NCBI GenBank assembly: GCA_016926235.1
Contig: JAFGOZ010000373.1
Location: forward strand, 27,594 to 91,593
DNA: 64,000 nt
Direction: 5' to 3'
From: Bacteroidales bacterium
GTDB lineage: Bacteria; Bacteroidota; Bacteroidia; Bacteroidales; UBA10428
Below are positions 1 to 64,000 of this stretch, piece after piece. The notes under the pieces were generated by a model. That model did not search any database and was not told the origin of the DNA. It saw only the letters and a program-made list of their open reading frames with translations. A program made the translations under genes and the position numbers. Numbering within the stretch: position 1 is the first letter of the stretch; each line of letters opens with the position of its first letter.

Positions 1-501
1 TTCCCCTGATTTTTCAAGTAATGAAGGGATATCTTTCATTTCATCTTCTTCCCATTTACCAAGAACATAATCTACCTGGCGGCCTCTTGAAAAGTCATTG
101 CCTATACCAAACCTTATACGGGCAAAATTTTGAGTACCCAATACCTGAATAATGTTGCTTAGGCCATTATGTCCACCATCTCCCCCACTCGGTTTAAGCC
201 GTAAAGTTCCAAAAGGTAAAGCCAGATCATCAGCAACAACCAGTAAATTTTCAACTGGTACTTTCTCTTTCTTCAACCAGAAATTAACCGCCAATCCACT
301 TCTGTTTACATACGTGCCGGGTTTAAGAAGCACAAGTATCCGGGATTTATATTTAAGTTCAGTCACAAAACCATATCGCCTATCGCTAAAAGAGATATTG
401 GATGCCTTAGCCAAGGCATCCAATATCTCAAACCCTATATTATGTCTTGTATTTACGTATTCAGGACCGATATTTCCTAAACCTGTAATTAAGTATTTCA
501 A
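1..501 (-). CDS. pth: Peptidyl-tRNA hydrolase, partial (3' end beyond window)
   Basis: Cleaves peptidyl-tRNA released from stalled ribosomes in the cytoplasm. The minus strand reads [15 protein letters not shown], then [12 protein letters not shown] with the catalytic His of the NTRHN motif. [11 protein letters not shown] carries the conserved Asp and GGHNGL follows. 167 codons are present of a usual ~185-195; the C-terminus lies left of base 1. The frame has an upstream TAA and no ATG or GTG before the conserved N-terminus, so translation most likely starts at TTG (499-501). It lies 19 bp downstream of rplY on the same strand, a common neighbour pair. Family identity is secure; the TTG start is inferred. 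Confidence 0.93.
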
Positions 502-520
502 GACATTATTATTTTAATAA

Positions 521-1159
521 CTATTCAGCTGCTTCTTCCTTTTCATGAGCTTCTGCACCTTCAGCAGCTTCTTCAGCAACACCTTCAACTTCTTCTTCAC
601 GCATACCTTTTGCAATCAGTCTGGATGAAACGACAGAAACAACCATAGCCCTTGGTGGATCTAAAAGTTCAAGATTGGTATAGTTTAAATCACCAATTTT
701 AATTACATCACCAACCTGCAGAGGTGTAATGTCAATCTCAAGGAAATCGGGAAGATCCTTAGTTAATCCTTTAACCTTCAGATACCTTCTTCTTTGTCTG
801 AGTTTACCGCCAGAACGAATACCTTCACTGCTACCAACCAATTGAATTGGTAATTTTACTGTTACCGGCACTCCATCCTGAACCTCTATAAAATCTGCAT
901 GAATGATCTTATCGGTAACCGGATGAAACTGAAAATCCTGTAATATTGCTATATGCTTTGCACTACCTACATCAAGATTTACAAGATACACATTAGGTGT
1001 ATAAATAAGATTCTGAAATTCATTTTCAAAAGCTGCAAAATGAACTACCTTATCCCCACCATACATAACACAAGGAACCATTTTATCTTTCCTTAACTTT
1101 TTGGAATTCTTCTTTCCGACATCTTTTCTTATTTCGCCGGACAAGTCATACGTTTTCAT
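521..1159 (-). CDS. rplY: 50S ribosomal protein L25 (CTC/TL5 long form)
   Basis: 5S-rRNA-binding ribosomal protein of the two-domain CTC/TL5 type. At 212 aa it is longer than the ~95-aa enterobacterial L25. The N-terminal ~95 residues (DLSGEIRKDVGKKNSKKLR, MYGGDKVVHFA) form the L25 domain. Residues ~100-185 form the TL5 C-terminal beta domain (GVPVTVKLPIQLVG, DITPLQVGDVI). The last ~25 residues are a Glu/Ala-rich acidic tail, as often seen in Bacteroidota. The ATG at 1157-1159 is the natural start. It sits between prs and pth on one strand, an arrangement common in bacteria. Confidence 0.95.
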   Translation of the reverse strand: MKTYDLSGEIRKDVGKKNSKKLRKDKMVPCVMYGGDKVVHFAAFENEFQNLIYTPNVYLVNLDVGSAKHIAILQDFQFHPVTDKIIHADFIEVQDGVPVTVKLPIQLVGSSEGIRSGGKLRQRRRYLKVKGLTKDLPDFLEIDITPLQVGDVIKIGDLNYTNLELLDPPRAMVVSVVSSRLIAKGMREEEVEGVAEEAAEGAEAHEKEEAAE

Positions 1160-1382
1160 CTCTTTTTAATTTGTTTGTGCTACTCAGGACTCTATGATCC
1201 TCTGAATCCCCCATCACACAAGAGTTAATACTACATTTGCTAAAAATAGCTGCAAATATATAACTTCTTAATAAATTTAGCAAAATAAATGCAAAACATT
1301 ATGTGAAAAATAAAGAAATTTTTTATTCGATGGTAGACATTATTATTAACCGAAGTTGATAACTCTCATGAATCGTTACGTT

Positions 1383-2321
1383 TTATATAATAAACGACGA
1401 ACTGATTGACTTATATCTATATACCTTATCAATTACTTCTGCAAACATGTCGGCAACAGAAATTACCTTAATTTTTTCACTTTCACGGTTTAATGGAATT
1501 GTATCTGTTACCACAACCTCTTCAATGGCCGAATTCTCAATACGATCGTAAGCAGGACCAGATAAGACAGGATGTGTAACAACCACCCGGATGCTATTCG
1601 CACCCATATCTTTCATCAAATCAGCAGCCATAGTAATTGTCCCTGCAGTATCAATCATATCATCAACAATTATGATATCCTTCCCTTTAACATCGCCGAT
1701 TACCCTGATTTCTTCAACCACATTAGCTTTTTTCCGCATTTTATAGCATATAACCATCTCAGCTTTCAGAAATCTCGAATATACATTGGCTCTTTTTGTT
1801 CCACCCATATCGGGTGCTGCAATTACAAGATTTTCCAGGTTCAGGCTTTTAATATATGGCACAAAAAGTGTTGAAGCGTATAAATGATCTACCGGAACAT
1901 TAAAGAAACCCTGAATCTGATCGGCATGCAAATCCATTGTCATTACCCGGTCAACACCTGCCGCTGTAAGTAGGTCTGCAACCAGTTTTGCGCCTATTGA
2001 TGCACGCGGCTTATCCTTCCTGTCTTGCCGTGCAAATCCAAAATAAGGTATTACAGCTGCAATCTGATAAGCAGAAGCCCTTTTTGCTGCATCAATAAGA
2101 AGCAGCAACTCAAATAGATTCTCGGTTGGCGGAAATGTAGATTGAATTATAAACACAGAACACCCCCTTACAGATTCATCCAGATAAGGTTGAAATTCCC
2201 CGTCACTAAACCTCAACATTCGTATCTTACCCAGTTCGGTACCAAAACTTTCTGCAATTTTCTCGGCAATATATCGGGATTCCGTGCCTGAAAACAGTTT
2301 TATTGGAGTTTTTATCTTCAT
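1383..2321 (-). CDS. prs: Ribose-phosphate pyrophosphokinase (PRPP synthetase)
   Basis: Makes PRPP from ribose 5-phosphate and ATP for nucleotide, His and Trp synthesis. The 312 aa are normal for class I enzymes. Visible motifs are FSDGEFQPYLDESVRG near the N-terminus, the ATP-binding FARQDRKDKPRASIGAKLV, MTMDLHADQIQGFF, and the PRPP-binding loop IIIVDDMIDTAGTI at about residues 214-227. The ATG at 2321 follows a gap of about 190 bp from the next upstream gene on the strand, so it probably has its own promoter. About 220 bp separate it from rplY; co-transcription is possible but not shown. Confidence 0.96.
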   Translation of the reverse strand: MKIKTPIKLFSGTESRYIAEKIAESFGTELGKIRMLRFSDGEFQPYLDESVRGCSVFIIQSTFPPTENLFELLLLIDAAKRASAYQIAAVIPYFGFARQDRKDKPRASIGAKLVADLLTAAGVDRVMTMDLHADQIQGFFNVPVDHLYASTLFVPYIKSLNLENLVIAAPDMGGTKRANVYSRFLKAEMVICYKMRKKANVVEEIRVIGDVKGKDIIIVDDMIDTAGTITMAADLMKDMGANSIRVVVTHPVLSGPAYDRIENSAIEEVVVTDTIPLNRESEKIKVISVADMFAEVIDKVYRYKSISSSFII

Positions 2322-2510
2322 CCTTATTTAGTGGTTTGAAAGAGAATGCAAATGTAAAAAAATATAGCGCAAAGATAGGTATTAGCATTAAAATTTAAGG
2401 TCTATTTTCGTAAATGGATTATTAACAAAAGCAGACCAGTTCTGAATGATTCAGAAATAAAGACTTTCGAAACTATCCTGTTGAAAAATAATATAAAAAT
2501 CTAACCCTGT

Positions 2511-3023
2511 TTAGTCCTTAATATAACAATTCATTATTTCTCCAATATAAAATTTGTGAAAATCTCTTTGAGGATAAATATCCAACGGAATCTCTAAATC
2601 TATAAATTTTTCGGGGTTTATAGTATCTTCATAAATTTTTTTGCATTCAAGGACTAACCGGGCTTGTTCGAAAGTTATATTACCAAACTCCGTTATAGCA
2701 GGTTTTAATCCCGTAGCCTTTATTTTATCCGTATCCTTCCCAGAATGAGAACCACAAAAACTTAATTTATCTTTATGTGCAGGCTCAAAAAATGATAATG
2801 TATAATATTCGTTTTCCTCCATAAACCGGAAGGTATAACGGTGTGGCCGTATATAACAAATAGCAATATTTTTGTTCCACAAAACACCAATAGTACCCCA
2901 ACTGGCAGTCATCGTATTGAAGGAACCTATGTTACCTGCTGTAATAAGCATCCAATCGCTTCCAATCAGTTTGAATGCATTCTCCCGAAGCATGTTCACG
3001 CTTATCTTTTTAAATTCTTTCAT
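2511..3023 (-). CDS. Flavin reductase-like FMN-binding split-barrel protein
   Basis: 170-aa cytoplasmic protein of the flavin reductase-like (split beta-barrel) family, which binds FMN and often reduces flavin with NAD(P)H. The family signature is MLITAGNIGSFNTMTASWGTIGVLW, split here as MLITAGNIGS and NTMTASWGTIG. It is followed by ICYIRPHRYTFRFMEENEYYTLSFF and GSHSGKDTDKIKATGL, typical of the Bacteroidota subgroup. The C-terminus (FHKFYIGEIMNCYIKD) matches the usual dimer-interface strand. Substrate and physiological partner cannot be read from sequence. It stands alone, with its own ATG at 3023. Confidence 0.85.
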   Translation of the reverse strand: MKEFKKISVNMLRENAFKLIGSDWMLITAGNIGSFNTMTASWGTIGVLWNKNIAICYIRPHRYTFRFMEENEYYTLSFFEPAHKDKLSFCGSHSGKDTDKIKATGLKPAITEFGNITFEQARLVLECKKIYEDTINPEKFIDLEIPLDIYPQRDFHKFYIGEIMNCYIKD

Positions 3024-3230
3024 GTCAAGTAATTATCATTTAATATCTGCAAATGTAAATATTCTCTTTTGGTAATGCTACTATTCAAGACTGAACTGCA
3101 AATTAATTTTAGCCCCAGTTATACCAATCCATATATAAGATGCCCATATTTACTTTTCTATATACATTCCCCTTCTATTCGCCTAAAATCAAGCTATTTA
3201 AGTATAGACTTAAATTTCACAATATTTATT

Positions 3231-3238
3231 TATATTTG
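3231..3238 (+). promoter_or_regulatory. Putative Bacteroidota -7 box (TATATTTG)
   Basis: The octamer TATATTTG matches the Bacteroidota sigma-ABfr -7 consensus TAnnTTTG. It lies 20 bp before the ATG of the symporter gene at 3259. No convincing -33 TTG element was seen at the expected spacing, so this is a plausible but unproven promoter. Confidence 0.4.
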
Positions 3239-3258
3239 TTGACCCAAAATTAACCATT

Positions 3259-4212
3259 ATGCAAGAAATTCTTTCAAAATTAGACGGAGTCCGTCTTAAT
3301 TTTTCCCAGGATGGTCTGATATTCTTAAATCTCACACTGGCATTTATTATGTTTGGTGTTGCGCTTGAAATTAAAGTTGAAAACTTCAGGCAAATATTTG
3401 TTCATCCAAAACCTGCATTGGTAGGCATTTTGTCTCAATTCATCTTCCTTCCTGCTGTCACATTCCTGATTACAATACTATTTCGCAACATTATTACTCC
3501 TACCATTGCACTTGGAATGATTTTGGTTGCTTCATGCCCTGGCGGAAACATTAGTAATTTTATTTCGGCCCTGGCAAAAGCAAATAAAGAACTATCCATT
3601 AGCCTTACAGCATTTTCTACTATTGCATGCATTATTTTAACTCCCTTTAACTTCACATTGTGGGGCGGTTTTTTTATCAAACTTTATAATAAATATGATG
3701 CCAGTGCATTGGTACGACCTTTGGAAATTGATCCGTATTACATGTTTCAAACTGTTTTTATCCTATTAGGAATACCTATTCTTATTGGAATGCTCTGTTC
3801 ATGGAAGCTTCCTAAATTTACATCTAAAATTTCCAAACCCATTAAAATTTTATCTATAATCTTATTCTTCGGTATTGTTATAGCTCTGTTTTCAAATAAC
3901 TACGAGCACTTTATTAAATACATTAAATACATTTTTATAATAGTTTTTATACATAACAGCCTTGGCTTTCTTACCGGATTTTCATTAGGCAGTGTTTTTA
4001 AATTAAAAAGTGCTGACATAAGAACCGTAACAATTGAAACAGGAATCCAAAATTCCGGATTGGGTTTGATCCTGTTGTTTAATACAAAGATATTCCCTAC
4101 AGAACTTGCAATTGGGGGCATGGCATTTATTGCTGCATGGTGGGGGATCTGGCATATATTATCAGGTTTGAGTTTAGCTGGTTTATGGTATAGAAGGCCA
4201 TATACGAGATAA
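3259..4212 (+). CDS. Bile acid:sodium symporter (BASS/SBF-like) family transporter
   Basis: 317-aa polytopic inner-membrane protein with about nine to ten hydrophobic segments. Family hallmarks are LTLAFIMFGVALEIKVENF at the first helix, LVASCPGGNISNFISALAKAN (the conserved CPGG...SN motif at the Na+-binding crossover), and ETGIQNSGLGLILL (the E-xGxQNsgLg motif of the second crossover). These place it in the BASS/SBF-like fold, which exchanges Na+ with organic anions. The substrate is unknown, and keto-acids or other carboxylates are as likely as bile acids. It ends 14 bp before the acyltransferase gene, so the two are probably co-transcribed. Confidence 0.87.
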   Translation: MQEILSKLDGVRLNFSQDGLIFLNLTLAFIMFGVALEIKVENFRQIFVHPKPALVGILSQFIFLPAVTFLITILFRNIITPTIALGMILVASCPGGNISNFISALAKANKELSISLTAFSTIACIILTPFNFTLWGGFFIKLYNKYDASALVRPLEIDPYYMFQTVFILLGIPILIGMLCSWKLPKFTSKISKPIKILSIILFFGIVIALFSNNYEHFIKYIKYIFIIVFIHNSLGFLTGFSLGSVFKLKSADIRTVTIETGIQNSGLGLILLFNTKIFPTELAIGGMAFIAAWWGIWHILSGLSLAGLWYRRPYTR

Positions 4213-4226
4213 CAAAAAAAGAAAAG

Positions 4227-5609
4227 ATGGATAAATGGGAGAGAATCTGGAAGAAGAGAGAAACTATTTATATACCTTCCAGGAAATATACTTTAATAAG
4301 GACATATAGCAGGTGGATTTTTAATTCCTTCTATAAACGAATTTATGTTCGGGGTTTTGAGAATGTAAGCAGGAAGGATCCCGTGATTTTCGCCCCAAAC
4401 CATCAATGTGCATTAATGGATGCCCTTGCCATTGTATACAAATGTGGCACTCTACAACCTGTTTTTCTCGCAAGACAAGACGTATTCAAAGCATATCTTG
4501 CTGCCCGTATCCTTACTATTTTAAAAATCATGCCGGTCTATCGGGACAGAGATGGTGGCGCAGAAGCCGTTAAGAAAAATGAAAAAATATTTGACATCGT
4601 AAATGAAACCCTGCTAAATAAAAAGCAAATCGGTATTATGCCTGAGGCTTCTCATGGTGATAAAAGAAGATTAAAAAACACTATGAAAGGCACATACAGA
4701 CTGGCATTCAGGGCACAGGAAACATTTGGTGACGAATCCGCTGTAAAATTAGTACCAGTAGGACTTGAATATACAGATCATGCAAAATACCAGGCTGAGC
4801 TTTTAGTAAATTATGGAGATGCTATTGAAGTGAATGAATACATGCCATTATACAGGGAAAATCCTGCAAAAGCATTGTTGGCAATTAAAAAACGGTACGA
4901 AGATGAAGTAAAAAAACTCATGATCAACATAGATAGCGAAGAATACTATGACTCATATGAAGGTCTCAGGATTATCTATGGTAAAAACATGCAAATTAAG
5001 ATAAATGCCCCTACTGGCAAGCTTCCTGACCAGGTATATACTGATAAAAGAATGATTGAACTACTTGAAGATGTTGAAAAAAACACCCCTCAAATAATGC
5101 AGGGCTTAAGTAAAAAGGTCTTACAATATTTTGAACTGCTTAAAAAAACGAATTTACGTAACTGGGTGATCAGAAAGGGAAAGTTTTCATTGATTTCTCT
5201 GATAGCCCAGACTACCCTGGCTATTATCTTTTTCCCTTTTTTCATATACGGCTACTTCAACAATTATTTTCTATTTAAGATTCCTGTTTGGGCAGTTAAA
5301 AAAGTAAAAGATCGCCAATTTCACAGCTCAGTAAAATTCGTTACAGCTTTGTTTACCGTCCCCATTTTCTATCTTTTACAATTTCTCATTGTCCTTTTTT
5401 GCACAAGAGGTACATGGTGGATCGAATTTGCCTACTTACTAAGTATCCCGATTTCAGGATGGTGGGCAAAAATCTATTACTTTGCAGTAAAAAAACTATT
5501 AGCAAAATGGAGGTTTACTAGTAAGAAAAAAGAAAAAGATATTCAATCTCTTATCAAGTTACATCAAGAGATTATTGAACAAATGGATGAAATTACAAGT
5601 AAAAATTAA
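4227..5609 (+). CDS. PlsC-type 1-acyl-glycerol-3-phosphate acyltransferase, extended
   Basis: 460-aa membrane-associated acyltransferase. The catalytic H-x4-D motif appears as APNHQCALMDALAIV and the substrate-binding block as IMPEASHGDKRRLKN. DPVIFAPNHQ and VPVGLEYTDH complete the PlsC signature within the first ~230 residues. The C-terminal half has three to four hydrophobic segments (LISLIAQTTLAIIFFPFFIYG; FVTALFTVPIFYLLQFLIVLF; WWIEFAYLLSIPISGWW), making it longer than simple PlsC. It probably acylates a lysophospholipid or related acceptor. It lies 14 bp after the symporter and 8 bp before the SDR gene, suggesting one operon of lipid-related function. The exact substrate is unknown. Confidence 0.85.
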   Translation: MDKWERIWKKRETIYIPSRKYTLIRTYSRWIFNSFYKRIYVRGFENVSRKDPVIFAPNHQCALMDALAIVYKCGTLQPVFLARQDVFKAYLAARILTILKIMPVYRDRDGGAEAVKKNEKIFDIVNETLLNKKQIGIMPEASHGDKRRLKNTMKGTYRLAFRAQETFGDESAVKLVPVGLEYTDHAKYQAELLVNYGDAIEVNEYMPLYRENPAKALLAIKKRYEDEVKKLMINIDSEEYYDSYEGLRIIYGKNMQIKINAPTGKLPDQVYTDKRMIELLEDVEKNTPQIMQGLSKKVLQYFELLKKTNLRNWVIRKGKFSLISLIAQTTLAIIFFPFFIYGYFNNYFLFKIPVWAVKKVKDRQFHSSVKFVTALFTVPIFYLLQFLIVLFCTRGTWWIEFAYLLSIPISGWWAKIYYFAVKKLLAKWRFTSKKKEKDIQSLIKLHQEIIEQMDEITSKN

Positions 5610-5617
5610 ATATACAT

Positions 5618-6412
5618 ATGAACCTGAAAGAAAAAAATGTTCTGATAACCGGTGCATCATCTGGAATTGGAGAAGGCCTTGCCATTGAATTTGCGAAGCA
5701 AGGAGCTAATATAATACTCGCTTCAAATCAACCCGAAGAATTAATCAGGGTGCAAAAGGAATGCAACAAGTATGGGGTAAAAACCTATGTGTACCCGATA
5801 GATTTAGGAGACGAAAAAAATGTCGTTGAAACTGCACAAAAAATTATTAGTGAAGTTAATACGATTGACATATTGGTAAATAACGGAGGGATAAGCCAAA
5901 GGTCCTATGCAGTAGAAACCCCTGTTGAGATTGACCGGAAAGTTATGGAAATTGATTTTTTTGGCCACGTAGTGCTGACAAAACAAATTCTTCCGCTTTT
6001 TGTTAAACAGAATGGTGGAAATATTATCGTGATGAGCAGTGTAGTAGGTAAATTCGGATTTCCTTTAAGAACAGCTTATGCTTCAGCTAAACATGCATTG
6101 CATGGCTTCTTTGAAGGGTTAAGATCAGAAATGAAACCAAATAATGTAAAAATTTTGATAGTTTGTCCCGGGAAAATAAAAACCAATATTTCACTGCATG
6201 CTATAACCAAAACAGGAGAAAAATGGGGCAAGATGGATCGCAGCCAGGAAAGAGGAATGCCAATTGACAAATGTGCCCGTAGAATAATACGTGCTATGAA
6301 AAGAAACCGAAAGGAACTGTTTATTGGTGGCAAAGAAGTTGTTATGGTATTTATACGTAATTACTTACCCAGATTGTTTTACTATCTGGCACCACGTGTG
6401 AAAACAGTCTAA
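5618..6412 (+). CDS. Short-chain dehydrogenase/reductase (SDR) family oxidoreductase
   Basis: 264-aa classical SDR. The Rossmann cofactor motif TGASSGIGEGLA is at residues ~11-22. The structural motif is VNNGGISQRS, with G replacing the usual A of NNAG. The catalytic Ser is in VMSSVVGKFG, and YASAKHALHGF carries the Tyr-x3-Lys pair. VCPGKIKTNIS is the usual PG motif after the active site. The C-terminal hydrophobic stretch (FIRNYLPRLFYYLAPRV) resembles membrane-associated SDRs of the DHRS7B type. It follows the acyltransferase by 8 bp, so a role in lipid metabolism is inferred; the substrate is not determined. Confidence 0.88.
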   Translation: MNLKEKNVLITGASSGIGEGLAIEFAKQGANIILASNQPEELIRVQKECNKYGVKTYVYPIDLGDEKNVVETAQKIISEVNTIDILVNNGGISQRSYAVETPVEIDRKVMEIDFFGHVVLTKQILPLFVKQNGGNIIVMSSVVGKFGFPLRTAYASAKHALHGFFEGLRSEMKPNNVKILIVCPGKIKTNISLHAITKTGEKWGKMDRSQERGMPIDKCARRIIRAMKRNRKELFIGGKEVVMVFIRNYLPRLFYYLAPRVKTV

Positions 6413-6512
6413 CCACTTAAATAACAGATGACATATACCTTATCGGAATATTTTTAAAATAGAATTTAGTATTAAGAATTAATTTTATATTTTCGTATTT
6501 TTAAAAGATTGA

Positions 6513-7589
6513 ATGAAGATGGAAGTAGTAATTAGTGGAATTCAACAGATTGGGATTGGAGTAAGGAATGTAAAGGAAGCCTGGAAGTGGTATAGAGAAA
6601 ACTTTGGAGTCGATGTTCGTATTTTTGAAGATAGTGCTACTGCAAATTTAATGCTACCTTATACGGGCGGGCAACCCCAAAAAAGACATGCCGCCCTTGC
6701 CCTGAACTTGCAAGGTGGTGGAGGTTTTGAAATTTGGCAATATACCGAAAGAACTCCTCAGCCTCCGGCATTTGATGTTCTGGCAGGAGATTTGGGTCTG
6801 TATATTGCCAAAATAAAGAGTGTAGATGTTGAAGCAACATACAACTATTATAAAGACAGAAACCTAAAGATCAGCAAATTATATAATGATCCCTCCGAAA
6901 AAAAACACTTTTTCATCACTGATCCTTATGGAAATACTTTTCAGATAGTAAGTGGAAAAGGCTGGTTCAGGATGGAAAAAAAGCTAACCGGAGCATCTTA
7001 TGGAGCTATCATCGGAGTATCTGATATTGAAAAATCAAAAAAATTCTACAGCGAGATACTTGGTTATGATACTGTTGTTTATGATGAAGAAAAGCAATTT
7101 GAAGATTTTGCAGAACTTCCGGGTGGAGATAAAACCTTCCGCAGGGTACTGTTAAAACATAGTATTCCAAGGATGGGTAGCTTTAGCAAATTATTTGGCC
7201 CCAGCAAAATTGAACTTATACAGGTAAAAGGCCGTGAACCCCAAAAAATATATAAAGACAGGTTCTGGGGTGACCTCGGGTTTATCCACCTCTGTTTTGA
7301 TATATCAGGAATGGAAAAGCTGAAAGCAAAATGCGAATCCAATGGATACCCTTTCACCGTAGATAGTTTTGTAAACCATAATGGGAATAGTTTTGATATG
7401 GGCGAAGCCGCAGGACACTTTTCATATGTTGAAGACCCTGATGGCACATTGATTGAATTTGTTGAAACACATAAAGTACCCGTATGGAAGAAAATCGGAT
7501 GGTACATAAACCTGAAAAAGAAGAATCCGGTAAAGCCTCTGCCAAACTGGATAGTAAAATCTTTGAAATTTAACAGGGTGAAAGCCTAA
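6513..7589 (+). CDS. Tandem VOC (glyoxalase/dioxygenase-fold) protein
   Basis: 358-aa protein with two vicinal-oxygen-chelate domains. The first runs from ~res 8 to 150 (IQQIGIGVRNVKEAWKWYREN, ending FFITDPYGNTFQIVSGKGWF). The second runs from ~165 to 325 (YGAIIGVSDIEKSKKFYSEIL, ending FSYVEDPDGTLIEFVETHKV). Conserved DP-G-N/T and E/Q positions that can bind a metal are visible in both. Such double-module proteins include 4-HPPD-like dioxygenases and glyoxalase relatives. No substrate-specific signature is evident. It is monocistronic, about 100 bp after the SDR gene; the ATG at 6513 is the natural start. Confidence 0.83.
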   Translation: MKMEVVISGIQQIGIGVRNVKEAWKWYRENFGVDVRIFEDSATANLMLPYTGGQPQKRHAALALNLQGGGGFEIWQYTERTPQPPAFDVLAGDLGLYIAKIKSVDVEATYNYYKDRNLKISKLYNDPSEKKHFFITDPYGNTFQIVSGKGWFRMEKKLTGASYGAIIGVSDIEKSKKFYSEILGYDTVVYDEEKQFEDFAELPGGDKTFRRVLLKHSIPRMGSFSKLFGPSKIELIQVKGREPQKIYKDRFWGDLGFIHLCFDISGMEKLKAKCESNGYPFTVDSFVNHNGNSFDMGEAAGHFSYVEDPDGTLIEFVETHKVPVWKKIGWYINLKKKNPVKPLPNWIVKSLKFNRVKA

Positions 7590-7736
7590 TATCTTTTGGC
7601 AACCCTTTATACATATACCACATACCTACACCTATTCGGAAGATAAAAGCATTATCTTCAGGAGAACTTTCATACAATTGACTTTTTTATTAACTTTCTA
7701 TTGAATAATAAATTCTTTCCTAAAAATTTAAAAACT

Positions 7737-9731
7737 ATGAACAAGATACTAAAATTAACAGCAAGCATTATAGTGCTTATGGGATGTACACTATTTAGTT
7801 ATTCCCAATCAATTGAGGTTTTACTAACTGGCAAAATTAATTCCGTTGTAGATCAGAGCGGTTCTGGTGATTATACAACCGTTCAGGATGCTATTAATGC
7901 CGTGCCTGATAGTAATCCTGACAGGACAGTAATTTTTATTCGCAATGGCGTGTATCACGAGAAAATTGATGTACCATATCAAAAAATTAATATCACCCTT
8001 ATTGGAGAAGATGTGTACAAAACGTTTATTTCATACAACGACAACAATTCACTAACGCCTACTGACCAATCTTTTAAAACCCATACATTTTGTGCAAATG
8101 CTGATAATTTTACTGCCTTAAATATTACTTTTGAGAACACATCCGGGAATAGAGGTCAGGCTTTAGCTTTTTCATCGTATGGCGACAAACAAATATTTTA
8201 TCATTGCCGGTTTTTAGGCTACCAGGATACATATTTTATTAACTACAGGTGTCGCGACTATATGAAAGATTGTTTTATTGAAGGTGCGACTGATTTTATA
8301 TATGGCTTTGGTATTGGAGTTTATGATAGCTGTCTGATACATTCAAGTCGTACTGGTACACAAATTACCGCTGCAGCAACAAGTTCATTTATCAGGTTTG
8401 GCTTAACCTTTAGAGACTGTCGGCTAACTGGTTCATCTGGAGTAAGCGGGGTATATCTTGGCAGGCCTTGGCATAATAAACCTCATGTGGCCTATATTAC
8501 TTGTTATGAACCTTCAATTGTAGCACCTGCTGGTTGGACAAATATGAATTCAGGTTTAAATCCTATTTTTGCTGAATATAATTGTACAGGTCCTGGATTT
8601 ATACCTGCTAGCAGATCAACAAACCCAGATTATCCGGGGATACAATTAACGGCCGAACAGGCTAGTAAATATGCTTCTCTGGATACAATATTTGCAGCAG
8701 CTTCTTTTGCTAAACCAGAACAGGATACTTTAGAGGAAAAGGAAATGTATACACATTTTGATGAAGTAGGCCTTCACGATTTAATTATGTATGTAATGAA
8801 AAGGGGAAGAGATACATTTCCGGAAATACCAACAGATGACTGGAATCCAATGATAGATACCAATCAACTTATACAAGTTGTTAAAGAGAATTTTTTGCCA
8901 TTCATGGACTCATCTTATTGCTTGCAACCTGAATTGTTAGGTATGACTGTAGATGGAGTGGATTTGGAAGGATTTTCTGCAGATAAGCATGTATATGGTT
9001 TTGAGCTTCCTGAAGGAGATACTGTGCCTCCAGTAATTGAAGTTACAGCAAACAATAGCGAGGTTAAGATTTTCTATCCTGGCATCCTTCCAGGTTATTC
9101 AACAGTTTATTTATATTCTCGCGATCATGTTACGTATAGTACATACTGGGTATACAATTCCATTGATTCAGCCTATTGGAATCCTGAGATCGATATAATT
9201 AAATATGCTTATAAAATAGGGACAAAGACTTATACAGATACTATTTTAGTTGAGAAAGGCACATATGAATATGATGTTGAAATACCAGCAGCAGCAACAA
9301 CCAACCCTACTGTTTCTCCAATTCCTGCAGTACTAAGTCAAACCTTTAAAATAACGAACGTCACGTCTATGCCGGATACAGCTTACATAAAATCATATGC
9401 TCCGGATACGAATGTATCGCAAATATATACCATTAACTTCACCTTAGGTGTAGGTGTGAAGAAAATTCAGCAAGTGAATAACTACCGTATTCTGGACAAT
9501 CCATTTAAGGATAAAATACGAATTGAAGTTAAAAACACTCAAAATACTGATCTCCAATTTACGTTATTTGATATGAGTGGAAGAATTATACTTACAAACA
9601 AATTTAATACCTCTGGCAGTGAATCAGGTATAATTGAATTAGATGGAACATCAATCCGGGAAGGAAGTTATATTTACACACTTGAAGCGGGAGGTCTAAG
9701 ATCTTCCGGAAAGTTGATAAAACTTAAATAA
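7737..9731 (+). CDS. Secreted pectinesterase (CE8) with T9SS sorting domain
   Basis: Pectin methylesterase that de-esterifies homogalacturonan outside the cell. An upstream TTG at 7701 keeps the frame open, but ATG 7737 gives a proper signal peptide (MNKILKLTASIIVLMGC...YSQS), so it is preferred. The CE8 right-handed beta-helix covers ~res 30-310: GSGDYTTVQDAINAVP, GQALAFSSYGD, GYQDTYF (catalytic acid Asp), DFIYGFG (nucleophile Asp) and YLGRPW (Arg). A middle region of unknown role follows. The last ~85 residues (ILDNPFKDKIRIEV ... LFDMSGRII ... GSYIYTLEAGG) form a type A T9SS C-terminal sorting domain. A terminator follows the stop. Confidence 0.9.
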   Translation: MNKILKLTASIIVLMGCTLFSYSQSIEVLLTGKINSVVDQSGSGDYTTVQDAINAVPDSNPDRTVIFIRNGVYHEKIDVPYQKINITLIGEDVYKTFISYNDNNSLTPTDQSFKTHTFCANADNFTALNITFENTSGNRGQALAFSSYGDKQIFYHCRFLGYQDTYFINYRCRDYMKDCFIEGATDFIYGFGIGVYDSCLIHSSRTGTQITAAATSSFIRFGLTFRDCRLTGSSGVSGVYLGRPWHNKPHVAYITCYEPSIVAPAGWTNMNSGLNPIFAEYNCTGPGFIPASRSTNPDYPGIQLTAEQASKYASLDTIFAAASFAKPEQDTLEEKEMYTHFDEVGLHDLIMYVMKRGRDTFPEIPTDDWNPMIDTNQLIQVVKENFLPFMDSSYCLQPELLGMTVDGVDLEGFSADKHVYGFELPEGDTVPPVIEVTANNSEVKIFYPGILPGYSTVYLYSRDHVTYSTYWVYNSIDSAYWNPEIDIIKYAYKIGTKTYTDTILVEKGTYEYDVEIPAAATTNPTVSPIPAVLSQTFKITNVTSMPDTAYIKSYAPDTNVSQIYTINFTLGVGVKKIQQVNNYRILDNPFKDKIRIEVKNTQNTDLQFTLFDMSGRIILTNKFNTSGSESGIIELDGTSIREGSYIYTLEAGGLRSSGKLIKLK

Positions 9732-9751
9732 GTAAATTAGTATATGAATTA

Positions 9752-9778
9752 AGGGGTTACCATTAGGTAACCTCTTTT
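9752..9778 (+). terminator. Intrinsic terminator after pectinesterase
   Basis: AGGGGTTACC (9752-9761) pairs with GGTAACCTCT (9766-9775) across an ATTA loop, ten pairs with one G.U, and runs into TTTT. It lies about 20 bp after the pectinesterase stop codon. Confidence 0.75.
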
Positions 9779-9843
9779 GCTTTTATATCACTATGAAAAT
9801 TAAAATATATATTTTCGCTTATCTTTACAAAAAATCATCCATC

Positions 9844-11139
9844 ATGAAAAATAATCATCTCTCTTCAAAAACAATTATTGCCCTTAGCCTTTTAGGTTCA
9901 TTAATAAATGGATGTTGTTCAAAGAATACAGGAATAACCAGGATTGATATCCTTGAAAATGCGCTTCCTGAAAGTGTAGGCATGTCATCAGAACGTCTTG
10001 CCCATATAGATACTGTTGTAACACAATACATTGGCTCTCAGTGGTTACCCGGAGCAGTATGCCTGATTGCACGTCATGGAAAAATTGTCTATTACAAAAG
10101 TTTTGGATGGAGAGACATTGAATCGGGCGATAAAATGGAAGAGGATGATATTTTCCGCATTGCATCTATGACAAAAGCCCTTACTAGCACCTGTGTCATG
10201 ATGCTTTATGAAGAAGGTTATTTCTTGCTTGACGATCCAATATCAAAGTATATTCCGGAATTTAAAAATCCTATGATTTTGGAAAGTGTAAATTTTAGCG
10301 ATTCAAGTTATACTTCACATCCTGCAAAAAAAGAAATTACAATAAGGCAGTTACTTAATCACACTACAGGCATCGGTTACACGTTTATCTGTAAGGAACT
10401 GGATGCCATTTATATAAAAGCCGGCATCCCTGAAGGAATACACAAAACAGATAAAACCCTGAAAGATCAGGTATTAGGTCTGGCAAAATTACCCCTTCTC
10501 CATGAACCAGGTGAAAAATTCACGTATGGAATGAATACTGACGTACTAGCTTACCTTGTTGAAGTTTTATCAGGAAAAACTTTTGATTTATTCCTGAAAG
10601 AAAGACTTTTTGATCCCTTGGGAATGGAAGACACTTACTTTTATCTCCCCGAAGAAAAATATGACAGAATGGTTACTCTCTATGAGGATGAAAAAGATTA
10701 CAATTTAAGAAAATCTTCCTTAGCTGATTATTATAATTATCCTATTGAGGGAGCTAAAACACATTTCTCCGGTGGTGGAGGGCTCAGTTCGACAGCACTG
10801 GATTATGCCCGGTTTATGCAAATGTTTATGAATGGAGGAAAATACAATGGCCACCAAATATTAAGCAGAAAGTCCATTGAACTCATGACCATGAACCAGG
10901 TAGGCGATAAGCGCGGTAATGCTGGCTTTGGATTAGGTTTCGGCATCACTATGGCAGATAAAACTAAAAAACTTGGATCGGAAGGAATATACTATTGGGG
11001 AGGATATTTCAGTACAAGTTACTGGCTAGATCCTTCGGAAGACCTTGTGGCCGTGTTCATGACCCAAATGCACCCTATTGAGCATGAGGAAATTATGGAT
11101 AAATTCCAGGTTTTGACCTATCAGGCAATTGTTGATTAA
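9844..11139 (+). CDS. Lipoprotein serine hydrolase, beta-lactamase class C / esterase fold
   Basis: 431-aa periplasmic or outer-membrane-anchored serine hydrolase of the Beta-lactamase (PF00144) superfamily. The ATG at 9793 would add 17 residues ahead of a natural lipoprotein signal, so ATG 9844 is preferred (MKNNHLSSKTIIALSLLG, lipobox LING|C). The catalytic S-x-x-K is in FRIASMTKALTS, the Tyr motif is YGMNTD (Y-x-N), and GGGGLSSTA stands near the KTG-equivalent position. Members are mostly D-aminopeptidases, esterases or PBP-like hydrolases rather than resistance enzymes, so antibiotic resistance should not be assumed. Substrate unknown. It follows the pectinesterase terminator and is monocistronic. 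Confidence 0.85.
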   Translation: MKNNHLSSKTIIALSLLGSLINGCCSKNTGITRIDILENALPESVGMSSERLAHIDTVVTQYIGSQWLPGAVCLIARHGKIVYYKSFGWRDIESGDKMEEDDIFRIASMTKALTSTCVMMLYEEGYFLLDDPISKYIPEFKNPMILESVNFSDSSYTSHPAKKEITIRQLLNHTTGIGYTFICKELDAIYIKAGIPEGIHKTDKTLKDQVLGLAKLPLLHEPGEKFTYGMNTDVLAYLVEVLSGKTFDLFLKERLFDPLGMEDTYFYLPEEKYDRMVTLYEDEKDYNLRKSSLADYYNYPIEGAKTHFSGGGGLSSTALDYARFMQMFMNGGKYNGHQILSRKSIELMTMNQVGDKRGNAGFGLGFGITMADKTKKLGSEGIYYWGGYFSTSYWLDPSEDLVAVFMTQMHPIEHEEIMDKFQVLTYQAIVD

Positions 11140-11305
11140 TCGGTGATTTATTGATTTGATGATTTTTAATCTGAAGACTATTCAGTAACTTAATTGTTAA
11201 AATATATTAAATCATAAACCTTTTAGGATAAATCCTGTTTATAATGAAATTCGTATTTTTACATTTATTGTGCAATAATTCTGCATCTAATACTAAATTT
11301 ATATT

Positions 11306-13423
11306 ATGAAGAAGGGATTACTATTTTTAAGCATTTCTTTTATATTACTCGCAGGGAAAATACAGGGACAAATTTATGATCCTGTAAAATGGACAGCAGA
11401 GGCAAAATCTGTTTCAAATGACGAAGCAGATATTTTCTTTTATGCAACCATAGAAAACGGTTGGCATTTATATGGTCATTACATTCCTGAAGGAGGACCT
11501 GTTCCTACCTCGTTTACACTTAATTCATCTGATAAATACGATCTATCTGGAAAACTTATTGAAGTAACAAAAGGCGAAGAAAAATTTGACGAGACATTTG
11601 GGATGAACCTGAAACTATTCAGTAATAATGCCATTTTTAAACAACGTATAAAAATAAAATCCAATTCAGATTTTATCCTCACCGGTATTGTTCAATTCAT
11701 GTGTTGCAATGATGAAATGTGTATACCACCAAAAGATGTGGAATGGGAGATAAAAGTGAAAGGCGCTAAGCCTAAAGTTGCAGAAGAAAAGCAGGAAGCC
11801 ACTAAGGTTGAAGATAAGAAAGATGAAGTAGCAGCGACAGCAACAGTGGCAATTGAAGAAGCAAATGAAGATACTTCAAATAATATAGAGAATGCAACCT
11901 TACAACAAGATAAAGACGAAATAACTGATATACAATCTATTAACGAGCCCAAGAAAAATAATAATAAAGAAGACAAGTCTCTTCTGTCTTTTTTCTTACT
12001 TGCTTTTTTTGCAGGATTAGCAGGTATACTAACACCCTGTGTTTTCCCGATGATCCCGATGACAGTATCATTCTTCATGAGAGGCTCTCAGAGCAAAGCA
12101 GCAGGAATTTTGCGTGGGTTGGTATTTGGTATTTCAATAATTGTAATTTATACACTTATCGGCCTGGTTGTTTCGTTAACAAGTGCTGGTGCAGACTTTG
12201 CCAACACCTTAAGCACACACTGGATACCAAACACCATCTTTTTTATATTCTTCCTTGTTTTTGCAGCATCATTCTTTGGTATGTTTGAACTGGTATTGCC
12301 AGGAAGTCTTGCCAATAAAGTCAATGCCAAAGCAGAAAAAGGAGGCCTTACAGGAGCTTTCTTCATGGCTCTTACACTGGTTATTGTATCCTTCTCATGT
12401 ACAGGGCCTATTGTAGGAGCTTTACTGGTTGAAGCTGCCAGTGGTGAAGTGCTTAAACCTACATTGGGAATGTTTGGATTTTCTTTAGCTTTTGCGCTTC
12501 CTTTCACAATATTTGCCTTATTCCCATCCCTATTAAAATCAATGCCAAAATCAGGAGGGTGGTTAAATTCGGTAAAAGTGGTACTAGGTTTTATCATCCT
12601 TGCATTTAGCTTCAAATTTTTATCTGCTCTTGACCAGCACCAGAGCATTTTGACGCGTGAAATATACCTCGCCATCTGGATTGTTGTATTCACATTACTT
12701 GGTATGTATCTGCTTGGAAAAATAAAACTTTCGCATGACAGTGAATTGAAACATATTGGAGTATTCCGTCTTTTATTAGCGATTGCTAGTTTTACTTTTG
12801 CCGTATATATGGTTCCCGGATTATTTGGAGCACCACTCAAAGGTATTTCTCCACTTATCCCACCTAAAACTAATAATAGTTTTGACCTTACCAATGTACT
12901 TAAATCTGGTCGAACTATTGAAAACAACGAAAAAACAACATTATGCAATACACCAAAATATTCAGATTTTTTAGATTTACCTCATGGCCTTGAGGGTTAT
13001 TTTGACTATGAAGAAGGTATCGCATGTGCTAAAGAGCAAAACAAACCCATCCTTCTCGACTTTAAAGGCCACCAGTGCAGCAATTGCAAACAAATGGAAG
13101 CCAAAGTCTGGTCTGATCCTGAAGTTTTGGAAAGGCTCAGTAAGGAATTCATTATTATTGCCTTATATGTTGATGACAACACAAAACTTCCTGAAGAAGA
13201 GTGGATCAAATCAACCTATGATGGCAAAATAAAAAAGACCATTGGTAAGAAAAATCTGGATTTTGAAATTTCACGATTCAACTCCAATGCACAACCATTA
13301 TACTTCATACTTGATCCACAAGGAGATAAACTTGTTGAGCGTGGTTATGCAAACGATTTAAACATTCAGCATTTCATTGACTTTCTTGATGAAGGTATTG
13401 CGGCTTTCAAAGAGAATGATTAA
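11306..13423 (+). CDS. dsbD: DsbD-type thiol:disulfide interchange protein
   Basis: 705-aa inner-membrane protein that carries reducing equivalents from cytoplasmic thioredoxin to the periplasm. After a signal peptide (...LAGKIQGQ), residues ~20-150 form a DsbD-alpha-like domain with the paired cysteines FMCCNDEMCIPP. A charged Lys/Glu-rich linker follows. The transmembrane core has LTPCVFPMIPMTVSFF and VSFSCTGPIVGALLVEA, each with its redox-active Cys. The C-terminal thioredoxin-like domain carries the CxxC in FKGHQCSNCKQMEAKVW and a cis-Pro region (SNAQPLYFILD). All three redox modules are present, so the gene looks intact. It has its own promoter region upstream. Confidence 0.92.
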   Translation: MKKGLLFLSISFILLAGKIQGQIYDPVKWTAEAKSVSNDEADIFFYATIENGWHLYGHYIPEGGPVPTSFTLNSSDKYDLSGKLIEVTKGEEKFDETFGMNLKLFSNNAIFKQRIKIKSNSDFILTGIVQFMCCNDEMCIPPKDVEWEIKVKGAKPKVAEEKQEATKVEDKKDEVAATATVAIEEANEDTSNNIENATLQQDKDEITDIQSINEPKKNNNKEDKSLLSFFLLAFFAGLAGILTPCVFPMIPMTVSFFMRGSQSKAAGILRGLVFGISIIVIYTLIGLVVSLTSAGADFANTLSTHWIPNTIFFIFFLVFAASFFGMFELVLPGSLANKVNAKAEKGGLTGAFFMALTLVIVSFSCTGPIVGALLVEAASGEVLKPTLGMFGFSLAFALPFTIFALFPSLLKSMPKSGGWLNSVKVVLGFIILAFSFKFLSALDQHQSILTREIYLAIWIVVFTLLGMYLLGKIKLSHDSELKHIGVFRLLLAIASFTFAVYMVPGLFGAPLKGISPLIPPKTNNSFDLTNVLKSGRTIENNEKTTLCNTPKYSDFLDLPHGLEGYFDYEEGIACAKEQNKPILLDFKGHQCSNCKQMEAKVWSDPEVLERLSKEFIIIALYVDDNTKLPEEEWIKSTYDGKIKKTIGKKNLDFEISRFNSNAQPLYFILDPQGDKLVERGYANDLNIQHFIDFLDEGIAAFKEND

Positions 13424-13634
13424 TAATAAATTACACTGAAGCGCACTTTTAACAAGGTTCTCTTTTATTCCCTTATATACACACAACTATTATGAGTGTT
13501 ATTTTTATTATCCCCAAACCAGAGAAATCAAATGATAATTAACCATAATCCGTTGAAAAATATTAACACAGGATTAACCTTAGGATAGTAAAATATTGCT
13601 ATTTTAGCAACATTATAATAAGCCATTATAAGCT

Positions 13635-15044
13635 ATGAATTTTGAGGAGGGCAATTTTTCAGGTGACAATGAGTTGACGGACATTTTAAGCCGGTTTGAA
13701 CGAATGCTTAAAAATAACGAGAAGGCTTATTTTGATGTGATGGAATATGAAGAAATAATTGATTACTATCTTGACATACGCAAACCCGACGAAGCATTAA
13801 AAGCAGTTACTGTAGCTCTTACACAACATCCCCATTCAGGAGTCCTTAAATTAAGAAATCTGCAGATCTTACTCGAAAAAGGGCAACCTATCAAGGTACT
13901 AAAAATGATGACTGAGATACAAAAATCTGAGTCAGGTAATTGCGATTTTTATCTGCTTAAAGGGAATGCCTACCTCCAGCTTGGGCAAATGCAGGATGCA
14001 ATAAGACAATATAATAAAGCCGTTGAACTCTCTTTTGATGATAAAGATGAGCTCCTGTATAATATTGGAATAGGTTTCGTACAGGCAAATCAATATAAAA
14101 TTGCTATCCGATACATGGAAAGGGCCTATGAGGAAAACAATGAGAACGTATCCGTATTATATGAACTGGCATATTGCTATGAAAAAAATGACCAATACAA
14201 GCAAAGTATTACATTATATACGCAATTCTTGGAAAAAAATCCATTTTCGGAAAATGTCTGGTATAATCTTGGGATTCTCTATAATACTCTTGGTGATTAT
14301 GAGAAAGCTATTGAGGCATATGATTTTGCGACTGCAATAAACAAAACTTACTCATCAGCATATTTTAACAAAGCTAATGCACTTGTTAACCTTGATAAGT
14401 ATTATGAAGCCATTGAGTCATATAAAGACTTCCTGGAATATGAAAGTGATCACCCGGATGCTTTTTGCAATATAGGAGAATGTTATGAGAAAGCTGCCGA
14501 CTATAACAACGCTTTAATATACTACCGAAAAGCATTAAAAATAGATAATCTTAACCCGGATGCATGGTTTGGAATCGGAGTTGTATATTTCTATAAAGAA
14601 GAGTTTGAACAAAGTATACAATATATTAAAAAAGCTATTGCCTTTGTTGATGATAACTCCGAATACTGGTACTTGCTAGGTAATGTATACGCTGCAATTG
14701 GTAATCTTAAAGAAGCTAATAAGGCATTTCGCTTCTCTACAGATATAGATCCGTTCGATTATGAAGCATGGCTTAATTTTGCCGAAATGTACTTTAAAAA
14801 TAACAACCTGAAGAAGGCCATCAACGTAATGAATGAAGCATTTGAGCTCAATTCTGATGTAGCGCTTGTATGTTACCGTTTATCTGCATTCCACTTCTTA
14901 AATAAAAACACTTCTCTGGGATTAAAATACCTGGAAAAAGGATTGGAAATAGACGTTAACGATCACAGGGACTTTATAAAATATTATCCTGAATGGCAGA
15001 AATCGCAAAGAATTAGAAAACTTATAGATAAGTACAAAAAATAA
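13635..15044 (+). CDS. Tetratricopeptide-repeat protein
   Basis: 469-aa soluble protein made almost wholly of TPR units, about eleven, of the form ...DFYLLKGNAYLQLGQMQDA / AYFNKANALVNLDKYYEA / ...NIGECYEKAADYNNA. There is no signal peptide or membrane segment, so it is probably a cytoplasmic scaffold. The family occurs widely in Bacteroidota as a single-copy TPR protein without an assigned function. It ends 6 bp before the phosphosulfolactate synthase gene, so the two are likely co-transcribed. The repeat structure says protein-protein interaction, and no partner can be named from sequence. Confidence 0.87.
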   Translation: MNFEEGNFSGDNELTDILSRFERMLKNNEKAYFDVMEYEEIIDYYLDIRKPDEALKAVTVALTQHPHSGVLKLRNLQILLEKGQPIKVLKMMTEIQKSESGNCDFYLLKGNAYLQLGQMQDAIRQYNKAVELSFDDKDELLYNIGIGFVQANQYKIAIRYMERAYEENNENVSVLYELAYCYEKNDQYKQSITLYTQFLEKNPFSENVWYNLGILYNTLGDYEKAIEAYDFATAINKTYSSAYFNKANALVNLDKYYEAIESYKDFLEYESDHPDAFCNIGECYEKAADYNNALIYYRKALKIDNLNPDAWFGIGVVYFYKEEFEQSIQYIKKAIAFVDDNSEYWYLLGNVYAAIGNLKEANKAFRFSTDIDPFDYEAWLNFAEMYFKNNNLKKAINVMNEAFELNSDVALVCYRLSAFHFLNKNTSLGLKYLEKGLEIDVNDHRDFIKYYPEWQKSQRIRKLIDKYKK

Positions 15045-15050
15045 AAATCC

Positions 15051-15806
15051 ATGAATTTTAATTTACCTAAGATTCCCAATCGTGCCGAGAAACCTCGCAA
15101 CTACGGACTTACAATGATGATGGACAAAGGCCTTAGCATAAGAGAAGCCGAGAACTTCTGTGAAACATCAGCAGAATATACCGATTTAGTAAAATTTGGA
15201 TTTGGTACAGGCCTGCTGGTGAAAAATATTGAAGAAAAAATTAAGATATATAAATCTGCCGGCATCAAACCCTATTTTGGAGGCACTCTATTTGAGGCTT
15301 TTGTAATTCGCAATATGTTCGACGATTATTGCAAGTTTATAACAAAATACAACATGGAGCTTACCGAAGTTTCTGACGGTTCCATGGAAATGAATAATAA
15401 AGATAAACTGGTTTTTATAGAGAAACTTTCAAAACTGGTAACTGTAATTTCTGAAGTAGGTTCAAAAAAAGCTGATGTGGAAATCCCTACTGACAAATGG
15501 ATTAAAATGATGAAAGATGAACTGTCAGCCGGTTCATGGAAGGTGATAGCAGAAGCAAGGGAAAGTGGAAACGTAGGCATTTATAATAAAAATGGTTCGG
15601 CAAATAATGAAATGATTGACCAGATAATGAAAGAAGTTAAACCTGAAGATATTATCTGGGAAGCCCCAATTAAAAGTCAGCAGGTATATTTTATAAAGCT
15701 TATTGGTCCTAATGTAAACCTTGGCAATATTGATACGCGAGAAGTAATACCCCTGGAAACTTTAAGGCGTGGGTTAAGAGGGGATACCTTTGCAGATTTT
15801 CTTTAG
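15051..15806 (+). CDS. comA: Phosphosulfolactate synthase (ComA-like)
   Basis: 251-aa TIM-barrel enzyme of the ComA family, which adds sulfite to phosphoenolpyruvate to give phosphosulfolactate. Characteristic pieces are KIPNRAEKPRNYGLTMMMDKG at the start (20 residues or fewer quoted per block: PNRAEKPRNYGLTMMMDKG), DLVKFGFGTGLL, KPYFGGTLFEAFVIRN, EVSDGSMEM, and the C-terminal IDTREVIPLETLRRGLRGDT. In methanogens and Bacillus it leads to coenzyme M or sulfolactate. In Bacteroidota the product could feed sulfonate or sulfonolipid precursors, but that is inference. It lies 6 bp after the TPR gene. Confidence 0.88.
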   Translation: MNFNLPKIPNRAEKPRNYGLTMMMDKGLSIREAENFCETSAEYTDLVKFGFGTGLLVKNIEEKIKIYKSAGIKPYFGGTLFEAFVIRNMFDDYCKFITKYNMELTEVSDGSMEMNNKDKLVFIEKLSKLVTVISEVGSKKADVEIPTDKWIKMMKDELSAGSWKVIAEARESGNVGIYNKNGSANNEMIDQIMKEVKPEDIIWEAPIKSQQVYFIKLIGPNVNLGNIDTREVIPLETLRRGLRGDTFADFL

Positions 15807-15936
15807 GCAACCTCCAAAAATCCTAATATCTGGCGTTTTACTATAATTTTATTCATATACAAATTCATTAAGCACTAATCTTTAATAAAATAATTCGTAT
15901 TATTGCGGCTGATTATCAATTGACTAAAAAAAACAT

Positions 15937-16863
15937 ATGAAAAAATACATAACTCTCTTTTTTAAGGGCATAGGAGTAGGAGCTGCAAATGTTATACCAG
16001 GTGTTTCCGGGGGTACTATTGCTCTGATCACTGGAATTTTTGAAAAACTGATAAACTCCATAAAATCATTTGATATCAAAGCTATTAAGCTTTTATTTAA
16101 AGGAAAATTTAAAGAATTTGCACAACACGTGAACCTGTTTTTCCTGATCGCAGTTTTTGGAGGTGCAGTTCTTAGCATTGCCACACTTGCAAAAGTATTA
16201 GAATACTTATTTGCAAATTATCCGGTTTACGTCTGGTCTTTCTTTTTTGGTTTGATACTTGCATCAGTATACTTTGTAGGAAGAACAATAAGTAGATGGA
16301 ATGTGAGCGTTCTAATATCATTTATAGTAGGTACTGCCATTGCAGTTGCCATCTCATTAATGAATACAGCTTCTGAAAACGAAGCCATGTACTATCTGTT
16401 TATTTGCGGAATTGTTGCTGTATGCAGCATGATCTTACCGGGTTTGTCAGGTTCATTTGTTCTGGTACTTATGGGTAATTACGAATTGGTTATGATTAAA
16501 GCTGTAAATGAGGTTCGACTAAATGTATTGTTGCCAGTGATTGCAGGAGCAGCTTTTGGACTACTTGCCTTTTCTCATATACTATCCTGGTTATATAGAA
16601 AGTTTAAAGACCAGACAATTGCCATACTCACAGGTTTTATTTTAGGATCACTTGCCATTTTATGGCCATGGAAAGATCCAATTTACAAAACCGATGACCT
16701 TGGTAATTTCATTACAAAAGATAGTGGGGAATATATCATACAAGGTTACCAGCGACTAATGCCTGAATCCTTCAACCAGGAAGTTCTACTTGCAATTGCA
16801 TTCCTGATTGTAGGTATTGCCACAATTTGGATGACAGAAAAGCTGGCCGCAAAAAAACAGTAA
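15937..16863 (+). CDS. DUF368 membrane protein (PopT-type polyprenyl-phosphate translocase family)
   Basis: 308-aa polytopic membrane protein of the DUF368 family. The N-terminal signature GIGVGAANVIPGVSGGTIAL has a related copy, MILPGLSGSFVLVLMGNYE, midway, showing the inverted-repeat fold. About eight hydrophobic helices are visible. DUF368 proteins have recently been assigned to recycling of undecaprenyl phosphate across the inner membrane (PopT), so a cell-wall lipid-carrier role is likely by homology. The stop overlaps the intergenic base before aroE (1-bp gap), so the two are translationally close. The gene follows comA by 130 bp. Confidence 0.87.
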   Translation: MKKYITLFFKGIGVGAANVIPGVSGGTIALITGIFEKLINSIKSFDIKAIKLLFKGKFKEFAQHVNLFFLIAVFGGAVLSIATLAKVLEYLFANYPVYVWSFFFGLILASVYFVGRTISRWNVSVLISFIVGTAIAVAISLMNTASENEAMYYLFICGIVAVCSMILPGLSGSFVLVLMGNYELVMIKAVNEVRLNVLLPVIAGAAFGLLAFSHILSWLYRKFKDQTIAILTGFILGSLAILWPWKDPIYKTDDLGNFITKDSGEYIIQGYQRLMPESFNQEVLLAIAFLIVGIATIWMTEKLAAKKQ

Positions 16864-16864
16864 G

Positions 16865-17614
16865 ATGAGAATATTTGGACTTATCGGATATCCCCTATCC
16901 CATTCATTTTCACAAAGGTATTTTACTGAAAAGTTCGTTAAAAGCGGTTTTGTTGATTACCAGTATAAAAACTTTGAAATTCCAGATGTTAGGGAACTAC
17001 CGCATCTTGTTGCAGTAAATCCCGATTTGGAAGGACTTAATATTACCATTCCATACAAAGAGCAAGTAATACAGTATTTAGATGCTATCGATCCGGAAGC
17101 TGACAAGATAAAAGCAGTTAACACCATAAAAATAACCAGGAACGGAAATAAAGTACACTTAAAAGGATTTAATACAGATGCCTTTGGTTTTGAAGCCTCA
17201 CTAAAACCATTACTCATGCCACATCACAATAAGGCTTTAATCCTTGGCACTGGGGGAGCATCAAAAGCTGTTGCCTATGTACTGGAAAAACTAAATATTG
17301 AATATAAATATGTTTCCCGTAACCCAAAAGCAATAAACCACCTGGGTTATGATATGCTGGAAGCCCGAATCATGGAAAACTATCACATTATAATAAATAG
17401 TTCTCCCCTTGGCACATACCCGAATGTTGAATCATCCCCTCCTATCCCGTATCATTTAATTACATCAAAACATCTTTTGCATGACCTCGTTTATAATCCT
17501 CCCGAAACAGCATTTATGATAAAAGGGCAGGAACAAGGAGCTGTCGTAAAAAATGGATATGATATGCTGGTAGGGCAAGCTGAAAAAGCTTGGGAAATAT
17601 GGAACAGGAAATAA
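16865..17614 (+). CDS. aroE: Shikimate dehydrogenase
   Basis: NADPH-dependent reduction of 3-dehydroshikimate to shikimate in the aromatic amino acid pathway. The 249 aa are slightly short, as in other Bacteroidota AroE. Motifs are LIGYPLSHSFSQRYF (substrate-binding SxS), NITIPYKEQV (catalytic Lys), NTDAFGFEASL (catalytic Asp), and the Rossmann loop LGTGGASKAVAYVL. The C-terminal GYDMLVGQAEKAWEIW is also typical. It begins one base after the DUF368 stop, so the two genes form an operon. Confidence 0.94.
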   Translation: MRIFGLIGYPLSHSFSQRYFTEKFVKSGFVDYQYKNFEIPDVRELPHLVAVNPDLEGLNITIPYKEQVIQYLDAIDPEADKIKAVNTIKITRNGNKVHLKGFNTDAFGFEASLKPLLMPHHNKALILGTGGASKAVAYVLEKLNIEYKYVSRNPKAINHLGYDMLEARIMENYHIIINSSPLGTYPNVESSPPIPYHLITSKHLLHDLVYNPPETAFMIKGQEQGAVVKNGYDMLVGQAEKAWEIWNRK

Positions 17615-17846
17615 AAACGAGGGATTGATGGAGTGATAGATTGATGGATTAATGAAACATTATCTCAATTAATTTATTCCTGCCATAAAATAAACGGATT
17701 AGCAACCTTCTCGATAACCCATCATTCCAACAATCCATTTATCCTGCTCTGCTTCATTTTACCGGCAAATACCTGCTTCTCACCGAATTCTATAGAATAT
17801 CTCTCCTTTTTTAGAAATAATTTTACTTCTGCACGTCATATAAAGT

Positions 17847-18407
17847 ATGAAAGCAGAAAGAAAAATATCGACTCTATTTCGCGATTTTATTGACAGGGAA
17901 TATGACAGGCTCATTCATTATGTAAAAGTACGTTTTAATGAAGCATACTATAATGAATATGCAGAAGATATTGTACAAGATGTAGCTTTAAATATTTATT
18001 CTAAATTAGATGTTAATAGTTCCATCGAAAATATAGCTGGCTATTTTTATCGTTCACTTCAAAACAGGATCATTGATCTAAAACGTAAAAAAGTTGTACA
18101 AACATCTCTGGAAAACTACACCTATAAAGAATCCGGTGAAAACATAGCCTTACAAAGACATGCCGAAAAAAATGCAGATGATCCGACCCCGGATGAAATA
18201 GCAGAGCTTGATTTGAACCTTTCTAAAGCTATTGAACAACTTCCTGACGAATACAAGAATATTTTATTAGCTATCGAATTTGAAGGTGTGACTTATAAAG
18301 AACTCTCAGAAAAAACCGGGATACCTGTTGGAACCCTGCTTTCAAGAAAACATAGAGCAATTGCTCAACTTACGAAAATTATGAATGATGAATACTTTAA
18401 TTTCTAG
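17847..18407 (+). CDS. ECF-type RNA polymerase sigma factor
   Basis: 186-aa sigma-70 family ECF factor. Region 2 covers ~res 12-80 (FIDREYDRLIHYVKVRF, AEDIVQDVALNIYSKL, GYFYRSLQNRIIDLKRKK). Region 4 covers ~res 125-180 (IEQLPDEYKNILLAIEFEG, TYKELSEKTGIPVGTLLSRKHRAI), containing the helix-turn-helix. No anti-sigma gene of the zinc-finger type lies next to it. A small membrane protein follows after 78 bp and may be its partner or target. The signal it answers to is not evident. About 230 bp of intergenic DNA with short GATTGATGG-like direct repeats precede it. Confidence 0.9.
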   Translation: MKAERKISTLFRDFIDREYDRLIHYVKVRFNEAYYNEYAEDIVQDVALNIYSKLDVNSSIENIAGYFYRSLQNRIIDLKRKKVVQTSLENYTYKESGENIALQRHAEKNADDPTPDEIAELDLNLSKAIEQLPDEYKNILLAIEFEGVTYKELSEKTGIPVGTLLSRKHRAIAQLTKIMNDEYFNF

Positions 18408-18474
18408 CCGTTGGTTATTAGCTTTTAACTATTGGCTTTAATTAATAAGGACAAATGAAATATAACTTAATAAT

Positions 18475-18480
18475 AGGAGG
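18475..18480 (+). promoter_or_regulatory. Strong Shine-Dalgarno site (AGGAGG)
   Basis: A perfect AGGAGG lies five bases before the ATG at 18486. Such sites are unusual in Bacteroidota, where initiation mostly relies on A-rich, unstructured leaders, so it fixes this start with confidence and suggests efficient translation. Confidence 0.6.
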
Positions 18481-18485
18481 TAATT

Positions 18486-18908
18486 ATGTGTACAATGTAT
18501 GAAAATTACAGAAGCGCAAGCACTTTTGGTAAAGTAATGCGCATTGTTGGCCTGGCAATTCTTGGAGTTGTTGGCGCAGCAGGATTTGCTATACTTTTTG
18601 GGTATATTGTAATGATGCTTTGGAACTGGCTTATGCCCGCTTTATTTAATTTGCCTATAATCAATTTCTGGCATGCTGTTGGAGTTATTATTCTGGCAAG
18701 ATTAATATTTGGAGGATTCAAACACGGATCCCATCATTATCCCAGACCACCTCGTTATTCAAAATATTGGAAACACCACTACGAAAAGCGTTGTGTAAAC
18801 GGATTTCATTGGAGTGACTGGAAATACTATGACAAATTCTGGAAAGAAGAAGGCGAACAGGCATTTTCAGACTACTTAAAACAAAAAAAGGAATCAAGTG
18901 GTGAATAA
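18486..18908 (+). CDS. Small membrane protein of unknown function
   Basis: 140-aa protein that I do not recognise. Residues ~18-50 form one or two hydrophobic helices (IVGLAILGVVGAAGFAILFG, IVMMLWNWLMPALF), and a further helix is near residues 58-75 (FWHAVGVIILARLIFGGF). The C-terminal half is soluble and rich in His, Tyr, Trp and Lys (HHYPRPPRYSKYWKHHYEKR). It follows an ECF sigma gene by 78 bp and ends in a clear terminator, so the pair is probably an operon. The membrane protein may regulate the sigma factor, be its target, or both; this is inference from position only. Confidence 0.72.
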   Translation: MCTMYENYRSASTFGKVMRIVGLAILGVVGAAGFAILFGYIVMMLWNWLMPALFNLPIINFWHAVGVIILARLIFGGFKHGSHHYPRPPRYSKYWKHHYEKRCVNGFHWSDWKYYDKFWKEEGEQAFSDYLKQKKESSGE

Positions 18909-18918
18909 ACAAGTATGA

Positions 18919-18950
18919 GGGGAGTTAGAATTAACTCCTCTTTGCTTTTT
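18919..18950. terminator. Intrinsic, probably bidirectional terminator
   Basis: GGGGAGTTA (18919-18927) pairs with TAACTCCTC (18932-18940) across a GAAT loop, nine pairs with one G.U, followed by TTTGCTTTTT. It serves the plus-strand membrane-protein gene and abuts the 3' end of the convergent histidine kinase at 18949. Confidence 0.75.
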
Positions 18951-20574
18951 AATTAGTTGGGTTAAGAGGCAAATATATCCTGAACTCTGTACCCTCACCA
19001 GGTTTTGTGTCAAATTCAATTCTCCCACTGTGCTTCTTAATAATACTATAGCTTATAGCTAATCCAAGCCCTGATCCTTTTCCAACATCCTTTGTTGTAA
19101 AAAATGGATCAAAAACTTTACTTTTAATATCCTCGGCTATCCCTACCCCATTATCCTTTATTATAACCAGAACATCATTTTCATTTGCAGAATCGACACT
19201 TATCTCAATAGTACCTTTCTTGCTAATTGAATCAATAGCATTCCCTATAATGTTTACAAAAACTTGTTCTAACCGACCAGGGAAACACTTAATATAAGGA
19301 AGTTCCCTGAAGTTTTTGATAATCTTCACTCGCTTTGGAATGTGGTTTTCGAGTAATATTAATGCATCATTTATAATTGATCCGATATCTGCACTCTTCA
19401 AATCCTCAATATCCAAATGTGAAATAGTCCTTAACCCTTTGATAATATCCACAGTACGATCTATCCCCTGTGAAATCCTATCCATAAGCAAGGCGATATT
19501 ATTCATGAGTTTCTTATAATCAATCTGTCTCTTTAATTCATTAATCCGGCTTAAATGCTCTCTACAGGTTGTCGGTTCCAGTTCATCAAACGCCTTCAGC
19601 AATGGCAATAAATTTTCCATTATACTTTTCAGTCCCTCAATGGCAGAATTTATAAAGTTAATAGGGTTATTAATCTCATGTGCAATTCCGGCAGTGAGTA
19701 CTCCAATCGAAGCCATTTTCTCTGTTTCCAGGAGTTGATCCTGGGTACCCCGAAGTCTGTTAAATGCTTCCTGTAATCGTTCATTTTGTAAGCTCAACTC
19801 TTCCTGGTAAGATTGAAGTTCTTCATTTTGTGATTGCAATTCTTCCTTATGTTCCTTCAATTCAATATTTTGAGACCTGAGTTTCCCCTCAATGATCTTA
19901 TTTAATTTAATTAGGTATTGAACACTCAATACAACAAAAAGAAAAAGTATTATCTGGGAAGTTTTATACAGAATATAACGGTCTAAAATATCACTGACAT
20001 AGGGCTCAGACTTATCTGCGAAAAATAGCAATACCTGATCTACAGAAATTGTAAGCATAAAACAATATCCAATAATTATGTAGTAGATGACCCGTCTCTC
20101 CTCCTCCATCCATAAAAGCATAGGTATAAGTGTAGCAGAAGCCGCAGCAAAGGGATAGTAAAAAAAATATTCGGTTTTTACCTCTCCAAAAATGGTTGGA
20201 AAGATAATAATGAGAAATATTGGTACAACTGAAGTAATAATTTTAGCTTGAAAGATGTAATTTTTAGCACTAAGTAAAAGACAAAACAAACTACAAATCA
20301 AAGTTAATAGCAATCTCAGTGATCCGTATCCCAACTTACCACCTCCTAATATAAAACTATCAACCATAGTCATCAACAACCCAAAAAGCATCAATAATAT
20401 TAGTATTGCATTAATGCGATTAAGCAAAATAATCGATCTCTGTTTTGAGTCATTATAAAAGTCCTGATTCCCCAGGTTTGATATTTTGTACCAAAATGAT
20501 TTCACATTAACAAGAAATAAATTTTTAACTAGTCTACTAAAGATAATCCATAAAACTGACAATTCAAATACCAT
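18949..20574 (-). CDS. Membrane sensor histidine kinase (HisKA + HATPase_c)
   Basis: 541-aa histidine kinase. Residues ~50-230 hold about six hydrophobic segments, so the sensor is probably membrane-embedded. A Gln/Glu-rich coiled coil follows (ELKEHKEELQSQNEELQSYQ). The H box is TAGIAHEINNPINFINSAIE, then the N box VNIIGNAIDSISKKG, G1 IKDNGVGI and G2 GKGSGLGLAISYSIIKKHSG. The subgroup with HEINNPINFI is common in Bacteroidota and usually acts without a neighbouring response regulator, as here. The start is uncertain: a GTG at 20503-20505 (VKSFWYKISNLG) would remove a hydrophobic 23-residue leader. It ends at a shared terminator. Confidence 0.9.
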   Translation of the reverse strand: MVFELSVLWIIFSRLVKNLFLVNVKSFWYKISNLGNQDFYNDSKQRSIILLNRINAILILLMLFGLLMTMVDSFILGGGKLGYGSLRLLLTLICSLFCLLLSAKNYIFQAKIITSVVPIFLIIIFPTIFGEVKTEYFFYYPFAAASATLIPMLLWMEEERRVIYYIIIGYCFMLTISVDQVLLFFADKSEPYVSDILDRYILYKTSQIILFLFVVLSVQYLIKLNKIIEGKLRSQNIELKEHKEELQSQNEELQSYQEELSLQNERLQEAFNRLRGTQDQLLETEKMASIGVLTAGIAHEINNPINFINSAIEGLKSIMENLLPLLKAFDELEPTTCREHLSRINELKRQIDYKKLMNNIALLMDRISQGIDRTVDIIKGLRTISHLDIEDLKSADIGSIINDALILLENHIPKRVKIIKNFRELPYIKCFPGRLEQVFVNIIGNAIDSISKKGTIEISVDSANENDVLVIIKDNGVGIAEDIKSKVFDPFFTTKDVGKGSGLGLAISYSIIKKHSGRIEFDTKPGEGTEFRIYLPLNPTN

Positions 20575-20594
20575 TCAGCGTTTTCTTGGTACAT

Positions 20595-21731
20595 TCACCT
20601 TCCTGCAAATAACCTGATAATATTTTCAGAAGTGTTTCTAATTAAACACTTTGCATCCTTTATTCCATCGTTTAATGTCATGGGTTTGTCCATTATTGAG
20701 AGAATAGATAAAAAGCCTTCCTTGAAAAGCTGCTCATAATCCCCAGCTATTGAACCGGCTATACCAACAACAGGTTTGCTGTACTTCTTAGCCATTTGTG
20801 CCACCCTGAAAGGTGCTTTTCCAAACAAAGTTTGGCCGTCAATCATACCTTCACCAGTGATAATTATATCGGCATGCTTAATTTTTTCCTCCAAACCTAA
20901 TGTTTCCATAATCAACTCTGCGCCTGGCACAATTGTTACTTCCATAAAGGCCATCATACCTGCAGCGATCCCCCCTGCAGCTCCGCTTCCCGGTATTTGG
21001 GAAACATCTTTACCAGTAGCAGCTTTTAAAATTTCTGCATAGTGTTCCAATGCTCTATCAAGCTTCATTACCATCTCTGGCGTTGCTCCCTTTTGTTGTG
21101 CATATGTATAAGCTGCTCCTCTAGCTCCGTATAAGGGATTTGTTACATCACATGCCAGCTTTATCCTGGTTTTGGCCAACCTCTTATCAAATTGACTTGT
21201 GTCAATACTCGCAATTTCAAGCAAAAATTGTCCTCCCTGTTGTACTTCATTGCCACACTTATCTAATAATTTTATACCCAAAGCCCGAAGCATTCCTGCT
21301 CCTCCATCGTTAGTAGCACTCCCGCCTATCCCGATAATTAAATTCTCACAACCTAAATCAAGCGTGGCTTTTATCAATTCTCCAGTACCGTAAGTTGTTG
21401 TATATGCAGGATTGCGTTCATTTTTAGTAAGCAATTCCAGCCCTGATGCAGCAGACATACCTATAACTGCTGTTTTTCCGTCACCTAATACACCAAAACA
21501 GGAATCAATTAATCTCATTAAAGGATCGTGTACGCGTGCTTTGAATATTTTACCCCCGGTCGCTTCAATCATAGCTTCAACAGTACCCTCTCCTCCATCT
21601 GCAAGAGGTACTTTTTCAATAATTGCATCAGGCAAAGCAAGCAGTATCCCCTCTTCAATACTATTTGCTACCTCACCGGAGGAAAGACAGTCTTTAAAAG
21701 AGTCTGGTGCAACTAAAATTCGCAATGACAT
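20595..21731 (-). CDS. Glycerate kinase (GarK/GlxK type)
   Basis: 378-aa type I glycerate 2-kinase, phosphorylating D-glycerate with ATP for entry to glycolysis. Motifs are ILVAPDSFKDCLSSGEVANSI at the N-terminus (quoted part: APDSFKDCLSSGEVA), VPLADGGEGTVEAM, GIGGSATNDGGAGMLRALG, the PGSGAAGGIAAGMMAF loop and DIIITGEGMIDGQT. All key Gly-rich and Asp positions are present, so the gene looks functional. The kinase gene starts 20 bp downstream, on the same strand, so co-transcription is possible although the functions are unrelated. Confidence 0.94.
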   Translation of the reverse strand: MSLRILVAPDSFKDCLSSGEVANSIEEGILLALPDAIIEKVPLADGGEGTVEAMIEATGGKIFKARVHDPLMRLIDSCFGVLGDGKTAVIGMSAASGLELLTKNERNPAYTTTYGTGELIKATLDLGCENLIIGIGGSATNDGGAGMLRALGIKLLDKCGNEVQQGGQFLLEIASIDTSQFDKRLAKTRIKLACDVTNPLYGARGAAYTYAQQKGATPEMVMKLDRALEHYAEILKAATGKDVSQIPGSGAAGGIAAGMMAFMEVTIVPGAELIMETLGLEEKIKHADIIITGEGMIDGQTLFGKAPFRVAQMAKKYSKPVVGIAGSIAGDYEQLFKEGFLSILSIMDKPMTLNDGIKDAKCLIRNTSENIIRLFAGR

Positions 21732-21800
21732 AAATTAATCTAATTAAACTAAAATTAAACTAATTTTTCTGTGCATAGCATAAATACAAAATGTTTTTCA

Positions 21801-21808
21801 TATATTTG
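21801..21808 (+). promoter_or_regulatory. Putative -7 box (TATATTTG) of the leader-peptide operon
   Basis: TATATTTG matches the Bacteroidota TAnnTTTG -7 element and lies 19 bp upstream of the first leader-peptide ATG, a spacing that gives a short leader RNA as expected for attenuation. A clear -33 TTG was not found. Confidence 0.5.
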
Positions 21809-21827
21809 TCCCAACAAACAGAAGATT

Positions 21828-21905
21828 ATGAATAACAACTTTATGTTTATCTCTCTTACCATTGTGGCGATTGCCGACAAGGACAACAGGAAGGGTATGG
21901 CATAA
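21828..21905 (+). CDS. Leader peptide 1 (25 aa) of tandem attenuator
   Basis: Short open frame ATG AAT AAC AAC TTT ATG TTT ... ATG GCA TAA encoding 25 residues: MNNNFMF, then ISLTIVAIA, then DKDNRKGMA. The hydrophobic middle is rich in Ile/Val/Ala/Leu/Thr codons. The final codons (AGG AAG GGT ATG GC) form the 5' strand of an antiterminator with the following hairpin, so the peptide most likely matters for ribosome position rather than as a product. A stall in the ISLTIVAIA stretch would leave that strand free. Start and stop coincide with the structure. This type of leader is known for amino-acid biosynthesis operons; here it is inferred. Confidence 0.7.
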   Translation: MNNNFMFISLTIVAIADKDNRKGMA

Positions 21906-21964
21906 AGTAAAATACATATAAAAAGAATTTGCAGCCATTCCCTTCCAGAATGGCTTTTTTTTTT
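21889..21964 (+). promoter_or_regulatory. Attenuator 1: antiterminator/terminator pair
   Basis: Terminator: AGCCATTC (21933-21940) pairs perfectly with GAATGGCT (21948-21955) over a 7-nt loop and ends in ten T (21955-21964). Antiterminator: GGAAGGGTATGGC (21889-21901), the end of leader peptide 1, is complementary at 12 of 13 positions to GCCATTCCCTTCC (21934-21946). The two structures are mutually exclusive. A ribosome that reaches the leader stop covers the upstream strand and lets the terminator form. A ribosome stalled earlier leaves it free and transcription continues. Confidence 0.78.
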
Positions 21965-21969
21965 GAACG

Positions 21970-22071
21970 ATGAAGAAACTAATGAACATAGCACTTATCA
22001 TTGATGCGCCAGCAGTAACCATTATAGTAGCTGTTGCGATAGCATTTATTGACACCAGCCCCCCACCATAG
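21970..22071 (+). CDS. Leader peptide 2 (33 aa) of tandem attenuator
   Basis: Open frame of 34 codons beginning 5 bp after the T-run of the first terminator: MKKLMNIALIIDAP, then AVTIIVAVAIAFI, then DTSPPP and TAG. A second ATG at 21982 is an alternative start (29 aa). The run ACC ATT ATA GTA GCT GTT GCG ATA GCA TTT ATT contains four Ile, two Val and three Ala codons, the kind of codon run that senses branched-chain aminoacyl-tRNA. The terminal CCC CCA CCA TAG codons overlap the strand that forms the antiterminator. It can be reached only by polymerases that have passed terminator 1. Confidence 0.75.
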   Translation: MKKLMNIALIIDAPAVTIIVAVAIAFIDTSPPP

Positions 22072-22141
22072 AGAAAGTATAATTAGCATAATAATAATAT
22101 ACAGGCCTTTCTCTGAACAAACGGGGGAAGGCCTTTTTTTT
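22059..22141 (+). promoter_or_regulatory. Attenuator 2: antiterminator/terminator pair
   Basis: Terminator: AGGCCTT (22103-22109) pairs with AAGGCCT (22128-22134), extended by TCTC/GGGG with two G.U pairs, and ends in eight T (22134-22141). Antiterminator: CCCCC (within 22059-22064) plus AGAGAAAG (22070-22077) at the end of leader peptide 2 is complementary to CTTTCTCT (22107-22114) plus GGGGG (22123-22127). The design is the same as in attenuator 1 but the sequences are unrelated, which argues for selection on function and against recent duplication. The aminotransferase ATG is 33 bp further on. Confidence 0.78.
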
Positions 22142-22174
22142 AATATAATTCACTAATATTAAATTATTTACACC

Positions 22175-23380
22175 ATGAAAACAGAGTATGATTCATTTCT
22201 TTCGAGCAGTTGTAAAAATATACCCAGTTCATTTTTACGAGAAATATTGGATTTAGCTACTCAACCCGGTATGATTTCTTTTGCCGGGGGACTGCCTAAT
22301 CCTGAACTCTTTCCTGTTGAACCGATTAAACAGGCTCTGCAAAAAGTGTTAACCGAAGACGGACAAAACATTCTGCAATATTCAGGAAGCCAGGGATATC
22401 TCCCTTTGCGTGAATGGCTTTGCCAGCGCTACAATAACAAGTATAGTATGAAGGTTACACCTGATATGATGCTTATAACCAGTGGTTCACAACAAGCCTT
22501 AGATTTGAGCTCAAAAATCCTCATTAATCCAGGCAATCCATTAATACTTGAAAAACCATCTTACCTGGGAGCTATTCAGGCTTTCTCTGCTTATTCACCA
22601 CAATTTATACAGGTTAAGCTTGAGCATGACGGGATAAATACAGATGATTTGGAGTATATCTTCAAGACCTTGCGGCCAAAAGTATTATATGCTATACCTA
22701 ATTTCCAGAATCCTTCAGGAATATCTTATTCACTGGAGAAGCGAATGCAGGTTGCTGAATTATTGGACAAATATAATGCTATACTGATAGAGGATGATCC
22801 TTATAATGAAGTTCGTTTTGAGGGTGACATGTTGCCTCCAATCTACTTTTTCAATCCGGAGAGAGTAATCTGGTGCGGATCGTTCTCAAAAATGCTATCG
22901 CCGGGTATCCGAACCGGCTGGATATGTTGCTCAAAAGACCTCATGCCATACTTCTTAAGAGCAAAACAGGCTACGGATCTCCATACAAACAACCTTGTAC
23001 AGAGAATGATCCACTCATATCTCATGGATCAGGATGTTGACTCACATCTTCAATCCATCCAAAAAGCTTATAAATTCCAAAAGGATACAATGAGAGAAAT
23101 GCTGCTTACCTTTTTCCCGAGAGACACCCAACTTACAAATCCCGAAGGCGGAATGTTTATCTGGGCATCACTTACAGGAAATATTAACACGAGCGACCTG
23201 GTAACAGAAGCTATAAATAACAAAGTTGTTTTTGTACCCGGAAGAACATTTTATACACAAAATGAGGGTAATGATTCAATGCGCCTCAACTTTTCTAATT
23301 CAAGTCCTATGATCATAGAGCAAGGCATACAGAAACTTGGAAAACTAATTACTAAACATTATGAAGCATTAAAAACTTAG
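22175..23380 (+). CDS. PLP-dependent aminotransferase (class I/II, LysN/2-aminoadipate-like)
   Basis: 401-aa fold-type I aminotransferase of the subgroup that includes 2-aminoadipate/LysN, aromatic and branched-chain transaminases. Motifs are ISFAGGLPNPELFP, LQYSGSQGYLPLREWL, ITSGSQQALDLSSK, IPNFQNPSG (substrate/PLP Asn), EDDPYNEVRF (Asp/Tyr), the PLP lysine in WCGSFSKMLSPGIRTGW, and MRLNFSN (carboxylate-binding Arg). The gene lies directly behind two attenuators whose leaders are rich in Ile/Val codons. A role in branched-chain amino acid metabolism is therefore the best guess, though family members are promiscuous. No other amino-acid biosynthetic gene follows in the operon. Confidence 0.88.
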   Translation: MKTEYDSFLSSSCKNIPSSFLREILDLATQPGMISFAGGLPNPELFPVEPIKQALQKVLTEDGQNILQYSGSQGYLPLREWLCQRYNNKYSMKVTPDMMLITSGSQQALDLSSKILINPGNPLILEKPSYLGAIQAFSAYSPQFIQVKLEHDGINTDDLEYIFKTLRPKVLYAIPNFQNPSGISYSLEKRMQVAELLDKYNAILIEDDPYNEVRFEGDMLPPIYFFNPERVIWCGSFSKMLSPGIRTGWICCSKDLMPYFLRAKQATDLHTNNLVQRMIHSYLMDQDVDSHLQSIQKAYKFQKDTMREMLLTFFPRDTQLTNPEGGMFIWASLTGNINTSDLVTEAINNKVVFVPGRTFYTQNEGNDSMRLNFSNSSPMIIEQGIQKLGKLITKHYEALKT

Positions 23381-23432
23381 TGTAAAATGAGAGAACAAAA
23401 ACTATATCACATCAATATCGTATATTATTTTA

Positions 23433-23440
23433 TAACTTTG
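23433..23440 (+). promoter_or_regulatory. Putative -7 box (TAACTTTG) for the amidase gene
   Basis: TAACTTTG matches TAnnTTTG and lies inside the 5' extension of the reading frame opening at 23387. This supports translation from the internal ATG at 23492 rather than from 23387. Confidence 0.45.
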
Positions 23441-23491
23441 GCATATAAATTGGTAACAATAATCATAAAACATTTAGTATTTACAATCAGG

Positions 23492-24775
23492 ATGGTAGCA
23501 TTATTTATAAAAAGAAATATATTCATTGTTTTAGTTTTAACTATTTCGCAAATTTCTTTCACTCAAACCTATAAAAGGGATACTCTAAAATTAAGTTTAC
23601 TTAAAACCTATAATAAAGAGGAAGATAGTTACATGATTAATCCTGGCATGGACGTAACCAGCCTTACATGCAAAATTGAAGAAGGAAAAACCTTTGAAGG
23701 AATGTATATTATTGCTGCCGGCGACACAATTATTCCCCAGTCTGATATCGAAAGAGGAGTAGAAAACGGACTTCTTTCTTCAGAATTGATAGTTTTCAGA
23801 AATAAAATAAGTACATTCCAATTACACGCCGGACCAGATCTGGACAAAATCATCTTCTTCTATATTAATGCATCAATACAGGAAAAAACGACACCGGAAA
23901 AAGAAGTAAAAAAAAAAGTAAGCGAAAATTGTTCCGAACCCGAAAGCGTTGATCAATCTGTTTGGAGAGAAGGATTAGCCACAAAGGAGTACACGAGGAC
24001 GGTGCATCCTGTTTACAATATTATTATCCATCATTCTGCGGGTAACATTTTAAGTGATAATTACACTCAGGTAGTAAGGGATATATACGTTTATCATACA
24101 TTTGACAGAGACTGGTCAGACATTGGATATAATTATCTGATTGCCAATGACGGAACCATATTTAAAGGCAGGGATCCGGGAGAATATGAACAGGACAATG
24201 TGATGGGTGCTCATTTTTGTGGATATAACTCCAATACAATGGGTATATGCGTTATGGGAACCTATACCGATGTCATACCATCCGATAGTGCTATTGCAAG
24301 CCTTGTATCTTTACTGACCTGGAAAATTGTAAAAGATGACCTCAATCCCCTTTTAACGCATTGGCATCCATTGAATTATTCGCTTCCTATTATTGCTGGC
24401 CACCGCGATGGCTGTGCCACAGAATGTCCGGGACAGAAATTATATGAAATGTTTCCGGAATTGCGACAACGGGTTAATGACAGTGCCCTGCTCTGTCCGG
24501 GTTGGGATCCTGACTTGGTGAATAAACACGAAGACATGGTTGATGTAGTTCTAATTTATCCAAATCCTGCGAAAGATTTCATTTATATTAAAATTGTTGA
24601 ACCTTATAAATGCATAGAAGTAACCGATATTTTGGGCAAAAAATCTAATGGCACAACAATGGATTATAGCACAGATATCGTTTCAATTAATATAAAAAAT
24701 CTAAATCCCGGATTACACTATTTATTTATACATTCCGAAACAGGCTTGATACGTAAAAAATTCATTGTTAATTAA
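23492..24775 (+). CDS. T9SS-exported N-acetylmuramoyl-L-alanine amidase (PGRP domain)
   Basis: 427-aa zinc amidase predicted to cut the peptide stem from peptidoglycan outside the cytoplasm. ATG 23492 gives a signal peptide (MVALFIKRNIFIVLVLTISQ...FTQ); an upstream ATG at 23387 would precede a likely promoter. The PGRP/Amidase_2 domain contains NIIIHHSAGN (Zn His), DIGYNYLIANDGTIFKGR, and AGHRDGCATECPGQKLY (Zn His and Cys). The last ~80 residues (VVLIYPNPAKDFIYIKI ... LNPGLHYLFIHSETG) form a type A T9SS sorting domain with the YPNP motif. It may act on foreign or its own peptidoglycan. It follows the aminotransferase on the same strand but probably has its own promoter. Confidence 0.9.
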   Translation: MVALFIKRNIFIVLVLTISQISFTQTYKRDTLKLSLLKTYNKEEDSYMINPGMDVTSLTCKIEEGKTFEGMYIIAAGDTIIPQSDIERGVENGLLSSELIVFRNKISTFQLHAGPDLDKIIFFYINASIQEKTTPEKEVKKKVSENCSEPESVDQSVWREGLATKEYTRTVHPVYNIIIHHSAGNILSDNYTQVVRDIYVYHTFDRDWSDIGYNYLIANDGTIFKGRDPGEYEQDNVMGAHFCGYNSNTMGICVMGTYTDVIPSDSAIASLVSLLTWKIVKDDLNPLLTHWHPLNYSLPIIAGHRDGCATECPGQKLYEMFPELRQRVNDSALLCPGWDPDLVNKHEDMVDVVLIYPNPAKDFIYIKIVEPYKCIEVTDILGKKSNGTTMDYSTDIVSINIKNLNPGLHYLFIHSETGLIRKKFIVN

Positions 24776-24844
24776 CTTTTTTTAACGTTAAATCCTTATG
24801 TTCGCAATGATATTTGGGTACATTAAAGGTTTAAATATCAGAAT

Positions 24845-25651
24845 ATGAATGAAAATTACTATGTACACGGATATTCCAAACTAGAAAGTTCCAGGCTTCA
24901 GGACCAAGCCGTCACACTCACAGAGTTGTTGCATCATGACACTTTATACCCTCCAGGGCATAAAATACTGGAAGCCGGTTGCGGAATAGGTGCACAAACT
25001 ATAACACTGGCAAAAAAATCACCTGATGCTTTCTTTACCTCAATTGACATTTCCGAGGCATCGCTGAATGACGCAAGAGAGCTTATTAAAAGAAATAAAA
25101 TCAGAAATGTTCAATTTCAAGTGGCAAATCTTTTCAACATGCCTTTTGAACCTGAGTCATTTGATCATATATTTTTATGTTTTGTACTCGAACACCTTCC
25201 AAATCCTTTAGCCGCTCTTAAATGTCTGATGAAAGTTTTAAAAAAGGGAGGGTCGCTAACAGTTATTGAAGGGGATCATGATTCTGCATTTTACCACCCA
25301 AAAAGCCAATATGCACAAAAAACCATTGACTGCCTAATCCATCTTCAAGAGCAAATGGGAGGCAACAGCCTTATAGGAAGAGAATTATATCCTCTCCTGA
25401 ATAAAACTGGATTCAAAAATGTTATTGTCAATCCCCGTTTTGTATATGCTGATGATTCTCTGCCTGAAATGGTTGACGGATTTACCCGGAAAACCTTTAT
25501 TGCCATGATAGAAGGTGTAAAAGAGAAGGCTTTAAGCAGTAATCTGCTAGATGAAAAAACCTGGAACAAAGGAATAGAAGACCTGAATAAAACGGCTGAA
25601 GGAGAGGGTACTTTCTGTTATACTTTTTTTAAAGCCACGGCAATAAAATAG
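24845..25651 (+). CDS. SAM-dependent class I methyltransferase
   Basis: 268-aa cytoplasmic methyltransferase. SAM-binding motif I is KILEAGCGIGAQTITLAK and motif II is FFTSIDISEASLNDAR, with the acidic residue for the ribose. The post-motif FDHIFLCFVLEHLPNPLAAL and LKKGGSLTVIEGDHDSAFYH resemble UbiE/arsenite-type methyltransferases. The acceptor cannot be named; small molecules are most likely. The gene starts 66 bp after the amidase stop. The start ATG at 24845 fits the domain boundary. Confidence 0.87.
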   Translation: MNENYYVHGYSKLESSRLQDQAVTLTELLHHDTLYPPGHKILEAGCGIGAQTITLAKKSPDAFFTSIDISEASLNDARELIKRNKIRNVQFQVANLFNMPFEPESFDHIFLCFVLEHLPNPLAALKCLMKVLKKGGSLTVIEGDHDSAFYHPKSQYAQKTIDCLIHLQEQMGGNSLIGRELYPLLNKTGFKNVIVNPRFVYADDSLPEMVDGFTRKTFIAMIEGVKEKALSSNLLDEKTWNKGIEDLNKTAEGEGTFCYTFFKATAIK

Positions 25652-25910
25652 GCAAAATATCTACTTCTTCAATATCCACATTATTTACGAAATACAACCA
25701 CTTCTTTTCTTAAGAATATTAACATCATATAGCCATTTTTGCTTATTTACTGTATCCTAAACCTCTGTTTAACGTAAATATAGACAAACTCCGATTCATT
25801 TTGGCATTTTGTTAAACCAGAGAAGGCTTTACAAAAATCTGAGATTTTTACTTGTAAATACTTTATAAGAAATTAATAGTAAATGTGAAAATATTTTTTT
25901 AAATTTTAGT

Positions 25911-28900
25911 ATGAAAAAGACTCTGATCTTTTACATATACATCATCTCAATAATAACTGCTTTTCCCCAGCTTTCAGAAAGAAACTTTAAAAGCCTGGGC
26001 AAATCCGAAGGATTGTCAAACAGCATGACTACCTGCATAGTGCAGGATACAACAGGATTTATATGGATTGGTACACAAGATGGTTTAAACAGATTCGATG
26101 GGTATACTATTAAAATATATAAACATATAGATAATGACACTACTTCGTTGCCTGATAATTATATTCGCAACTTATATATTGACCCTGAGGGAATTATGTG
26201 GATTGGCACAAATGCAGGAATATGTAGATATGAAGTAGAATATGATGAATTCTCAACTATAGAGCCAAACATAAATACATCAGAATATGAGCAACTAATA
26301 GTTACAGATATTTCTGGTTATACAAAGGATAAAATTTTCTTTTGTAATGGTAACACTCTGTTCTATTTTAATAAATCAGATAATTACATAAGACAATATT
26401 TGCGTGTTGAAACAGGTGAAATCATTTCATTTCTATTTGATGAAAGCAATCAACTCTGGATTGGAACTACACATGACGGAGGATTGTATCATTTCGACGA
26501 AAATGGCAATCTATTGAAACGCTATTTGTATAAAAAAGATAATAAAAACTCTATAAGCGCAAACTCTATATTTGATATTGCATATTTTAACAAAAAAATA
26601 TGGATTGGAACAACTGGAGGAGGTATAAATGCATTGAACTTGGAAACCGGTGAAATAAATAGATATCCATACTCAAACGAATATGAAAGTTACATCAATC
26701 AGATATATATTGACAAGGATGAACAACTTTGGACTTGCGGGTATACAGGATTAAAAATATATAACGAAGCTATTGGTCAATTTATACCCTTTTCCGTAAT
26801 CAGCGATGAAGATTTTACAATTAAATTATCTGTGACTGCAATTTTTCAGGACAAACAGGGTAATTACTGGACTCTCCATGCTCCCGGGGGAATAGGATTG
26901 AGCACAGTTGGAAAAGGATTTGAAAGCTATAACGATAAGAATAGAGACTGGTCATTAACTACTCCTAATGTTTCAGCTATTGCAGAAGATGATATTGGGA
27001 ACCTATGGCTTGCTAATCCTTTCAATGGTATCGAAGTATTTTATTGGGATACAGGAAAAAAGAAAAGTTTCAATTGGGATCCCAAAAATCCATATAGTCT
27101 GGGTGGTGGTGCAACATTAGCTTTATACCGGGATATTGAAAAAATGTGGATCGGAACAAATCATGGCGGTTTACAATACTTCGAACCTGCTAAAAACAGA
27201 TTTATTTCTTATAAAAACAATCCGGAAGATCCTTTATCTATTGCAAACAATGACATACGTTCAATTGCCATTGATCATGATAGAAATATTTGGGTGTGTG
27301 TTCATGGAAAAGGAATAGATAAATTAGATGTAAAGACCAATACATTTACACATTATAACGAAAAGAACAGCAATCTCTCAAATAACTGGACATTTGATGT
27401 TATCCAAACACAAGACAAAGACATTTGGGTGGCAACTGCCTGGGAACTATGCAGACTCGAATACGGATCACAAAATTTTACCAGTTATTACTCTGTTCAA
27501 AATGACACTTTCAGTTTGTCAGATAATCTTATAACAGATTTATATGAAGACTCAAAGTACAATTTGTGGGTTGGTACAAATAAAGGATTGAATTTATTCA
27601 ATAATGAGACGAATAATTTCAAGAGAATATCAGGCTTGCTTAAAAATCAAACCATTTGTAATATTCTTGATGATGAGAAGGGCAATATATGGGTAAGCAC
27701 TAAAAATGGTTTGTATCAATTAAATCCTGAAAATGGCAAATGTAAAAGATATGATGAGTCTGACGGACTTCTATCAAACGAATTCAATTACCGTTCAGGA
27801 TTAAAGAATAAAAAGGGCGAACTTCATTTTGGAAGTATTAAAGGATTTAACAAATTTAATCCGGATAAGCTTGTAATAAACATACAAAAGCCTCCAGTAG
27901 TATTTACAGCGTTGAAAATATTCAATAATGAAGTATCTTATAAAACTGACCCGTCTATTCTTAGCAAACACATAAGTATGGCTGATCATATAGTCTTAAA
28001 ACATGAGCAAAATGTTATAACAATTGATTTTGTAGCCCTTAACATGATTCATCCAGAAAAAAATATGTATAAGTATAAAATGGAAGGTTTTGATGAAAAC
28101 TGGCATCCTGCTACATACAAAAGAGAAGCTACCTATACAAACCTTGATCCGGGCGAATACATATTTAAAGTTATCGCTTCTAATAATGATGGAATATGGA
28201 ACGAAGAAGGGGCATCAATAAAAATTACTATTACCCCCCCATGGTGGATGACTTGGGGATTTAAAGCAGTTGTTTCTGTTATTGTTATTAGTTTATTCAT
28301 TGGGTTTTACTTAATAAGGACTAACCAAATCAGGCTTCAACGGTTAATTTTAGCAAAGACTGTGAGAGAAAGGACCAAAGAACTAAATGAGAAAAACTCT
28401 CAGCTAAATGAACAAACACAAAATCTGATGCACGCCAACGCATTATTAGAGGAAAGACAAAAACAAATATTGAAACAAACAGAAGAGCTAAAAGCAAAAT
28501 CAGATGAGTTATTGAAAGCCAACCATGAACTCCTGAAATTAAACAACACTAAGGATCGGATGTTTTCAATCATCGGGCATGACCTTACAAGTCCTTTTAA
28601 TATTATTATTGGGTTTTCCGAAGCATTTGCAAAAGGTATTGCTGGCATATCAAAAGACAGACAAATAAAAATGGCTACTTCAATTTATAATGCCTCCCGA
28701 CAGGCATATTCACTTTTACAAAACTTACTAAACTGGTCAAAATCTCAAACAAATCAAATAAAATATTCACCTGAAAAACTTAATCTTGAGTATGTATTGC
28801 AGGATGCCATTTCCTTGTTTTCATTAAAGATTGAGGAAAAAAACCTTCATGTTAATTTAATTATTGAAAGAGGCACATTTGTATATGCAGATGAAAATAT

Positions 28901-29225
28901 GACTAAAACAGTTATTCGCAATCTCCTGAATAATGCAATTAAATTCACACCTGCAGGTGGTGCAATAATAATATCCTCCCAGGAAAACGCCAATAGTATT
29001 ACTATTACAATTTCTGATAATGGCATTGGTATGGCACAGGAAATTCTGGATAGCCTTTTCGATTTAAATAGCAGCCTTTCAAGAGAAAGTACAGATGGAG
29101 AAAAGGGTTCAGGTTTAGGTCTTATACTGTGTAACGAGTTTATACAGATTAACGGTGGCAAACTAATTGTTGAAAGCGAAAAGGGAAAAGGAAGTACTTT
29201 TTCCTTTAACCTGCCAAGAGCCTGA
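25911..29225 (+). CDS. Periplasmic beta-propeller sensor histidine kinase (Reg_prop/Y_Y_Y)
   Basis: 1104-aa membrane sensor of the hybrid two-component type found in Bacteroidota. A signal peptide (...ITAFPQ) is followed by ~700 residues of two-bladed Reg_prop propeller, seen as repeats such as GFIWIGTQDGLNRFDGY and NLWVGTNKGLNLFNN. A Y_Y_Y domain ends in YKMEGFDENWHPA...NLDPGEYIFKV. One TM helix (WGFKAVVSVIVISLFIGFYL, ~res 775-795) and a coiled coil lead to HisKA (MFSIIGHDLTSPFNIIIGFS) and HATPase_c (RNLLNNAIKFTPAGG, DNGIGM, GEKGSGLGLILCNEF). Unlike full hybrids it has no receiver or AraC domain. A lone receiver protein follows 130 bp later. Confidence 0.93.
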   Translation: MKKTLIFYIYIISIITAFPQLSERNFKSLGKSEGLSNSMTTCIVQDTTGFIWIGTQDGLNRFDGYTIKIYKHIDNDTTSLPDNYIRNLYIDPEGIMWIGTNAGICRYEVEYDEFSTIEPNINTSEYEQLIVTDISGYTKDKIFFCNGNTLFYFNKSDNYIRQYLRVETGEIISFLFDESNQLWIGTTHDGGLYHFDENGNLLKRYLYKKDNKNSISANSIFDIAYFNKKIWIGTTGGGINALNLETGEINRYPYSNEYESYINQIYIDKDEQLWTCGYTGLKIYNEAIGQFIPFSVISDEDFTIKLSVTAIFQDKQGNYWTLHAPGGIGLSTVGKGFESYNDKNRDWSLTTPNVSAIAEDDIGNLWLANPFNGIEVFYWDTGKKKSFNWDPKNPYSLGGGATLALYRDIEKMWIGTNHGGLQYFEPAKNRFISYKNNPEDPLSIANNDIRSIAIDHDRNIWVCVHGKGIDKLDVKTNTFTHYNEKNSNLSNNWTFDVIQTQDKDIWVATAWELCRLEYGSQNFTSYYSVQNDTFSLSDNLITDLYEDSKYNLWVGTNKGLNLFNNETNNFKRISGLLKNQTICNILDDEKGNIWVSTKNGLYQLNPENGKCKRYDESDGLLSNEFNYRSGLKNKKGELHFGSIKGFNKFNPDKLVINIQKPPVVFTALKIFNNEVSYKTDPSILSKHISMADHIVLKHEQNVITIDFVALNMIHPEKNMYKYKMEGFDENWHPATYKREATYTNLDPGEYIFKVIASNNDGIWNEEGASIKITITPPWWMTWGFKAVVSVIVISLFIGFYLIRTNQIRLQRLILAKTVRERTKELNEKNSQLNEQTQNLMHANALLEERQKQILKQTEELKAKSDELLKANHELLKLNNTKDRMFSIIGHDLTSPFNIIIGFSEAFAKGIAGISKDRQIKMATSIYNASRQAYSLLQNLLNWSKSQTNQIKYSPEKLNLEYVLQDAISLFSLKIEEKNLHVNLIIERGTFVYADENMTKTVIRNLLNNAIKFTPAGGAIIISSQENANSITITISDNGIGMAQEILDSLFDLNSSLSRESTDGEKGSGLGLILCNEFIQINGGKLIVESEKGKGSTFSFNLPRA

Positions 29226-29325
29226 TTGATAAAGCTTAAATAAGTATTTAAAAATTCGGATAAGTCAAAAAATAATCGTAACTTATGATTCTAATTTCAC
29301 CCTGATTTACAGGTGAAAATGTCCA

Positions 29326-29333
29326 TATTTTTG
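29326..29333 (+). promoter_or_regulatory. Putative -7 box (TATTTTTG) for the receiver gene
   Basis: TATTTTTG matches TAnnTTTG and lies 22 bp before the ATG at 29356. It suggests that the receiver gene has its own promoter in addition to any read-through from the kinase. Confidence 0.4.
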
Positions 29334-29355
29334 CATTACTTAAAAACAAGTAATT

Positions 29356-29715
29356 ATGCATAGAATATTGGTTGCCGATAAGTCAGAAAGTTCCCGCATT
29401 ATTCTAAAGGCAGTTCTGAAAGATGAGGGATATACTGTCATCCTTACTGACAATCCTTTTCATGTTAATTACTTTATTTGCAAAGAAAATCCGGACCTGC
29501 TTATAACAGAAGTAGTCTGGCCTAAAATAAACACACTACATTACCTTGATACTGTTATAAGGATATGCAATAAGCCTATTATCATCCATACAGAAGTAAA
29601 AGACCTGAAAGCTATAAAGCAATTCATTAACATTGGAGCCAATGATTATTTACCAAAGCCTTTACAGGCAGATATTCTTCTTAAAATGGTAAAGGAATAT
29701 ACCGTGCATTATTAG
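29356..29715 (+). CDS. Stand-alone receiver-domain protein with Glu at the phospho-acceptor site
   Basis: 119-aa CheY-like receiver domain with no output domain. The fold markers are present: RILVADKSES after beta-1, PDLLITEVVWP around beta-3, PIIIHTE with the conserved Thr79, and NDYLPKP with the conserved Lys101. The usual phospho-acceptor Asp is Glu52 (the E of ITEVVWP), and the acidic pair after beta-1 is reduced to Asp8-Lys9. Phosphorylation by the normal chemistry is therefore doubtful, and Glu may mimic the phosphorylated state. It follows the propeller kinase by 130 bp and could be its partner or a decoy. The call on the fold is firm; the role is not. Confidence 0.8.
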   Translation: MHRILVADKSESSRIILKAVLKDEGYTVILTDNPFHVNYFICKENPDLLITEVVWPKINTLHYLDTVIRICNKPIIIHTEVKDLKAIKQFINIGANDYLPKPLQADILLKMVKEYTVHY

Positions 29716-29918
29716 CTTATAAAAATCCAACAAAAAAATACTTACACGAACCCCATACTGAATAAAATGCCTCATTCCGATAAAAATGAAATAATTTTGC
29801 GCTGTAATTCAATACTTTAAAAAAAAATATCAAAAAAAAGTACTTAACGCTGTTACTTTTTCGTTAATATTAGCGTCCTACGATAAATTTCGTATTTAAT
29901 ATTATAAATCTTTATTCA

Positions 29919-32414
29919 ATGAACTTAATTTTCTTAGTAGCATTAAAAACCTTAATTGCAGGTATTTTTATCTCAGTTCTTCTATACTCTTTAATTAGTG
30001 ATAATAAGCAAAACAAAGTTGTGCCTCTTTTACTATTTCTCCTATGTATACCATCAATCACAACGTTAGCACAATCCAAGGGAAGTATTAATGGGACTAT
30101 TATTGACAGCGATACAAAAAGTCCTATTGGTTATTCTTCCATTGCTTTATATACTGTGGGGGATTCTAACTTGGTTTCTGGTGTAATTAGTAATGAGAAT
30201 GGTGATTTTCTTTTAGCAGATGTGCCCCAGGGAGATTATTATATTGATATTAGTTATATGGGCTATCAAAAAACATCAAAAAATAATATAAAAATAAGTA
30301 ACGAATCCTCATCATATAATGTTGGCACCGTAGAGTTAGCAAAAGAAGTAAAACAACTCGAAGAGGTGGAAATTAAAGGTGAAATGTTAAAAGCCAAAGA
30401 AGAAGTAGACAGAACTGTATATGTGGTAAATTCCGATATGGCGGCAGCTGCTCATTCCGGCCTCGAAATATTGAGACAAGTCCCAACTGTAGCAGTGGAT
30501 TTTCAAAATAACATCTCTATAAACGGTAGTTCAAACATTCTAATATTCGTTGATGGAAAACAACGCGATGGGGATTATCTTGCTCAACTAAATCCTGCTT
30601 CAATCGAAAAAATTGAAGTTATGGATAATCCTTCTGCAAAATATAATGCAGATGTAAGCGCTGTTCTTTTTGTTATAACCAAAAAAGAGGCCAGGTTAGG
30701 TATAACAGGCAGGTTTGAAGCTGAAGCACCAGTGAGTCCGCAGAAAATCAGCAATAATTCTGCTAACCTGGAATGGGGTTACTCCAACATACGCGTATTT
30801 GCTTCATGGCATATGCATTACGAAAGTTTTGAGGATGTAGGAATAAACTCCGAAAGGGTATCAGACATCGATAATATTCATACCATATTAGAGCAAAATG
30901 GACTAGGGACTGGAACATTCGCTAATCAAAAATTTCACTACGGGATGGACTATTTTATTAATGATAAAAACTCTCTAAGCTTTTATGGCAATTACAGGCC
31001 GCCCTCACTAGACCAGGAAATGAAGGGAAGGACAACCAGCAGTCTAATTGAAGATGGCAGTATTATCAATTATTTTGTTGCGGAGAATTCTGAGGATAAT
31101 AATAATGTATCATCCTATTATTCTGTATTTTATAAACACTCATTTAATAAAACGGCTCATGAATTAACTGCCGATATCAACTATTATAATTATGACGGGA
31201 CGAATAAAAGCTTTTATAATACTCAATACTATATGCCCGATATGATCACCCCTTTCGATGACCTGATATTCAGGGATGAAACCACGGATAATCAAAGAAG
31301 CCGATTGCGCTTTAAAACAGACTATTCACATCCGGTCAATGAGTATCTGAAAATTGAAATAGGTTATGAAGGTGAAATACAGTGGTACGACAATAAGTTT
31401 TATGTTACAAATGACGAGCTTGCAGACCAGCTTGAATATGACGAATTTCGCAATGCAGGATATGTAAGCTTAGCCGGAAAATGGAACAAACTCTCCTACC
31501 AGGGAGGCTTGCGATATGAAGATGCTAACATCTTAATTAATAATGATACCACAGCTGATTATTATTGTGTATTACCGCAGTTTAATATTAATTATAAGTT
31601 TAATAAGGAAAATTCCATCAAATTTAGCTATCGTAAGTCTATTGACAGGCCGGGTATTGGTGATCTGAATCCGTTTGTAAGGTATTCTGACTCTTTACAT
31701 CTTTCAAGAGGAAACCCAGAGCTTGATCCGCGCTATAAGCATAAATTAGAATTATCCTATACCAGAAATATTGGAAGCAATTTCGTAACTCCTTCTGTAT
31801 ACATGTATTACTTTGATAATATGTTTAATTCGATAGTAACGATAAATGAAAATAATGTTTCAGAATCATACGTGGATAATGTTGGAGAAGGTTTTGAATA
31901 CGGGATGTCTGTACGAGGCGGATTCCAGGTATTTAAATTCTGGAGGTTAAATCCTGATATTACCGGCTTTTACAAAGAATTGCATGCAGTTAATGATGCA
32001 GGTATTTATGACATCCCTGACCAGGATATGTATTCCTGGAGAGGTGGTCTGACTTCCCTGATGTTTTTCCCGAAAGATTTTATGTTGATTTTTTATGGTT
32101 ATTATGCCAGTCCAAATATTGATCCACAACGGACAAACTCAAGATCTCCTGTTTACATTTTAGCTGTGCAAAAGTCTTTCATGAAGCAGGCGGCACAGGT
32201 AAGTGCTTTTACATACCTTCCATTTACGAAAGAATTTACAGCTGAAAAAACAGTATATGAAGGAAGGGATTTTACTCAGACTTCTGAGTTTACAATTCCT
32301 CCAAGAACTTTGTTTACAATAAGATTGAGCTATAAATTTAATTATGGGAACAAGGTAAAGAAAATTGAGAGAGACAAAAATACAGATGAAGATAACGGTG
32401 GAGGATTATTTTAA
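29919..32414 (+). CDS. TonB-dependent receptor-like outer-membrane protein (OMP_b-brl_3 type)
   Basis: 831-aa outer-membrane beta-barrel protein. After a long hydrophobic N-terminus ending in TTLAQ comes a carboxypeptidase-regulatory-like domain (GSINGTIIDSDTKSPIGYSS...GDFLLADVPQGDYYI). A plug-like domain (LRQVPTVAVDFQNNISINGS, LNPASIEKIEVMDNPSAKYN) and a ~550-residue barrel follow (KIEIGYEGEIQWYDNKFYV; FSYRKSIDRPGIGDLNPFV). It is the OMP_b-brl_3/outer membrane beta-barrel family rather than a SusC, and no SusD neighbour exists. The ligand is unknown. The N-terminus carries an extra hydrophobic segment ahead of the likely signal peptide, so the start may be imperfect. Confidence 0.86.
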   Translation: MNLIFLVALKTLIAGIFISVLLYSLISDNKQNKVVPLLLFLLCIPSITTLAQSKGSINGTIIDSDTKSPIGYSSIALYTVGDSNLVSGVISNENGDFLLADVPQGDYYIDISYMGYQKTSKNNIKISNESSSYNVGTVELAKEVKQLEEVEIKGEMLKAKEEVDRTVYVVNSDMAAAAHSGLEILRQVPTVAVDFQNNISINGSSNILIFVDGKQRDGDYLAQLNPASIEKIEVMDNPSAKYNADVSAVLFVITKKEARLGITGRFEAEAPVSPQKISNNSANLEWGYSNIRVFASWHMHYESFEDVGINSERVSDIDNIHTILEQNGLGTGTFANQKFHYGMDYFINDKNSLSFYGNYRPPSLDQEMKGRTTSSLIEDGSIINYFVAENSEDNNNVSSYYSVFYKHSFNKTAHELTADINYYNYDGTNKSFYNTQYYMPDMITPFDDLIFRDETTDNQRSRLRFKTDYSHPVNEYLKIEIGYEGEIQWYDNKFYVTNDELADQLEYDEFRNAGYVSLAGKWNKLSYQGGLRYEDANILINNDTTADYYCVLPQFNINYKFNKENSIKFSYRKSIDRPGIGDLNPFVRYSDSLHLSRGNPELDPRYKHKLELSYTRNIGSNFVTPSVYMYYFDNMFNSIVTINENNVSESYVDNVGEGFEYGMSVRGGFQVFKFWRLNPDITGFYKELHAVNDAGIYDIPDQDMYSWRGGLTSLMFFPKDFMLIFYGYYASPNIDPQRTNSRSPVYILAVQKSFMKQAAQVSAFTYLPFTKEFTAEKTVYEGRDFTQTSEFTIPPRTLFTIRLSYKFNYGNKVKKIERDKNTDEDNGGGLF

Positions 32415-32465
32415 AATACTCATCTCATAGTGTAATTTGGTTTAGGTTTGGTTTATTTTTAAGGG

Positions 32466-32506
32466 AAAAACGCTGGCGGGTTTATTAGGTTATGCCAGCG
32501 TTTTTT
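32466..32506. terminator. Intrinsic terminator after the receptor gene
   Basis: CGCTGGC (32471-32477) pairs with GCCAGCG (32494-32500). The stem extends through flanking A-run/T-run pairs and is followed by TTTTTT. It lies about 50 bp after the stop of the receptor gene and can work in both directions. Confidence 0.8.
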
Positions 32507-32547
32507 ATTTAAGAATTCGGTTTTGGAATTATTCCAATATCTAACCA

Positions 32548-32672
32548 GTGTCATTTCAGTTATGAACTTTCTATAAATTCATCCGATGACCCTAAGGCCA
32601 ATTGAAAACATAAAGTAACAATTATAAGTCATCGGATGAATAATACATGACATTTTAGGATTGACATGACAC
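32548..32672. repeat. Nested inverted-repeat element, ~125 bp (MITE-like)
   Basis: Outer arms GTGTCAT (32548-32554) and ATGACAC (32666-32672) enclose perfect 14-bp inner arms ATTCATCCGATGAC (32577-32590) and GTCATCGGATGAAT (32628-32641), which are 37 bp apart. The element sits between two convergent genes. No coding content is seen. It could be a small non-autonomous mobile element, a regulator-binding palindrome or a long RNA hairpin. Confidence 0.6.
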
Positions 32673-32681
32673 TAACTAACA

Positions 32682-33686
32682 TTAGCAAAATATTACCACT
32701 TTTTTATTAATGATACTATTATATGCTTCTATAATGATCTTTAGCGTATTCCTGGCATCACAAAGATTTGAGAGAGGTTCACATCTGTTTTCAATAGTTT
32801 CAATAAATACTTTTGCTTGATTTTTAAAGGAATTCCCATAATCTACATCATCATTCAACCTCTCTCCATTTACATAAAGTGCATCGGTAATAACTAAATT
32901 TCCTCTATTTCCTAGAATGCGTATCCCATTTATTCCTTGTCCGTGGTTTGAAGCCCACGACTGCATAATAGAACATGCTGAACCATCGGCATATTGCATA
33001 TTAATTTGAGCCGTATCCTCTGCAGAGATATGTTTTAAGATTATGTTAGATGAAAAGGCCTGTAACGCTACAGGCATACCAAATAAAAAGATACTCTGAT
33101 AAATCAAATGATGTCCGCTGTCCATCAACGCTCCTCCTGAGGCCAGTTTTTTATCTGTTCTCCAACCCTTTTGATGATTTTCACTAATAGAGTAAGATTC
33201 AATAATAGATGAATGAATGATAGCCCCCAGAAGCCCACTAACTATAATCTCCTTTGCTTTTTGCAACGCTCCTTTATAAACAAAATTATGCCCGGGAAAA
33301 ACTTCCTTTCCAGTTATATTGCTAAGCTTCTCAATTTCATCGATTTGATCTAACTTAGTAACCATTGGTTTTTCGACTAAAAGATGCTTTCCTGCATTTA
33401 AGCCCTTAATAATCTGTTGAAAATGATAAGGATCAATACTCCCGATTATAATCGCATCAATGGATTCATCCTCTACCATCTCTTCGTAACTACTATAGGC
33501 TTTGCAATTGAACTGGTAACTTTTATCCATCAATTGTTTTTTTTGTCTTTCCTGTTGAGTAGCATCACCATAGAAATCACGGCATATCCCTGCTATCTCG
33601 ACATTTTCAATGGTTGAAAATCCATGAAAATGAAGATCAGAAATGAAGCCGGTGCCGGCAATTCCTATTCTTAATTTAGATTTTAT
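32682..33686 (-). CDS. Gfo/Idh/MocA family oxidoreductase lacking a canonical start codon
   Basis: NAD(P)-dependent sugar oxidoreductase of about 334 aa when read from 33686. The Rossmann motif RIGIAGTGFISDLHFHGFS lies upstream of the first possible TTG/ATG codons (33528-33533). A start there would delete the cofactor-binding loop and leave 283 aa. The frame opens after a TGA and has GCA ATA AAA TCT AAA TTA AGA ATA GGA, with no ATG, GTG or TTG. ATA at 33684-33686 is where the ATG would be expected. The rest is typical: VEKPMVTKLDQIDEI, GHNFVYKG, GGALMDSGHHLIYQS. It is the last gene of the GPH-GH94-GH130 operon, 45 bp after GH130. It is either translated from ATA or recently start-inactivated. 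Confidence 0.75.
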   Translation of the reverse strand: MKSKLRIGIAGTGFISDLHFHGFSTIENVEIAGICRDFYGDATQQERQKKQLMDKSYQFNCKAYSSYEEMVEDESIDAIIIGSIDPYHFQQIIKGLNAGKHLLVEKPMVTKLDQIDEIEKLSNITGKEVFPGHNFVYKGALQKAKEIIVSGLLGAIIHSSIIESYSISENHQKGWRTDKKLASGGALMDSGHHLIYQSIFLFGMPVALQAFSSNIILKHISAEDTAQINMQYADGSACSIMQSWASNHGQGINGIRILGNRGNLVITDALYVNGERLNDDVDYGNSFKNQAKVFIETIENRCEPLSNLCDARNTLKIIIEAYNSIINKKVVIFC

Positions 33687-33731
33687 TGCTCAATATTTTT
33701 TATTTCACGTATAGACAGCAAAGATTTCATA

Positions 33732-34727
33732 TCATTTCACATCCTCATGATGCATCTTTACAAAGTCGATAACCTCGTCAACATAACCGAAAGCAAGGGC
33801 AGTATATGTATCGGCAGCCCCATAGTATATTGCTATTCGTCCGGTTTCAGCATCATATAGATTCTGACAGGGAAATGTAACATTAGGGACAAAACCTACT
33901 GTTTCATAATCTTTCTCCGGTGTAAACATATAGTCCCCACAACGATAAAGCACTTTTGAGGGATTATTTATATCCAGTATTACAGCACTAAAGCTATAAA
34001 CAAAACCATTACAAGTATTTGAAACCCCGTGATAAAAGAGCAGCCAGCCTTCCGTAGTTTCAACCGGTACAGGACCACCTCCAATTTTAGTGCCCTGCCA
34101 CCAGCCTTTGCCACCTTTGCCCATTACCCACTTGTGGTTACCCCAGTGGATCATATCAGGACTTTCCGAAATAAAAATATCTCCAAATGGCGTATGTCCA
34201 CTATCACTGGGCCGACTCAGCAACAAATATTTACCATTTATTTTTCTCGGAAAAAGCACTCCATTCCGGTTAAATGGCATGAGTGGGTTGGGTAGTCGTA
34301 TCCACTTTTTAAAATCCTGTGTTTTCCCCAAGCCAATCGATGCACCATGCATATCGTCGCACCATACCACATAGTACCAGTCATCAATTTTCACAAAACG
34401 GGGATCATATCCATAACTTATAGGATTTGGTTTGCCGTTTTCATCCACCCAGGGAATTACGTTATCATCAATAATAAAATCAAATCCATTTCTACTAGTG
34501 CCAAAATGGATATTGGCTCTTCCATTTTTATGGTCAGCCCGAAAAACTCCAACAAACTCTCCTTTGTATGGAAGAACAGCACTATTGTATATCCTGGCTG
34601 TTGAAGGAGTAGGATTCCATCCTATTATGGGATTTTTACTATATCTCCAAAGAACATCTGTACATCCTTTTGGCCTGTCTTCCCAGGGAAGGCTTGGTAA
34701 TGCTTCTCCTATTATTGTCTTTTTCAT
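33732..34727 (-). CDS. GH130 glycoside phosphorylase (beta-mannoside type)
   Basis: 331-aa cytoplasmic five-bladed propeller phosphorylase, which cleaves beta-mannosidic bonds with phosphate to give mannose 1-phosphate. Family features are SLPWEDRPKGCTDVLWRYS, then NPIIGWNPTPSTARIYNSAV, GEFVGVFRADHKNGRANIHFG, and YGYDPRFVKIDDWYYVVWCDD, whose Asp acts as proton donor. WWQGTKIGGGPVPVETTEGW and ESPDMIHWGNHKWVM follow. The opening resembles mannosylglucose or mannooligosaccharide phosphorylases, but the exact acceptor cannot be fixed by eye. It is in one operon with GH94 (108-bp gap upstream) and the Gfo/Idh gene. Confidence 0.88.
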   Translation of the reverse strand: MKKTIIGEALPSLPWEDRPKGCTDVLWRYSKNPIIGWNPTPSTARIYNSAVLPYKGEFVGVFRADHKNGRANIHFGTSRNGFDFIIDDNVIPWVDENGKPNPISYGYDPRFVKIDDWYYVVWCDDMHGASIGLGKTQDFKKWIRLPNPLMPFNRNGVLFPRKINGKYLLLSRPSDSGHTPFGDIFISESPDMIHWGNHKWVMGKGGKGWWQGTKIGGGPVPVETTEGWLLFYHGVSNTCNGFVYSFSAVILDINNPSKVLYRCGDYMFTPEKDYETVGFVPNVTFPCQNLYDAETGRIAIYYGAADTYTALAFGYVDEVIDFVKMHHEDVK

Positions 34728-34835
34728 TTATATTATGTTTTTTCAATTTGCTTTAATGGGATTTAGGTTTTTATGAATTTAGAGCTAAAAAAAACCTAAA
34801 ACACTAAAAAAAAGGTTCACAAAATTCGAAATGAA

Positions 34836-37229
34836 TTAGCCCATATACACAATCACCTCATTTTGCGCTTTCAATTGATTAAAAGCAATATAATTGCCTT
34901 CAATCTTACTTCCGTTACAAACGATGTGCTGAACTCCCTTCATTACCTGCTTTTCATTTACAACCTTTATTTCAAGCATTTTATTCCTGAAGCGGCGTTT
35001 CATTTTAAATTCTTTCCAGCTAGCAGGAATGCAGGGATCAATTTTAATTCCCTGATATTGAGGCTGCAGTCCCAAAATAAATTGGGATACCGAATAGTAA
35101 GCCCATGTAGCAGCCCCCGTAAGCCATGGCAAACGTGAAGCCCCAAACCGCGGGCTGTAATTACTATGCGTCGACTGACTGTATACATAAGGTTCAATCT
35201 GACGTATTTCGGCCTTCGTATTGAATGAGGCCGGCATATAGGCCCTGAAGTAATCATAGGCTTGCTGGCCATTACCAAGCATGGCTTCAGCTATAATAGA
35301 CCAGCCCTGGGTATGACAGAAGATTGCTCCATTTTCTTTCATTCCTTTATTAAAAAGAGGTGCTTTTACAACATTGATGTCAGCTTTCTCATAGGGTGGA
35401 TCAATAATGGCGATACCATATTCAGTAGCTAATTTACTTTTTACCGCATCCATTATTTTGCGTCCACGAACTTTGTCTGCATGTCCACTGAGCACAGCCC
35501 ATGATTGCGGGTTTTGCCAAAGTGCTCCTTCTTCATCATTTCTGGCCCCATATTTTGTACCATCATCTTTATAGGCACGTAAGTACCATTCGCCATCCCA
35601 GGCATACTTTTCAAGGTTTTCATCTAATTTGACCAAATGATTTTTCGCCCATGAAATCTCGCTATTCAATTTTAACGTGTCGCAAATTTCAATATAGGTC
35701 GCCAAAGCAAATCTTAGCTGTAATGCGACAAATACGGACTCTCCTTTATAGCCAAGTACCAGACAATCGTTCCAGTCAGCTGCTAAACCACAAGGTAAAC
35801 CGTGAGCCCCTGAGTGATGTAGGTTAAACTCAATGGCCCTCCTCATATGCCCCAATACAGTATCCTCCCCTTCATCAGCATAGGGCAGTATCTTATTAAA
35901 GAAATCAATATTCCCTGTTTCTTTTATGTAAGCAGGAATAGTATTAAATAACCACATGCAATCGTCACTGCGATATTCTTTATCATCCGGTTTTCCCATT
36001 TCTCCGGGTTCATGAGAAAATGGTTTAACAACCGGCATTGCTCCTCCGGTTGAAACCTGGCCTGTAATCATTAATTCCAGTCGTTCTCTTGCATCTTCAG
36101 GTATTGTATGAAGCACGCCCAGCATATCCTGTACAGTATCCCTGTAACCCAGTCCGTCCCGCTCTCCTGCATAAACCAGGCTGGCAGCCCTTGACCATGC
36201 ATATGTAATAAGGCAATTGTATGGATTCCACATGTTCACCATACTGTTAAATTCCAGATCCGGGGTTTCTACGCTAAACCCTTCAATACGGCTATGCCAA
36301 TAATTTTTTAATTCATCAAGTTCTTTTTTAACAGTATTAATGTCGCTGGCATGCTTTACTGCCTGTGCACCACGCTTCTCAGCCCTTCCAACACCCATTA
36401 CAACTACAAACTCTTTGCTTTCACCAGGTTTTAATTCAACATCAATTTGCATTACACCACAACCATTATCTCCAAATGCTATGGAATTGGTGCATTCCCC
36501 GTTTTCAATCACACGGGGATTGGTATACGAACGATGTACTCCAAGAAAAACATCCCTGTCGGTATCGTAACCACTTATTTCTGCTCCGGCAATTCCCAGA
36601 AAAGTGTGCCGGTTCTGATGGTTGGGATCAAACTCATCATCCAAACCCGGTAAAAACACATTGATGCCATGATCAATGATATTATCCTTCACATCCATAC
36701 GGAGGATATACTGGGTATATTGAATATTGATAAGGTCCATCCATAACTGCCACTCATTAGTATATTCTACGAATGTAAACGCACGAAGTTTACGCGGTTT
36801 ATCACTATTATTAGTTATTCTGGAAACCCAATATTCGTATTCTTTTCCTAATGGAACAAAATATGTGATTTCCGATTGTATGCCGGAATATTCAGAATCA
36901 ATAATTGTATAAGCTGTACCGTGCCTGCAAATGGATTTATATTCCTTCAGATCTTTTCCAACCGGCTGCCATGATGCCGACCAATAGTCGCCTGTATCCA
37001 TATCCCTGAGGTATAGATACCTGCCAGGCTGATCCAGGGGAACTGTATTTGTACGGAAGCGCATAAAGCGCCCTTGTGCTGCCGATTTATAGAAACTATA
37101 ACCACCTGCATTATTCGTAATAATAGCCCCATATACCTTTGAACCCAGATAATTGCTCCATGATGCCGGAGTATCAGGGTTTGTCACCACATATTCTTTA
37201 TTTTTATCGTCAAAATATCCGTATTGCAT
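34836..37229 (-). CDS. GH94 glycoside phosphorylase (cellobiose-phosphorylase-like)
   Basis: 797-aa cytoplasmic phosphorylase of GH94, splitting beta-glucosides such as cellobiose with phosphate to glucose 1-phosphate. The N-terminus MQYGYFDDKNKEYVVTNPD and NYLGSKVYGAIITNNAGGYS, then RDMDTGDYWSASWQPVGK, match cellobiose phosphorylases. In the (alpha/alpha)6 core, GYRDTVQDMLGVLH and HGLPCGLAADWNDCL carry the catalytic Asp of DWND. The C-terminal part has GASRLPWLTGAATWAYYS and YQGIKIDPCIPASWKEF. Length is normal. It follows the GPH symporter by 80 bp, suggesting that imported beta-1,4-glucosides are split phosphorolytically. Confidence 0.92.
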   Translation of the reverse strand: MQYGYFDDKNKEYVVTNPDTPASWSNYLGSKVYGAIITNNAGGYSFYKSAAQGRFMRFRTNTVPLDQPGRYLYLRDMDTGDYWSASWQPVGKDLKEYKSICRHGTAYTIIDSEYSGIQSEITYFVPLGKEYEYWVSRITNNSDKPRKLRAFTFVEYTNEWQLWMDLINIQYTQYILRMDVKDNIIDHGINVFLPGLDDEFDPNHQNRHTFLGIAGAEISGYDTDRDVFLGVHRSYTNPRVIENGECTNSIAFGDNGCGVMQIDVELKPGESKEFVVVMGVGRAEKRGAQAVKHASDINTVKKELDELKNYWHSRIEGFSVETPDLEFNSMVNMWNPYNCLITYAWSRAASLVYAGERDGLGYRDTVQDMLGVLHTIPEDARERLELMITGQVSTGGAMPVVKPFSHEPGEMGKPDDKEYRSDDCMWLFNTIPAYIKETGNIDFFNKILPYADEGEDTVLGHMRRAIEFNLHHSGAHGLPCGLAADWNDCLVLGYKGESVFVALQLRFALATYIEICDTLKLNSEISWAKNHLVKLDENLEKYAWDGEWYLRAYKDDGTKYGARNDEEGALWQNPQSWAVLSGHADKVRGRKIMDAVKSKLATEYGIAIIDPPYEKADINVVKAPLFNKGMKENGAIFCHTQGWSIIAEAMLGNGQQAYDYFRAYMPASFNTKAEIRQIEPYVYSQSTHSNYSPRFGASRLPWLTGAATWAYYSVSQFILGLQPQYQGIKIDPCIPASWKEFKMKRRFRNKMLEIKVVNEKQVMKGVQHIVCNGSKIEGNYIAFNQLKAQNEVIVYMG

Positions 37230-37309
37230 AATGCAAAATTTTTATGTTAAAACATTGGGATCGCCAAACATATGACAATTATCGCAATATATATTTTTAA
37301 AACTTTTTA

Positions 37310-39583
37310 TTATTCTGTTGCCCCTGCAAATTTTCTCCTTTCAGCCAATTCCGTCGTTATTTCCTTCACCCGCTTATCATGTAATGGATATGAAATGGAA
37401 ATAAAGAGTGAAACAATACCCATGCCAGCCGGAATAAGACTGAAAAGAAGAAGCAAACCTCTCAAACTTTCAGTACTTTGAGCCATATTGGGCTGAAAAC
37501 CCAACTGAGCCATTAATGTGAGAGCAACATAAGCACCAATTGCCCATCCAACTTTTTGAGACATGGTAGAAGCCGAAAATATTAAACCTGTTGAACGGGT
37601 TCCTGACTTCCATTCGCTATAGTCAGCAGTATCAGCATACATAGCCCATATTAATACACTAAGTGGTCCTCCGGTCATAGAACCCGTTATTTGGAATAAA
37701 AAGACCAGGCCAAGTTGTTTGGCCGTGAGGAAAAATAAAATACCCGTGCTGAAAATAGCTATAACAAATAGCAAGACAAATGCTTTCTTTTTGCCGATGC
37801 GATTTGCAATTCCTGCTACTATTATTGCTCCTATAAGTGAAGAAATCTGGCCAATTGTATTATATGCTGAAGTAAGTGCCACAAAATCATATGTCCTGTT
37901 TCCAAGGAAAGGCAATTTTAATTCCTGGTTTCCAATTATATATTTAAAATAATGCACCGTTACACTGCTTTTTAAAGCTACAAACAGAATAAAAGTTATA
38001 GTAGTAAAGAGCAATATCAGCCAGGGTTTATTAGTAAAGAGGTTTTTTAAATCATTCCCAATACTGGATTTTTGTGTTTTCGGAGGACTTATTCTTTCTT
38101 TTGTTGATTTAAAAGCAATTAGAAAGAAAATGATAGCTGCAAAACCATAAATCATAAAAGACTTTTGCCATCCTTTTGCATCATTGATAACCTTAATGCT
38201 ATATTTAAGTGAAGCTCCCTCAGGATCAACAAACATATTTGATACTATAATATCCGTTTTGCCAAATCCAACTTTTTCAATAATATTATTTTTAGGTACA
38301 TTAACGAATGGGGGATTATTTTCTGAAGCAGCAACTAAATATGTTAATTTATGAATCAATTGTCCTCCATTACTATCCACTGCAATCACAGTAAGATTGA
38401 CTAGTCCGGCCTTCCCTTCATCAAATGTCACTACATTACCATGTAATGTTGGTGATGCCACCTTTTCATTATCAGTTTCAACAAAAAATGACAAGTTGTC
38501 CATACTATCAGGATCTTCAATTAAACCTGCAAGGTTAATCTCCTCTTTCTTAAATCCGGCATCCAGTCTAAAGAAATCTACGGAATCGACAAATACCGGA
38601 TCATTATTATCTACCTTATTCACGTTTATATAAAACTCGTTTGTCCTCTCACCCCAAAGCTTATCTTTTGCAGTCAGTAATATTTTTGCATTCCCAATTT
38701 TCTTCTCATTAATTATTAGGTTATCACCTGATAGTTCAACATCGACTAAGTCCGGATTCTTATTATCCAATTTGTATTCAAATCCATCTTTACCATTTCC
38801 GGCAAACACTTTGCTAATGTTTATCTCCTTTGTATTAAACCCTGAAAATAATCGCAATGTAGTAATAGGATTTATTATTTCCGGTAAATTGCTTTCCAGA
38901 GGATCGACCCTAAATCCTATTGCCACCTCATTTTTTAATCCCTGTGGATCTTCAGCAGTTAAAACAATCGTTGAACTCCCTTTTTCTACCTCACTAACCT
39001 CAATAGTATTCTCCTTTAATGATGCCTCGATAATAGAAGTGTCATCTTTCCCAAGCATTTTAGTCATTGGTAATAGTGTTGCCGAAACAATAATACCTGC
39101 GGCAAAAGCGAATACAAATTTTATGGATGAAACAGAGGTTCTTTCCTTAGAATCGGGAGATATTACTCCTAATAGTGATGTATAAGGAATATTTATAGCT
39201 GTATATAACATCATAATTAAGATAAATGTCACATAAGCCCATACTATTTTACCAGACATTCCCAGGTTTGGAACAGTAAAAGTTAATACTCCCGCTACGG
39301 CAAATGGAACACACATCCATAATAAATATGGACGAAACTTACCCCATCGTGTATTAGTTCTGTCAGCAAGAATCCCCATCATAGGGTCATTCACGCCATC
39401 CCATAAACGGCTGACTAAAAACATACCGGCCGCTACTCCCAGTGGAATAAGAAATACATCTGTATAAAAATAGGTAAAGTAAAGCATGAAGGTTTGCCAG
39501 TACAATACTGATGCAAGATCACCAAACCCGTATCCTAACTTCTCCTTAAGCTTAAGTTTTCCATTAAAAGTTGTTGTGTCCAT
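37310..39583 (-). CDS. GPH-family sugar:cation symporter with a ~290-residue extracytoplasmic insertion
   Basis: 757-aa inner-membrane transporter; ordinary GPH (glycoside-pentoside-hexuronide) symporters have ~450-500 aa. The GTG at 39616 opens the frame, but ATG 39583 (MDTTTFNGKLKLKEKLGYG) is the family start. Standard GPH parts are SRLWDGVNDPMMGILADRT, GKFRPYLLW, AINIPYTSLLGVISPDSKERT, and, after the insert, KGWQKSFMIYGFAAIIFFLI and AFKSTKER. The insert lies between TM5 and TM6 (~bases 38175-39046), on the periplasmic side. It contains cadherin/dystroglycan-like repeats (GNAKILLTAKDKLWGERTN; GLVNLTVIAVDSNGGQLIHK; FVDPEGASLKYSI). It is the first gene of the phosphorolytic operon and probably imports oligosaccharide for GH94/GH130. 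Confidence 0.88.
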   Translation of the reverse strand: MDTTTFNGKLKLKEKLGYGFGDLASVLYWQTFMLYFTYFYTDVFLIPLGVAAGMFLVSRLWDGVNDPMMGILADRTNTRWGKFRPYLLWMCVPFAVAGVLTFTVPNLGMSGKIVWAYVTFILIMMLYTAINIPYTSLLGVISPDSKERTSVSSIKFVFAFAAGIIVSATLLPMTKMLGKDDTSIIEASLKENTIEVSEVEKGSSTIVLTAEDPQGLKNEVAIGFRVDPLESNLPEIINPITTLRLFSGFNTKEINISKVFAGNGKDGFEYKLDNKNPDLVDVELSGDNLIINEKKIGNAKILLTAKDKLWGERTNEFYINVNKVDNNDPVFVDSVDFFRLDAGFKKEEINLAGLIEDPDSMDNLSFFVETDNEKVASPTLHGNVVTFDEGKAGLVNLTVIAVDSNGGQLIHKLTYLVAASENNPPFVNVPKNNIIEKVGFGKTDIIVSNMFVDPEGASLKYSIKVINDAKGWQKSFMIYGFAAIIFFLIAFKSTKERISPPKTQKSSIGNDLKNLFTNKPWLILLFTTITFILFVALKSSVTVHYFKYIIGNQELKLPFLGNRTYDFVALTSAYNTIGQISSLIGAIIVAGIANRIGKKKAFVLLFVIAIFSTGILFFLTAKQLGLVFLFQITGSMTGGPLSVLIWAMYADTADYSEWKSGTRSTGLIFSASTMSQKVGWAIGAYVALTLMAQLGFQPNMAQSTESLRGLLLLFSLIPAGMGIVSLFISISYPLHDKRVKEITTELAERRKFAGATE

Positions 39584-39868
39584 TCGTTTTAAGTATTTGT
39601 AAAATAAAATTTCCACAAATATTATAATTCTATGCGTAACGTATGTGTATTTTTGTTAAAAGTAATTTAACATATGTCGCATTTACTATCAAAAAATAAT
39701 GAAAAATGTATAATGCGAATTCAAAAGTCAGAAGTCGGAAGACCAAAATAGGAAAAAGTGAAGAGACATTGGAATTTGAGTAAGGGTGATGGACAATAGA
39801 GAATATCAGTTATGAAAAATCCCAAATATTTCACTAATTTGCAAATAATTACCCGAAACAACCACAAG

Positions 39869-40660
39869 ATGAAAGAATTTGATGAAGAACAAAACCTCAG
39901 TGAGGAGGAAAGGCTACACCTAGAAAATGAAATTAGAAAAATAAAACTTTCATTAGAATACGGCGCAGTTTTCCCGGAGATACCTGATAAAAAAGATTTA
40001 CCACCCGAAATTGAGAATGAATTTCTCAAATATATTGAGACATTTGAGTCTACACACCAAAATTCCGAACGGATTATTTTGTATGACTATATTGGGAAAC
40101 CTGACTTTATAAAAGAAGAAGAACTTTCAGATGAAGATTTAGTCTATGAACTGGACCATATTATGGAAATCCTGGTGTTAAATGGTATTGACCTGGATAC
40201 TATATGTGAAGTGGACGACCGGACATTATACAAATTCGTCACCGAAGAACTGTTTCTTCAGCAAGTTAATAATGTAAGAATTGAAGGTATGCACCAATGT
40301 TTTATATATGAAGAATTTCACCCTAATCACGAACATGACATTGAAAGACATAGCACTGAATTTGTAAAGGATTTTCTTAATACAGACAGCGATTTTTATA
40401 CTACCTATATAACGAAGAATGTAGAATCTGACAAGAACCTGTTTTATTTCAGGAATTCATTTAGAGAATTCACATTAAGCCATTTCCAAATAACCTCTTT
40501 AAATTATGAAGGAAATAAAGGGAAAGTAAATTTCAATATTGATTTTACGGGTATTATTGAAGGTTCGGGAGAATTACAACAATTTAATGGAGAGGGATAT
40601 TTTGACATGGTAAATGAATATGATTACTGGTGCGTGGATAAGGTGCAATTACCCATATAA
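39869..40660 (+). CDS. Uncharacterised acidic protein
   Basis: 263-aa soluble, acidic protein that I do not recognise. The frame opens at ATG 39812, but the first 19 residues are atypical and a promoter-like CTAATTTGC lies inside them, so ATG 39869 (MKEFDEEQNLSEEERLHLENE) is preferred. The N-terminal 40 residues are predicted helical and charged. The rest is mixed, with EFHPNHEHDIERHSTEFVKDFL midway (quoted part: HPNHEHDIERHSTEF) and a C-terminal beta-rich part (GEGYFDMVNEYDYWCVDKV) that recalls SnoaL/NTF2-like ends. There is no signal peptide. It is monocistronic and divergent from the GPH operon. Confidence 0.7.
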   Translation: MKEFDEEQNLSEEERLHLENEIRKIKLSLEYGAVFPEIPDKKDLPPEIENEFLKYIETFESTHQNSERIILYDYIGKPDFIKEEELSDEDLVYELDHIMEILVLNGIDLDTICEVDDRTLYKFVTEELFLQQVNNVRIEGMHQCFIYEEFHPNHEHDIERHSTEFVKDFLNTDSDFYTTYITKNVESDKNLFYFRNSFREFTLSHFQITSLNYEGNKGKVNFNIDFTGIIEGSGELQQFNGEGYFDMVNEYDYWCVDKVQLPI

Positions 40661-40819
40661 AATAGAGTATTCATCATTCAGTTGTTCAGTATTCAGCATT
40701 ATGCATAAAACAACTACCAAACAAGTTGTGAAATTAAACTAGGAAAATAATGCTATTTCTGCTAGGCCAGCAATAGCTATCCCGATAGCTATCAGAAGCT
40801 TAAAGCCAATAGCCATTAA

Positions 40820-41707
40820 TTACATCAATGCCGTGCTAAAGTACCTTTCAGCCCTGTCGGGAAGTACAGTGGCAATATTTCCTTTATACTTTTGTGCAAA
40901 TAATCGGGCTGCCCATATATTGGCACCGGATGAAATGCCTACAAGTAATCCGCATTTTCTTCCTAGCAGGCGCGTTGTATCTATAGCATCGTCATCAGTA
41001 ACTTCAATCACATCGTCAATTAGTGAAGTATCAAGCAACTGGGGTATAAAACCATCCCCAATACCCTGTATCTGGTGCAAACCAGGCTCATGCCCCAGCA
41101 AGGCAGATACATTTTTAGGCTCAACCGCAATAATTTTTGCCTGTGGATTATGTTCCTTTAGAAATTTTCCTACACCTTGAATAGTTCCCCCGCTACCAAC
41201 ACCTGCCACAAAATAATCGACCTTGCCAGACATTTGCCTCCATATCTCATGGGCTGTTTCATCATAATGAACACGAGCATTGTCAGGATTCTCGAATTGC
41301 TGGGGAACATAAATATTCGAATCCTTCTGCTTTGCTTCAATTACATAATTAACCGCACCTGTCAGGCTCTCCTTTTCAGGGGTAAGTATCAGCTCAGCCC
41401 CTAGTGACTTTATCAATCTTTTGCGCTCATCGCTCATATTTTCGGGCATCACAATGCGTACCTTATAACCTTTTATACCGCCAACCATAGCTACACCAAT
41501 GCCTGTGTTTCCAGATGTTGGCTCCATAATAATAGTTTCCGGTTTCAAATACCCGTTTCGCTCGGCTCCTTCTATCATAGCCAGTGCCACACGGTCTTTT
41601 ATGCTTCCTCCTGGATTAAGGAACTCTGCCTTGGCATATATTTCTTCGCCATTCAGTTTAAATAAAGGTGTGTTACCTATTAAATCAAGTATATTGTCAG
41701 TTAACAT
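40820..41707 (-). CDS. cysM: Cysteine synthase (O-acetylserine sulfhydrylase, CysK/CysM family)
   Basis: 295-aa PLP enzyme making cysteine from O-acetylserine and sulfide or thiosulfate. LIGNTPLFKLN opens the protein. The PLP Lys is in NPGGSIKDRVALAMIEGAE, the substrate loop is MEPTSGNTGIGVAMVGG, the phosphate-binding loop is GVGSGGTIQGVGKFLKE, and the late conserved block is KCGLLVGISSGANIWAA. The short C-terminus (FSTALM) and overall length favour a CysM/CysK B-type enzyme. The symbol is tentative between cysK and cysM. It stands alone on the minus strand with a short upstream region and no obvious riboswitch. Confidence 0.9.
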   Translation of the reverse strand: MLTDNILDLIGNTPLFKLNGEEIYAKAEFLNPGGSIKDRVALAMIEGAERNGYLKPETIIMEPTSGNTGIGVAMVGGIKGYKVRIVMPENMSDERKRLIKSLGAELILTPEKESLTGAVNYVIEAKQKDSNIYVPQQFENPDNARVHYDETAHEIWRQMSGKVDYFVAGVGSGGTIQGVGKFLKEHNPQAKIIAVEPKNVSALLGHEPGLHQIQGIGDGFIPQLLDTSLIDDVIEVTDDDAIDTTRLLGRKCGLLVGISSGANIWAARLFAQKYKGNIATVLPDRAERYFSTALM

Positions 41708-42018
41708 AGTAAAGCTTTTTCAATGGAAAGGACAAATGTAGGAGATTGAATGGTTTTTGCAAAATATTTGCCGGAGAATATGGGAACGATAGATAAAAGA
41801 TAATAGACGATGGACGAAAGACTCGAGATTTGTGGTTGAGCCTGAGTGTGGCAATTAGAGTGTTAAAGTCCAAAATCGGGAAAAGGGTGTGTTAGCTATT
41901 TGACTGGTTTATTGATAAAAAAACAGCCTGACGAATTTGTTGCTGAAAAAAGCTGAAAATGTGAATATAAAAACTATTATAATATAAATACCTTGTACCC
42001 ACATTTAGCAGTGTGATA
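41708..42018. other. Intergenic region, no gene seen
   Basis: About 310 bp between divergent genes. It must carry the promoters of cysM (minus) and the LamG protein gene (plus). No open frame, RNA gene or strong hairpin was recognised. Confidence 0.5.
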
Positions 42019-42066
42019 ACATTGACCTAAACATTAACCTAAACATTAACCTAAACATTAATCTAA
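42019..42066 (+). repeat. Four tandem 12-bp repeats (ACATTAACCTAA)
   Basis: Units at 42019-42030 (ACATTGACCTAA), 42031-42042 and 42043-42054 (both ACATTAACCTAA) and 42055-42066 (ACATTAATCTAA). They end 12 bp before the ATG of the LamG surface protein gene. Being in the 5' leader, copy-number change could alter expression, but this is untested. Confidence 0.8.
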
Positions 42067-42078
42067 ACCTTATTGAAT

Positions 42079-45000
42079 ATGAAACATAAATATCTACTTT
42101 TGAAATTCTGGCTGATCATGATGCTAATGGGATTTGTATGCTCATCAGTAGTTTATGGCCAAACCCTTATGCATTCTTACACATTTGATGATGGCACAGC
42201 AAATGATGTGGTAGGCAGTGCACATGGAACGGTAGTTGGAGGCACAATAACTGATAGTGCATATACTGCTGCTGCAAATGGTGAATGCATCCAGTTGCCT
42301 GCTGCAACAATAGCTATTAACACGTATTCATCCATCACTTTAGAAGGCTTTTTTCGTGCTGATGTAGATGTTACATGGGCTTCTATGATGGCTTATTTTG
42401 GCGATACAGAGACAGAAACAGGACATAATTACGGTTTTAACTATTATTTTATAACCCCTGATCGTTGGACAGAAAGCCGTGTTGCCATTTCATGTAACAA
42501 TGCTTCTTCGCCATGGTCTGCTGAACAAGGAGTAACCGGCAGTCCAGTCAGTGCTGGCAACAAACACCACATAGTAAGTACGCTAACTAACTCCACAATA
42601 AGTTTATACATCGACGGTGTCCTCGTTAATACTGCTGATGTATCAGGGGATAACTCAATTGCAAACCTGAGTAATGCGCAAGCATGGTTATGTAAAGGAG
42701 GGTATGAAGATGATCCAACCTGGCAGGGCACAATTGATAAATTCAATATTTATGAAGGAGTGCTTGATGAAAATACCATTAAAAAACACTATGAAGATTT
42801 TGTAGGAGACGATTTCTTTAATGCCAAACTTTCAAGCTTAACCACAAATACAAGTACTCTTACTCCCGCATTTGACCCGGAAGTATATGAATATGAAGTG
42901 TATGTAGATTACGGCATTTCTACGCTTACACTCGACGCAGTAACTGCAATAGAGGGAGCAACAATTAAAATGTATGACGGTTTGAGTAATGAAATAGTAG
43001 ACGGTATTGTTACATTTCCGGTAGATGATGGTATTGATGTTGAAATTATTGTGACTGCCCTGGACGAATCTACTGAAGAGTCATACTATGTATCTATTTT
43101 TGTGAATCCCGGTGAACAGTCAGCCTACCTGAGCTCTATTGATATTTCTACGGGCAATATTCTTAATGATTTTCATCCTGATACTACAGATTACACAGCT
43201 ATAGTTCCTTATGGAACAAGTTCTGTTGTAGTTACAGCAAATCCAAGCTGGGACGGAGCAAATGTAACAGGTGATGGCACCATTACATTAACCAATGGAC
43301 ATGGCACTGCAAATATAACAGTGACTTCTGAAGATGAGTTGCACACAAAACAATATTCACTGGATATTTATGCATCAAAAGTCACTACAGGACAATATTA
43401 CTATCTCCAGCATGAAACATCCAAATTTGTAGCTGAAGAAAGTTTGGAAGACCCCTATAATGTATTATGGCTTAGCGCCCCATTGAAGTATGAAAAAACC
43501 CAGTTATTTGAAATAATTGAAAGTGGTGTAGCTGATCAATACTTCCTGAAAAACAAAAACACAAGCTATTTAACCCTTAGTCCATCCAGTAGTTGGGATA
43601 TGTTAATGTATGATACCCTTACTCAAAATCTGGATAGTTGCCGGTTTATACTTCATGAGTTTGAGCCTGGAAGGTTTAGAATAGAATCTGTGCCAAAATC
43701 CCCGACAGAACAGAAATATATGGGCACAAACAATGGGAATTATAACAGTTGGATATTTAGTGACAAATATGAAGATAATACTCTAGCTATCTGGAACATT
43801 CTTCCTCCTGATGATGTTATTCCATACGATACCTATCTTTCCGATCTTTCAGTAACTCCTGGAACGCTAAGCCCGTCATTCGCTCTTTATATTAAGGATT
43901 ACTATGTAGTATTACCCATCGGTACGACTTCTATAACAGTAAATGCAACGGCACATGATGTCACTTCGTCGGTATCTGGTACCGGAACAATAGCTGCGCC
44001 TAACCAACAAGGTACAATAACGGTCAAGGTTACAGCATCAAATCCGAGTTATTCAACTGACTATAGAATTCATTATATTAAAGACACACCACTTACCCTG
44101 AAACATTCCTATACGTTCTTTAACGGTACTGCTCAGGATACAGTGGGTGATGCTCATGGCACCGTTTCCGGAGGTGTGATAAAAGATGGCGTTTATACCG
44201 CATCTACAAATGGACATCACATTTCATTTCCAGGTGATGAGATTGCCATCAACACTTATCCTTCAATAACCGTTGAGACTTATCTAAAAGATGAAACTAC
44301 TACAACCAATAATGTAAACACTATGGTAACCTATTTTGGCAATACTACGGGCAGTTATGGCACTGACTATTTCTTTACCTCTCTGAAATCGCGTGCTGCT
44401 GTAAGTTGCAATAACACTTCAAATCCATGGGGTACTGAATCCGGAATAACAGGCACTAATCTGCTTGATGATGGTCTTCCTCATCATCTTGTAAGTGTAC
44501 TTACTTATGACACGGTCATACTCTATATTGATGGCGCATTGGTCGGTCAGGCTGCTATGTCAGCAGATAATAAAATATACAATTTTAGTACCAATTATGC
44601 TTATCTGTGTAAATCTGGTTATACTGGTGACCAGACATGGATGGGACAAGTTTTTGAGTATAATATCTATAGTGGTACAATGGATGCTGAAACGGTAGCT
44701 TTAAGGGCTTCAAATTTCCCGGTAGAAGATTCAACATCAGACGCCACTTTATCAGATTTGATGGTAGATGGAGTAACAATTGCGGGGTTTGCATCTTACA
44801 AATTGGATTATACACATTATGTATCATCCGGCACAACTGTAGTTCCGACCGTAACTGCAACCACTAAATATTCGAATGCTTCAGCATTGGTAATACCTGC
44901 TACTTCAATACCAGATACTACCTTTATTGTTGTTACCGCACCTGATAATGTAACTAAAGTAACGTATTCTGTTTTCTTTGATTTATCGACAGATGTAGCC

Positions 45001-45252
45001 GAGCCTATAGTGGAAAAAACATATACTCTTAAAGTATATCCTACTGTATTCAATGAATGGCTAAAAGTTGAATCATCTATAGAAATGAATGCCATTACTA
45101 TATATGACCTGACGGGGAAAGTAGTTTATAAACATGTTAGTAAAACATATGAGCATAATATAATTGCTGCTTTAAGTAGAGGCATGTATATTGTGAGAGT
45201 TGATTTTGATGGTTCAACCAGAGCATTTAAAGTGTTTAAATCAGACTACTAA
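42079..45252 (+). CDS. Large T9SS surface protein: two LamG domains, cadherin-like repeats, ricin-like module
   Basis: 1057-aa secreted protein. TTG 42073 precedes ATG 42079; the latter is preferred and gives the signal peptide KHKYLLLKFWLIMM...SSVVYGQ. Two concanavalin/LamG-type modules are duplicated copies: HSYTFDDGTANDVVGSAHGT (~res 30-240) and HSYTFFNGTAQDTVGDAHGT (~res 675-880). Four cadherin-like beta-sandwich units start AKLSSLTTNTSTLTP, AYLSSIDISTGNIL, DTYLSDLSVTPGTLSP and DATLSDLMVDGVTIAG. A beta-trefoil-like region (QYYYLQHETSKFVAEE ... YMGTNNGNYNSW) lies between. The end is a type A T9SS sorting domain (YPTVFNEWLKVES ... LSRGMYIVRVDFDG). Probably a carbohydrate-binding or adhesive surface protein; no catalytic motif seen. 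Confidence 0.85.
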   Translation: MKHKYLLLKFWLIMMLMGFVCSSVVYGQTLMHSYTFDDGTANDVVGSAHGTVVGGTITDSAYTAAANGECIQLPAATIAINTYSSITLEGFFRADVDVTWASMMAYFGDTETETGHNYGFNYYFITPDRWTESRVAISCNNASSPWSAEQGVTGSPVSAGNKHHIVSTLTNSTISLYIDGVLVNTADVSGDNSIANLSNAQAWLCKGGYEDDPTWQGTIDKFNIYEGVLDENTIKKHYEDFVGDDFFNAKLSSLTTNTSTLTPAFDPEVYEYEVYVDYGISTLTLDAVTAIEGATIKMYDGLSNEIVDGIVTFPVDDGIDVEIIVTALDESTEESYYVSIFVNPGEQSAYLSSIDISTGNILNDFHPDTTDYTAIVPYGTSSVVVTANPSWDGANVTGDGTITLTNGHGTANITVTSEDELHTKQYSLDIYASKVTTGQYYYLQHETSKFVAEESLEDPYNVLWLSAPLKYEKTQLFEIIESGVADQYFLKNKNTSYLTLSPSSSWDMLMYDTLTQNLDSCRFILHEFEPGRFRIESVPKSPTEQKYMGTNNGNYNSWIFSDKYEDNTLAIWNILPPDDVIPYDTYLSDLSVTPGTLSPSFALYIKDYYVVLPIGTTSITVNATAHDVTSSVSGTGTIAAPNQQGTITVKVTASNPSYSTDYRIHYIKDTPLTLKHSYTFFNGTAQDTVGDAHGTVSGGVIKDGVYTASTNGHHISFPGDEIAINTYPSITVETYLKDETTTTNNVNTMVTYFGNTTGSYGTDYFFTSLKSRAAVSCNNTSNPWGTESGITGTNLLDDGLPHHLVSVLTYDTVILYIDGALVGQAAMSADNKIYNFSTNYAYLCKSGYTGDQTWMGQVFEYNIYSGTMDAETVALRASNFPVEDSTSDATLSDLMVDGVTIAGFASYKLDYTHYVSSGTTVVPTVTATTKYSNASALVIPATSIPDTTFIVVTAPDNVTKVTYSVFFDLSTDVAEPIVEKTYTLKVYPTVFNEWLKVESSIEMNAITIYDLTGKVVYKHVSKTYEHNIIAALSRGMYIVRVDFDGSTRAFKVFKSDY

Positions 45253-45278
45253 ACTTATAAGTCTGGGTTTCATAATGA

Positions 45279-45312
45279 GAAAAGGGGCTGTCCAAAAAGG
45301 CAGCCTCTTTTC
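45279..45312 (+). terminator. Terminator-like hairpin after the LamG gene (overlaps IS left end)
   Basis: AAAAGGGGCTG pairs with CAGCCTCTTTT (45301-45311) over a 10-nt loop, 11-12 pairs with one G.U, and the 3' arm supplies the T-run. It lies about 30 bp after the LamG stop codon and coincides with the left inverted repeat of the decayed IS. Confidence 0.6.
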
Positions 45313-45430
45313 ATGTACACAATTTTAAACCATCAGGATTATTATTAAGATTAATAACTTTAGTTTTGTTTTTATGAACTTTTCGAGTCAAATACTCGAA
45401 AAATATAGGAAAATGCAATAAAAATTGTTG

Positions 45431-46200
45431 CTATTCATTAATGTTTAGGTTTTTCGCAACAATGTGGGCTATTTTTCTTAAGCTATGTGAAAGGATTATC
45501 AACCCAAAATCCACTTCAACCTTCTCTAATTCTCTAAGATTAAATCTATTATACTACTTATTGAATTAAATCCTGACAAATACAGTTTCAGGTTCAATTA
45601 GTCGTTTGCTTCTATGGTAAATACCTTTTTACAGTTTAGTCTTTCTTTTGCCTTTTCTCGGTATTCTACAAGTTTATAATTAATTATATCTGCCTGTTAT
45701 ACTGCCCCTTATGATAATATCTCCTGAGTGGGCATCCTTTATAGTTATGGGTTTGGCAGATATTTACATGGTACTCATAACCAAAGCTACTTCCCCTTTT
45801 CCCAACTCCAATGCATTTCATGTGCTGTGCCATTGGGCATACTGTTTAATCTTCTGATTGGTTTTAATAAAGGTTTGACGGTAAAAAGATATTGTTTTTG
45901 TATGAAAGTTGGGTTTGTTGCTACCCGATAGCCACATATAGTTAGTATTATTTTCAAGCTGACAAGCCTATCTTTTGACAAAAATATACATACCCCAAAA
46001 ATCTATAATACAATATTTTAATCATTGTTTTTGGATGGTAGCTACTTGTGTCTCCTCCTTTGTAACTCGTTTAAATATCTTCAACATCTAATCTATCAAC
46101 TATTGGGAAAACAATGCGTACAGGGTAGTTAGCCGCTATCATGTCACCAATGTTATTTTGAAACAGTATTGACTGTTAGGAAGTAACCTCTTCCAACTGT
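45431..46200 (-). pseudogene. IS1182-family transposase remnant (frameshifts, stops, internal deletion)
   Basis: Reading the minus strand from 46200, three pieces follow in family order. The N-terminal DUF772 part reads NNIGDMIAANYPVRIV and, after a stop, TSYKGGDTSSYHPKTM and IKILYYRFLGYVYFCQKI. After an abrupt jump near 45945 comes a middle piece with GYRVATNPTFIQKQY, then CPMAQHMKCIGVGKRGSS and VNICQTHNYKGCPLRR (Cys-rich part). The C-terminus is YREKAKERLN, IEPETVF, and LEKVEVDFGLIILSHSLRK before the TAG at 45431. Several in-frame stops and frame changes are present, so no functional protein is made. Roughly half the family length is missing. Confidence 0.8.
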
Positions 46201-46226
46201 ATCTTTGATCTTATTGTTTTTAAATA

Positions 46227-46268
46227 AAAGAGGCCGTCCAATACTTTTTAGAAGAGGACAGCCTCTTT
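46227..46268 (-). terminator. Terminator-like hairpin after the Spy-like gene (overlaps IS right end)
   Basis: On the minus strand AAAGAGGCTGTCC (46268-46256) pairs with GGACGGCCTCTTT (46239-46227) over a 16-nt loop, 13 pairs with one G.U, and is followed by a T-rich tract. It lies just after the stop codon of the Spy-like gene at 46287. Confidence 0.65.
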
Positions 46269-46286
46269 CCCATTCAATCTCTAAAT

Positions 46287-46793
46287 CTATCTCATTCCCA
46301 TATGTCCTCCTTTACCTCCCTGTCCAGATCCGAATCCTTTGGAGATCATATGGTTGTCAAAATATACTTTTTGTTCTTCTGTGAGAAGTTTTCGTATTTC
46401 AATCAAATTTGCTGCATGTTTCTTCTGCATATCAGTTTTCAGTTTACCGATCTCATCAATAAGCTTATCAATAGAGGCTTTATCCGGATTATCAGTGGTT
46501 AACAGAGCGTTAAGCTTTATTTTTTTTGAATCTATCTCTGTTTTTGTTTCCAGGGCCGCTTTCTTTTGATCCAGCTTTATTTTATCAATAGCCAGTTTTT
46601 GTTCGTCTGTGAGGTTAGGAATATTATTGCAGAAATATCCGGCACCATTTCCCGATTGTGCGACTTTTTGTTTATTTCCGTTTCCTTGTCCCATACCTCC
46701 ACTTGGACATTGTGCCATACTGCCCGCTGTTGCTAAAGCAAGTAAAATGGCCACTAATCCAATCTGTTTTTTAATTCTAATCCTTTTCATCAC
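46287..46793 (-). CDS. Periplasmic Spy/CpxP-like protein
   Basis: 168-aa secreted helical protein. The signal peptide is IGLVAILLALATAGSMAQ. A Gly/Asn-rich stretch with CPSGGMGQGNGN follows. The helical LTxxQ-type domain has NLTDEQKLAIDKIKLDQKKAA and KLLTEEQKVYFDNHM, the two hallmark LTxxQ motifs of the Spy/CpxP/CnrX-type family. The tail GSGQGGKGGHMGMR is Gly/Met/His-rich and could bind metal. It is the last gene of an ECF sigma, anti-sigma, Spy-like, Spy-like operon, so it is probably an envelope-stress or metal-stress chaperone under that sigma factor. Confidence 0.83.
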   Translation of the reverse strand: MMKRIRIKKQIGLVAILLALATAGSMAQCPSGGMGQGNGNKQKVAQSGNGAGYFCNNIPNLTDEQKLAIDKIKLDQKKAALETKTEIDSKKIKLNALLTTDNPDKASIDKLIDEIGKLKTDMQKKHAANLIEIRKLLTEEQKVYFDNHMISKGFGSGQGGKGGHMGMR

Positions 46794-46883
46794 TTTACAT
46801 TTTATAGTTCAACAATTTGTTTATTATATTATTCCCGGGTAAATTATTTCATTCAAATTATGGTCTCTGCAATTTTTCCCTTG

Positions 46884-47474
46884 CTAATTTATTTGCAGGG
46901 ATGTATCTGCTGGCCTGAAAGAATCACGTTTTCTTCCATGTCTTTTCATATGACCTGTATTGTTTTCAGGATTATTTCCCATACCCATTCCCATACCTGG
47001 TCTTACATTATCTCCTTCACGCATGCTCTCTAAAAACAATCGTGTAAGTTCCCGGTGCTGTTCCGGAGTACAAATGGTCTTCATCTCGAGGAGGTGATGA
47101 ATCGATTCTTTTTTAAGCTGCGTATGAAGGTTTCCAATTATTTCTGTCATTTTATCCAGATATTGCAGATCAGGTTCTTTTTTACCGATTTCTTTCACGA
47201 TTTCAAATCTCATTATGTTAAGTGAATCCATTAAAAATTTGGTTTCTGACCTGAATTCTCTTCTTAATACGTTTATTTTATTTTCCTGATTTTCGGTAAG
47301 GTTTAGTTTTTGCCAAACACTATGCATAGGCCTTTGGATATCCGATATGGCACAAGCTTTTACCGGTGGTTTGAAAAACCTGAAATATGCAATTGTACCT
47401 AGAGCAGATAGATTTATTATGATAAGTATGATAAATCCCCAAATCACTAATCGTTTTTTTGTAAAATAGTCCAT
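46884..47474 (-). CDS. Membrane-anchored Spy/CnrX-like periplasmic sensor
   Basis: 196-aa protein with one N-terminal TM helix (LVIWGFIILIIINLSALGTIAYF) kept as anchor. A periplasmic all-helical domain follows: SVWQKLNLTENQENKINVLRR, KEIGKKEPDLQYLDKMTEII and HLLEMKTICTPEQHRELTRLF, with LTENQ and CTPEQ in the LTxxQ positions. The C-terminus is Met/Gly/His-rich (GMGMGNNPENNTGHMKRHGRK). The architecture is like CnrX/ZraP-type periplasmic sensors. It starts 10 bp after the anti-sigma gene, so it may modulate that anti-sigma factor. Confidence 0.82.
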   Translation of the reverse strand: MDYFTKKRLVIWGFIILIIINLSALGTIAYFRFFKPPVKACAISDIQRPMHSVWQKLNLTENQENKINVLRREFRSETKFLMDSLNIMRFEIVKEIGKKEPDLQYLDKMTEIIGNLHTQLKKESIHHLLEMKTICTPEQHRELTRLFLESMREGDNVRPGMGMGMGNNPENNTGHMKRHGRKRDSFRPADTSLQIN

Positions 47475-47484
47475 CTTATTCAGC

Positions 47485-47937
47485 TTATTGGTTTAACAAA
47501 AAATCTTCAATGACTTCATTATCCATCTCGTTGATATAGTAATCGCTTGTGTATTCATCAACATACGAAATATTTTCAATATTTGCATGATTATCCAGGT
47601 CTTTGAAACCATAGCCAATTAATGTTCCGGATATAAGAGCGAAAATGACAAGAAATGTGGCAAAAGCATATTTTAATGCCGGAATATAAATTCTTTTAGC
47701 AGGAATGAATTCTTCATGCCTTCTTTCCATCTTTACCTCAAGCCTTGTATAAAAAAATGGATCCTGTTCAGTTATTTTTTCTTGTAAAATGAGATTGTAA
47801 GTACCCTCAATTTTACTCATCAATAATTGACAATGCTTACATGATGTTAAATGTTGCTGCATTTCATTGCGGGAATCAGAATCAAGTTCCTTTTCCAGAT
47901 ACTTAAAAATGTTTTTATGTAATTGTTTGCAGTTCAT
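47485..47937 (-). CDS. Zinc-finger anti-sigma factor
   Basis: 150-aa single-pass membrane anti-sigma factor. GTG 47961 opens the frame, but ATG 47937 (MNCKQLHKNIFKYLEKELD) fits the family. The ZAS/zf-HC2 motif is MQQHLTSCKHCQLLMSKI (H-x3-C-x2-C). One TM helix lies at ~res 85-105 (YAFATFLVIFALISGTLIGYG), with a short acidic periplasmic tail. It should bind and hold the sigma factor encoded 54 bp upstream and release it on a periplasmic signal, possibly through the two Spy-like proteins downstream. Confidence 0.87.
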   Translation of the reverse strand: MNCKQLHKNIFKYLEKELDSDSRNEMQQHLTSCKHCQLLMSKIEGTYNLILQEKITEQDPFFYTRLEVKMERRHEEFIPAKRIYIPALKYAFATFLVIFALISGTLIGYGFKDLDNHANIENISYVDEYTSDYYINEMDNEVIEDFLLNQ

Positions 47938-47991
47938 TTTGTCTGTTTTTATATATGACACAATTCATTTTAAAAACTTGCGGTTTGTTTT

Positions 47992-48576
47992 TTATTTTTT
48001 GTAAAAATTTATCAGTTTCTTCTGCAGGTTTTGTTTTGCACGGTGTATTAGCGATTCTACAGATGAAACAGAAGTATCCATAATTTCAGAAATTTCTTTA
48101 TAAGAATGGTTTTCCTGTTTATTTAATGTGAATGCAATTCGCTGATTTCGCGGGAGAGACCTAAGAGCAGACTTCAAGGCCAGTTTATCTTCAGCAGATT
48201 TAATATTTGCATCCGGATTGGCATAATTGTTATTGTCCGGTATGTCTTTTTTAGTCTCTAAATCCTTTGCCGCCAGTCTTTTTTTATTGTTACGGAGAAA
48301 ATTTAATGATTTGTTTATAGCAATGCGGTAAATCCATGTTGATAATTTCGAGGTGCCCCGAAAATGACCAATAGAATTAAATACTTCTATAAATACTTCC
48401 TGGGCCAGGTCATCCGTGTCTTCATGGTTGTTGACAAAACCCATGCAAGTATTGCGGACCATCACCTGGTAAGCATCAACAAATTGACGGAATATTTGCG
48501 CATCGCGATTTTTAATGCCTTCAACTAATTCCTTATCAGTCAGGGTTAATGTCTTATCTAATTTTTGGGATTGCAT
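47992..48576 (-). CDS. ECF sigma factor (RpoE-like)
   Basis: 194-aa ECF sigma. Region 2 holds IFRQFVDAYQVMVRNTCMGF, then DTDDLAQEVFIEVFNSIGHF and TWIYRIAINKSLNFLRNNK. Region 4 holds LRSLPRNQRIAFTLNKQENH and SYKEISEIMDTSVSSVESLIHRAKQNL (helix-turn-helix). It is the first gene of a four-gene operon with its anti-sigma factor and two Spy-like periplasmic proteins, so it is probably autoregulated and answers envelope or metal stress. It is divergent from a small membrane-protein gene at 48763. Confidence 0.93.
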   Translation of the reverse strand: MQSQKLDKTLTLTDKELVEGIKNRDAQIFRQFVDAYQVMVRNTCMGFVNNHEDTDDLAQEVFIEVFNSIGHFRGTSKLSTWIYRIAINKSLNFLRNNKKRLAAKDLETKKDIPDNNNYANPDANIKSAEDKLALKSALRSLPRNQRIAFTLNKQENHSYKEISEIMDTSVSSVESLIHRAKQNLQKKLINFYKK

Positions 48577-48730
48577 TCTTGCTATTTGGCTTTTAAGTAT
48601 TTGCTATCTATTTTATATTTAAATAATATGACACCAAATAATGTGAAAACTTGCGGTCTGGAAATGCAATTTACTAAGGAAATTTGAAAAATGGTGGAAT
48701 TAAGGAAATTACAGATTGGATAAAAATGAA

Positions 48731-48738
48731 TATTTTTG
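48731..48738 (+). promoter_or_regulatory. Putative -7 box (TATTTTTG)
   Basis: TATTTTTG matches TAnnTTTG and lies 24 bp before the ATG at 48763. The -33 element is not obvious. Confidence 0.4.
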
Positions 48739-48762
48739 GATATAACTTTTAATTAAACAATT

Positions 48763-49071
48763 ATGGGAACAAGAATTGCTTTGCCAAATTTAATACATAT
48801 GCTTCCTCAGTTGGCAATCCTTATAGGATGTATAATATATGTTTCGAGAGTTGGAGGAACAGCTTCTATATTATTGCTTGTCGGGGAAATTATTCTCATT
48901 CTTTCTTCAATATTGAACATTGCGTTTCAGTTAGTAATGATAAATGGCAATCTGCCAAGTGCAACTATTGGTAAAATAATGATGGTGCCATATGGATTGG
49001 GTTTAATAGGAGGTATACTATTCGCCATTGGTTTTATTACAATGGCTATAAAACAAAAAGCTGGTAATTAG
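48763..49071 (+). CDS. Small polytopic membrane protein, unknown function
   Basis: 102-aa hydrophobic protein with three probable TM helices (LAILIGCIIYVSRV; ILLLVGEIILILSSILNIAF; GLGLIGGILFAIGFITMAI). No known motif was recognised. It is divergent from the sigma operon and preceded by a promoter-like TATTTTTG. It has no partner gene on its strand; the next gene is convergent. Confidence 0.65.
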   Translation: MGTRIALPNLIHMLPQLAILIGCIIYVSRVGGTASILLLVGEIILILSSILNIAFQLVMINGNLPSATIGKIMMVPYGLGLIGGILFAIGFITMAIKQKAGN

Positions 49072-49104
49072 AAAGGATATTAGAGCAGGTTACAATATTT
49101 ATAA

Positions 49105-49758
49105 TCAGTAATTATTTACTAACAGGGGTAAATCATCGGAAAATATTTGTGAATGTTTACCCTTTTTAGCTTTGCCTTCTTCAGTGAGTAATTTTACACG
49201 AAATCCAACAGAAACAGTTGCAAGCAGTTCCTTATGCCAGGAACCCGGCCCATAAGACTTGTATTCCAGGGCAGGCCTTACAAAGAAGAAATAGCGGGGA
49301 AGTCCTGCTTCTACTATTAAACCTCCATTTAAAAACATCCTGTTTTTAAAAGAATCGTCATCGTCAATATCTGCTTCATTTCCGACATAAAATCCTCCAA
49401 ATTGTGTGCTGACGCCGAGGTTTACAGGACTGTTTTTGAAGACTGTCCATTCATACATAAAATAGTATTTTTCCGTATTGGAGGATTCACCTAAAACCAA
49501 TTTCACAAGGTTCTCCGGGGTCAGGTATAATTCGTGTGTGACGCCAAATCCATAGCGCTGATGCTTAATCTGTCCTAAAAAATCAATAGAACCGGGAATT
49601 ACGGCCCCTGAGTTCACAATATTTGTGCTAATTACACCTCCTGCACCAAAGCTTCCGCTTATCATAATAAAATCAAACTCAACTTTTGTGTTTGAGTTTT
49701 CTTGTGCAGAAACAAGAATATGAATAAACAAAAGGGGAATCAGAATATAAGTTTTCAT
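49105..49758 (-). CDS. Secreted, probably outer-membrane beta-barrel protein
   Basis: 217-aa protein with signal peptide MKTYILIPLLFIHILVSAQ. It then has alternating amphipathic strands (FDFIMISGSFGAGGVIST, HQRYGFGVTHELYLTP, KYYFMYEWTVFKNSPVNLGV, RYFFFVRPALEYKSYG, ELLATVSVGFRVKLL), as in small outer-membrane barrels. The last ~20 residues (GKAKKGKHSQIFSDDLPLL) lie outside the barrel. No family could be named. It is monocistronic on the minus strand. Confidence 0.66.
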   Translation of the reverse strand: MKTYILIPLLFIHILVSAQENSNTKVEFDFIMISGSFGAGGVISTNIVNSGAVIPGSIDFLGQIKHQRYGFGVTHELYLTPENLVKLVLGESSNTEKYYFMYEWTVFKNSPVNLGVSTQFGGFYVGNEADIDDDDSFKNRMFLNGGLIVEAGLPRYFFFVRPALEYKSYGPGSWHKELLATVSVGFRVKLLTEEGKAKKGKHSQIFSDDLPLLVNNY

Positions 49759-49941
49759 CTTCGTGTTTTTTATGGATTATATTAAATTTACGAAATTTCT
49801 TCCTTTTTGTCATTAAAAATACTCTGATTTTTATAGAATAAACCTTTCAGTTAACCGATGTATGTTATTGGGTGATCAGGGAGTTAAAATTGATGACGAT
49901 TGAATGAAAATAGCGATTTATTGATCTTCGTTATCAGGCAC

Positions 49942-50928
49942 TTATGCTTTTAGTATTTTATCAATGGTGTTTAGTTCTTCTGAAGTAAAAGTCAGATTAT
50001 TCAGAGATATTACACTATCCTCTATTTGGGATACTTTACTGGCACCTATTAGAACAGATGTCATGCCTGGATGCCGCAGAACCCATGCCAATGCCATTTG
50101 AGCGAGACTTTGTCTGCGATTTTTTGCTAACTCATTTAGCTTTTGTACTTTATTTAAGTTTTCTGTTGTGATGTGTTCAGGTTTTAAAAACCCGTGTTTT
50201 TTACTTGCCCGTGAACCATCAGGAATGCCTTTTAAGTATTTATCAGTTAATATTCCCTGTGCTAATGGGGAGAAAGCAATACAGCCAATTCCTCTATCCT
50301 GCAATACATCCAGTAGACCATCTTCAATCCACCGGTTAAACATGCTGTATTTAGCCTGATGAATAAGGCAGGGCGTTCCCAATGATTGCAGTATTTTTGC
50401 GGCTTTATCAGTTAAGTCCTGAGGATAATTTGATATTCCCGCGTATAATGCTTTGCCGCTCCTTATCACATGATCTAAAGCTGCCATAGTTTCTTCGAGG
50501 GGGGTTTCGGGGTCGGGGCGGTGGTGGTAGAATATATCCACATAATCCAGTCCCATGCGTTGCAGGCTCTGGTTAAGGCTGGCAATTAAATATTTTCGTG
50601 AGCCCCAGTCACCATAGGGGCCGGGCCACATGGCATATCCGGCTTTAGTGGATATGATCAACTCGTCGCGGTGGTTTTTTAAGTCGTAGTGCAATATCTT
50701 TCCAAAGTTAATCTCAGCCGATCCCGGTGGTGGCCCATAGTTGTTTGCCAGGTCAAAGTGGGTAATACCCAGGTCAAAGGCTTTCATGATCATCTGGCGG
50801 CTTGAATTAAAATCATCCACATCCCCAAAGTTATGCCAGAGACCCAGAGAAACAGCGGGAAGCTTAAGTCCGCTCTTACCGCAACGATTATATTTCATGG
50901 ATTGATATCTGTCCTCCATCGCCAGCAT
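49942..50928 (-). CDS. Aldo/keto reductase (L-glyceraldehyde-3-phosphate reductase / YghZ-like)
   Basis: 328-aa NADPH-dependent reductase with the AKR TIM barrel. It opens KYNRCGKSGLKLPAVSLGLW and continues with THFDLANNYGPPPGSAEINFG (catalytic Asp and Tyr), ELIISTKAGYAMWPGPYGDW (catalytic Lys), and DYVDIFYHHRPDPETPLEET (His). SDR-like features are absent. The NADPH-binding end has WVLRHPGMTSVLIGASKVSQI. It belongs to the YghZ/Kv-beta-like group that reduces methylglyoxal or L-glyceraldehyde 3-phosphate. Either ATG 50928 or ATG 50919 (MEDRYQS) may be the start. It is monocistronic. Confidence 0.9.
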   Translation of the reverse strand: MLAMEDRYQSMKYNRCGKSGLKLPAVSLGLWHNFGDVDDFNSSRQMIMKAFDLGITHFDLANNYGPPPGSAEINFGKILHYDLKNHRDELIISTKAGYAMWPGPYGDWGSRKYLIASLNQSLQRMGLDYVDIFYHHRPDPETPLEETMAALDHVIRSGKALYAGISNYPQDLTDKAAKILQSLGTPCLIHQAKYSMFNRWIEDGLLDVLQDRGIGCIAFSPLAQGILTDKYLKGIPDGSRASKKHGFLKPEHITTENLNKVQKLNELAKNRRQSLAQMALAWVLRHPGMTSVLIGASKVSQIEDSVISLNNLTFTSEELNTIDKILKA

Positions 50929-51001
50929 AATAAAAGTATCAGTTGTAAATGAATATAATATTATAAATGAATACAGGCCTTATCAGAAGTAATACATTTA
51001 G

Positions 51002-51110
51002 CCCCCGGATTTATCCGGGGGTAAAGTAAATAACTCCCATTAGCGCGGACTTTAGTCCGCAATTTTTAGCAGGCTTGTTTTCAATAGATTGCATTCATGT
51101 GCTTTAGCAC
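51002..51110. repeat. REP-like cluster of three TTTA-loop palindromes
   Basis: Three perfect short hairpins share a central TT loop between stems: CCCCCGGAT/ATCCGGGGG (51002-51021), GCGGACT/AGTCCGC (51045-51060) and GTGCT/AGCAC (51099-51110). Such ordered GC-rich palindromes in an AT-rich intergenic region look like REP elements of the kind moved by Y1/RAYT transposases in Bacteroidota. No RAYT gene is in this window. Confidence 0.6.
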
Positions 51111-51191
51111 TTTTTTCAATATTTCTATTTGTCTGAATACTAATGTAAAATTATAGATTTTTAATAAGAAAAGGATTAGAAATATGATATA

Positions 51192-51350
51192 TTAAGAGAA
51201 TTTATCTTTTCTCTTGTCAGTGGGGGGATGCTTTTTTTCAAACTCTTTAATCATGTGCTTTCGTTCCTTTTGTCTTCTTCTATAGGCAAGATGCTCTTTT
51301 ATAGCAGTGGCTATCCCTATTAATGCAAGAAGTATAAGAATTTCATACAT
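51192..51350 (-). CDS. Small single-pass membrane protein (52 aa)
   Basis: Short frame beginning MYEILILLALIGIATAIKEH, one N-terminal TM helix, followed by a very basic tail (YRRRQKERKHMIKEFEKKH, then PPTDKRKDKFS). The positive charges after the helix put the tail in the cytoplasm. The coding-like composition, clear ATG and isolation in an otherwise empty 500-bp gap support it as a real small gene. No function can be assigned. Confidence 0.55.
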   Translation of the reverse strand: MYEILILLALIGIATAIKEHLAYRRRQKERKHMIKEFEKKHPPTDKRKDKFS

Positions 51351-51437
51351 ATACGTAAAATATAAGTATAAACAAAAATATAAAAGCTTATAAAGAAAAA
51401 TGATTATTATTCAGATGAATTAAAGAAATTAATTTTC

Positions 51438-52361
51438 TTAAAGATTCAAATGGCATTTAGTAAACGCAACAATTTCCTCCATAGCATCAGTAGCCTCATT
51501 AAACATAGGTGCAAGTAAAGGATAACAATGAACCATCCCCATTCCGGCCCTGAATGTGACATCAACACCTGCTTCTTTTGCCTTTATGTAAAACTTTTCC
51601 CCATCATCATATAGTTCATCATCTACTCCGGAATTAATGAAAAGGGGAGGCAGTCCTTTCAGGTTTCCAAATAATGGAGAAATAAGGGGATTGGTTGTTT
51701 CATGATCTCCGGCATAATACTTACTAAAAACAATCCATGAATTGAGTGGAGCAGGTGATACTTTGTTTTTTGTGGTATAGGAATCGCTGGAACAGGTCAG
51801 GTCTGTCCAGGGGGAGATGGCTATGGCTGCTGCTGGCAGGGGTATATTTTTTTCTTTTAGAGCCAGGAGTAAAGCCAGGCATAATCCACCTCCTGCTGAT
51901 TCTCCGGTAAATACAATATTTTCAGGTTTGTAACCGGAAGAAAGCACCCAATGATAAACTTTTATTGAATCATCTATTGCTGCCGGAAACGGATGTTCCG
52001 GTGCAAGTCTATATTCATAAATGAGATTGGAAATTCCTGTAAATTTCGCGAACTTTGATACGAAAGCCCTGTGGTCGCTGCATGAGCCGGAAACATAGCC
52101 TCCTCCATGAATGTACAGGATCAGTTTGTTCTCAGGGGCACCCTCCGGCTTTAACCATTCTGCATTGATCCCATCAATATTTACTGGTTCGATAGTTACA
52201 CCAGGAGGTAGCTTTGCATATCTGTTTGCACCTCTTTCGCACCGGTCTCTAAATCCCTGTATGGATGTATCAAAATCGAAAACTTCCTTTTTTAATTTTC
52301 CTCGCAGCAAATGTGCATTTCGCATCAGGAAGAAGAATAGTTTGCTTTTGAAGCTGGGCAT
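51438..52361 (-). CDS. Alpha/beta hydrolase, hormone-sensitive-lipase family
   Basis: 307-aa esterase/lipase. The oxyanion-hole motif is LYIHGGGYVSGS and the nucleophile elbow is VFTGESAGGGLCLALLLAL. The catalytic Asp is in NSGVDDELYDDGEKFY and the His in MGMVHCYPLL. PEHPFPAAIDDSIKVYHWVL is the usual cap-adjacent block. This is the HSL (family IV) group acting on short-chain esters; the physiological substrate is not known. There is no signal peptide, so it is cytoplasmic. It is monocistronic, near two small genes on the same strand. Confidence 0.9.
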   Translation of the reverse strand: MPSFKSKLFFFLMRNAHLLRGKLKKEVFDFDTSIQGFRDRCERGANRYAKLPPGVTIEPVNIDGINAEWLKPEGAPENKLILYIHGGGYVSGSCSDHRAFVSKFAKFTGISNLIYEYRLAPEHPFPAAIDDSIKVYHWVLSSGYKPENIVFTGESAGGGLCLALLLALKEKNIPLPAAAIAISPWTDLTCSSDSYTTKNKVSPAPLNSWIVFSKYYAGDHETTNPLISPLFGNLKGLPPLFINSGVDDELYDDGEKFYIKAKEAGVDVTFRAGMGMVHCYPLLAPMFNEATDAMEEIVAFTKCHLNL

Positions 52362-52424
52362 TTTGGTTTTGATTAATTCAGTCTAAAGATAATATTCTTA
52401 ATGAATAATGTTTTGTATTAAATT

Positions 52425-52853
52425 TCAACTTTCTTTATCAATTTTATCCATTATTTTACCAAAACTATCAAAATCACTAGTCCTGTAATATTCATCAGCA
52501 GCATCCAGGATGTCGTGGTGTTTAAAGAAATAAATCCGGATCCTGTCCTCATTTATAATTTCAATTTTACCATGAACAAAGACTTCATCTCTGTCAATAA
52601 TTGAAATATCATACCAGCCTTTTTCTTTTTCACGTATCTCATATTTTAATTCACCTGTTACGGATGCCATGGACCAGAATGGTTCTCCATTTCTATATAG
52701 ATCAATCTTATTATCATCCTTGAATTCGATTATTAAGGAAGACTCATTTAGTGATTGCCACATCCCCATGAATTTGTAGTTTTCATGATTTTTACATTGG
52801 CTAACAAGAATTGCAACAAACAAGATAATTACAAAATTGAGTTTTTTCTTCAT
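52425..52853 (-). CDS. Small lipoprotein, unknown function
   Basis: 142-aa predicted lipoprotein with signal KKKLNFVIILFVAIL and lipobox LVSQ|C. The mature part (YKFMGMWQSLNESSLIIEF, LYRNGEPFWSMASVTGELKY, RIYFFKHHDILDAADEYYR) looks like a small lipocalin-like beta barrel, with GMWQ resembling the GxW lipocalin start. No family can be named with confidence. It starts about 50 bp after the next gene upstream on the strand (52903) and may be co-transcribed with it. Confidence 0.68.
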   Translation of the reverse strand: MKKKLNFVIILFVAILVSQCKNHENYKFMGMWQSLNESSLIIEFKDDNKIDLYRNGEPFWSMASVTGELKYEIREKEKGWYDISIIDRDEVFVHGKIEIINEDRIRIYFFKHHDILDAADEYYRTSDFDSFGKIMDKIDKES

Positions 52854-52902
52854 ATTGTTAGTAGTTACTGATTTTATTAGTAACGACAGAATTTGAAGAA
52901 AA

Positions 52903-53721
52903 TTACTTTTCTACTTTAGTATCAACACTTAAACTAATACCTATTGGAGCAGTCTCCCATTTTCCCTGGCTGGTTTTTCTATAATATGTTTTTGACATTC
53001 CGGCACAAAAGAATAAGTGTCCGGGCCCAAGATCTTTAACATGTTCAAGTGTTATTAAAACATCATTTCGAACCGTAATATCATATTTTCTTAAATCCAA
53101 TTCAATTTTATCTTTTATGTCTTCTTTCGCTAAACTAATATAAATAGGTTGTTTAAGTATATTTTCAAAATTCATTTTACCCTTAATACTATAAATATTC
53201 ACCCGGTAAAAAATGGAATCGTAAGAGCATGAGGCGACATTAATAATTAGTTTTTCTAATGAGGCTTTTTTATTTAGCTTGATAATGATTCCGCATTCAT
53301 AACCTAATTGATTTTCTTTAAATCCTGCCTGTATTGATTTTGATTGAGAAGTGACTCCTAATCTCTTGTATTTATAGACTTTTGGTTTAACGGTAACTTC
53401 GCTCAATTCAAATACTTTTTCTTTCAGTACTACATCTTTTTTGTATTGATTTTTAAAATCAGAAAATTTAATAAGAAAGGGTTGGTAGCCTATACAGGAA
53501 AACACAATTGTGTCATTTTCATATTGAGTATCTAGTACAATAGTGAAATTCCCATTCTGATCTGACACGGTCCCTACATTTTTATTAATAATTCCAATAT
53601 TGACATATTCTATTGGTAAGTTTTTATCATTAGAAACAATACCCGTATATTTTTGACATAATACAAACTGGGTAAAAATAAATGGGATAAAAAATGTAAA
53701 ATAAGAATATATGGTTTTCAT
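52903..53721 (-). CDS. Secreted protein with carboxypeptidase-regulatory-like domain
   Basis: 272-aa exported protein. The signal peptide (IYSYFTFFIPFIFTQFVLC) is followed by a CarboxypepD_reg-like domain: KYTGIVSNDKNLPIEYVNIG, VSDQNGNFTIVL, DTIVFSCIGYQPFLIKF. A beta-rich C-terminal domain (TSQSKSIQAGFKENQLGYEC; NDVLITLEHVKDLGPGHLFF) follows. The domain resembles the N-terminal part of TonB-linked receptors but no barrel follows. Such proteins are common in Bacteroidota and of unknown role. It lies 53 bp downstream of the YfhO gene. Confidence 0.75.
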   Translation of the reverse strand: MKTIYSYFTFFIPFIFTQFVLCQKYTGIVSNDKNLPIEYVNIGIINKNVGTVSDQNGNFTIVLDTQYENDTIVFSCIGYQPFLIKFSDFKNQYKKDVVLKEKVFELSEVTVKPKVYKYKRLGVTSQSKSIQAGFKENQLGYECGIIIKLNKKASLEKLIINVASCSYDSIFYRVNIYSIKGKMNFENILKQPIYISLAKEDIKDKIELDLRKYDITVRNDVLITLEHVKDLGPGHLFFCAGMSKTYYRKTSQGKWETAPIGISLSVDTKVEK

Positions 53722-53774
53722 AAGATCTTCTGAATCGGGTTAATTGTAACTTGTAGATGTTTAGTCTGTCAATA

Positions 53775-56438
53775 TTATTCGTTGTTTTGAGATAAGCCCT
53801 TTTTGGTTTTTCTGATATTAATTATAATTAAACTTAAAAGTGAAAGTACGATTAATCCTGACCCTATTTTTGAGAACCATTGGGCTTTATAATAGAGTTT
53901 AGGTTCAAACTTAAATTCTATCGTATTTTCTCCCGGAGGCACGGTCATCCCCCGAAGAACATAATTGGCCCTGAAATATTCGGCTGGTTGTCCATTCAAG
54001 TATGCATTCCAGCCCGCATCATAATATATTTCAGAGAAAATAGCAATCTGCTCTGAATTAGTTATGGATTCATAGATTAAGTGGTTAGGCAGATAACTTA
54101 TCAAGTTAATTGTAGCGGTTGAATCAAATTTAATTGTTCGAGGTAATAATTGCTTGAATTTTTCTTGCACTACAGCATCATTTTTTCCTAATTGTGAGAG
54201 CGACAGGATTTCTTCATCTGCATTTTTCACAACCTTTATACTATCCACAAACCAGGCATTCCCATAGCAATATGGGTTCGTAATAGGTGGTGCTTCAACA
54301 TTATAGATCAGGTATTTCGTGTTAAGCATATTTAAAACGGGGATATTGTATTTTAGCAGTGAATCCATCCCCTTGTTTGAAGAATTCGTATTTAACAGGT
54401 TTATTATCTTTGCTATTTCCGGATGAATTTGATATTCAATCAATTCCTGATATTTTTTTAGTTTCGCTCCGTGATAACCTCCAATCGATTTATGAAAATA
54501 TGAGGTTCTGCTTTCATTAAAAGGATCAGGTAAATATAAAACCCTGCAATCTGTAGCAAAATTTAACTCACGAAATCGAATTTTATCTTTTTCATTTTCA
54601 ATTTCTGTAGGTTTTAGCTTCGATACATCCATTGCACTTAGCGCTATATTGATTTTATTATTAATTTCAGCATTATTATTTATTTCTTGCTGCAATATAG
54701 CTTTATCAGCATTTGTAGCCGTAAATGGATTTGCATACTCGTAAGTTTTAACCCATTGAACATATTTTGATCCTTTTTTATCATTATTTAGATATCGCTT
54801 GTCTACATTCCACAAATCAATAAGTACAATCAGGCCAAGGATGATGTACAAGTTAGTCTCTTTTATTTTGCCTATTATATAGGCATAAACTACTCCTGAA
54901 GTAACTAATATAAAAAACAAACTCCTCAAACAGTCTTTTCTGAATATTGAAATCCGAATATCCGTAATGATATTTTTTACTTTATCAATTTGATTCAGTG
55001 TAATTTGATCATTTCTATAGTTTTGCTGTAAATCCGTAAAATATTGATTTTCATTTCTGCTAAAAAAATTAAACCAGGTGTCAGGTGCTATATAAAAAAG
55101 GAATAGCAAACCTGACACAGTTAAGGTTATATAGATATATTTTTTCTTATTAACTCCATTTTCTATAAGGTGTTTTATAAAAAGTAAGGCGAGAAGCGAG
55201 AAACAAATCTGTACGAGCATAAGGATCATCTTGGTATCCCTGAATTTATTGAATAATGGAACATGGGCAATAAAGAAATCTGTTATACTGCTATACTTCC
55301 AGGATACCATGGCGGACATAAGGGTTACGACAATTAATGCCCATTTCATCTTATCTTGTACAAAGAATGCCCCAAGTAAAAATAAAATGAAAATGCTGGC
55401 TCCAAAGTAAAATGCTCCTCCCGTGGCATATTGTTCACCCCAGTACCTTGGAAATTGAGCTATTGTTTGTTTATATTCAGCAGGAACATTTTTCATCAGG
55501 TCTTTGTCGTTTCCTAAATATCCCATAGTTCCCCCATTAATATTGGGTATTACCAATGAAAGGACTTCACTGTAACCAAAGCTGTACTGTTTTATATAAT
55601 CGGGATCTAATGCATCAATGCTGGTAGTATGCTGTATGTTTTCATTCTCAGATATTGTAAGTTCTGATTTGCCGCGGGTTGTATATTTACTGTATTCTTT
55701 GGTTAAAACAACGTTAGCTATAGGCGGCATCATTCCTATCATGGCCCCAATCAATAGGAAGATGGATGCTTTCAGAAAGCTTGGGAAGAGTTTGTTTTTA
55801 ATGGATATATACAATTGGGCTAAAACAACTGCAATTAATAAAAACAACATATAATAGGTCATCTGCAGATGATTAGCTGTTAAATGTAAGCAGGTAAATA
55901 TTGCTACCAGAACGCTCCCAATTAAATAATTTTTACGATATGCATATATTATTCCACCTATTATTGGTGGTATCAAAGAAATTGCATGAACTTTGGAATT
56001 ATGACCTCCAACCATGTATAGAATATTATATGTAGATAATCCGAAAGCAATTGCACCTATTATAGCTGCTTTGGGGTCTATATCAAAACACAGCAATAGA
56101 ATGTAAAACCCTATCATCATTAAAAGTATATAACCCATAGGCTTGGGCATTACCTTAAGAATAAGATTTTCTGTTCTGGATATAATGTTAGGGTTGCTCA
56201 TTGAGATTTGATATGCAGGCATACCTCCAAACATTGAATTTGTCCATAAAGGTTCGGCATGATATTTTTCTCTGAAATCTCCGCATTCCTTACTCATTCC
56301 CTTGGAGGTAATGTTATCACTCTGCTTGAGTTTGTTTCCTGAAAGCTGTGGATTAAAGTAGATTAAATTAATGGTTATGAAAATTGCTATTGCTATTATA
56401 TGCGGTATGATTTTCTTAAAGTTTATATTGTTCATCAT
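53775..56438 (-). CDS. YfhO-family polytopic membrane protein
   Basis: 887-aa inner-membrane protein of the YfhO family (GT-C-like topology), which in other bacteria supports glycosylation of cell-wall polymers. The frame opens further upstream, but ATG 56438 or 56435 (MMNNINFKKIIPHIIAIAIF) is preferred. Family parts are QSDNITSKGMSKECGDFREK, EPLWTNSMFGGMPAYQIS, ALSLVIPNINGGTMGYLG-like (actual SLVIPNINGGTMGYLG) and the C-terminal DAGWNAYLNGQPAEYFRANY and LRGMTVPPGENTIEFKFEP. More than ten TM segments are present. No glycan genes lie next to it, so the acceptor cannot be inferred. Confidence 0.87.
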   Translation of the reverse strand: MMNNINFKKIIPHIIAIAIFITINLIYFNPQLSGNKLKQSDNITSKGMSKECGDFREKYHAEPLWTNSMFGGMPAYQISMSNPNIISRTENLILKVMPKPMGYILLMMIGFYILLLCFDIDPKAAIIGAIAFGLSTYNILYMVGGHNSKVHAISLIPPIIGGIIYAYRKNYLIGSVLVAIFTCLHLTANHLQMTYYMLFLLIAVVLAQLYISIKNKLFPSFLKASIFLLIGAMIGMMPPIANVVLTKEYSKYTTRGKSELTISENENIQHTTSIDALDPDYIKQYSFGYSEVLSLVIPNINGGTMGYLGNDKDLMKNVPAEYKQTIAQFPRYWGEQYATGGAFYFGASIFILFLLGAFFVQDKMKWALIVVTLMSAMVSWKYSSITDFFIAHVPLFNKFRDTKMILMLVQICFSLLALLFIKHLIENGVNKKKYIYITLTVSGLLFLFYIAPDTWFNFFSRNENQYFTDLQQNYRNDQITLNQIDKVKNIITDIRISIFRKDCLRSLFFILVTSGVVYAYIIGKIKETNLYIILGLIVLIDLWNVDKRYLNNDKKGSKYVQWVKTYEYANPFTATNADKAILQQEINNNAEINNKINIALSAMDVSKLKPTEIENEKDKIRFRELNFATDCRVLYLPDPFNESRTSYFHKSIGGYHGAKLKKYQELIEYQIHPEIAKIINLLNTNSSNKGMDSLLKYNIPVLNMLNTKYLIYNVEAPPITNPYCYGNAWFVDSIKVVKNADEEILSLSQLGKNDAVVQEKFKQLLPRTIKFDSTATINLISYLPNHLIYESITNSEQIAIFSEIYYDAGWNAYLNGQPAEYFRANYVLRGMTVPPGENTIEFKFEPKLYYKAQWFSKIGSGLIVLSLLSLIIINIRKTKKGLSQNNE

Positions 56439-56729
56439 GTGCTTTAGTTTTACATCTTCATTTTGGATTTTGAAAGATACCAAAATTATATTAAAAGTTA
56501 TTTGTTATAGTGAAGTATGGACTTTTTTATGGTAAAGACAATTCATTTGGATAAAGGGGATAACATTATGAGATATTATTTGATTCTATAGAATATTTTT
56601 GTTCTATTTTTATTTTACTGTTTTATTTTAAGATATACTATAATTAACATGATGATTATTTGAACATTTGAATTTTATGTGTTATTTTGTTTAATTGTAT
56701 TTTAACAACCCAATCAAAAAAACAAACGG

Positions 56730-59000
56730 ATGAAAACACAGAGTTTTATTCTCCTGCTTTGCTTATTTTTATCTATTAATTATGCAGAAGCACAAACTTA
56801 CACCGAAGTTGGACTTTATCGTACTTTCGAGCGTTCGGTAACCAACACTAACCCCTATTCGAATAAATTCAGCGACGTGGAATTAAATTGTAAGTATATA
56901 TCCCCAACAGGTGATACAACGGATTTTTATGGCTTTTTCGATGGTGATGGTAACGGCGGAGGTAATTTAACTACCGGAAATATCTGGAAGTTACGCTTTA
57001 TGCCGGATACCGTCGGCCAATGGATATATTCATGGTCATGGAGCGATACAACAACGGGCGGTCAGGATACTTTTTTGTGTGTTACTGAAAATGCGGGAAA
57101 AGGTATATTGCGGGCTTATGAAAATAATCCAAGGTGGTTGGCATACAATGGGACGGAACCTGTATGGATAAAATCTTACTACGAAAGTGGACATGGCGCT
57201 ATAGCACAGGATTTTGACTGGATTAAGCAAAATGTATATCAACCCTTAATAGATGAAGGTTACAATCATTTGATGGTAAACTGGTTGCTCTCGCTCTGTT
57301 GTTATAATCAGTTTTATCATGATGGACCGGCTCAATCAACAACCGACCTTACTTTGTACACGAGTGGTCAGGCTTCAAGTACCATGCGCCTGGATGTATG
57401 GAAACTTATGGAACAGAATGTGGCATGGTTGAACGAACATAATATCGGACTGTTTATGTTTCTGGGACTTAATGGGGGCCGTAACGGCGGGCCTGATTGG
57501 ACTATATTAAGTGAGGCTGAAAAAGATTTTTATATACGATACGTTGTAGCAAGGCTTGCACCCTATGCAAATATCGCAGGCTGGAATTATACCTGGGAAG
57601 TTGAAGGCAATACCGAAAATGGTGAATTGGGCTGTATGAGGCTGATCCAAAAATATGATGTATTTGACCACCTTCGCGGATACCAGGATGAGAAACCAAA
57701 ATATAATGAATTCCACAGGCCAGAATATAATTTTGCCGGTGTTGAAAATCACAGGATACACTCAGATAATAGGGAACCTCAATATTGGGCAGAACCATGG
57801 ACACATCACTGGGCATGTCTTATGGGTTATGTGCCCGGCAAACCGGTTTATATGGTTGAAGGGAACGCACTCTGGCGTCGTTACTGGCGAAGTAAAATCT
57901 TTACAGAAACAGGTAAATACGTGACGTTGGACCAGGTACGCCAATCTGCCTGGGGATGTGCTACTGCTGCATCTTCTTTCACATGGTGTGGTCATAATGA
58001 AACAGGAGACCTTATGGCATATGGTGAGCAAGGTTTACCATTCCATGGAGATGTAAACCCCTATGCACGGGCAGCATATGAAATAGATCTGTTGGCTGAT
58101 GTCATGAATAATGAAGTTGCTTTTTATAACTTGTCTCCATCCGATTCATTGCTCTCTGGTTGTGATTCACTCAGGGTATGGTGCCTTTCTGATTCGGCAG
58201 AGCAATATCTGGTATTCACTACAGAAGGAGACTCATTTAAACTTCAGCTTGCAGTGGGTCAATATAATAGTAACCAGTGGATAAATACAAAAACGGGTGC
58301 TGGAGTGGAAACAGATAGTATTACAATATCCGTTGTTCAGAATTATGCATTTGTTCCACCTGACACCATTAACGATTGGGTTTTATTGGTGCGGAAAGAA
58401 TGGGAGAAAAACATAAAGGAAGACGCGAATATTATATCTGCCGAAACGGATACTTCCGGTTTAAAATTATTTGTTACATGTAATAAAGACATGAATGACC
58501 CGACTGATTTTCATTATGGCTTTAAAGTCAAGGTAAATGGAAAGACTACCGGATATACAATTGATAGTATCTCATACAATACAGCAAATAAACCGGTGTT
58601 GATTTTAGAAGTTTCTAAACAAGTGGTTATAGGTGATGTTGTTTTACTATCCTATTCAGGTACTTTGAGAGCCTCTGATAGCAGTGTTCTGTCCCCTGTT
58701 ACGGATATGAATGTGGTCAATAATTCAGTTGTAGAACCAACCGGCGTATATTTTAAAAAGATTAATGATATGGAGTTTACGTTATTTCCCAATCCATGTT
58801 CCGATAACCTGACAGTAAGCAGCAATGTAAAAATGAGCAGTATTAATGTTTTTGATATTACAGGTAAATCGCTTTTTGAAATTGATAATATTGATGAATT
58901 GACAAAACCGATCTCAATGATAAATCTTCCGAAGGGTGTATATGTTTTATCAATTACATCTGCGTATGCAACAACTGTGCATAAAATTTTAAAGGAATGA
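56730..59000 (+). CDS. Secreted DUF5060/TIM-barrel glycoside hydrolase-like protein with T9SS domain
   Basis: 756-aa exported protein. After the signal peptide (SFILLLCLFLSINYAEAQ), residues ~20-120 form a DUF5060 beta-sandwich (VGLYRTFERSVTNTNPYSNK, WKLRFMPDTVGQWIYSWSW). Residues ~130-500 form a TIM-barrel region with YNHLMVNWLLSLCCYNQFYH and carboxylates in WNYTWEVEGNTENGE and PVYMVEGNALWRRYWR that may be catalytic. The C-terminal ~85 residues (FTLFPNPCSDNLTVSSNV, INVFDITGKSLFEI, LPKGVYVLSITS) form a type A T9SS sorting domain. This is related to DUF5060/DUF4038 putative cellulase or apiosidase-like enzymes; the activity is not established. Confidence 0.82.
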   Translation: MKTQSFILLLCLFLSINYAEAQTYTEVGLYRTFERSVTNTNPYSNKFSDVELNCKYISPTGDTTDFYGFFDGDGNGGGNLTTGNIWKLRFMPDTVGQWIYSWSWSDTTTGGQDTFLCVTENAGKGILRAYENNPRWLAYNGTEPVWIKSYYESGHGAIAQDFDWIKQNVYQPLIDEGYNHLMVNWLLSLCCYNQFYHDGPAQSTTDLTLYTSGQASSTMRLDVWKLMEQNVAWLNEHNIGLFMFLGLNGGRNGGPDWTILSEAEKDFYIRYVVARLAPYANIAGWNYTWEVEGNTENGELGCMRLIQKYDVFDHLRGYQDEKPKYNEFHRPEYNFAGVENHRIHSDNREPQYWAEPWTHHWACLMGYVPGKPVYMVEGNALWRRYWRSKIFTETGKYVTLDQVRQSAWGCATAASSFTWCGHNETGDLMAYGEQGLPFHGDVNPYARAAYEIDLLADVMNNEVAFYNLSPSDSLLSGCDSLRVWCLSDSAEQYLVFTTEGDSFKLQLAVGQYNSNQWINTKTGAGVETDSITISVVQNYAFVPPDTINDWVLLVRKEWEKNIKEDANIISAETDTSGLKLFVTCNKDMNDPTDFHYGFKVKVNGKTTGYTIDSISYNTANKPVLILEVSKQVVIGDVVLLSYSGTLRASDSSVLSPVTDMNVVNNSVVEPTGVYFKKINDMEFTLFPNPCSDNLTVSSNVKMSSINVFDITGKSLFEIDNIDELTKPISMINLPKGVYVLSITSAYATTVHKILKE

Positions 59001-59048
59001 ATTATCTTATATGATTAGTTTTTCGGAGAAAATAAATATTGAGAAATA

Positions 59049-59531
59049 TCAATGATTAATAATCGTTACCAAATCCCCTGTCTGACAGGATGTGGCTTTT
59101 ATCAGATCATCAGGTGTTATTTTTAGCTGCAATCCCCGTATTCCTGCACTCACAAAAATAAAATCATAGAGGACACAGCTATCGTCTAGAAAGGTCGGGT
59201 AGTTCTTTTTCATGCCTATAGGTGAACAACCTCCACGTATATAACCCGTAATATCTAAAATTTCTTTTAAAGGGATCATGGCGGCACTTTTATTTCCTGA
59301 TATTTGGGCAGCCTTTTTCAAATCCAGCTCTTCAGCTCCGGGGATGATGCAAACAAAAATACCGGATTTATCACCTCGCGATACCAGTGTTTTAAATACC
59401 TGGTCAATATTCTGGCCGAGCTTTTCTGCTACAGCCGAAGCACTCAGGTCGGACTCGTCCACTTCGTACGACACAAGTTCGTACTTTATTCCCATCCGGT
59501 CAAGTATTCGTGCTGCATTGGTTTTTGTCAT
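59049..59531 (-). CDS. ybaK: Cys-tRNA(Pro)/Cys-tRNA(Cys) deacylase
   Basis: 160-aa YbaK/EbsC-type editing enzyme that hydrolyses Cys-tRNA(Pro). Motifs are NAARILDRMGIKYELVSYEV, SASAVAEKLGQNIDQVFKTL, the catalytic-Lys region VSRGDKSGIFVCIIPGAEEL, AAQISGNKSAAMIPLKEIL, and TGYIRGGCSPIGMKKNYPTF. Length and order are typical. Its ATG overlaps the stop of nudC (ATGA at 59528-59531), so the two are translationally coupled. Confidence 0.94.
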   Translation of the reverse strand: MTKTNAARILDRMGIKYELVSYEVDESDLSASAVAEKLGQNIDQVFKTLVSRGDKSGIFVCIIPGAEELDLKKAAQISGNKSAAMIPLKEILDITGYIRGGCSPIGMKKNYPTFLDDSCVLYDFIFVSAGIRGLQLKITPDDLIKATSCQTGDLVTIINH

Positions 59532-60361
59532 AGTTCCCCTTTTTCAAATTTTACGATCATCTCGCCGGCTATACTCAGACTACGCGAATAGTTTGGCAGA
59601 TTCCCACGACTGAACCATGCAGCCTCGGCAATCTCCTTTTTATCGATGCAAATGGCCTGGTTCTCATCAGCTTCAGCAACAAAACCAATCATCATTGAAC
59701 CTGACAGTGGCCAGGGCTGACTTTTATAGTAGCGGATATTTGTAACATCCAGTCCCACTTCTTCCCTTACTTCACGTATTACTGTCTCTTCGAGGGTTTC
59801 TCCTATATCAGCATATCCCGCGATTAATGAGTACCAGCTTCCTGGGAAATTTGAACCTCGAATAAGAAGTATCTTATTGTTACATGTTATGGCTACTATA
59901 ATAGCGGGAGAAATTTTCGGGAAGACTATGGTATTGCATTCAGGGCATAAAAGGGCTCTTTCGTCAGTTTTTTGTTGTGTTGCTGCCCCGCATTTTCCGC
60001 AAAATTTGTTCGCAGAATACCAGTTCATGAGATGGAAACCGACCATTGTGATCCATGCAATTTCCTGCTGACGGGTAGTTCTGAAAAAGCTGATTTCCTT
60101 TAAAATTATATTTGGATCATCTGCCTCCGGTTGATCCCAAATAAGAAAACATGGAACCTCATTAAATGTGAACAGGAATGTCGTCTCTGGTTTATCCGGA
60201 ATATTTGAAAAATCCTTCTTTTGTGGGATTTCCAGTTTATCACCGCTGATTTTCAGCAATACCGAGCTCCCGGAATAATAAAGGATATAATCATTTTCTC
60301 CTGTTGTGGCTTTTGGAGCGTAATTATTATTGAAACGATGTGGAAATATTTCCTGGATCAT
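59528..60361 (-). CDS. nudC: NAD(+) diphosphatase / NADH pyrophosphatase
   Basis: 277-aa Nudix hydrolase of the NudC group, cleaving NAD(H) to NMN and AMP and possibly removing NAD caps from RNA. The zinc ribbon is FCGKCGAATQQ...LLCPECN (~res 118-140). Next come GSWYSLIAGYADIGETLEET and VIREVREEVGLDV, which make up the Nudix box G-x5-E-x7-REVxEEVGL. The NudC-specific SQPWPLSGSMMIGF follows and defines the subgroup. It overlaps ybaK by 4 bp downstream and has its own upstream region. Confidence 0.94.
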   Translation of the reverse strand: MIQEIFPHRFNNNYAPKATTGENDYILYYSGSSVLLKISGDKLEIPQKKDFSNIPDKPETTFLFTFNEVPCFLIWDQPEADDPNIILKEISFFRTTRQQEIAWITMVGFHLMNWYSANKFCGKCGAATQQKTDERALLCPECNTIVFPKISPAIIVAITCNNKILLIRGSNFPGSWYSLIAGYADIGETLEETVIREVREEVGLDVTNIRYYKSQPWPLSGSMMIGFVAEADENQAICIDKKEIAEAAWFSRGNLPNYSRSLSIAGEMIVKFEKGEL

Positions 60362-60685
60362 ATTGATTCCTTAATTAAAATAAATTTTATTTTTATCAGG
60401 CGAAGATAATCAGAATATAGTTTTTTTGAAAAACCTTAACTTATGAATAGAGGAGAACCGCTTTATTCGATATAAAATATATAATAGATAAAAGACTCTT
60501 GCAAAACAAAAAACTAAACACTAAATTGTCCTCAATAAACGCAATATAATGCCAGCAATAAGCTTAAACGGAAGAATAAGTGTGGTTATGGTGCTATGGA
60601 GCATATTTTGTAAAACAATGGTGAGTCTTTGGTTTAAAGATGCTGATGATATTTTGCGATATTCATGTATTAATGAGGTATAAAA
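60362..60685. other. Intergenic region, no supported gene
   Basis: About 320 bp between divergent genes. One frame of 44 codons (60549-60683) ends right before the next ATG, but it has no supporting feature. No hairpin or RNA motif was recognised; it probably carries the promoters of both flanking genes. Confidence 0.45.
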
Positions 60686-61378
60686 ATGAAGTTACGAATT
60701 ATATTATTAGGTTTGTTATTCAGTATTAAAGTATTTGGAGATTCTGACACATCAAAATTTGGGTTTGGTGTTAAAAGTGGTTTTGGTTCTTGCTTTTTTA
60801 GCGACATTGACAAATATGAACTTCAAGGATTTTCAAAATCAGCTTTACTTATTTTAAATATTGGCTTTTCTGCTTCTTATGACTTAAACAAGTCCTTTTC
60901 TTTAGGAGCAGAAGTTTTATACGATGCAAGAGGGGGAAGTTATCAAAAAGAAAACGAAGATGTAAGAGTAGTTAACCTTTCTAGTAATAAATCCGAAAAA
61001 GCGTATTTTTCAAACGATTACCGTATACAATCTATTGATTTACCAGTTTATTTGAAATTAACGACCCAAATACTCGGGATATCTACATTTATTTATGTGG
61101 GAATGTCACCTTCTGTTACTTTAAAATCAAAGTATAAATATAATACCTGGGATACAAGTGATTATTTTGCTGAGGAGACATGGCATTCGGAAACCTATGA
61201 TAACTTAAAAGGCACATTTTCTATTGCATATTTAGGTGGATTAGGATTGAATGTAAAAAGAATAAGCTATGAAATCAGGTATGCTAATTTTCTTAGAAAT
61301 GAATTAATGATTGATAGAGAAAGTATGTTTATAAATAACCATTCCATTGTTTTATTATTTTCGTTTAATTTTTTATGA
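60686..61378 (+). CDS. Outer-membrane beta-barrel protein (porin-family-like)
   Basis: 230-aa exported protein with signal peptide KLRIILLGLLFSIKVFG and alternating beta strands typical of small outer-membrane barrels (FGFGVKSGFGSCFFSDID, LILNIGFSASYDLNKSFSLG, AEVLYDARGGSYQKEN, SIDLPVYLKLTTQILG, FSIAYLGGLGLNVKRISYEI). The C-terminus LFSFNFL places aromatic residues near the end, as outer-membrane proteins do. It resembles the PorT/OMP_b-brl_2 group, function unknown. It precedes a lipoprotein gene by 90 bp. Confidence 0.75.
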   Translation: MKLRIILLGLLFSIKVFGDSDTSKFGFGVKSGFGSCFFSDIDKYELQGFSKSALLILNIGFSASYDLNKSFSLGAEVLYDARGGSYQKENEDVRVVNLSSNKSEKAYFSNDYRIQSIDLPVYLKLTTQILGISTFIYVGMSPSVTLKSKYKYNTWDTSDYFAEETWHSETYDNLKGTFSIAYLGGLGLNVKRISYEIRYANFLRNELMIDRESMFINNHSIVLLFSFNFL

Positions 61379-61468
61379 TTACATTAGACATAAAGTTTAT
61401 TATGAAAATGCAGTATACAATAAATGAAAGTTACCTAATTAATTAAAATTATACTAAACTGTTTAACT

Positions 61469-61819
61469 ATGAGAAAAATTATAATCATGTTCAGTGCAAT
61501 ATTGTTTATAGCAAGCTCATGCAAAAAAGAAGAAAAAACCTTTTCGCAGGAAGATCTTAACGGCACCTGGCAATCGGAAGAACTCAGCTCACTTGGATGT
61601 ACACAGCAATTAGAAATTTCTTCAACAAATCTGAACGAAATTAAGATTTGTGATGGTGTAAGGATGAGATTGGAAGCTGAGAACTATTCGTTTGACGGAC
61701 AGATAATAAAGTATAAGTTGTATGGGTTAAACATGGAATTTGAAATTGTGGAGTTGACAGAACATACATTGGTTTTAGGGCCTCATGATCCTGAGATTTT
61801 TACAAGGGTAGGGTATTAA
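61469..61819 (+). CDS. Small lipocalin-like lipoprotein
   Basis: 116-aa predicted lipoprotein: RKIIIMFSAILFIAS with lipobox IASS|C, then KKEEKTFSQEDLNGTWQSEE. The GTWQ motif after a short linker is typical of small lipocalin-like domains in Bacteroidota, followed by beta strands (IKYKLYGLNMEFEIVELTEH). Function unknown. It is probably co-transcribed with the barrel protein upstream. Right after its stop, the same frame continues with a gene remnant. Confidence 0.68.
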   Translation: MRKIIIMFSAILFIASSCKKEEKTFSQEDLNGTWQSEELSSLGCTQQLEISSTNLNEIKICDGVRMRLEAENYSFDGQIIKYKLYGLNMEFEIVELTEHTLVLGPHDPEIFTRVGY

Positions 61820-61999
61820 GTATATCGAAAGCCAGATATAATAAGGAATTATATACAACCTGAAAATATTGTACTAATGCATATAAAACATGATGACAAT
61901 AGCAGGTTTGTTGATTTTGCTAAAGAAGTGAAAGATGAATTCCCCAATGTAAAGGTATTTGAAAACCAGATGGAGACAAAAAAATACATCATTGAATAA
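61820..61999 (+). pseudogene. C-terminal gene remnant, possibly MBL-fold hydrolase
   Basis: In the same frame as, and directly after, the lipoprotein stop, a 59-codon open stretch reads KPDIIRNYIQPENIVLMHIK, then HDDNSRFVDFAKEVKDEFPN, then VKVFENQMETKKYIIE and TAA. The first ATG (61877) gives only 40 aa. The pattern IxPxxIVLMHI...D...FA.EVK.EFPN...F resembles the C-terminal tail of metallo-beta-lactamase-fold hydrolases, but the match is from memory and weak. No start or N-terminal part is present. It is probably a leftover of a deleted gene. Confidence 0.4.
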
Positions 62000-62169
62000 A
62001 CCTATACCACATAACAATTTGATACAAGACACTTGGAAATGTATAAACCAAACCCTAAATTAGGACATCAAAACATGGCACATAGCAGGTAACAGGGCTA
62101 AGGTGGAAGATATGGAAGGTTATGGTGTAATGGGATAAAAGTTTAATTTATACGGAGTAATTAAAATAA

Positions 62170-62493
62170 ATTCATAAAAATAACCTATATATCAGCGGAG
62201 TTACAAAGGATTTTCTTTATCGCAATTGTTCAATAGAGATTGAAATGTATCAACCTAAGGATTATTCTCCTTTTAGTTTATATTCAGAAGCGAAAAAGAA
62301 GATAAAAGAAGTAAGAAGAGAATATTCTTACTATTCTGTATGGATCGTTTTTGATAAAGATGCTCACAAAAGAATAGAGGAAACATTTGAAGCTAAAAAC
62401 CAGACTAGCTCAGAAATAAATATTTCTTTTTCGAATATTTGTTTTGAATAATGGGTACTCCTTCATTTTAAAAAAACATACCATTATTTTTAA
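62170..62493 (+). pseudogene. RloB-like gene remnant with in-frame stop
   Basis: A 68-aa frame from ATG 62245 holds YSVWIVFDKDAHKRIEETF and SEINISFSNICFE, a pattern close to the RloB-family core (VWcVFDkDdH...SNpCFElWLLLHF). The frame is open upstream to 62170 (NNLYISGVTKDFLYRN, CSIEIEMYQPKDYSP). Right after CFE there is a TAA, and the same frame continues WVLLHFKKTYHYF before another stop at 62491-62493. The stop replaces the residue that should precede W. RloB proteins accompany restriction/abortive-infection loci; here the N-terminal EGxKTE part and the C-terminal half are missing. It is a decayed defence-gene fragment. Confidence 0.6.
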
Positions 62494-62558
62494 AATTGTC
62501 ATGATCTGATTAACTATATTGATAAAATGCATAAACTTGAATTACTACAAAAAAACAA

Positions 62559-62575
62559 CCCCGCTAAAAGCGGGG
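62559..62575 (-). terminator. Intrinsic terminator for the minus-strand gene at 62606
   Basis: CCCCGCT (62559-62565) and AGCGGGG (62569-62575) form a perfect 7-bp GC-rich stem with a 3-nt loop. Read on the minus strand it is followed by a T-rich tract (the AAAAAAACAA at 62549-62558 on the plus strand). It lies about 30 bp after the stop of the gene at 62606. Confidence 0.8.
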
Positions 62576-62605
62576 CTGCCAATCATCCACATCGTGTTTT
62601 GTTTA

Positions 62606-63289
62606 TTAAGCAGCTTCCTGCTCATTGTTATTTTTATGCCTTACGCCATGTGCTATGGTATGGCGTGCATTTATATAATCGGCGTAAAACTCCGGGTGCG
62701 ACTTCCTGAAGCGCAGCATCAAACGGTCAAGCTGCTCTTCTAAAAGCTTGCACGTATTGTCCATCACCTCTTTGAGTTTACTGTTGGCCGTCTTCCTTTC
62801 GGTAATGGATACACGTGGAGCTGAGATCATGCCTTTCATACGCGCCGAAAGGTTATTCAGTGTACTTACAGAATCGGCTGTTATTGCATAATCAGTCAAC
62901 TTATCTATGTGTTCCTTCGCCAGTATGGCCACATTTTCACTGGTCGATACCAGTTCGGCCTCCCTGGCTGTTTGCAGTTCACTTAATGTAAAATCTACTT
63001 TTTCAAGCAATTCATTATTTCCTGTGCGTTTTGCCATTACGCACAGTGCTGATGATAATTCGTACACACACTGTATCAGCTCCTGCTCAAGGGCGTTTTT
63101 ATCACTGGTGGTACCAGTAATATCATCTTCTGTTATCTTTCTCGTTTCTTCAATAACAGTTAAATTGGAACCAACTTCTTCCATAATTACTTTAAATATG
63201 GGTATATCTTTCCATAGTGAACGATGTTTGTCCATGACATCGTTAGTAGCCAAAATCATAAGATTCTTGTTTTCCAATCTTTTGTTCAT
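62606..63289 (-). CDS. Uncharacterised conserved protein
   Basis: 227-aa soluble, mostly helical protein of unknown function. The N-terminus reads ATNDVMDKHRSLWKDIPIFK, the middle TTSDKNALEQELIQCVYELS, and the C-terminus LDRLMLRFRKSHPEFYADYI, then NARHTIAHGVRHK. The whole, especially the RF-K-x-P-x-FYADY-x-AR block, recalls an unnamed family of Bacteroidota hypothetical proteins of similar length; no function is known to me. It has no signal peptide or TM. A strong terminator follows, and a 21-bp-period repeat array lies about 80 bp upstream. Confidence 0.75.
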   Translation of the reverse strand: MNKRLENKNLMILATNDVMDKHRSLWKDIPIFKVIMEEVGSNLTVIEETRKITEDDITGTTSDKNALEQELIQCVYELSSALCVMAKRTGNNELLEKVDFTLSELQTAREAELVSTSENVAILAKEHIDKLTDYAITADSVSTLNNLSARMKGMISAPRVSITERKTANSKLKEVMDNTCKLLEEQLDRLMLRFRKSHPEFYADYINARHTIAHGVRHKNNNEQEAA

Positions 63290-63371
63290 AACTTAAATTT
63301 TTAGTATTATTATTTGAGTTTATTGAGATGTGGATCATTTATTTCAATTTTATATTATACTATTACGGCAT

Positions 63372-63707
63372 TTACTTTCAATTATTATGCCATTACAACA
63401 AAATATTGCATTCGTACTGTCAAATATTCCCTGTTAACAGAGAATTATTGAAGCATTACCGCCAATTAATGCCTGTTTACACCATATTATCAGGATCGAA
63501 CAACCGATAAACGGACTGTTACAGCAAATAAATGAGGTGTTACAATCAATTATCAGACATGAAAAACAAAATATTGAGTATTGACAATAAATTATCGGGC
63601 AATGACATCCAATTATTAAACAATGAAAATAAATAAATGAACATTAAATGTTATTAAACAGGTATTAACATGAAATCATTGTATGTTTACGATAAATTTT
63701 TTAACCC
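63372..63707. repeat. Degenerate tandem array, exact 21-bp period, 16 units
   Basis: Cutting the sequence every 21 bp from 63372 aligns 16 units with consensus TTACANNNAATTATTG plus five variable bases. Column 3 is A in 16/16 units, column 4 is C in 13/16, column 10 is A in 15/16 and column 13 is A in 15/16. There are no indels over 336 bp. The units are otherwise diverged. Unit starts are 63372, 63393, 63414, 63435 and so on to 63687. In one plus-strand frame 7 codons per unit give an LxxII pattern, but stops occur at the first codon of many units and there is no start. Confidence 0.75.
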
Positions 63708-63724
63708 CATCTCTCATATTCCAA

Positions 63725-63821
63725 ATCCCACCTCAACCGTCAATCGTCTTTATTCCTTCTTCTTTCATCCCTCATCCCTTGAACGAATTCTAACCTTTCA
63801 TTGACGAATATGGGGTGGGAT
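63725..63821. repeat. Imperfect nested inverted repeat next to the 21-bp array
   Basis: Outer arms ATCCCACC (63725-63732) and GGTGGGAT (63814-63821) enclose inner arms CGTCAAT (63738-63744) and ATTGACG (63800-63806). No coding content was seen inside. It may be a small mobile-element remnant or a structured RNA/DNA element. Confidence 0.4.
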
Positions 63822-64000
63822 CTTTAATCGATAATTAGGAATTTTACAATATATATTATGGAGCAATAACTCCTGTGACATTTTATAAAATCAACTATCA
63901 TCCAATAACCTAACAAAATGAAACATCCATGATAAATCTTTTAACACACACGAGCATGATTATAAACGACAATCATCCGCTCAGGTAAAAGCTTCGTGGA

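What the first reader, a model, noticed from the sequence alone, without database searches (positions are those of the whole stretch)
21801..22174. Two tandem leader-peptide attenuators in front of one aminotransferase gene
Seen: promoter-like box, 25-codon leader, terminator with ten T, second leader of 33 codons, second terminator with eight T, then the gene. Each terminator has a competing antiterminator whose 5' strand is the last codons of its own leader peptide. The two modules have the same logic but unrelated hairpin sequences. Ribosome-mediated attenuation is known; two serial, independent translated attenuators on one gene are unusual and would act as an AND gate with a steeper response.
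Basis: partly seen in the sequence, partly recalled or inferred. Interest (0 to 1): 0.85.

Follow-up and report, generated by a model that had tools for sequence, protein, structure and literature searches.

The report
Two serial leader-peptide attenuators before aminotransferase
The gene for an amino-acid-making enzyme is guarded by two amino-acid-sensing RNA brakes in a row, a double design that recurs in related bacteria and that should make the gene switch on more sharply when valine and alanine run short.

Summary
Between a TATATTTG promoter-like box (21801) and an aminotransferase gene (22175) lie two modules, each with a leader ORF, an antiterminator strand at the leader's end and an intrinsic terminator. 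The layout is conserved: 34 distinct loci (window included) before homologous genes of Bacteroidota show both modules and three more were added by eye; a strict rule finds two modules in 27 of these 37 and in 0 of the other 100 distinct loci. Antiterminator and terminator strands match within a module (p=1e-4), not between modules. Leaders are rich in Val, Ala and Ile. Val (GTC) and Ala (GCA/GCG) codon choice exceeds that of the gene in 32 of 34 (two ties) and 33 of 34 loci; Ile codons show no shift. Four Bacillota homologues carry a T-box whose specifier I read as GUA (Val). Related genomes also have tandem leaders before ilvD (3 of 6 loci) and trpE (16 of 33), but single His leaders before hisG (6 of 6). 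Best reading: one signal read twice by serial ribosome-mediated attenuators, not a two-input AND gate. Termination, stalling and dose response are inferred.

The parts
21801..21808 (+). promoter-like -7 box TATATTTG (Bacteroidota type TAnnTTTG; consensus recalled)
   Evidence: Only exact TAnnTTTG on the + strand of 21700-22175. A TTTG box lies within 45 nt of leader 1 in 26 of 34 loci, all 26 with at least 5 of 6 consensus bases; within 45 nt of leader 2 in 14 of 34, 6 of them with at least 5 of 6. No TTTG-type -33 box seen by eye.
21828..21905 (+). leader peptide 1, 25 codons + stop
   Evidence: counterparts in 33 other loci
21889..21901 (+). antiterminator 1, 5' strand (last codons of leader 1)
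   Evidence: pair counts; own-versus-swapped test
21934..21946 (+). antiterminator 1, 3' strand (same bases as the terminator 1 5' arm and loop)
21933..21964 (+). intrinsic terminator 1: stem 21933-21955, T-run 21955-21964
   Evidence: -9.8 kcal/mol; pair counts
21970..22071 (+). leader peptide 2, 33 codons + stop
   Evidence: counterparts in 33 other loci, of which L127 lacks an ATG where expected (its in-frame ATG lies in terminator 1) and L133 begins with TTG or an earlier ATG
22069..22077 (+). antiterminator 2, 5' strand (begins at the stop codon of leader 2)
   Evidence: shuffle value 0.065 in the window alone; relatives (the window is not among the rows)
22107..22115 (+). antiterminator 2, 3' strand
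   Evidence: relatives
22103..22141 (+). intrinsic terminator 2: stem 22103-22134, T-run 22134-22141
   Evidence: -20.2 kcal/mol; relatives
22175..23380 (+). PLP aminotransferase, class I/II, 401 aa (best sequence matches among solved structures: 'multiple substrate aminotransferase' 1wst, later 2-aminoadipate transaminase 2egy)

Best explanation
A single transcript starts upstream of leader 1 and meets two ribosome-mediated attenuators in series, both tuned to the charging of the same tRNAs (Val and Ala, probably with Ile). Supplied: the ribosome runs to the leader's stop codon, covers the antiterminator 5' strand lying there, the terminator hairpin forms and RNA polymerase leaves. Starved: the ribosome stalls in the Val/Ala/Ile run upstream, the 5' strand is free, the antiterminator forms first and polymerase reads through, only to face the same test again at leader 2. 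Readthrough is thus the product of two similar probabilities: low leak and a steeper response to one signal. The enzyme probably transaminates valine (and perhaps alanine or isoleucine). Shown by sequence: both modules, conservation, matching of strands within modules, codon choice. Inferred: promoter, translation, stalling, termination, steepness, substrate.
For: Layout. Two modules at 34 loci plus 3 added by eye; strict rule: two modules in 27 of these 37 and 0 of 100 other distinct loci. In a quick aminotransferase tree the 24-row clade with the window has 23 tandem and 1 contig-truncated row. Own antiterminator partners beat swapped ones, module 1 -14.21 vs -10.05 and module 2 -16.11 vs -11.67 kcal/mol, p=1e-4 each, also with 16 representatives; cross-module p=0.80 and 0.30. 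Pair counts favour both alternative helices. Val+Ala+Ile is 43% in frame versus 8-12% in the other frames. Codon choice: GTC share higher than in the gene in 32 of 34 loci (2 ties), GCA+GCG in 33 of 34, ATC 18 up and 16 down. Nine ilv leaders are Leu-rich and Ala-poor (Ala 3.9% vs 16.5%, p=1.8e-6). T-box with specifier read as GUA and UGGU bulge in 4 Bacillota homologues. Homologues sit between ilvD and ilvB (L095, L097) or beside ilvB (L093, L096). Tandem Trp-codon leaders before trpE in 16 of 33 loci.
Against: No RNA or expression data. Against shuffles the antiterminator reaches 0.05 in only 16 of 34 loci for module 1 and 20 of 34 for module 2, and in the window module 2 only 0.065. The swap test does not remove relatedness except by the 16 representatives. 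The window has no GTC among its four leader Val codons, so Val sensing is least certain just here, and Ala/Ile may matter more. Leader ORFs were picked partly for Ile/Leu/Val/Ala content, which inflates composition (not codon choice). Between 11 independent close pairs 48 of 126 single-base codon differences are synonymous, against 24% that I assumed for chance (p=5e-4): an excess, but modest. A TTTG box is missing near leader 1 in 8 of 34 loci. Three homologous loci have one module (L074, L149, L151).
Confidence: 0.82

Rival explanations
1. Two-input AND gate: leader 1 and leader 2 sense different amino acids, and the gene is on only when both are short.
For: In the window leader 1 and leader 2 differ in detail (leader 1: 3 Ala, 1 Val, 3 Ile; leader 2: 6 Ala, 3 Val, 7 Ile).
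Against: Over 21 loci the leaders do not differ in Ala, Val, Ile or Leu share (Fisher p 0.41, 0.50, 0.53, 0.80).
Confidence: 0.1
2. Only one module works; the other is a relic or a plain safety terminator.
For: Three homologous loci have one module. Before trpE, five loci (L194, L195, L211, L214, L220) show a first Trp stretch with no ATG, GTG or TTG before it in frame and no terminator called after it before the second leader.
Against: Both modules keep leader, antiterminator strand and terminator in 34 loci, and both show strand matching.
Confidence: 0.08
3. Two alternative promoters each with its own leader, so that the modules act in parallel on different transcripts rather than in series.
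For: A TTTG box lies within 45 nt before leader 2 in 14 of 34 loci, with at least 5 of 6 consensus bases in 6.
Against: Leader 2 starts 13-49 nt after the terminator 1 stem in 31 of 34 loci (the position used for L127 is not a start codon), little room for a promoter unless it overlaps terminator 1; the box in the window (21958) is the T-run itself.
Confidence: 0.07
4. Chance: A+T-rich intergenic DNA with two terminator-like hairpins (for example of the flanking gene) and meaningless short ORFs.
For: Terminator-like sites are not rare here (5 found, 2.8 expected in 4 kb); the window's antiterminator 2 alone is near chance.
Against: Conservation, strand matching, in-frame composition and codon choice in up to 34 loci.
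Confidence: 0.01

Closest known systems
Ribosome-mediated transcription attenuation of amino acid operons (trp, his, ilv leaders of enterobacteria; recalled)
   Same: leader ORF with codons for the product, mutually exclusive antiterminator and intrinsic terminator
   Different: two complete modules in series on one gene; antiterminator strand lies at the leader's end; a separate protector hairpin was not tested
Salmonella mgtCBR leader with mgtM and mgtP (PMC3641672; abstract and section 11 read)
   Same: two short ORFs, each part of an attenuator, in one leader RNA
   Different: mgtM senses ATP and mgtP proline, i.e. different signals; its stem-loops do not resemble intrinsic terminators. 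Here both modules end in intrinsic terminators and seem to sense the same amino acids
Tandem 'pseudo-cooperative' riboswitches, e.g. tandem TPP (PMC9481103; passages read)
   Same: two independent switches in series for one ligand, each with its own decision point, giving a steeper response
   Different: those sense a metabolite by an aptamer; here the sensor is a translating ribosome
Tandem T-boxes (PMC12452182; passages read)
   Same: serial sensing of tRNA charging
   Different: direct tRNA binding (recalled); no T-box matched in the window or in the 8 Bacteroidota loci scanned
mefA/msrD operon with leader peptides MefAL and MsrDL (PMC10314930; passages read)
   Same: two ribosome-mediated transcriptional attenuators in one operon, MsrDL with an intrinsic terminator
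   Different: macrolide-sensing, and the second attenuator controls msrD only, not the same gene twice
rimP-leader with a second upstream terminator (PMC2965389; passages read)
   Same: two terminators in tandem with an antiterminator
   Different: the passages seen do not describe two translated leaders
ermB two leader peptides (PMC8274638; search listing and start of abstract only)
   Same: two leader peptides before one gene
   Different: translational attenuation induced by erythromycin

Membership tests
ribosome-mediated transcription attenuator | short translatable leader ORF in the 5' region | tested here: met
   both modules in the window and 33 other loci (start of leader 2 unclear in L127); translation itself not shown
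ribosome-mediated transcription attenuator | codons for the pathway's amino acids enriched in the leader | tested here: met
   Val/Ala/Ile 43% in frame vs 8-12% out of frame; codon choice
ribosome-mediated transcription attenuator | intrinsic terminator between leader and gene | tested here: met
   sequence and structure only:
ribosome-mediated transcription attenuator | mutually exclusive antiterminator | tested here: met
   for the set of loci; one by one 16 of 34 and 20 of 34 reach 0.05, window module 2 0.065; control by the ribosome not shown
ribosome-mediated transcription attenuator | protector (1:2) hairpin as in enterobacterial trp (recalled) | not tested
   -
ribosome-mediated transcription attenuator | expression rises when the sensed aminoacyl-tRNA is short | not testable with these tools
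   -
tandem same-signal (pseudo-cooperative) switch | two complete units, each with its own platform, wired independently | tested here: met
   within-module p=1e-4, cross-module p=0.80 and 0.30
tandem same-signal (pseudo-cooperative) switch | both units read the same signal | tested here: inconclusive
   composition of the two leaders indistinguishable over 21 loci; the signals themselves were not measured
tandem same-signal (pseudo-cooperative) switch | steeper dose response than one unit | not testable with these tools
   -
mgtCBR-type two-signal tandem attenuator | the two leaders sense different signals | tested here: not met
   by composition only
T-box | match to RF00230 at Rfam's gathering score | tested here: not met
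   no match in the window or in 8 Bacteroidota loci; matches in 4 Bacillota loci

The most novel reading that the evidence does not exclude
Serial, same-signal leader-peptide attenuators are a recurrent control design of Bacteroidota amino acid genes (this Val/Ala-sensing aminotransferase, ilvD, trpE): a ribosome-based counterpart of tandem pseudo-cooperative riboswitches, kept over long evolutionary time because the product of two readthroughs gives a sharper, less leaky response than one attenuator can.
Probability: 0.7. Interest if true: 0.72.

Novelty: new variant of a known kind. Interest (0 to 1): 0.63.

Why it matters
Attenuation by leader peptides is textbook. [quoted passage not shown] PMC3641672, abstract), and mefA/msrD and ermB sense macrolides. 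Here the same amino acid signal appears to be read twice, before several genes and in many genomes. That makes directly testable (a) whether serial attenuators sharpen a response, (b) whether transcription and translation are coupled in Bacteroidota, which this mechanism requires (inference), and (c) which tRNA isoacceptors are the sensors (the rare codon GTC, and GCA/GCG). It also predicts the substrate class of an aminotransferase that family models leave unnamed (none of the 25 best of 61 NCBIfam matches reaches its cut-off).

Tried and rejected
Rfam at gathering scores found nothing in the window nor in ten trp/ilv/his loci, although a Bacteroid-trp motif exists in print (PMC2864571, passages). 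The sigma-70 promoter scan was uninformative. A pattern search for the trp leader 1 core over 149 genomes hit one, a genome it was known from. Aspartokinase/homoserine loci: no leader with terminator recognised in the 5 examined of those found. Hairpins called at L051 -357/-237 and L004 -573/-532 were ignored as not following a leader. L126 was set aside as contig-truncated. L007 (start of leader 1 unclear), L123 (first terminator at the edge, leader 1 not seen) and L134 (both modules by eye, first T-run too short for my caller) are in the 37-locus set but not in the 34-locus statistics. From the 151 sequences, 12 duplicates and 2 weak paralogues (L087, L088) were dropped to give 137. For pair counts, 15 of 21 module 2 rows (left out: window, L001, L119, L120, L002, L132) and 20 of 21 module 1 rows (left out: L133) were aligned, because the others have other spacing or near-identical sequence; so the window's own module 2 is not. 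In one search the count 2 for L194 is one leader with two overlapping terminator calls and I count it as single; the counts 3 for L209 and L221 are two leaders. ilvD loci outside the six counted: L163, L164 and L168 showed no leader with terminator, L161, L162 and L166 none by eye, L165 (Pedobacter) one by eye, L167 not read. In one search the start position used for leader 2 was 3 nt late in L055 and not a start codon in L127. I did not predict the enzyme's structure: it would not tell the substrate.

Full report
WHAT IS THERE. The 5' region of a 401-aa class I/II aminotransferase gene (22175-23380) holds, in order: a TATATTTG box (21801), leader 1 (21828-21905), terminator 1 (stem 21933-21955, ten T to 21964), leader 2 (21970-22071), terminator 2 (stem 22103-22134, eight T to 22141), and 33 nt further the start codon. 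Each terminator's 5' arm can pair instead with a strand at the end of its own leader: 21889-21901 with 21934-21946 (twelve pairs), and 22069-22077 with 22107-22115 (nine pairs). The second strand starts at the stop codon of leader 2. Against 200 shuffles the first duplex stands out (0.005), the second only weakly (0.065).

IS IT CONSERVED. Of 155 sequences (154 loci and the window) 151 held the gene at the threshold used; without 12 duplicates and 2 weak paralogues 137 remain. Thirty-four, the window included, have two leader-plus-terminator modules and three more were added by eye (L007, L123, L134). Three have one module (L074, L149, L151), one is cut by the contig end (L126). A stricter automatic rule finds two modules in 27 of these 37 and in 0 of the other 100 loci. 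Named bearers include Prolixibacteraceae (Mangrovibacterium), Sphingobacteriaceae (Pedobacter, L036) and Cytophagaceae (L055). On a quick tree of 137 proteins the clade with the window holds 24 rows, 23 tandem and the truncated one (SH-aLRT 99); the tandem label needs 6 changes where shuffled labels need 32.7. The gene is patchy: close homologues in 27 of 198, 22 of 120, 1 of 201 (the centre itself) and 17 of 194 genomes.

ARE THE TWO SWITCHES REAL AND SEPARATE. Pairing each locus's leader-end strand with its own terminator 5' half gives -14.21 (module 1) and -16.11 kcal/mol (module 2) on average, against -10.05 and -11.67 when partners are swapped between loci; none of 10,000 permutations did as well (p=1e-4), nor with 16 representatives of distinct sequence. 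Across modules of one locus there is no preference (p=0.80 and 0.30). So each module keeps its own antiterminator. One by one, 16 of 34 (module 1) and 20 of 34 (module 2) loci reach 0.05 against shuffles. Pair counts: antiterminator 2, 79.7% of cells paired (48.2% at best when slid), 15 cells changed on both sides (7.7 in shuffles, 0 of 500 as high); terminator 2, 88.5% (71.9% slid) and 11 (2.5, 0 of 500); antiterminator 1, 92.5% (69.0% slid) and 10 (3.4, 0 of 500); terminator 1, 97.3% (61.8% slid) and 6 (2.2, 29 of 500). The number of pairs with a change on both sides (6 of 17, 4 of 17, 3 of 10, 2 of 11) is reached by 67, 8, 168 and 68 of 500 shuffles, so that measure alone is weak. In four loci (L143, L145, L146, L147) the two terminator stems are nearly the same, which suggests duplication or conversion there.

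WHAT IS SENSED. Over 34 loci leaders 1 and 2 hold Val 14.7/17.5%, Ala 15.7/13.6% and Ile 14.3/12.7%, against 3.7, 5.1 and 9.0% in 30 aminotransferase proteins. In frame the three make 43%, in the other frames 8-12%. Because ORFs were picked partly by such content, codon choice is the fairer test: the share of GTC among Val codons exceeds that of the own gene in 32 of 34 loci (2 ties, the window and L001, none lower), that of GCA+GCG among Ala codons in 33 of 34, while ATC among Ile codons goes 18 up and 16 down. So Val and Ala codons look chosen, Ile codons do not. Loci are related, so these counts are not independent events. The window is an exception for Val (no GTC among four) but not for Ala (7 of 9 GCA/GCG). 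Leaders 1 and 2 do not differ in Ala, Val, Ile or Leu (21 loci). In nine leaders before ilvD of related genomes Ala is 3.9% (here 16.5%, p=1.8e-6) and Leu 16.1% (here 8.2%, p=0.0019). Independent support: four Bacillota homologues (L018, L027, L030, L059) of 13 loci scanned have a T-box. I read their specifier loop (GAAGGUAG or AAAAGUAG) as GUA followed by a purine, and the UGGU bulge as fitting A73, both as for tRNA-Val; the reading rules are recalled. Homologues at 42-45% identity lie between ilvD and ilvB (L095, L097) or next to ilvB (L093, L096).

HOW IT WORKS (inferred). With charged tRNA-Val and tRNA-Ala the ribosome reaches the leader stop and covers the antiterminator 5' strand, so the terminator forms. 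On shortage it stalls upstream, the antiterminator forms before the terminator's 3' arm is made, and polymerase passes. It then meets leader 2, which begins 13-49 nt beyond the terminator 1 stem in 31 of 34 loci, and the decision is repeated. Expression is the product of two similar readthrough probabilities. That is a steeper response to one signal, as described for tandem 'pseudo-cooperative' riboswitches (PMC9481103, passages), not a two-input gate.

IS IT A WIDER DESIGN. ilvD was found in 12 of 14 genomes searched. Of the six loci read from the family of G003, three have two leaders and terminators (L156, L157, L160) and three have one (L155, L158, L159); among the other ilvD loci none showed two (L167 not read). 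Before hisG, six of six have one His-rich leader. Before trpE, by my count, 16 of 33 loci have two leaders with clustered Trp codons (such as IWLPWWGLL and NWWWRSNF), each with its own terminator. Trp is rare, so such pairs are very unlikely to be chance ORFs; they are the best positive control for the design. In L194, L195, L211, L214 and L220 the first Trp stretch has no ATG, GTG or TTG before it in frame and no terminator called before the second leader.

WHAT IS KNOWN. Leader-peptide attenuation in Bacteroidota is suggested in print (flavobacteria: PMC9723704, one passage; B. thetaiotaomicron: PMC7366714, passages). Tandem attenuators with two ORFs are known for mgtCBR, for two signals (PMC3641672, abstract and section 11); the mefA/msrD operon has one for each of two genes (PMC10314930, passages). 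The rimP leader has a second terminator in some species (PMC2965389, passages). Searches for tandem or double leader attenuators of amino acid genes in this phylum showed none in the listings; the library holds open-licence papers only and the listings are capped, so absence is not proof.

VERDICT. Real, conserved, and a new variant of a known kind. The decisive missing piece is RNA and reporter data.

Noticed in passing
L190-L193, L202-L204, L207, L209, L210, L212, L216-L218, L221, L226 upstream of trpE: Two successive Trp-codon leaders, each with a terminator, before trpE in 16 of 33 loci read; no Rfam match in the six of the 33 scanned (L190-L195, four of them among the 16).
   Followed up: partly
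L156, L157, L160 upstream of ilvD: Tandem Ile/Val/Leu-rich leaders with two terminators before ilvD; single leaders in L155, L158, L159.
   Followed up: partly
L194, L195, L211, L214, L220 upstream of trpE: The first Trp stretch of the double layout persists without an in-frame start codon or own terminator; in L190-L193 an inverted match (AATACAATATGGCT with AGCCATATTGGTATT, by eye, inexact in L193) brackets it. Relic or another mechanism.
   Followed up: partly
L169-L174 upstream of hisG: Single His-rich leader (for example MTFNNGHHGHHHFFLLQGRP) with a terminator in six of six genomes.
   Followed up: no
L018, L027, L030, L059: Bacillota homologues of the aminotransferase carry a T-box leader that I read as Val (GUA), a swap of sensing system for the same gene.
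   Followed up: partly
L143, L145, L146, L147: The two terminator stems of one locus are nearly identical (GAAGCCCCGGAC...TTCGGGGCTTT), pointing to duplication or conversion of modules.
   Followed up: no
window 20595-21731 (-): Glycerate kinase gene divergent from the leader region.
   Followed up: no
window 23387-24775 (+): Amidase_2 protein with a type IX secretion sorting tail directly after the aminotransferase.
   Followed up: no
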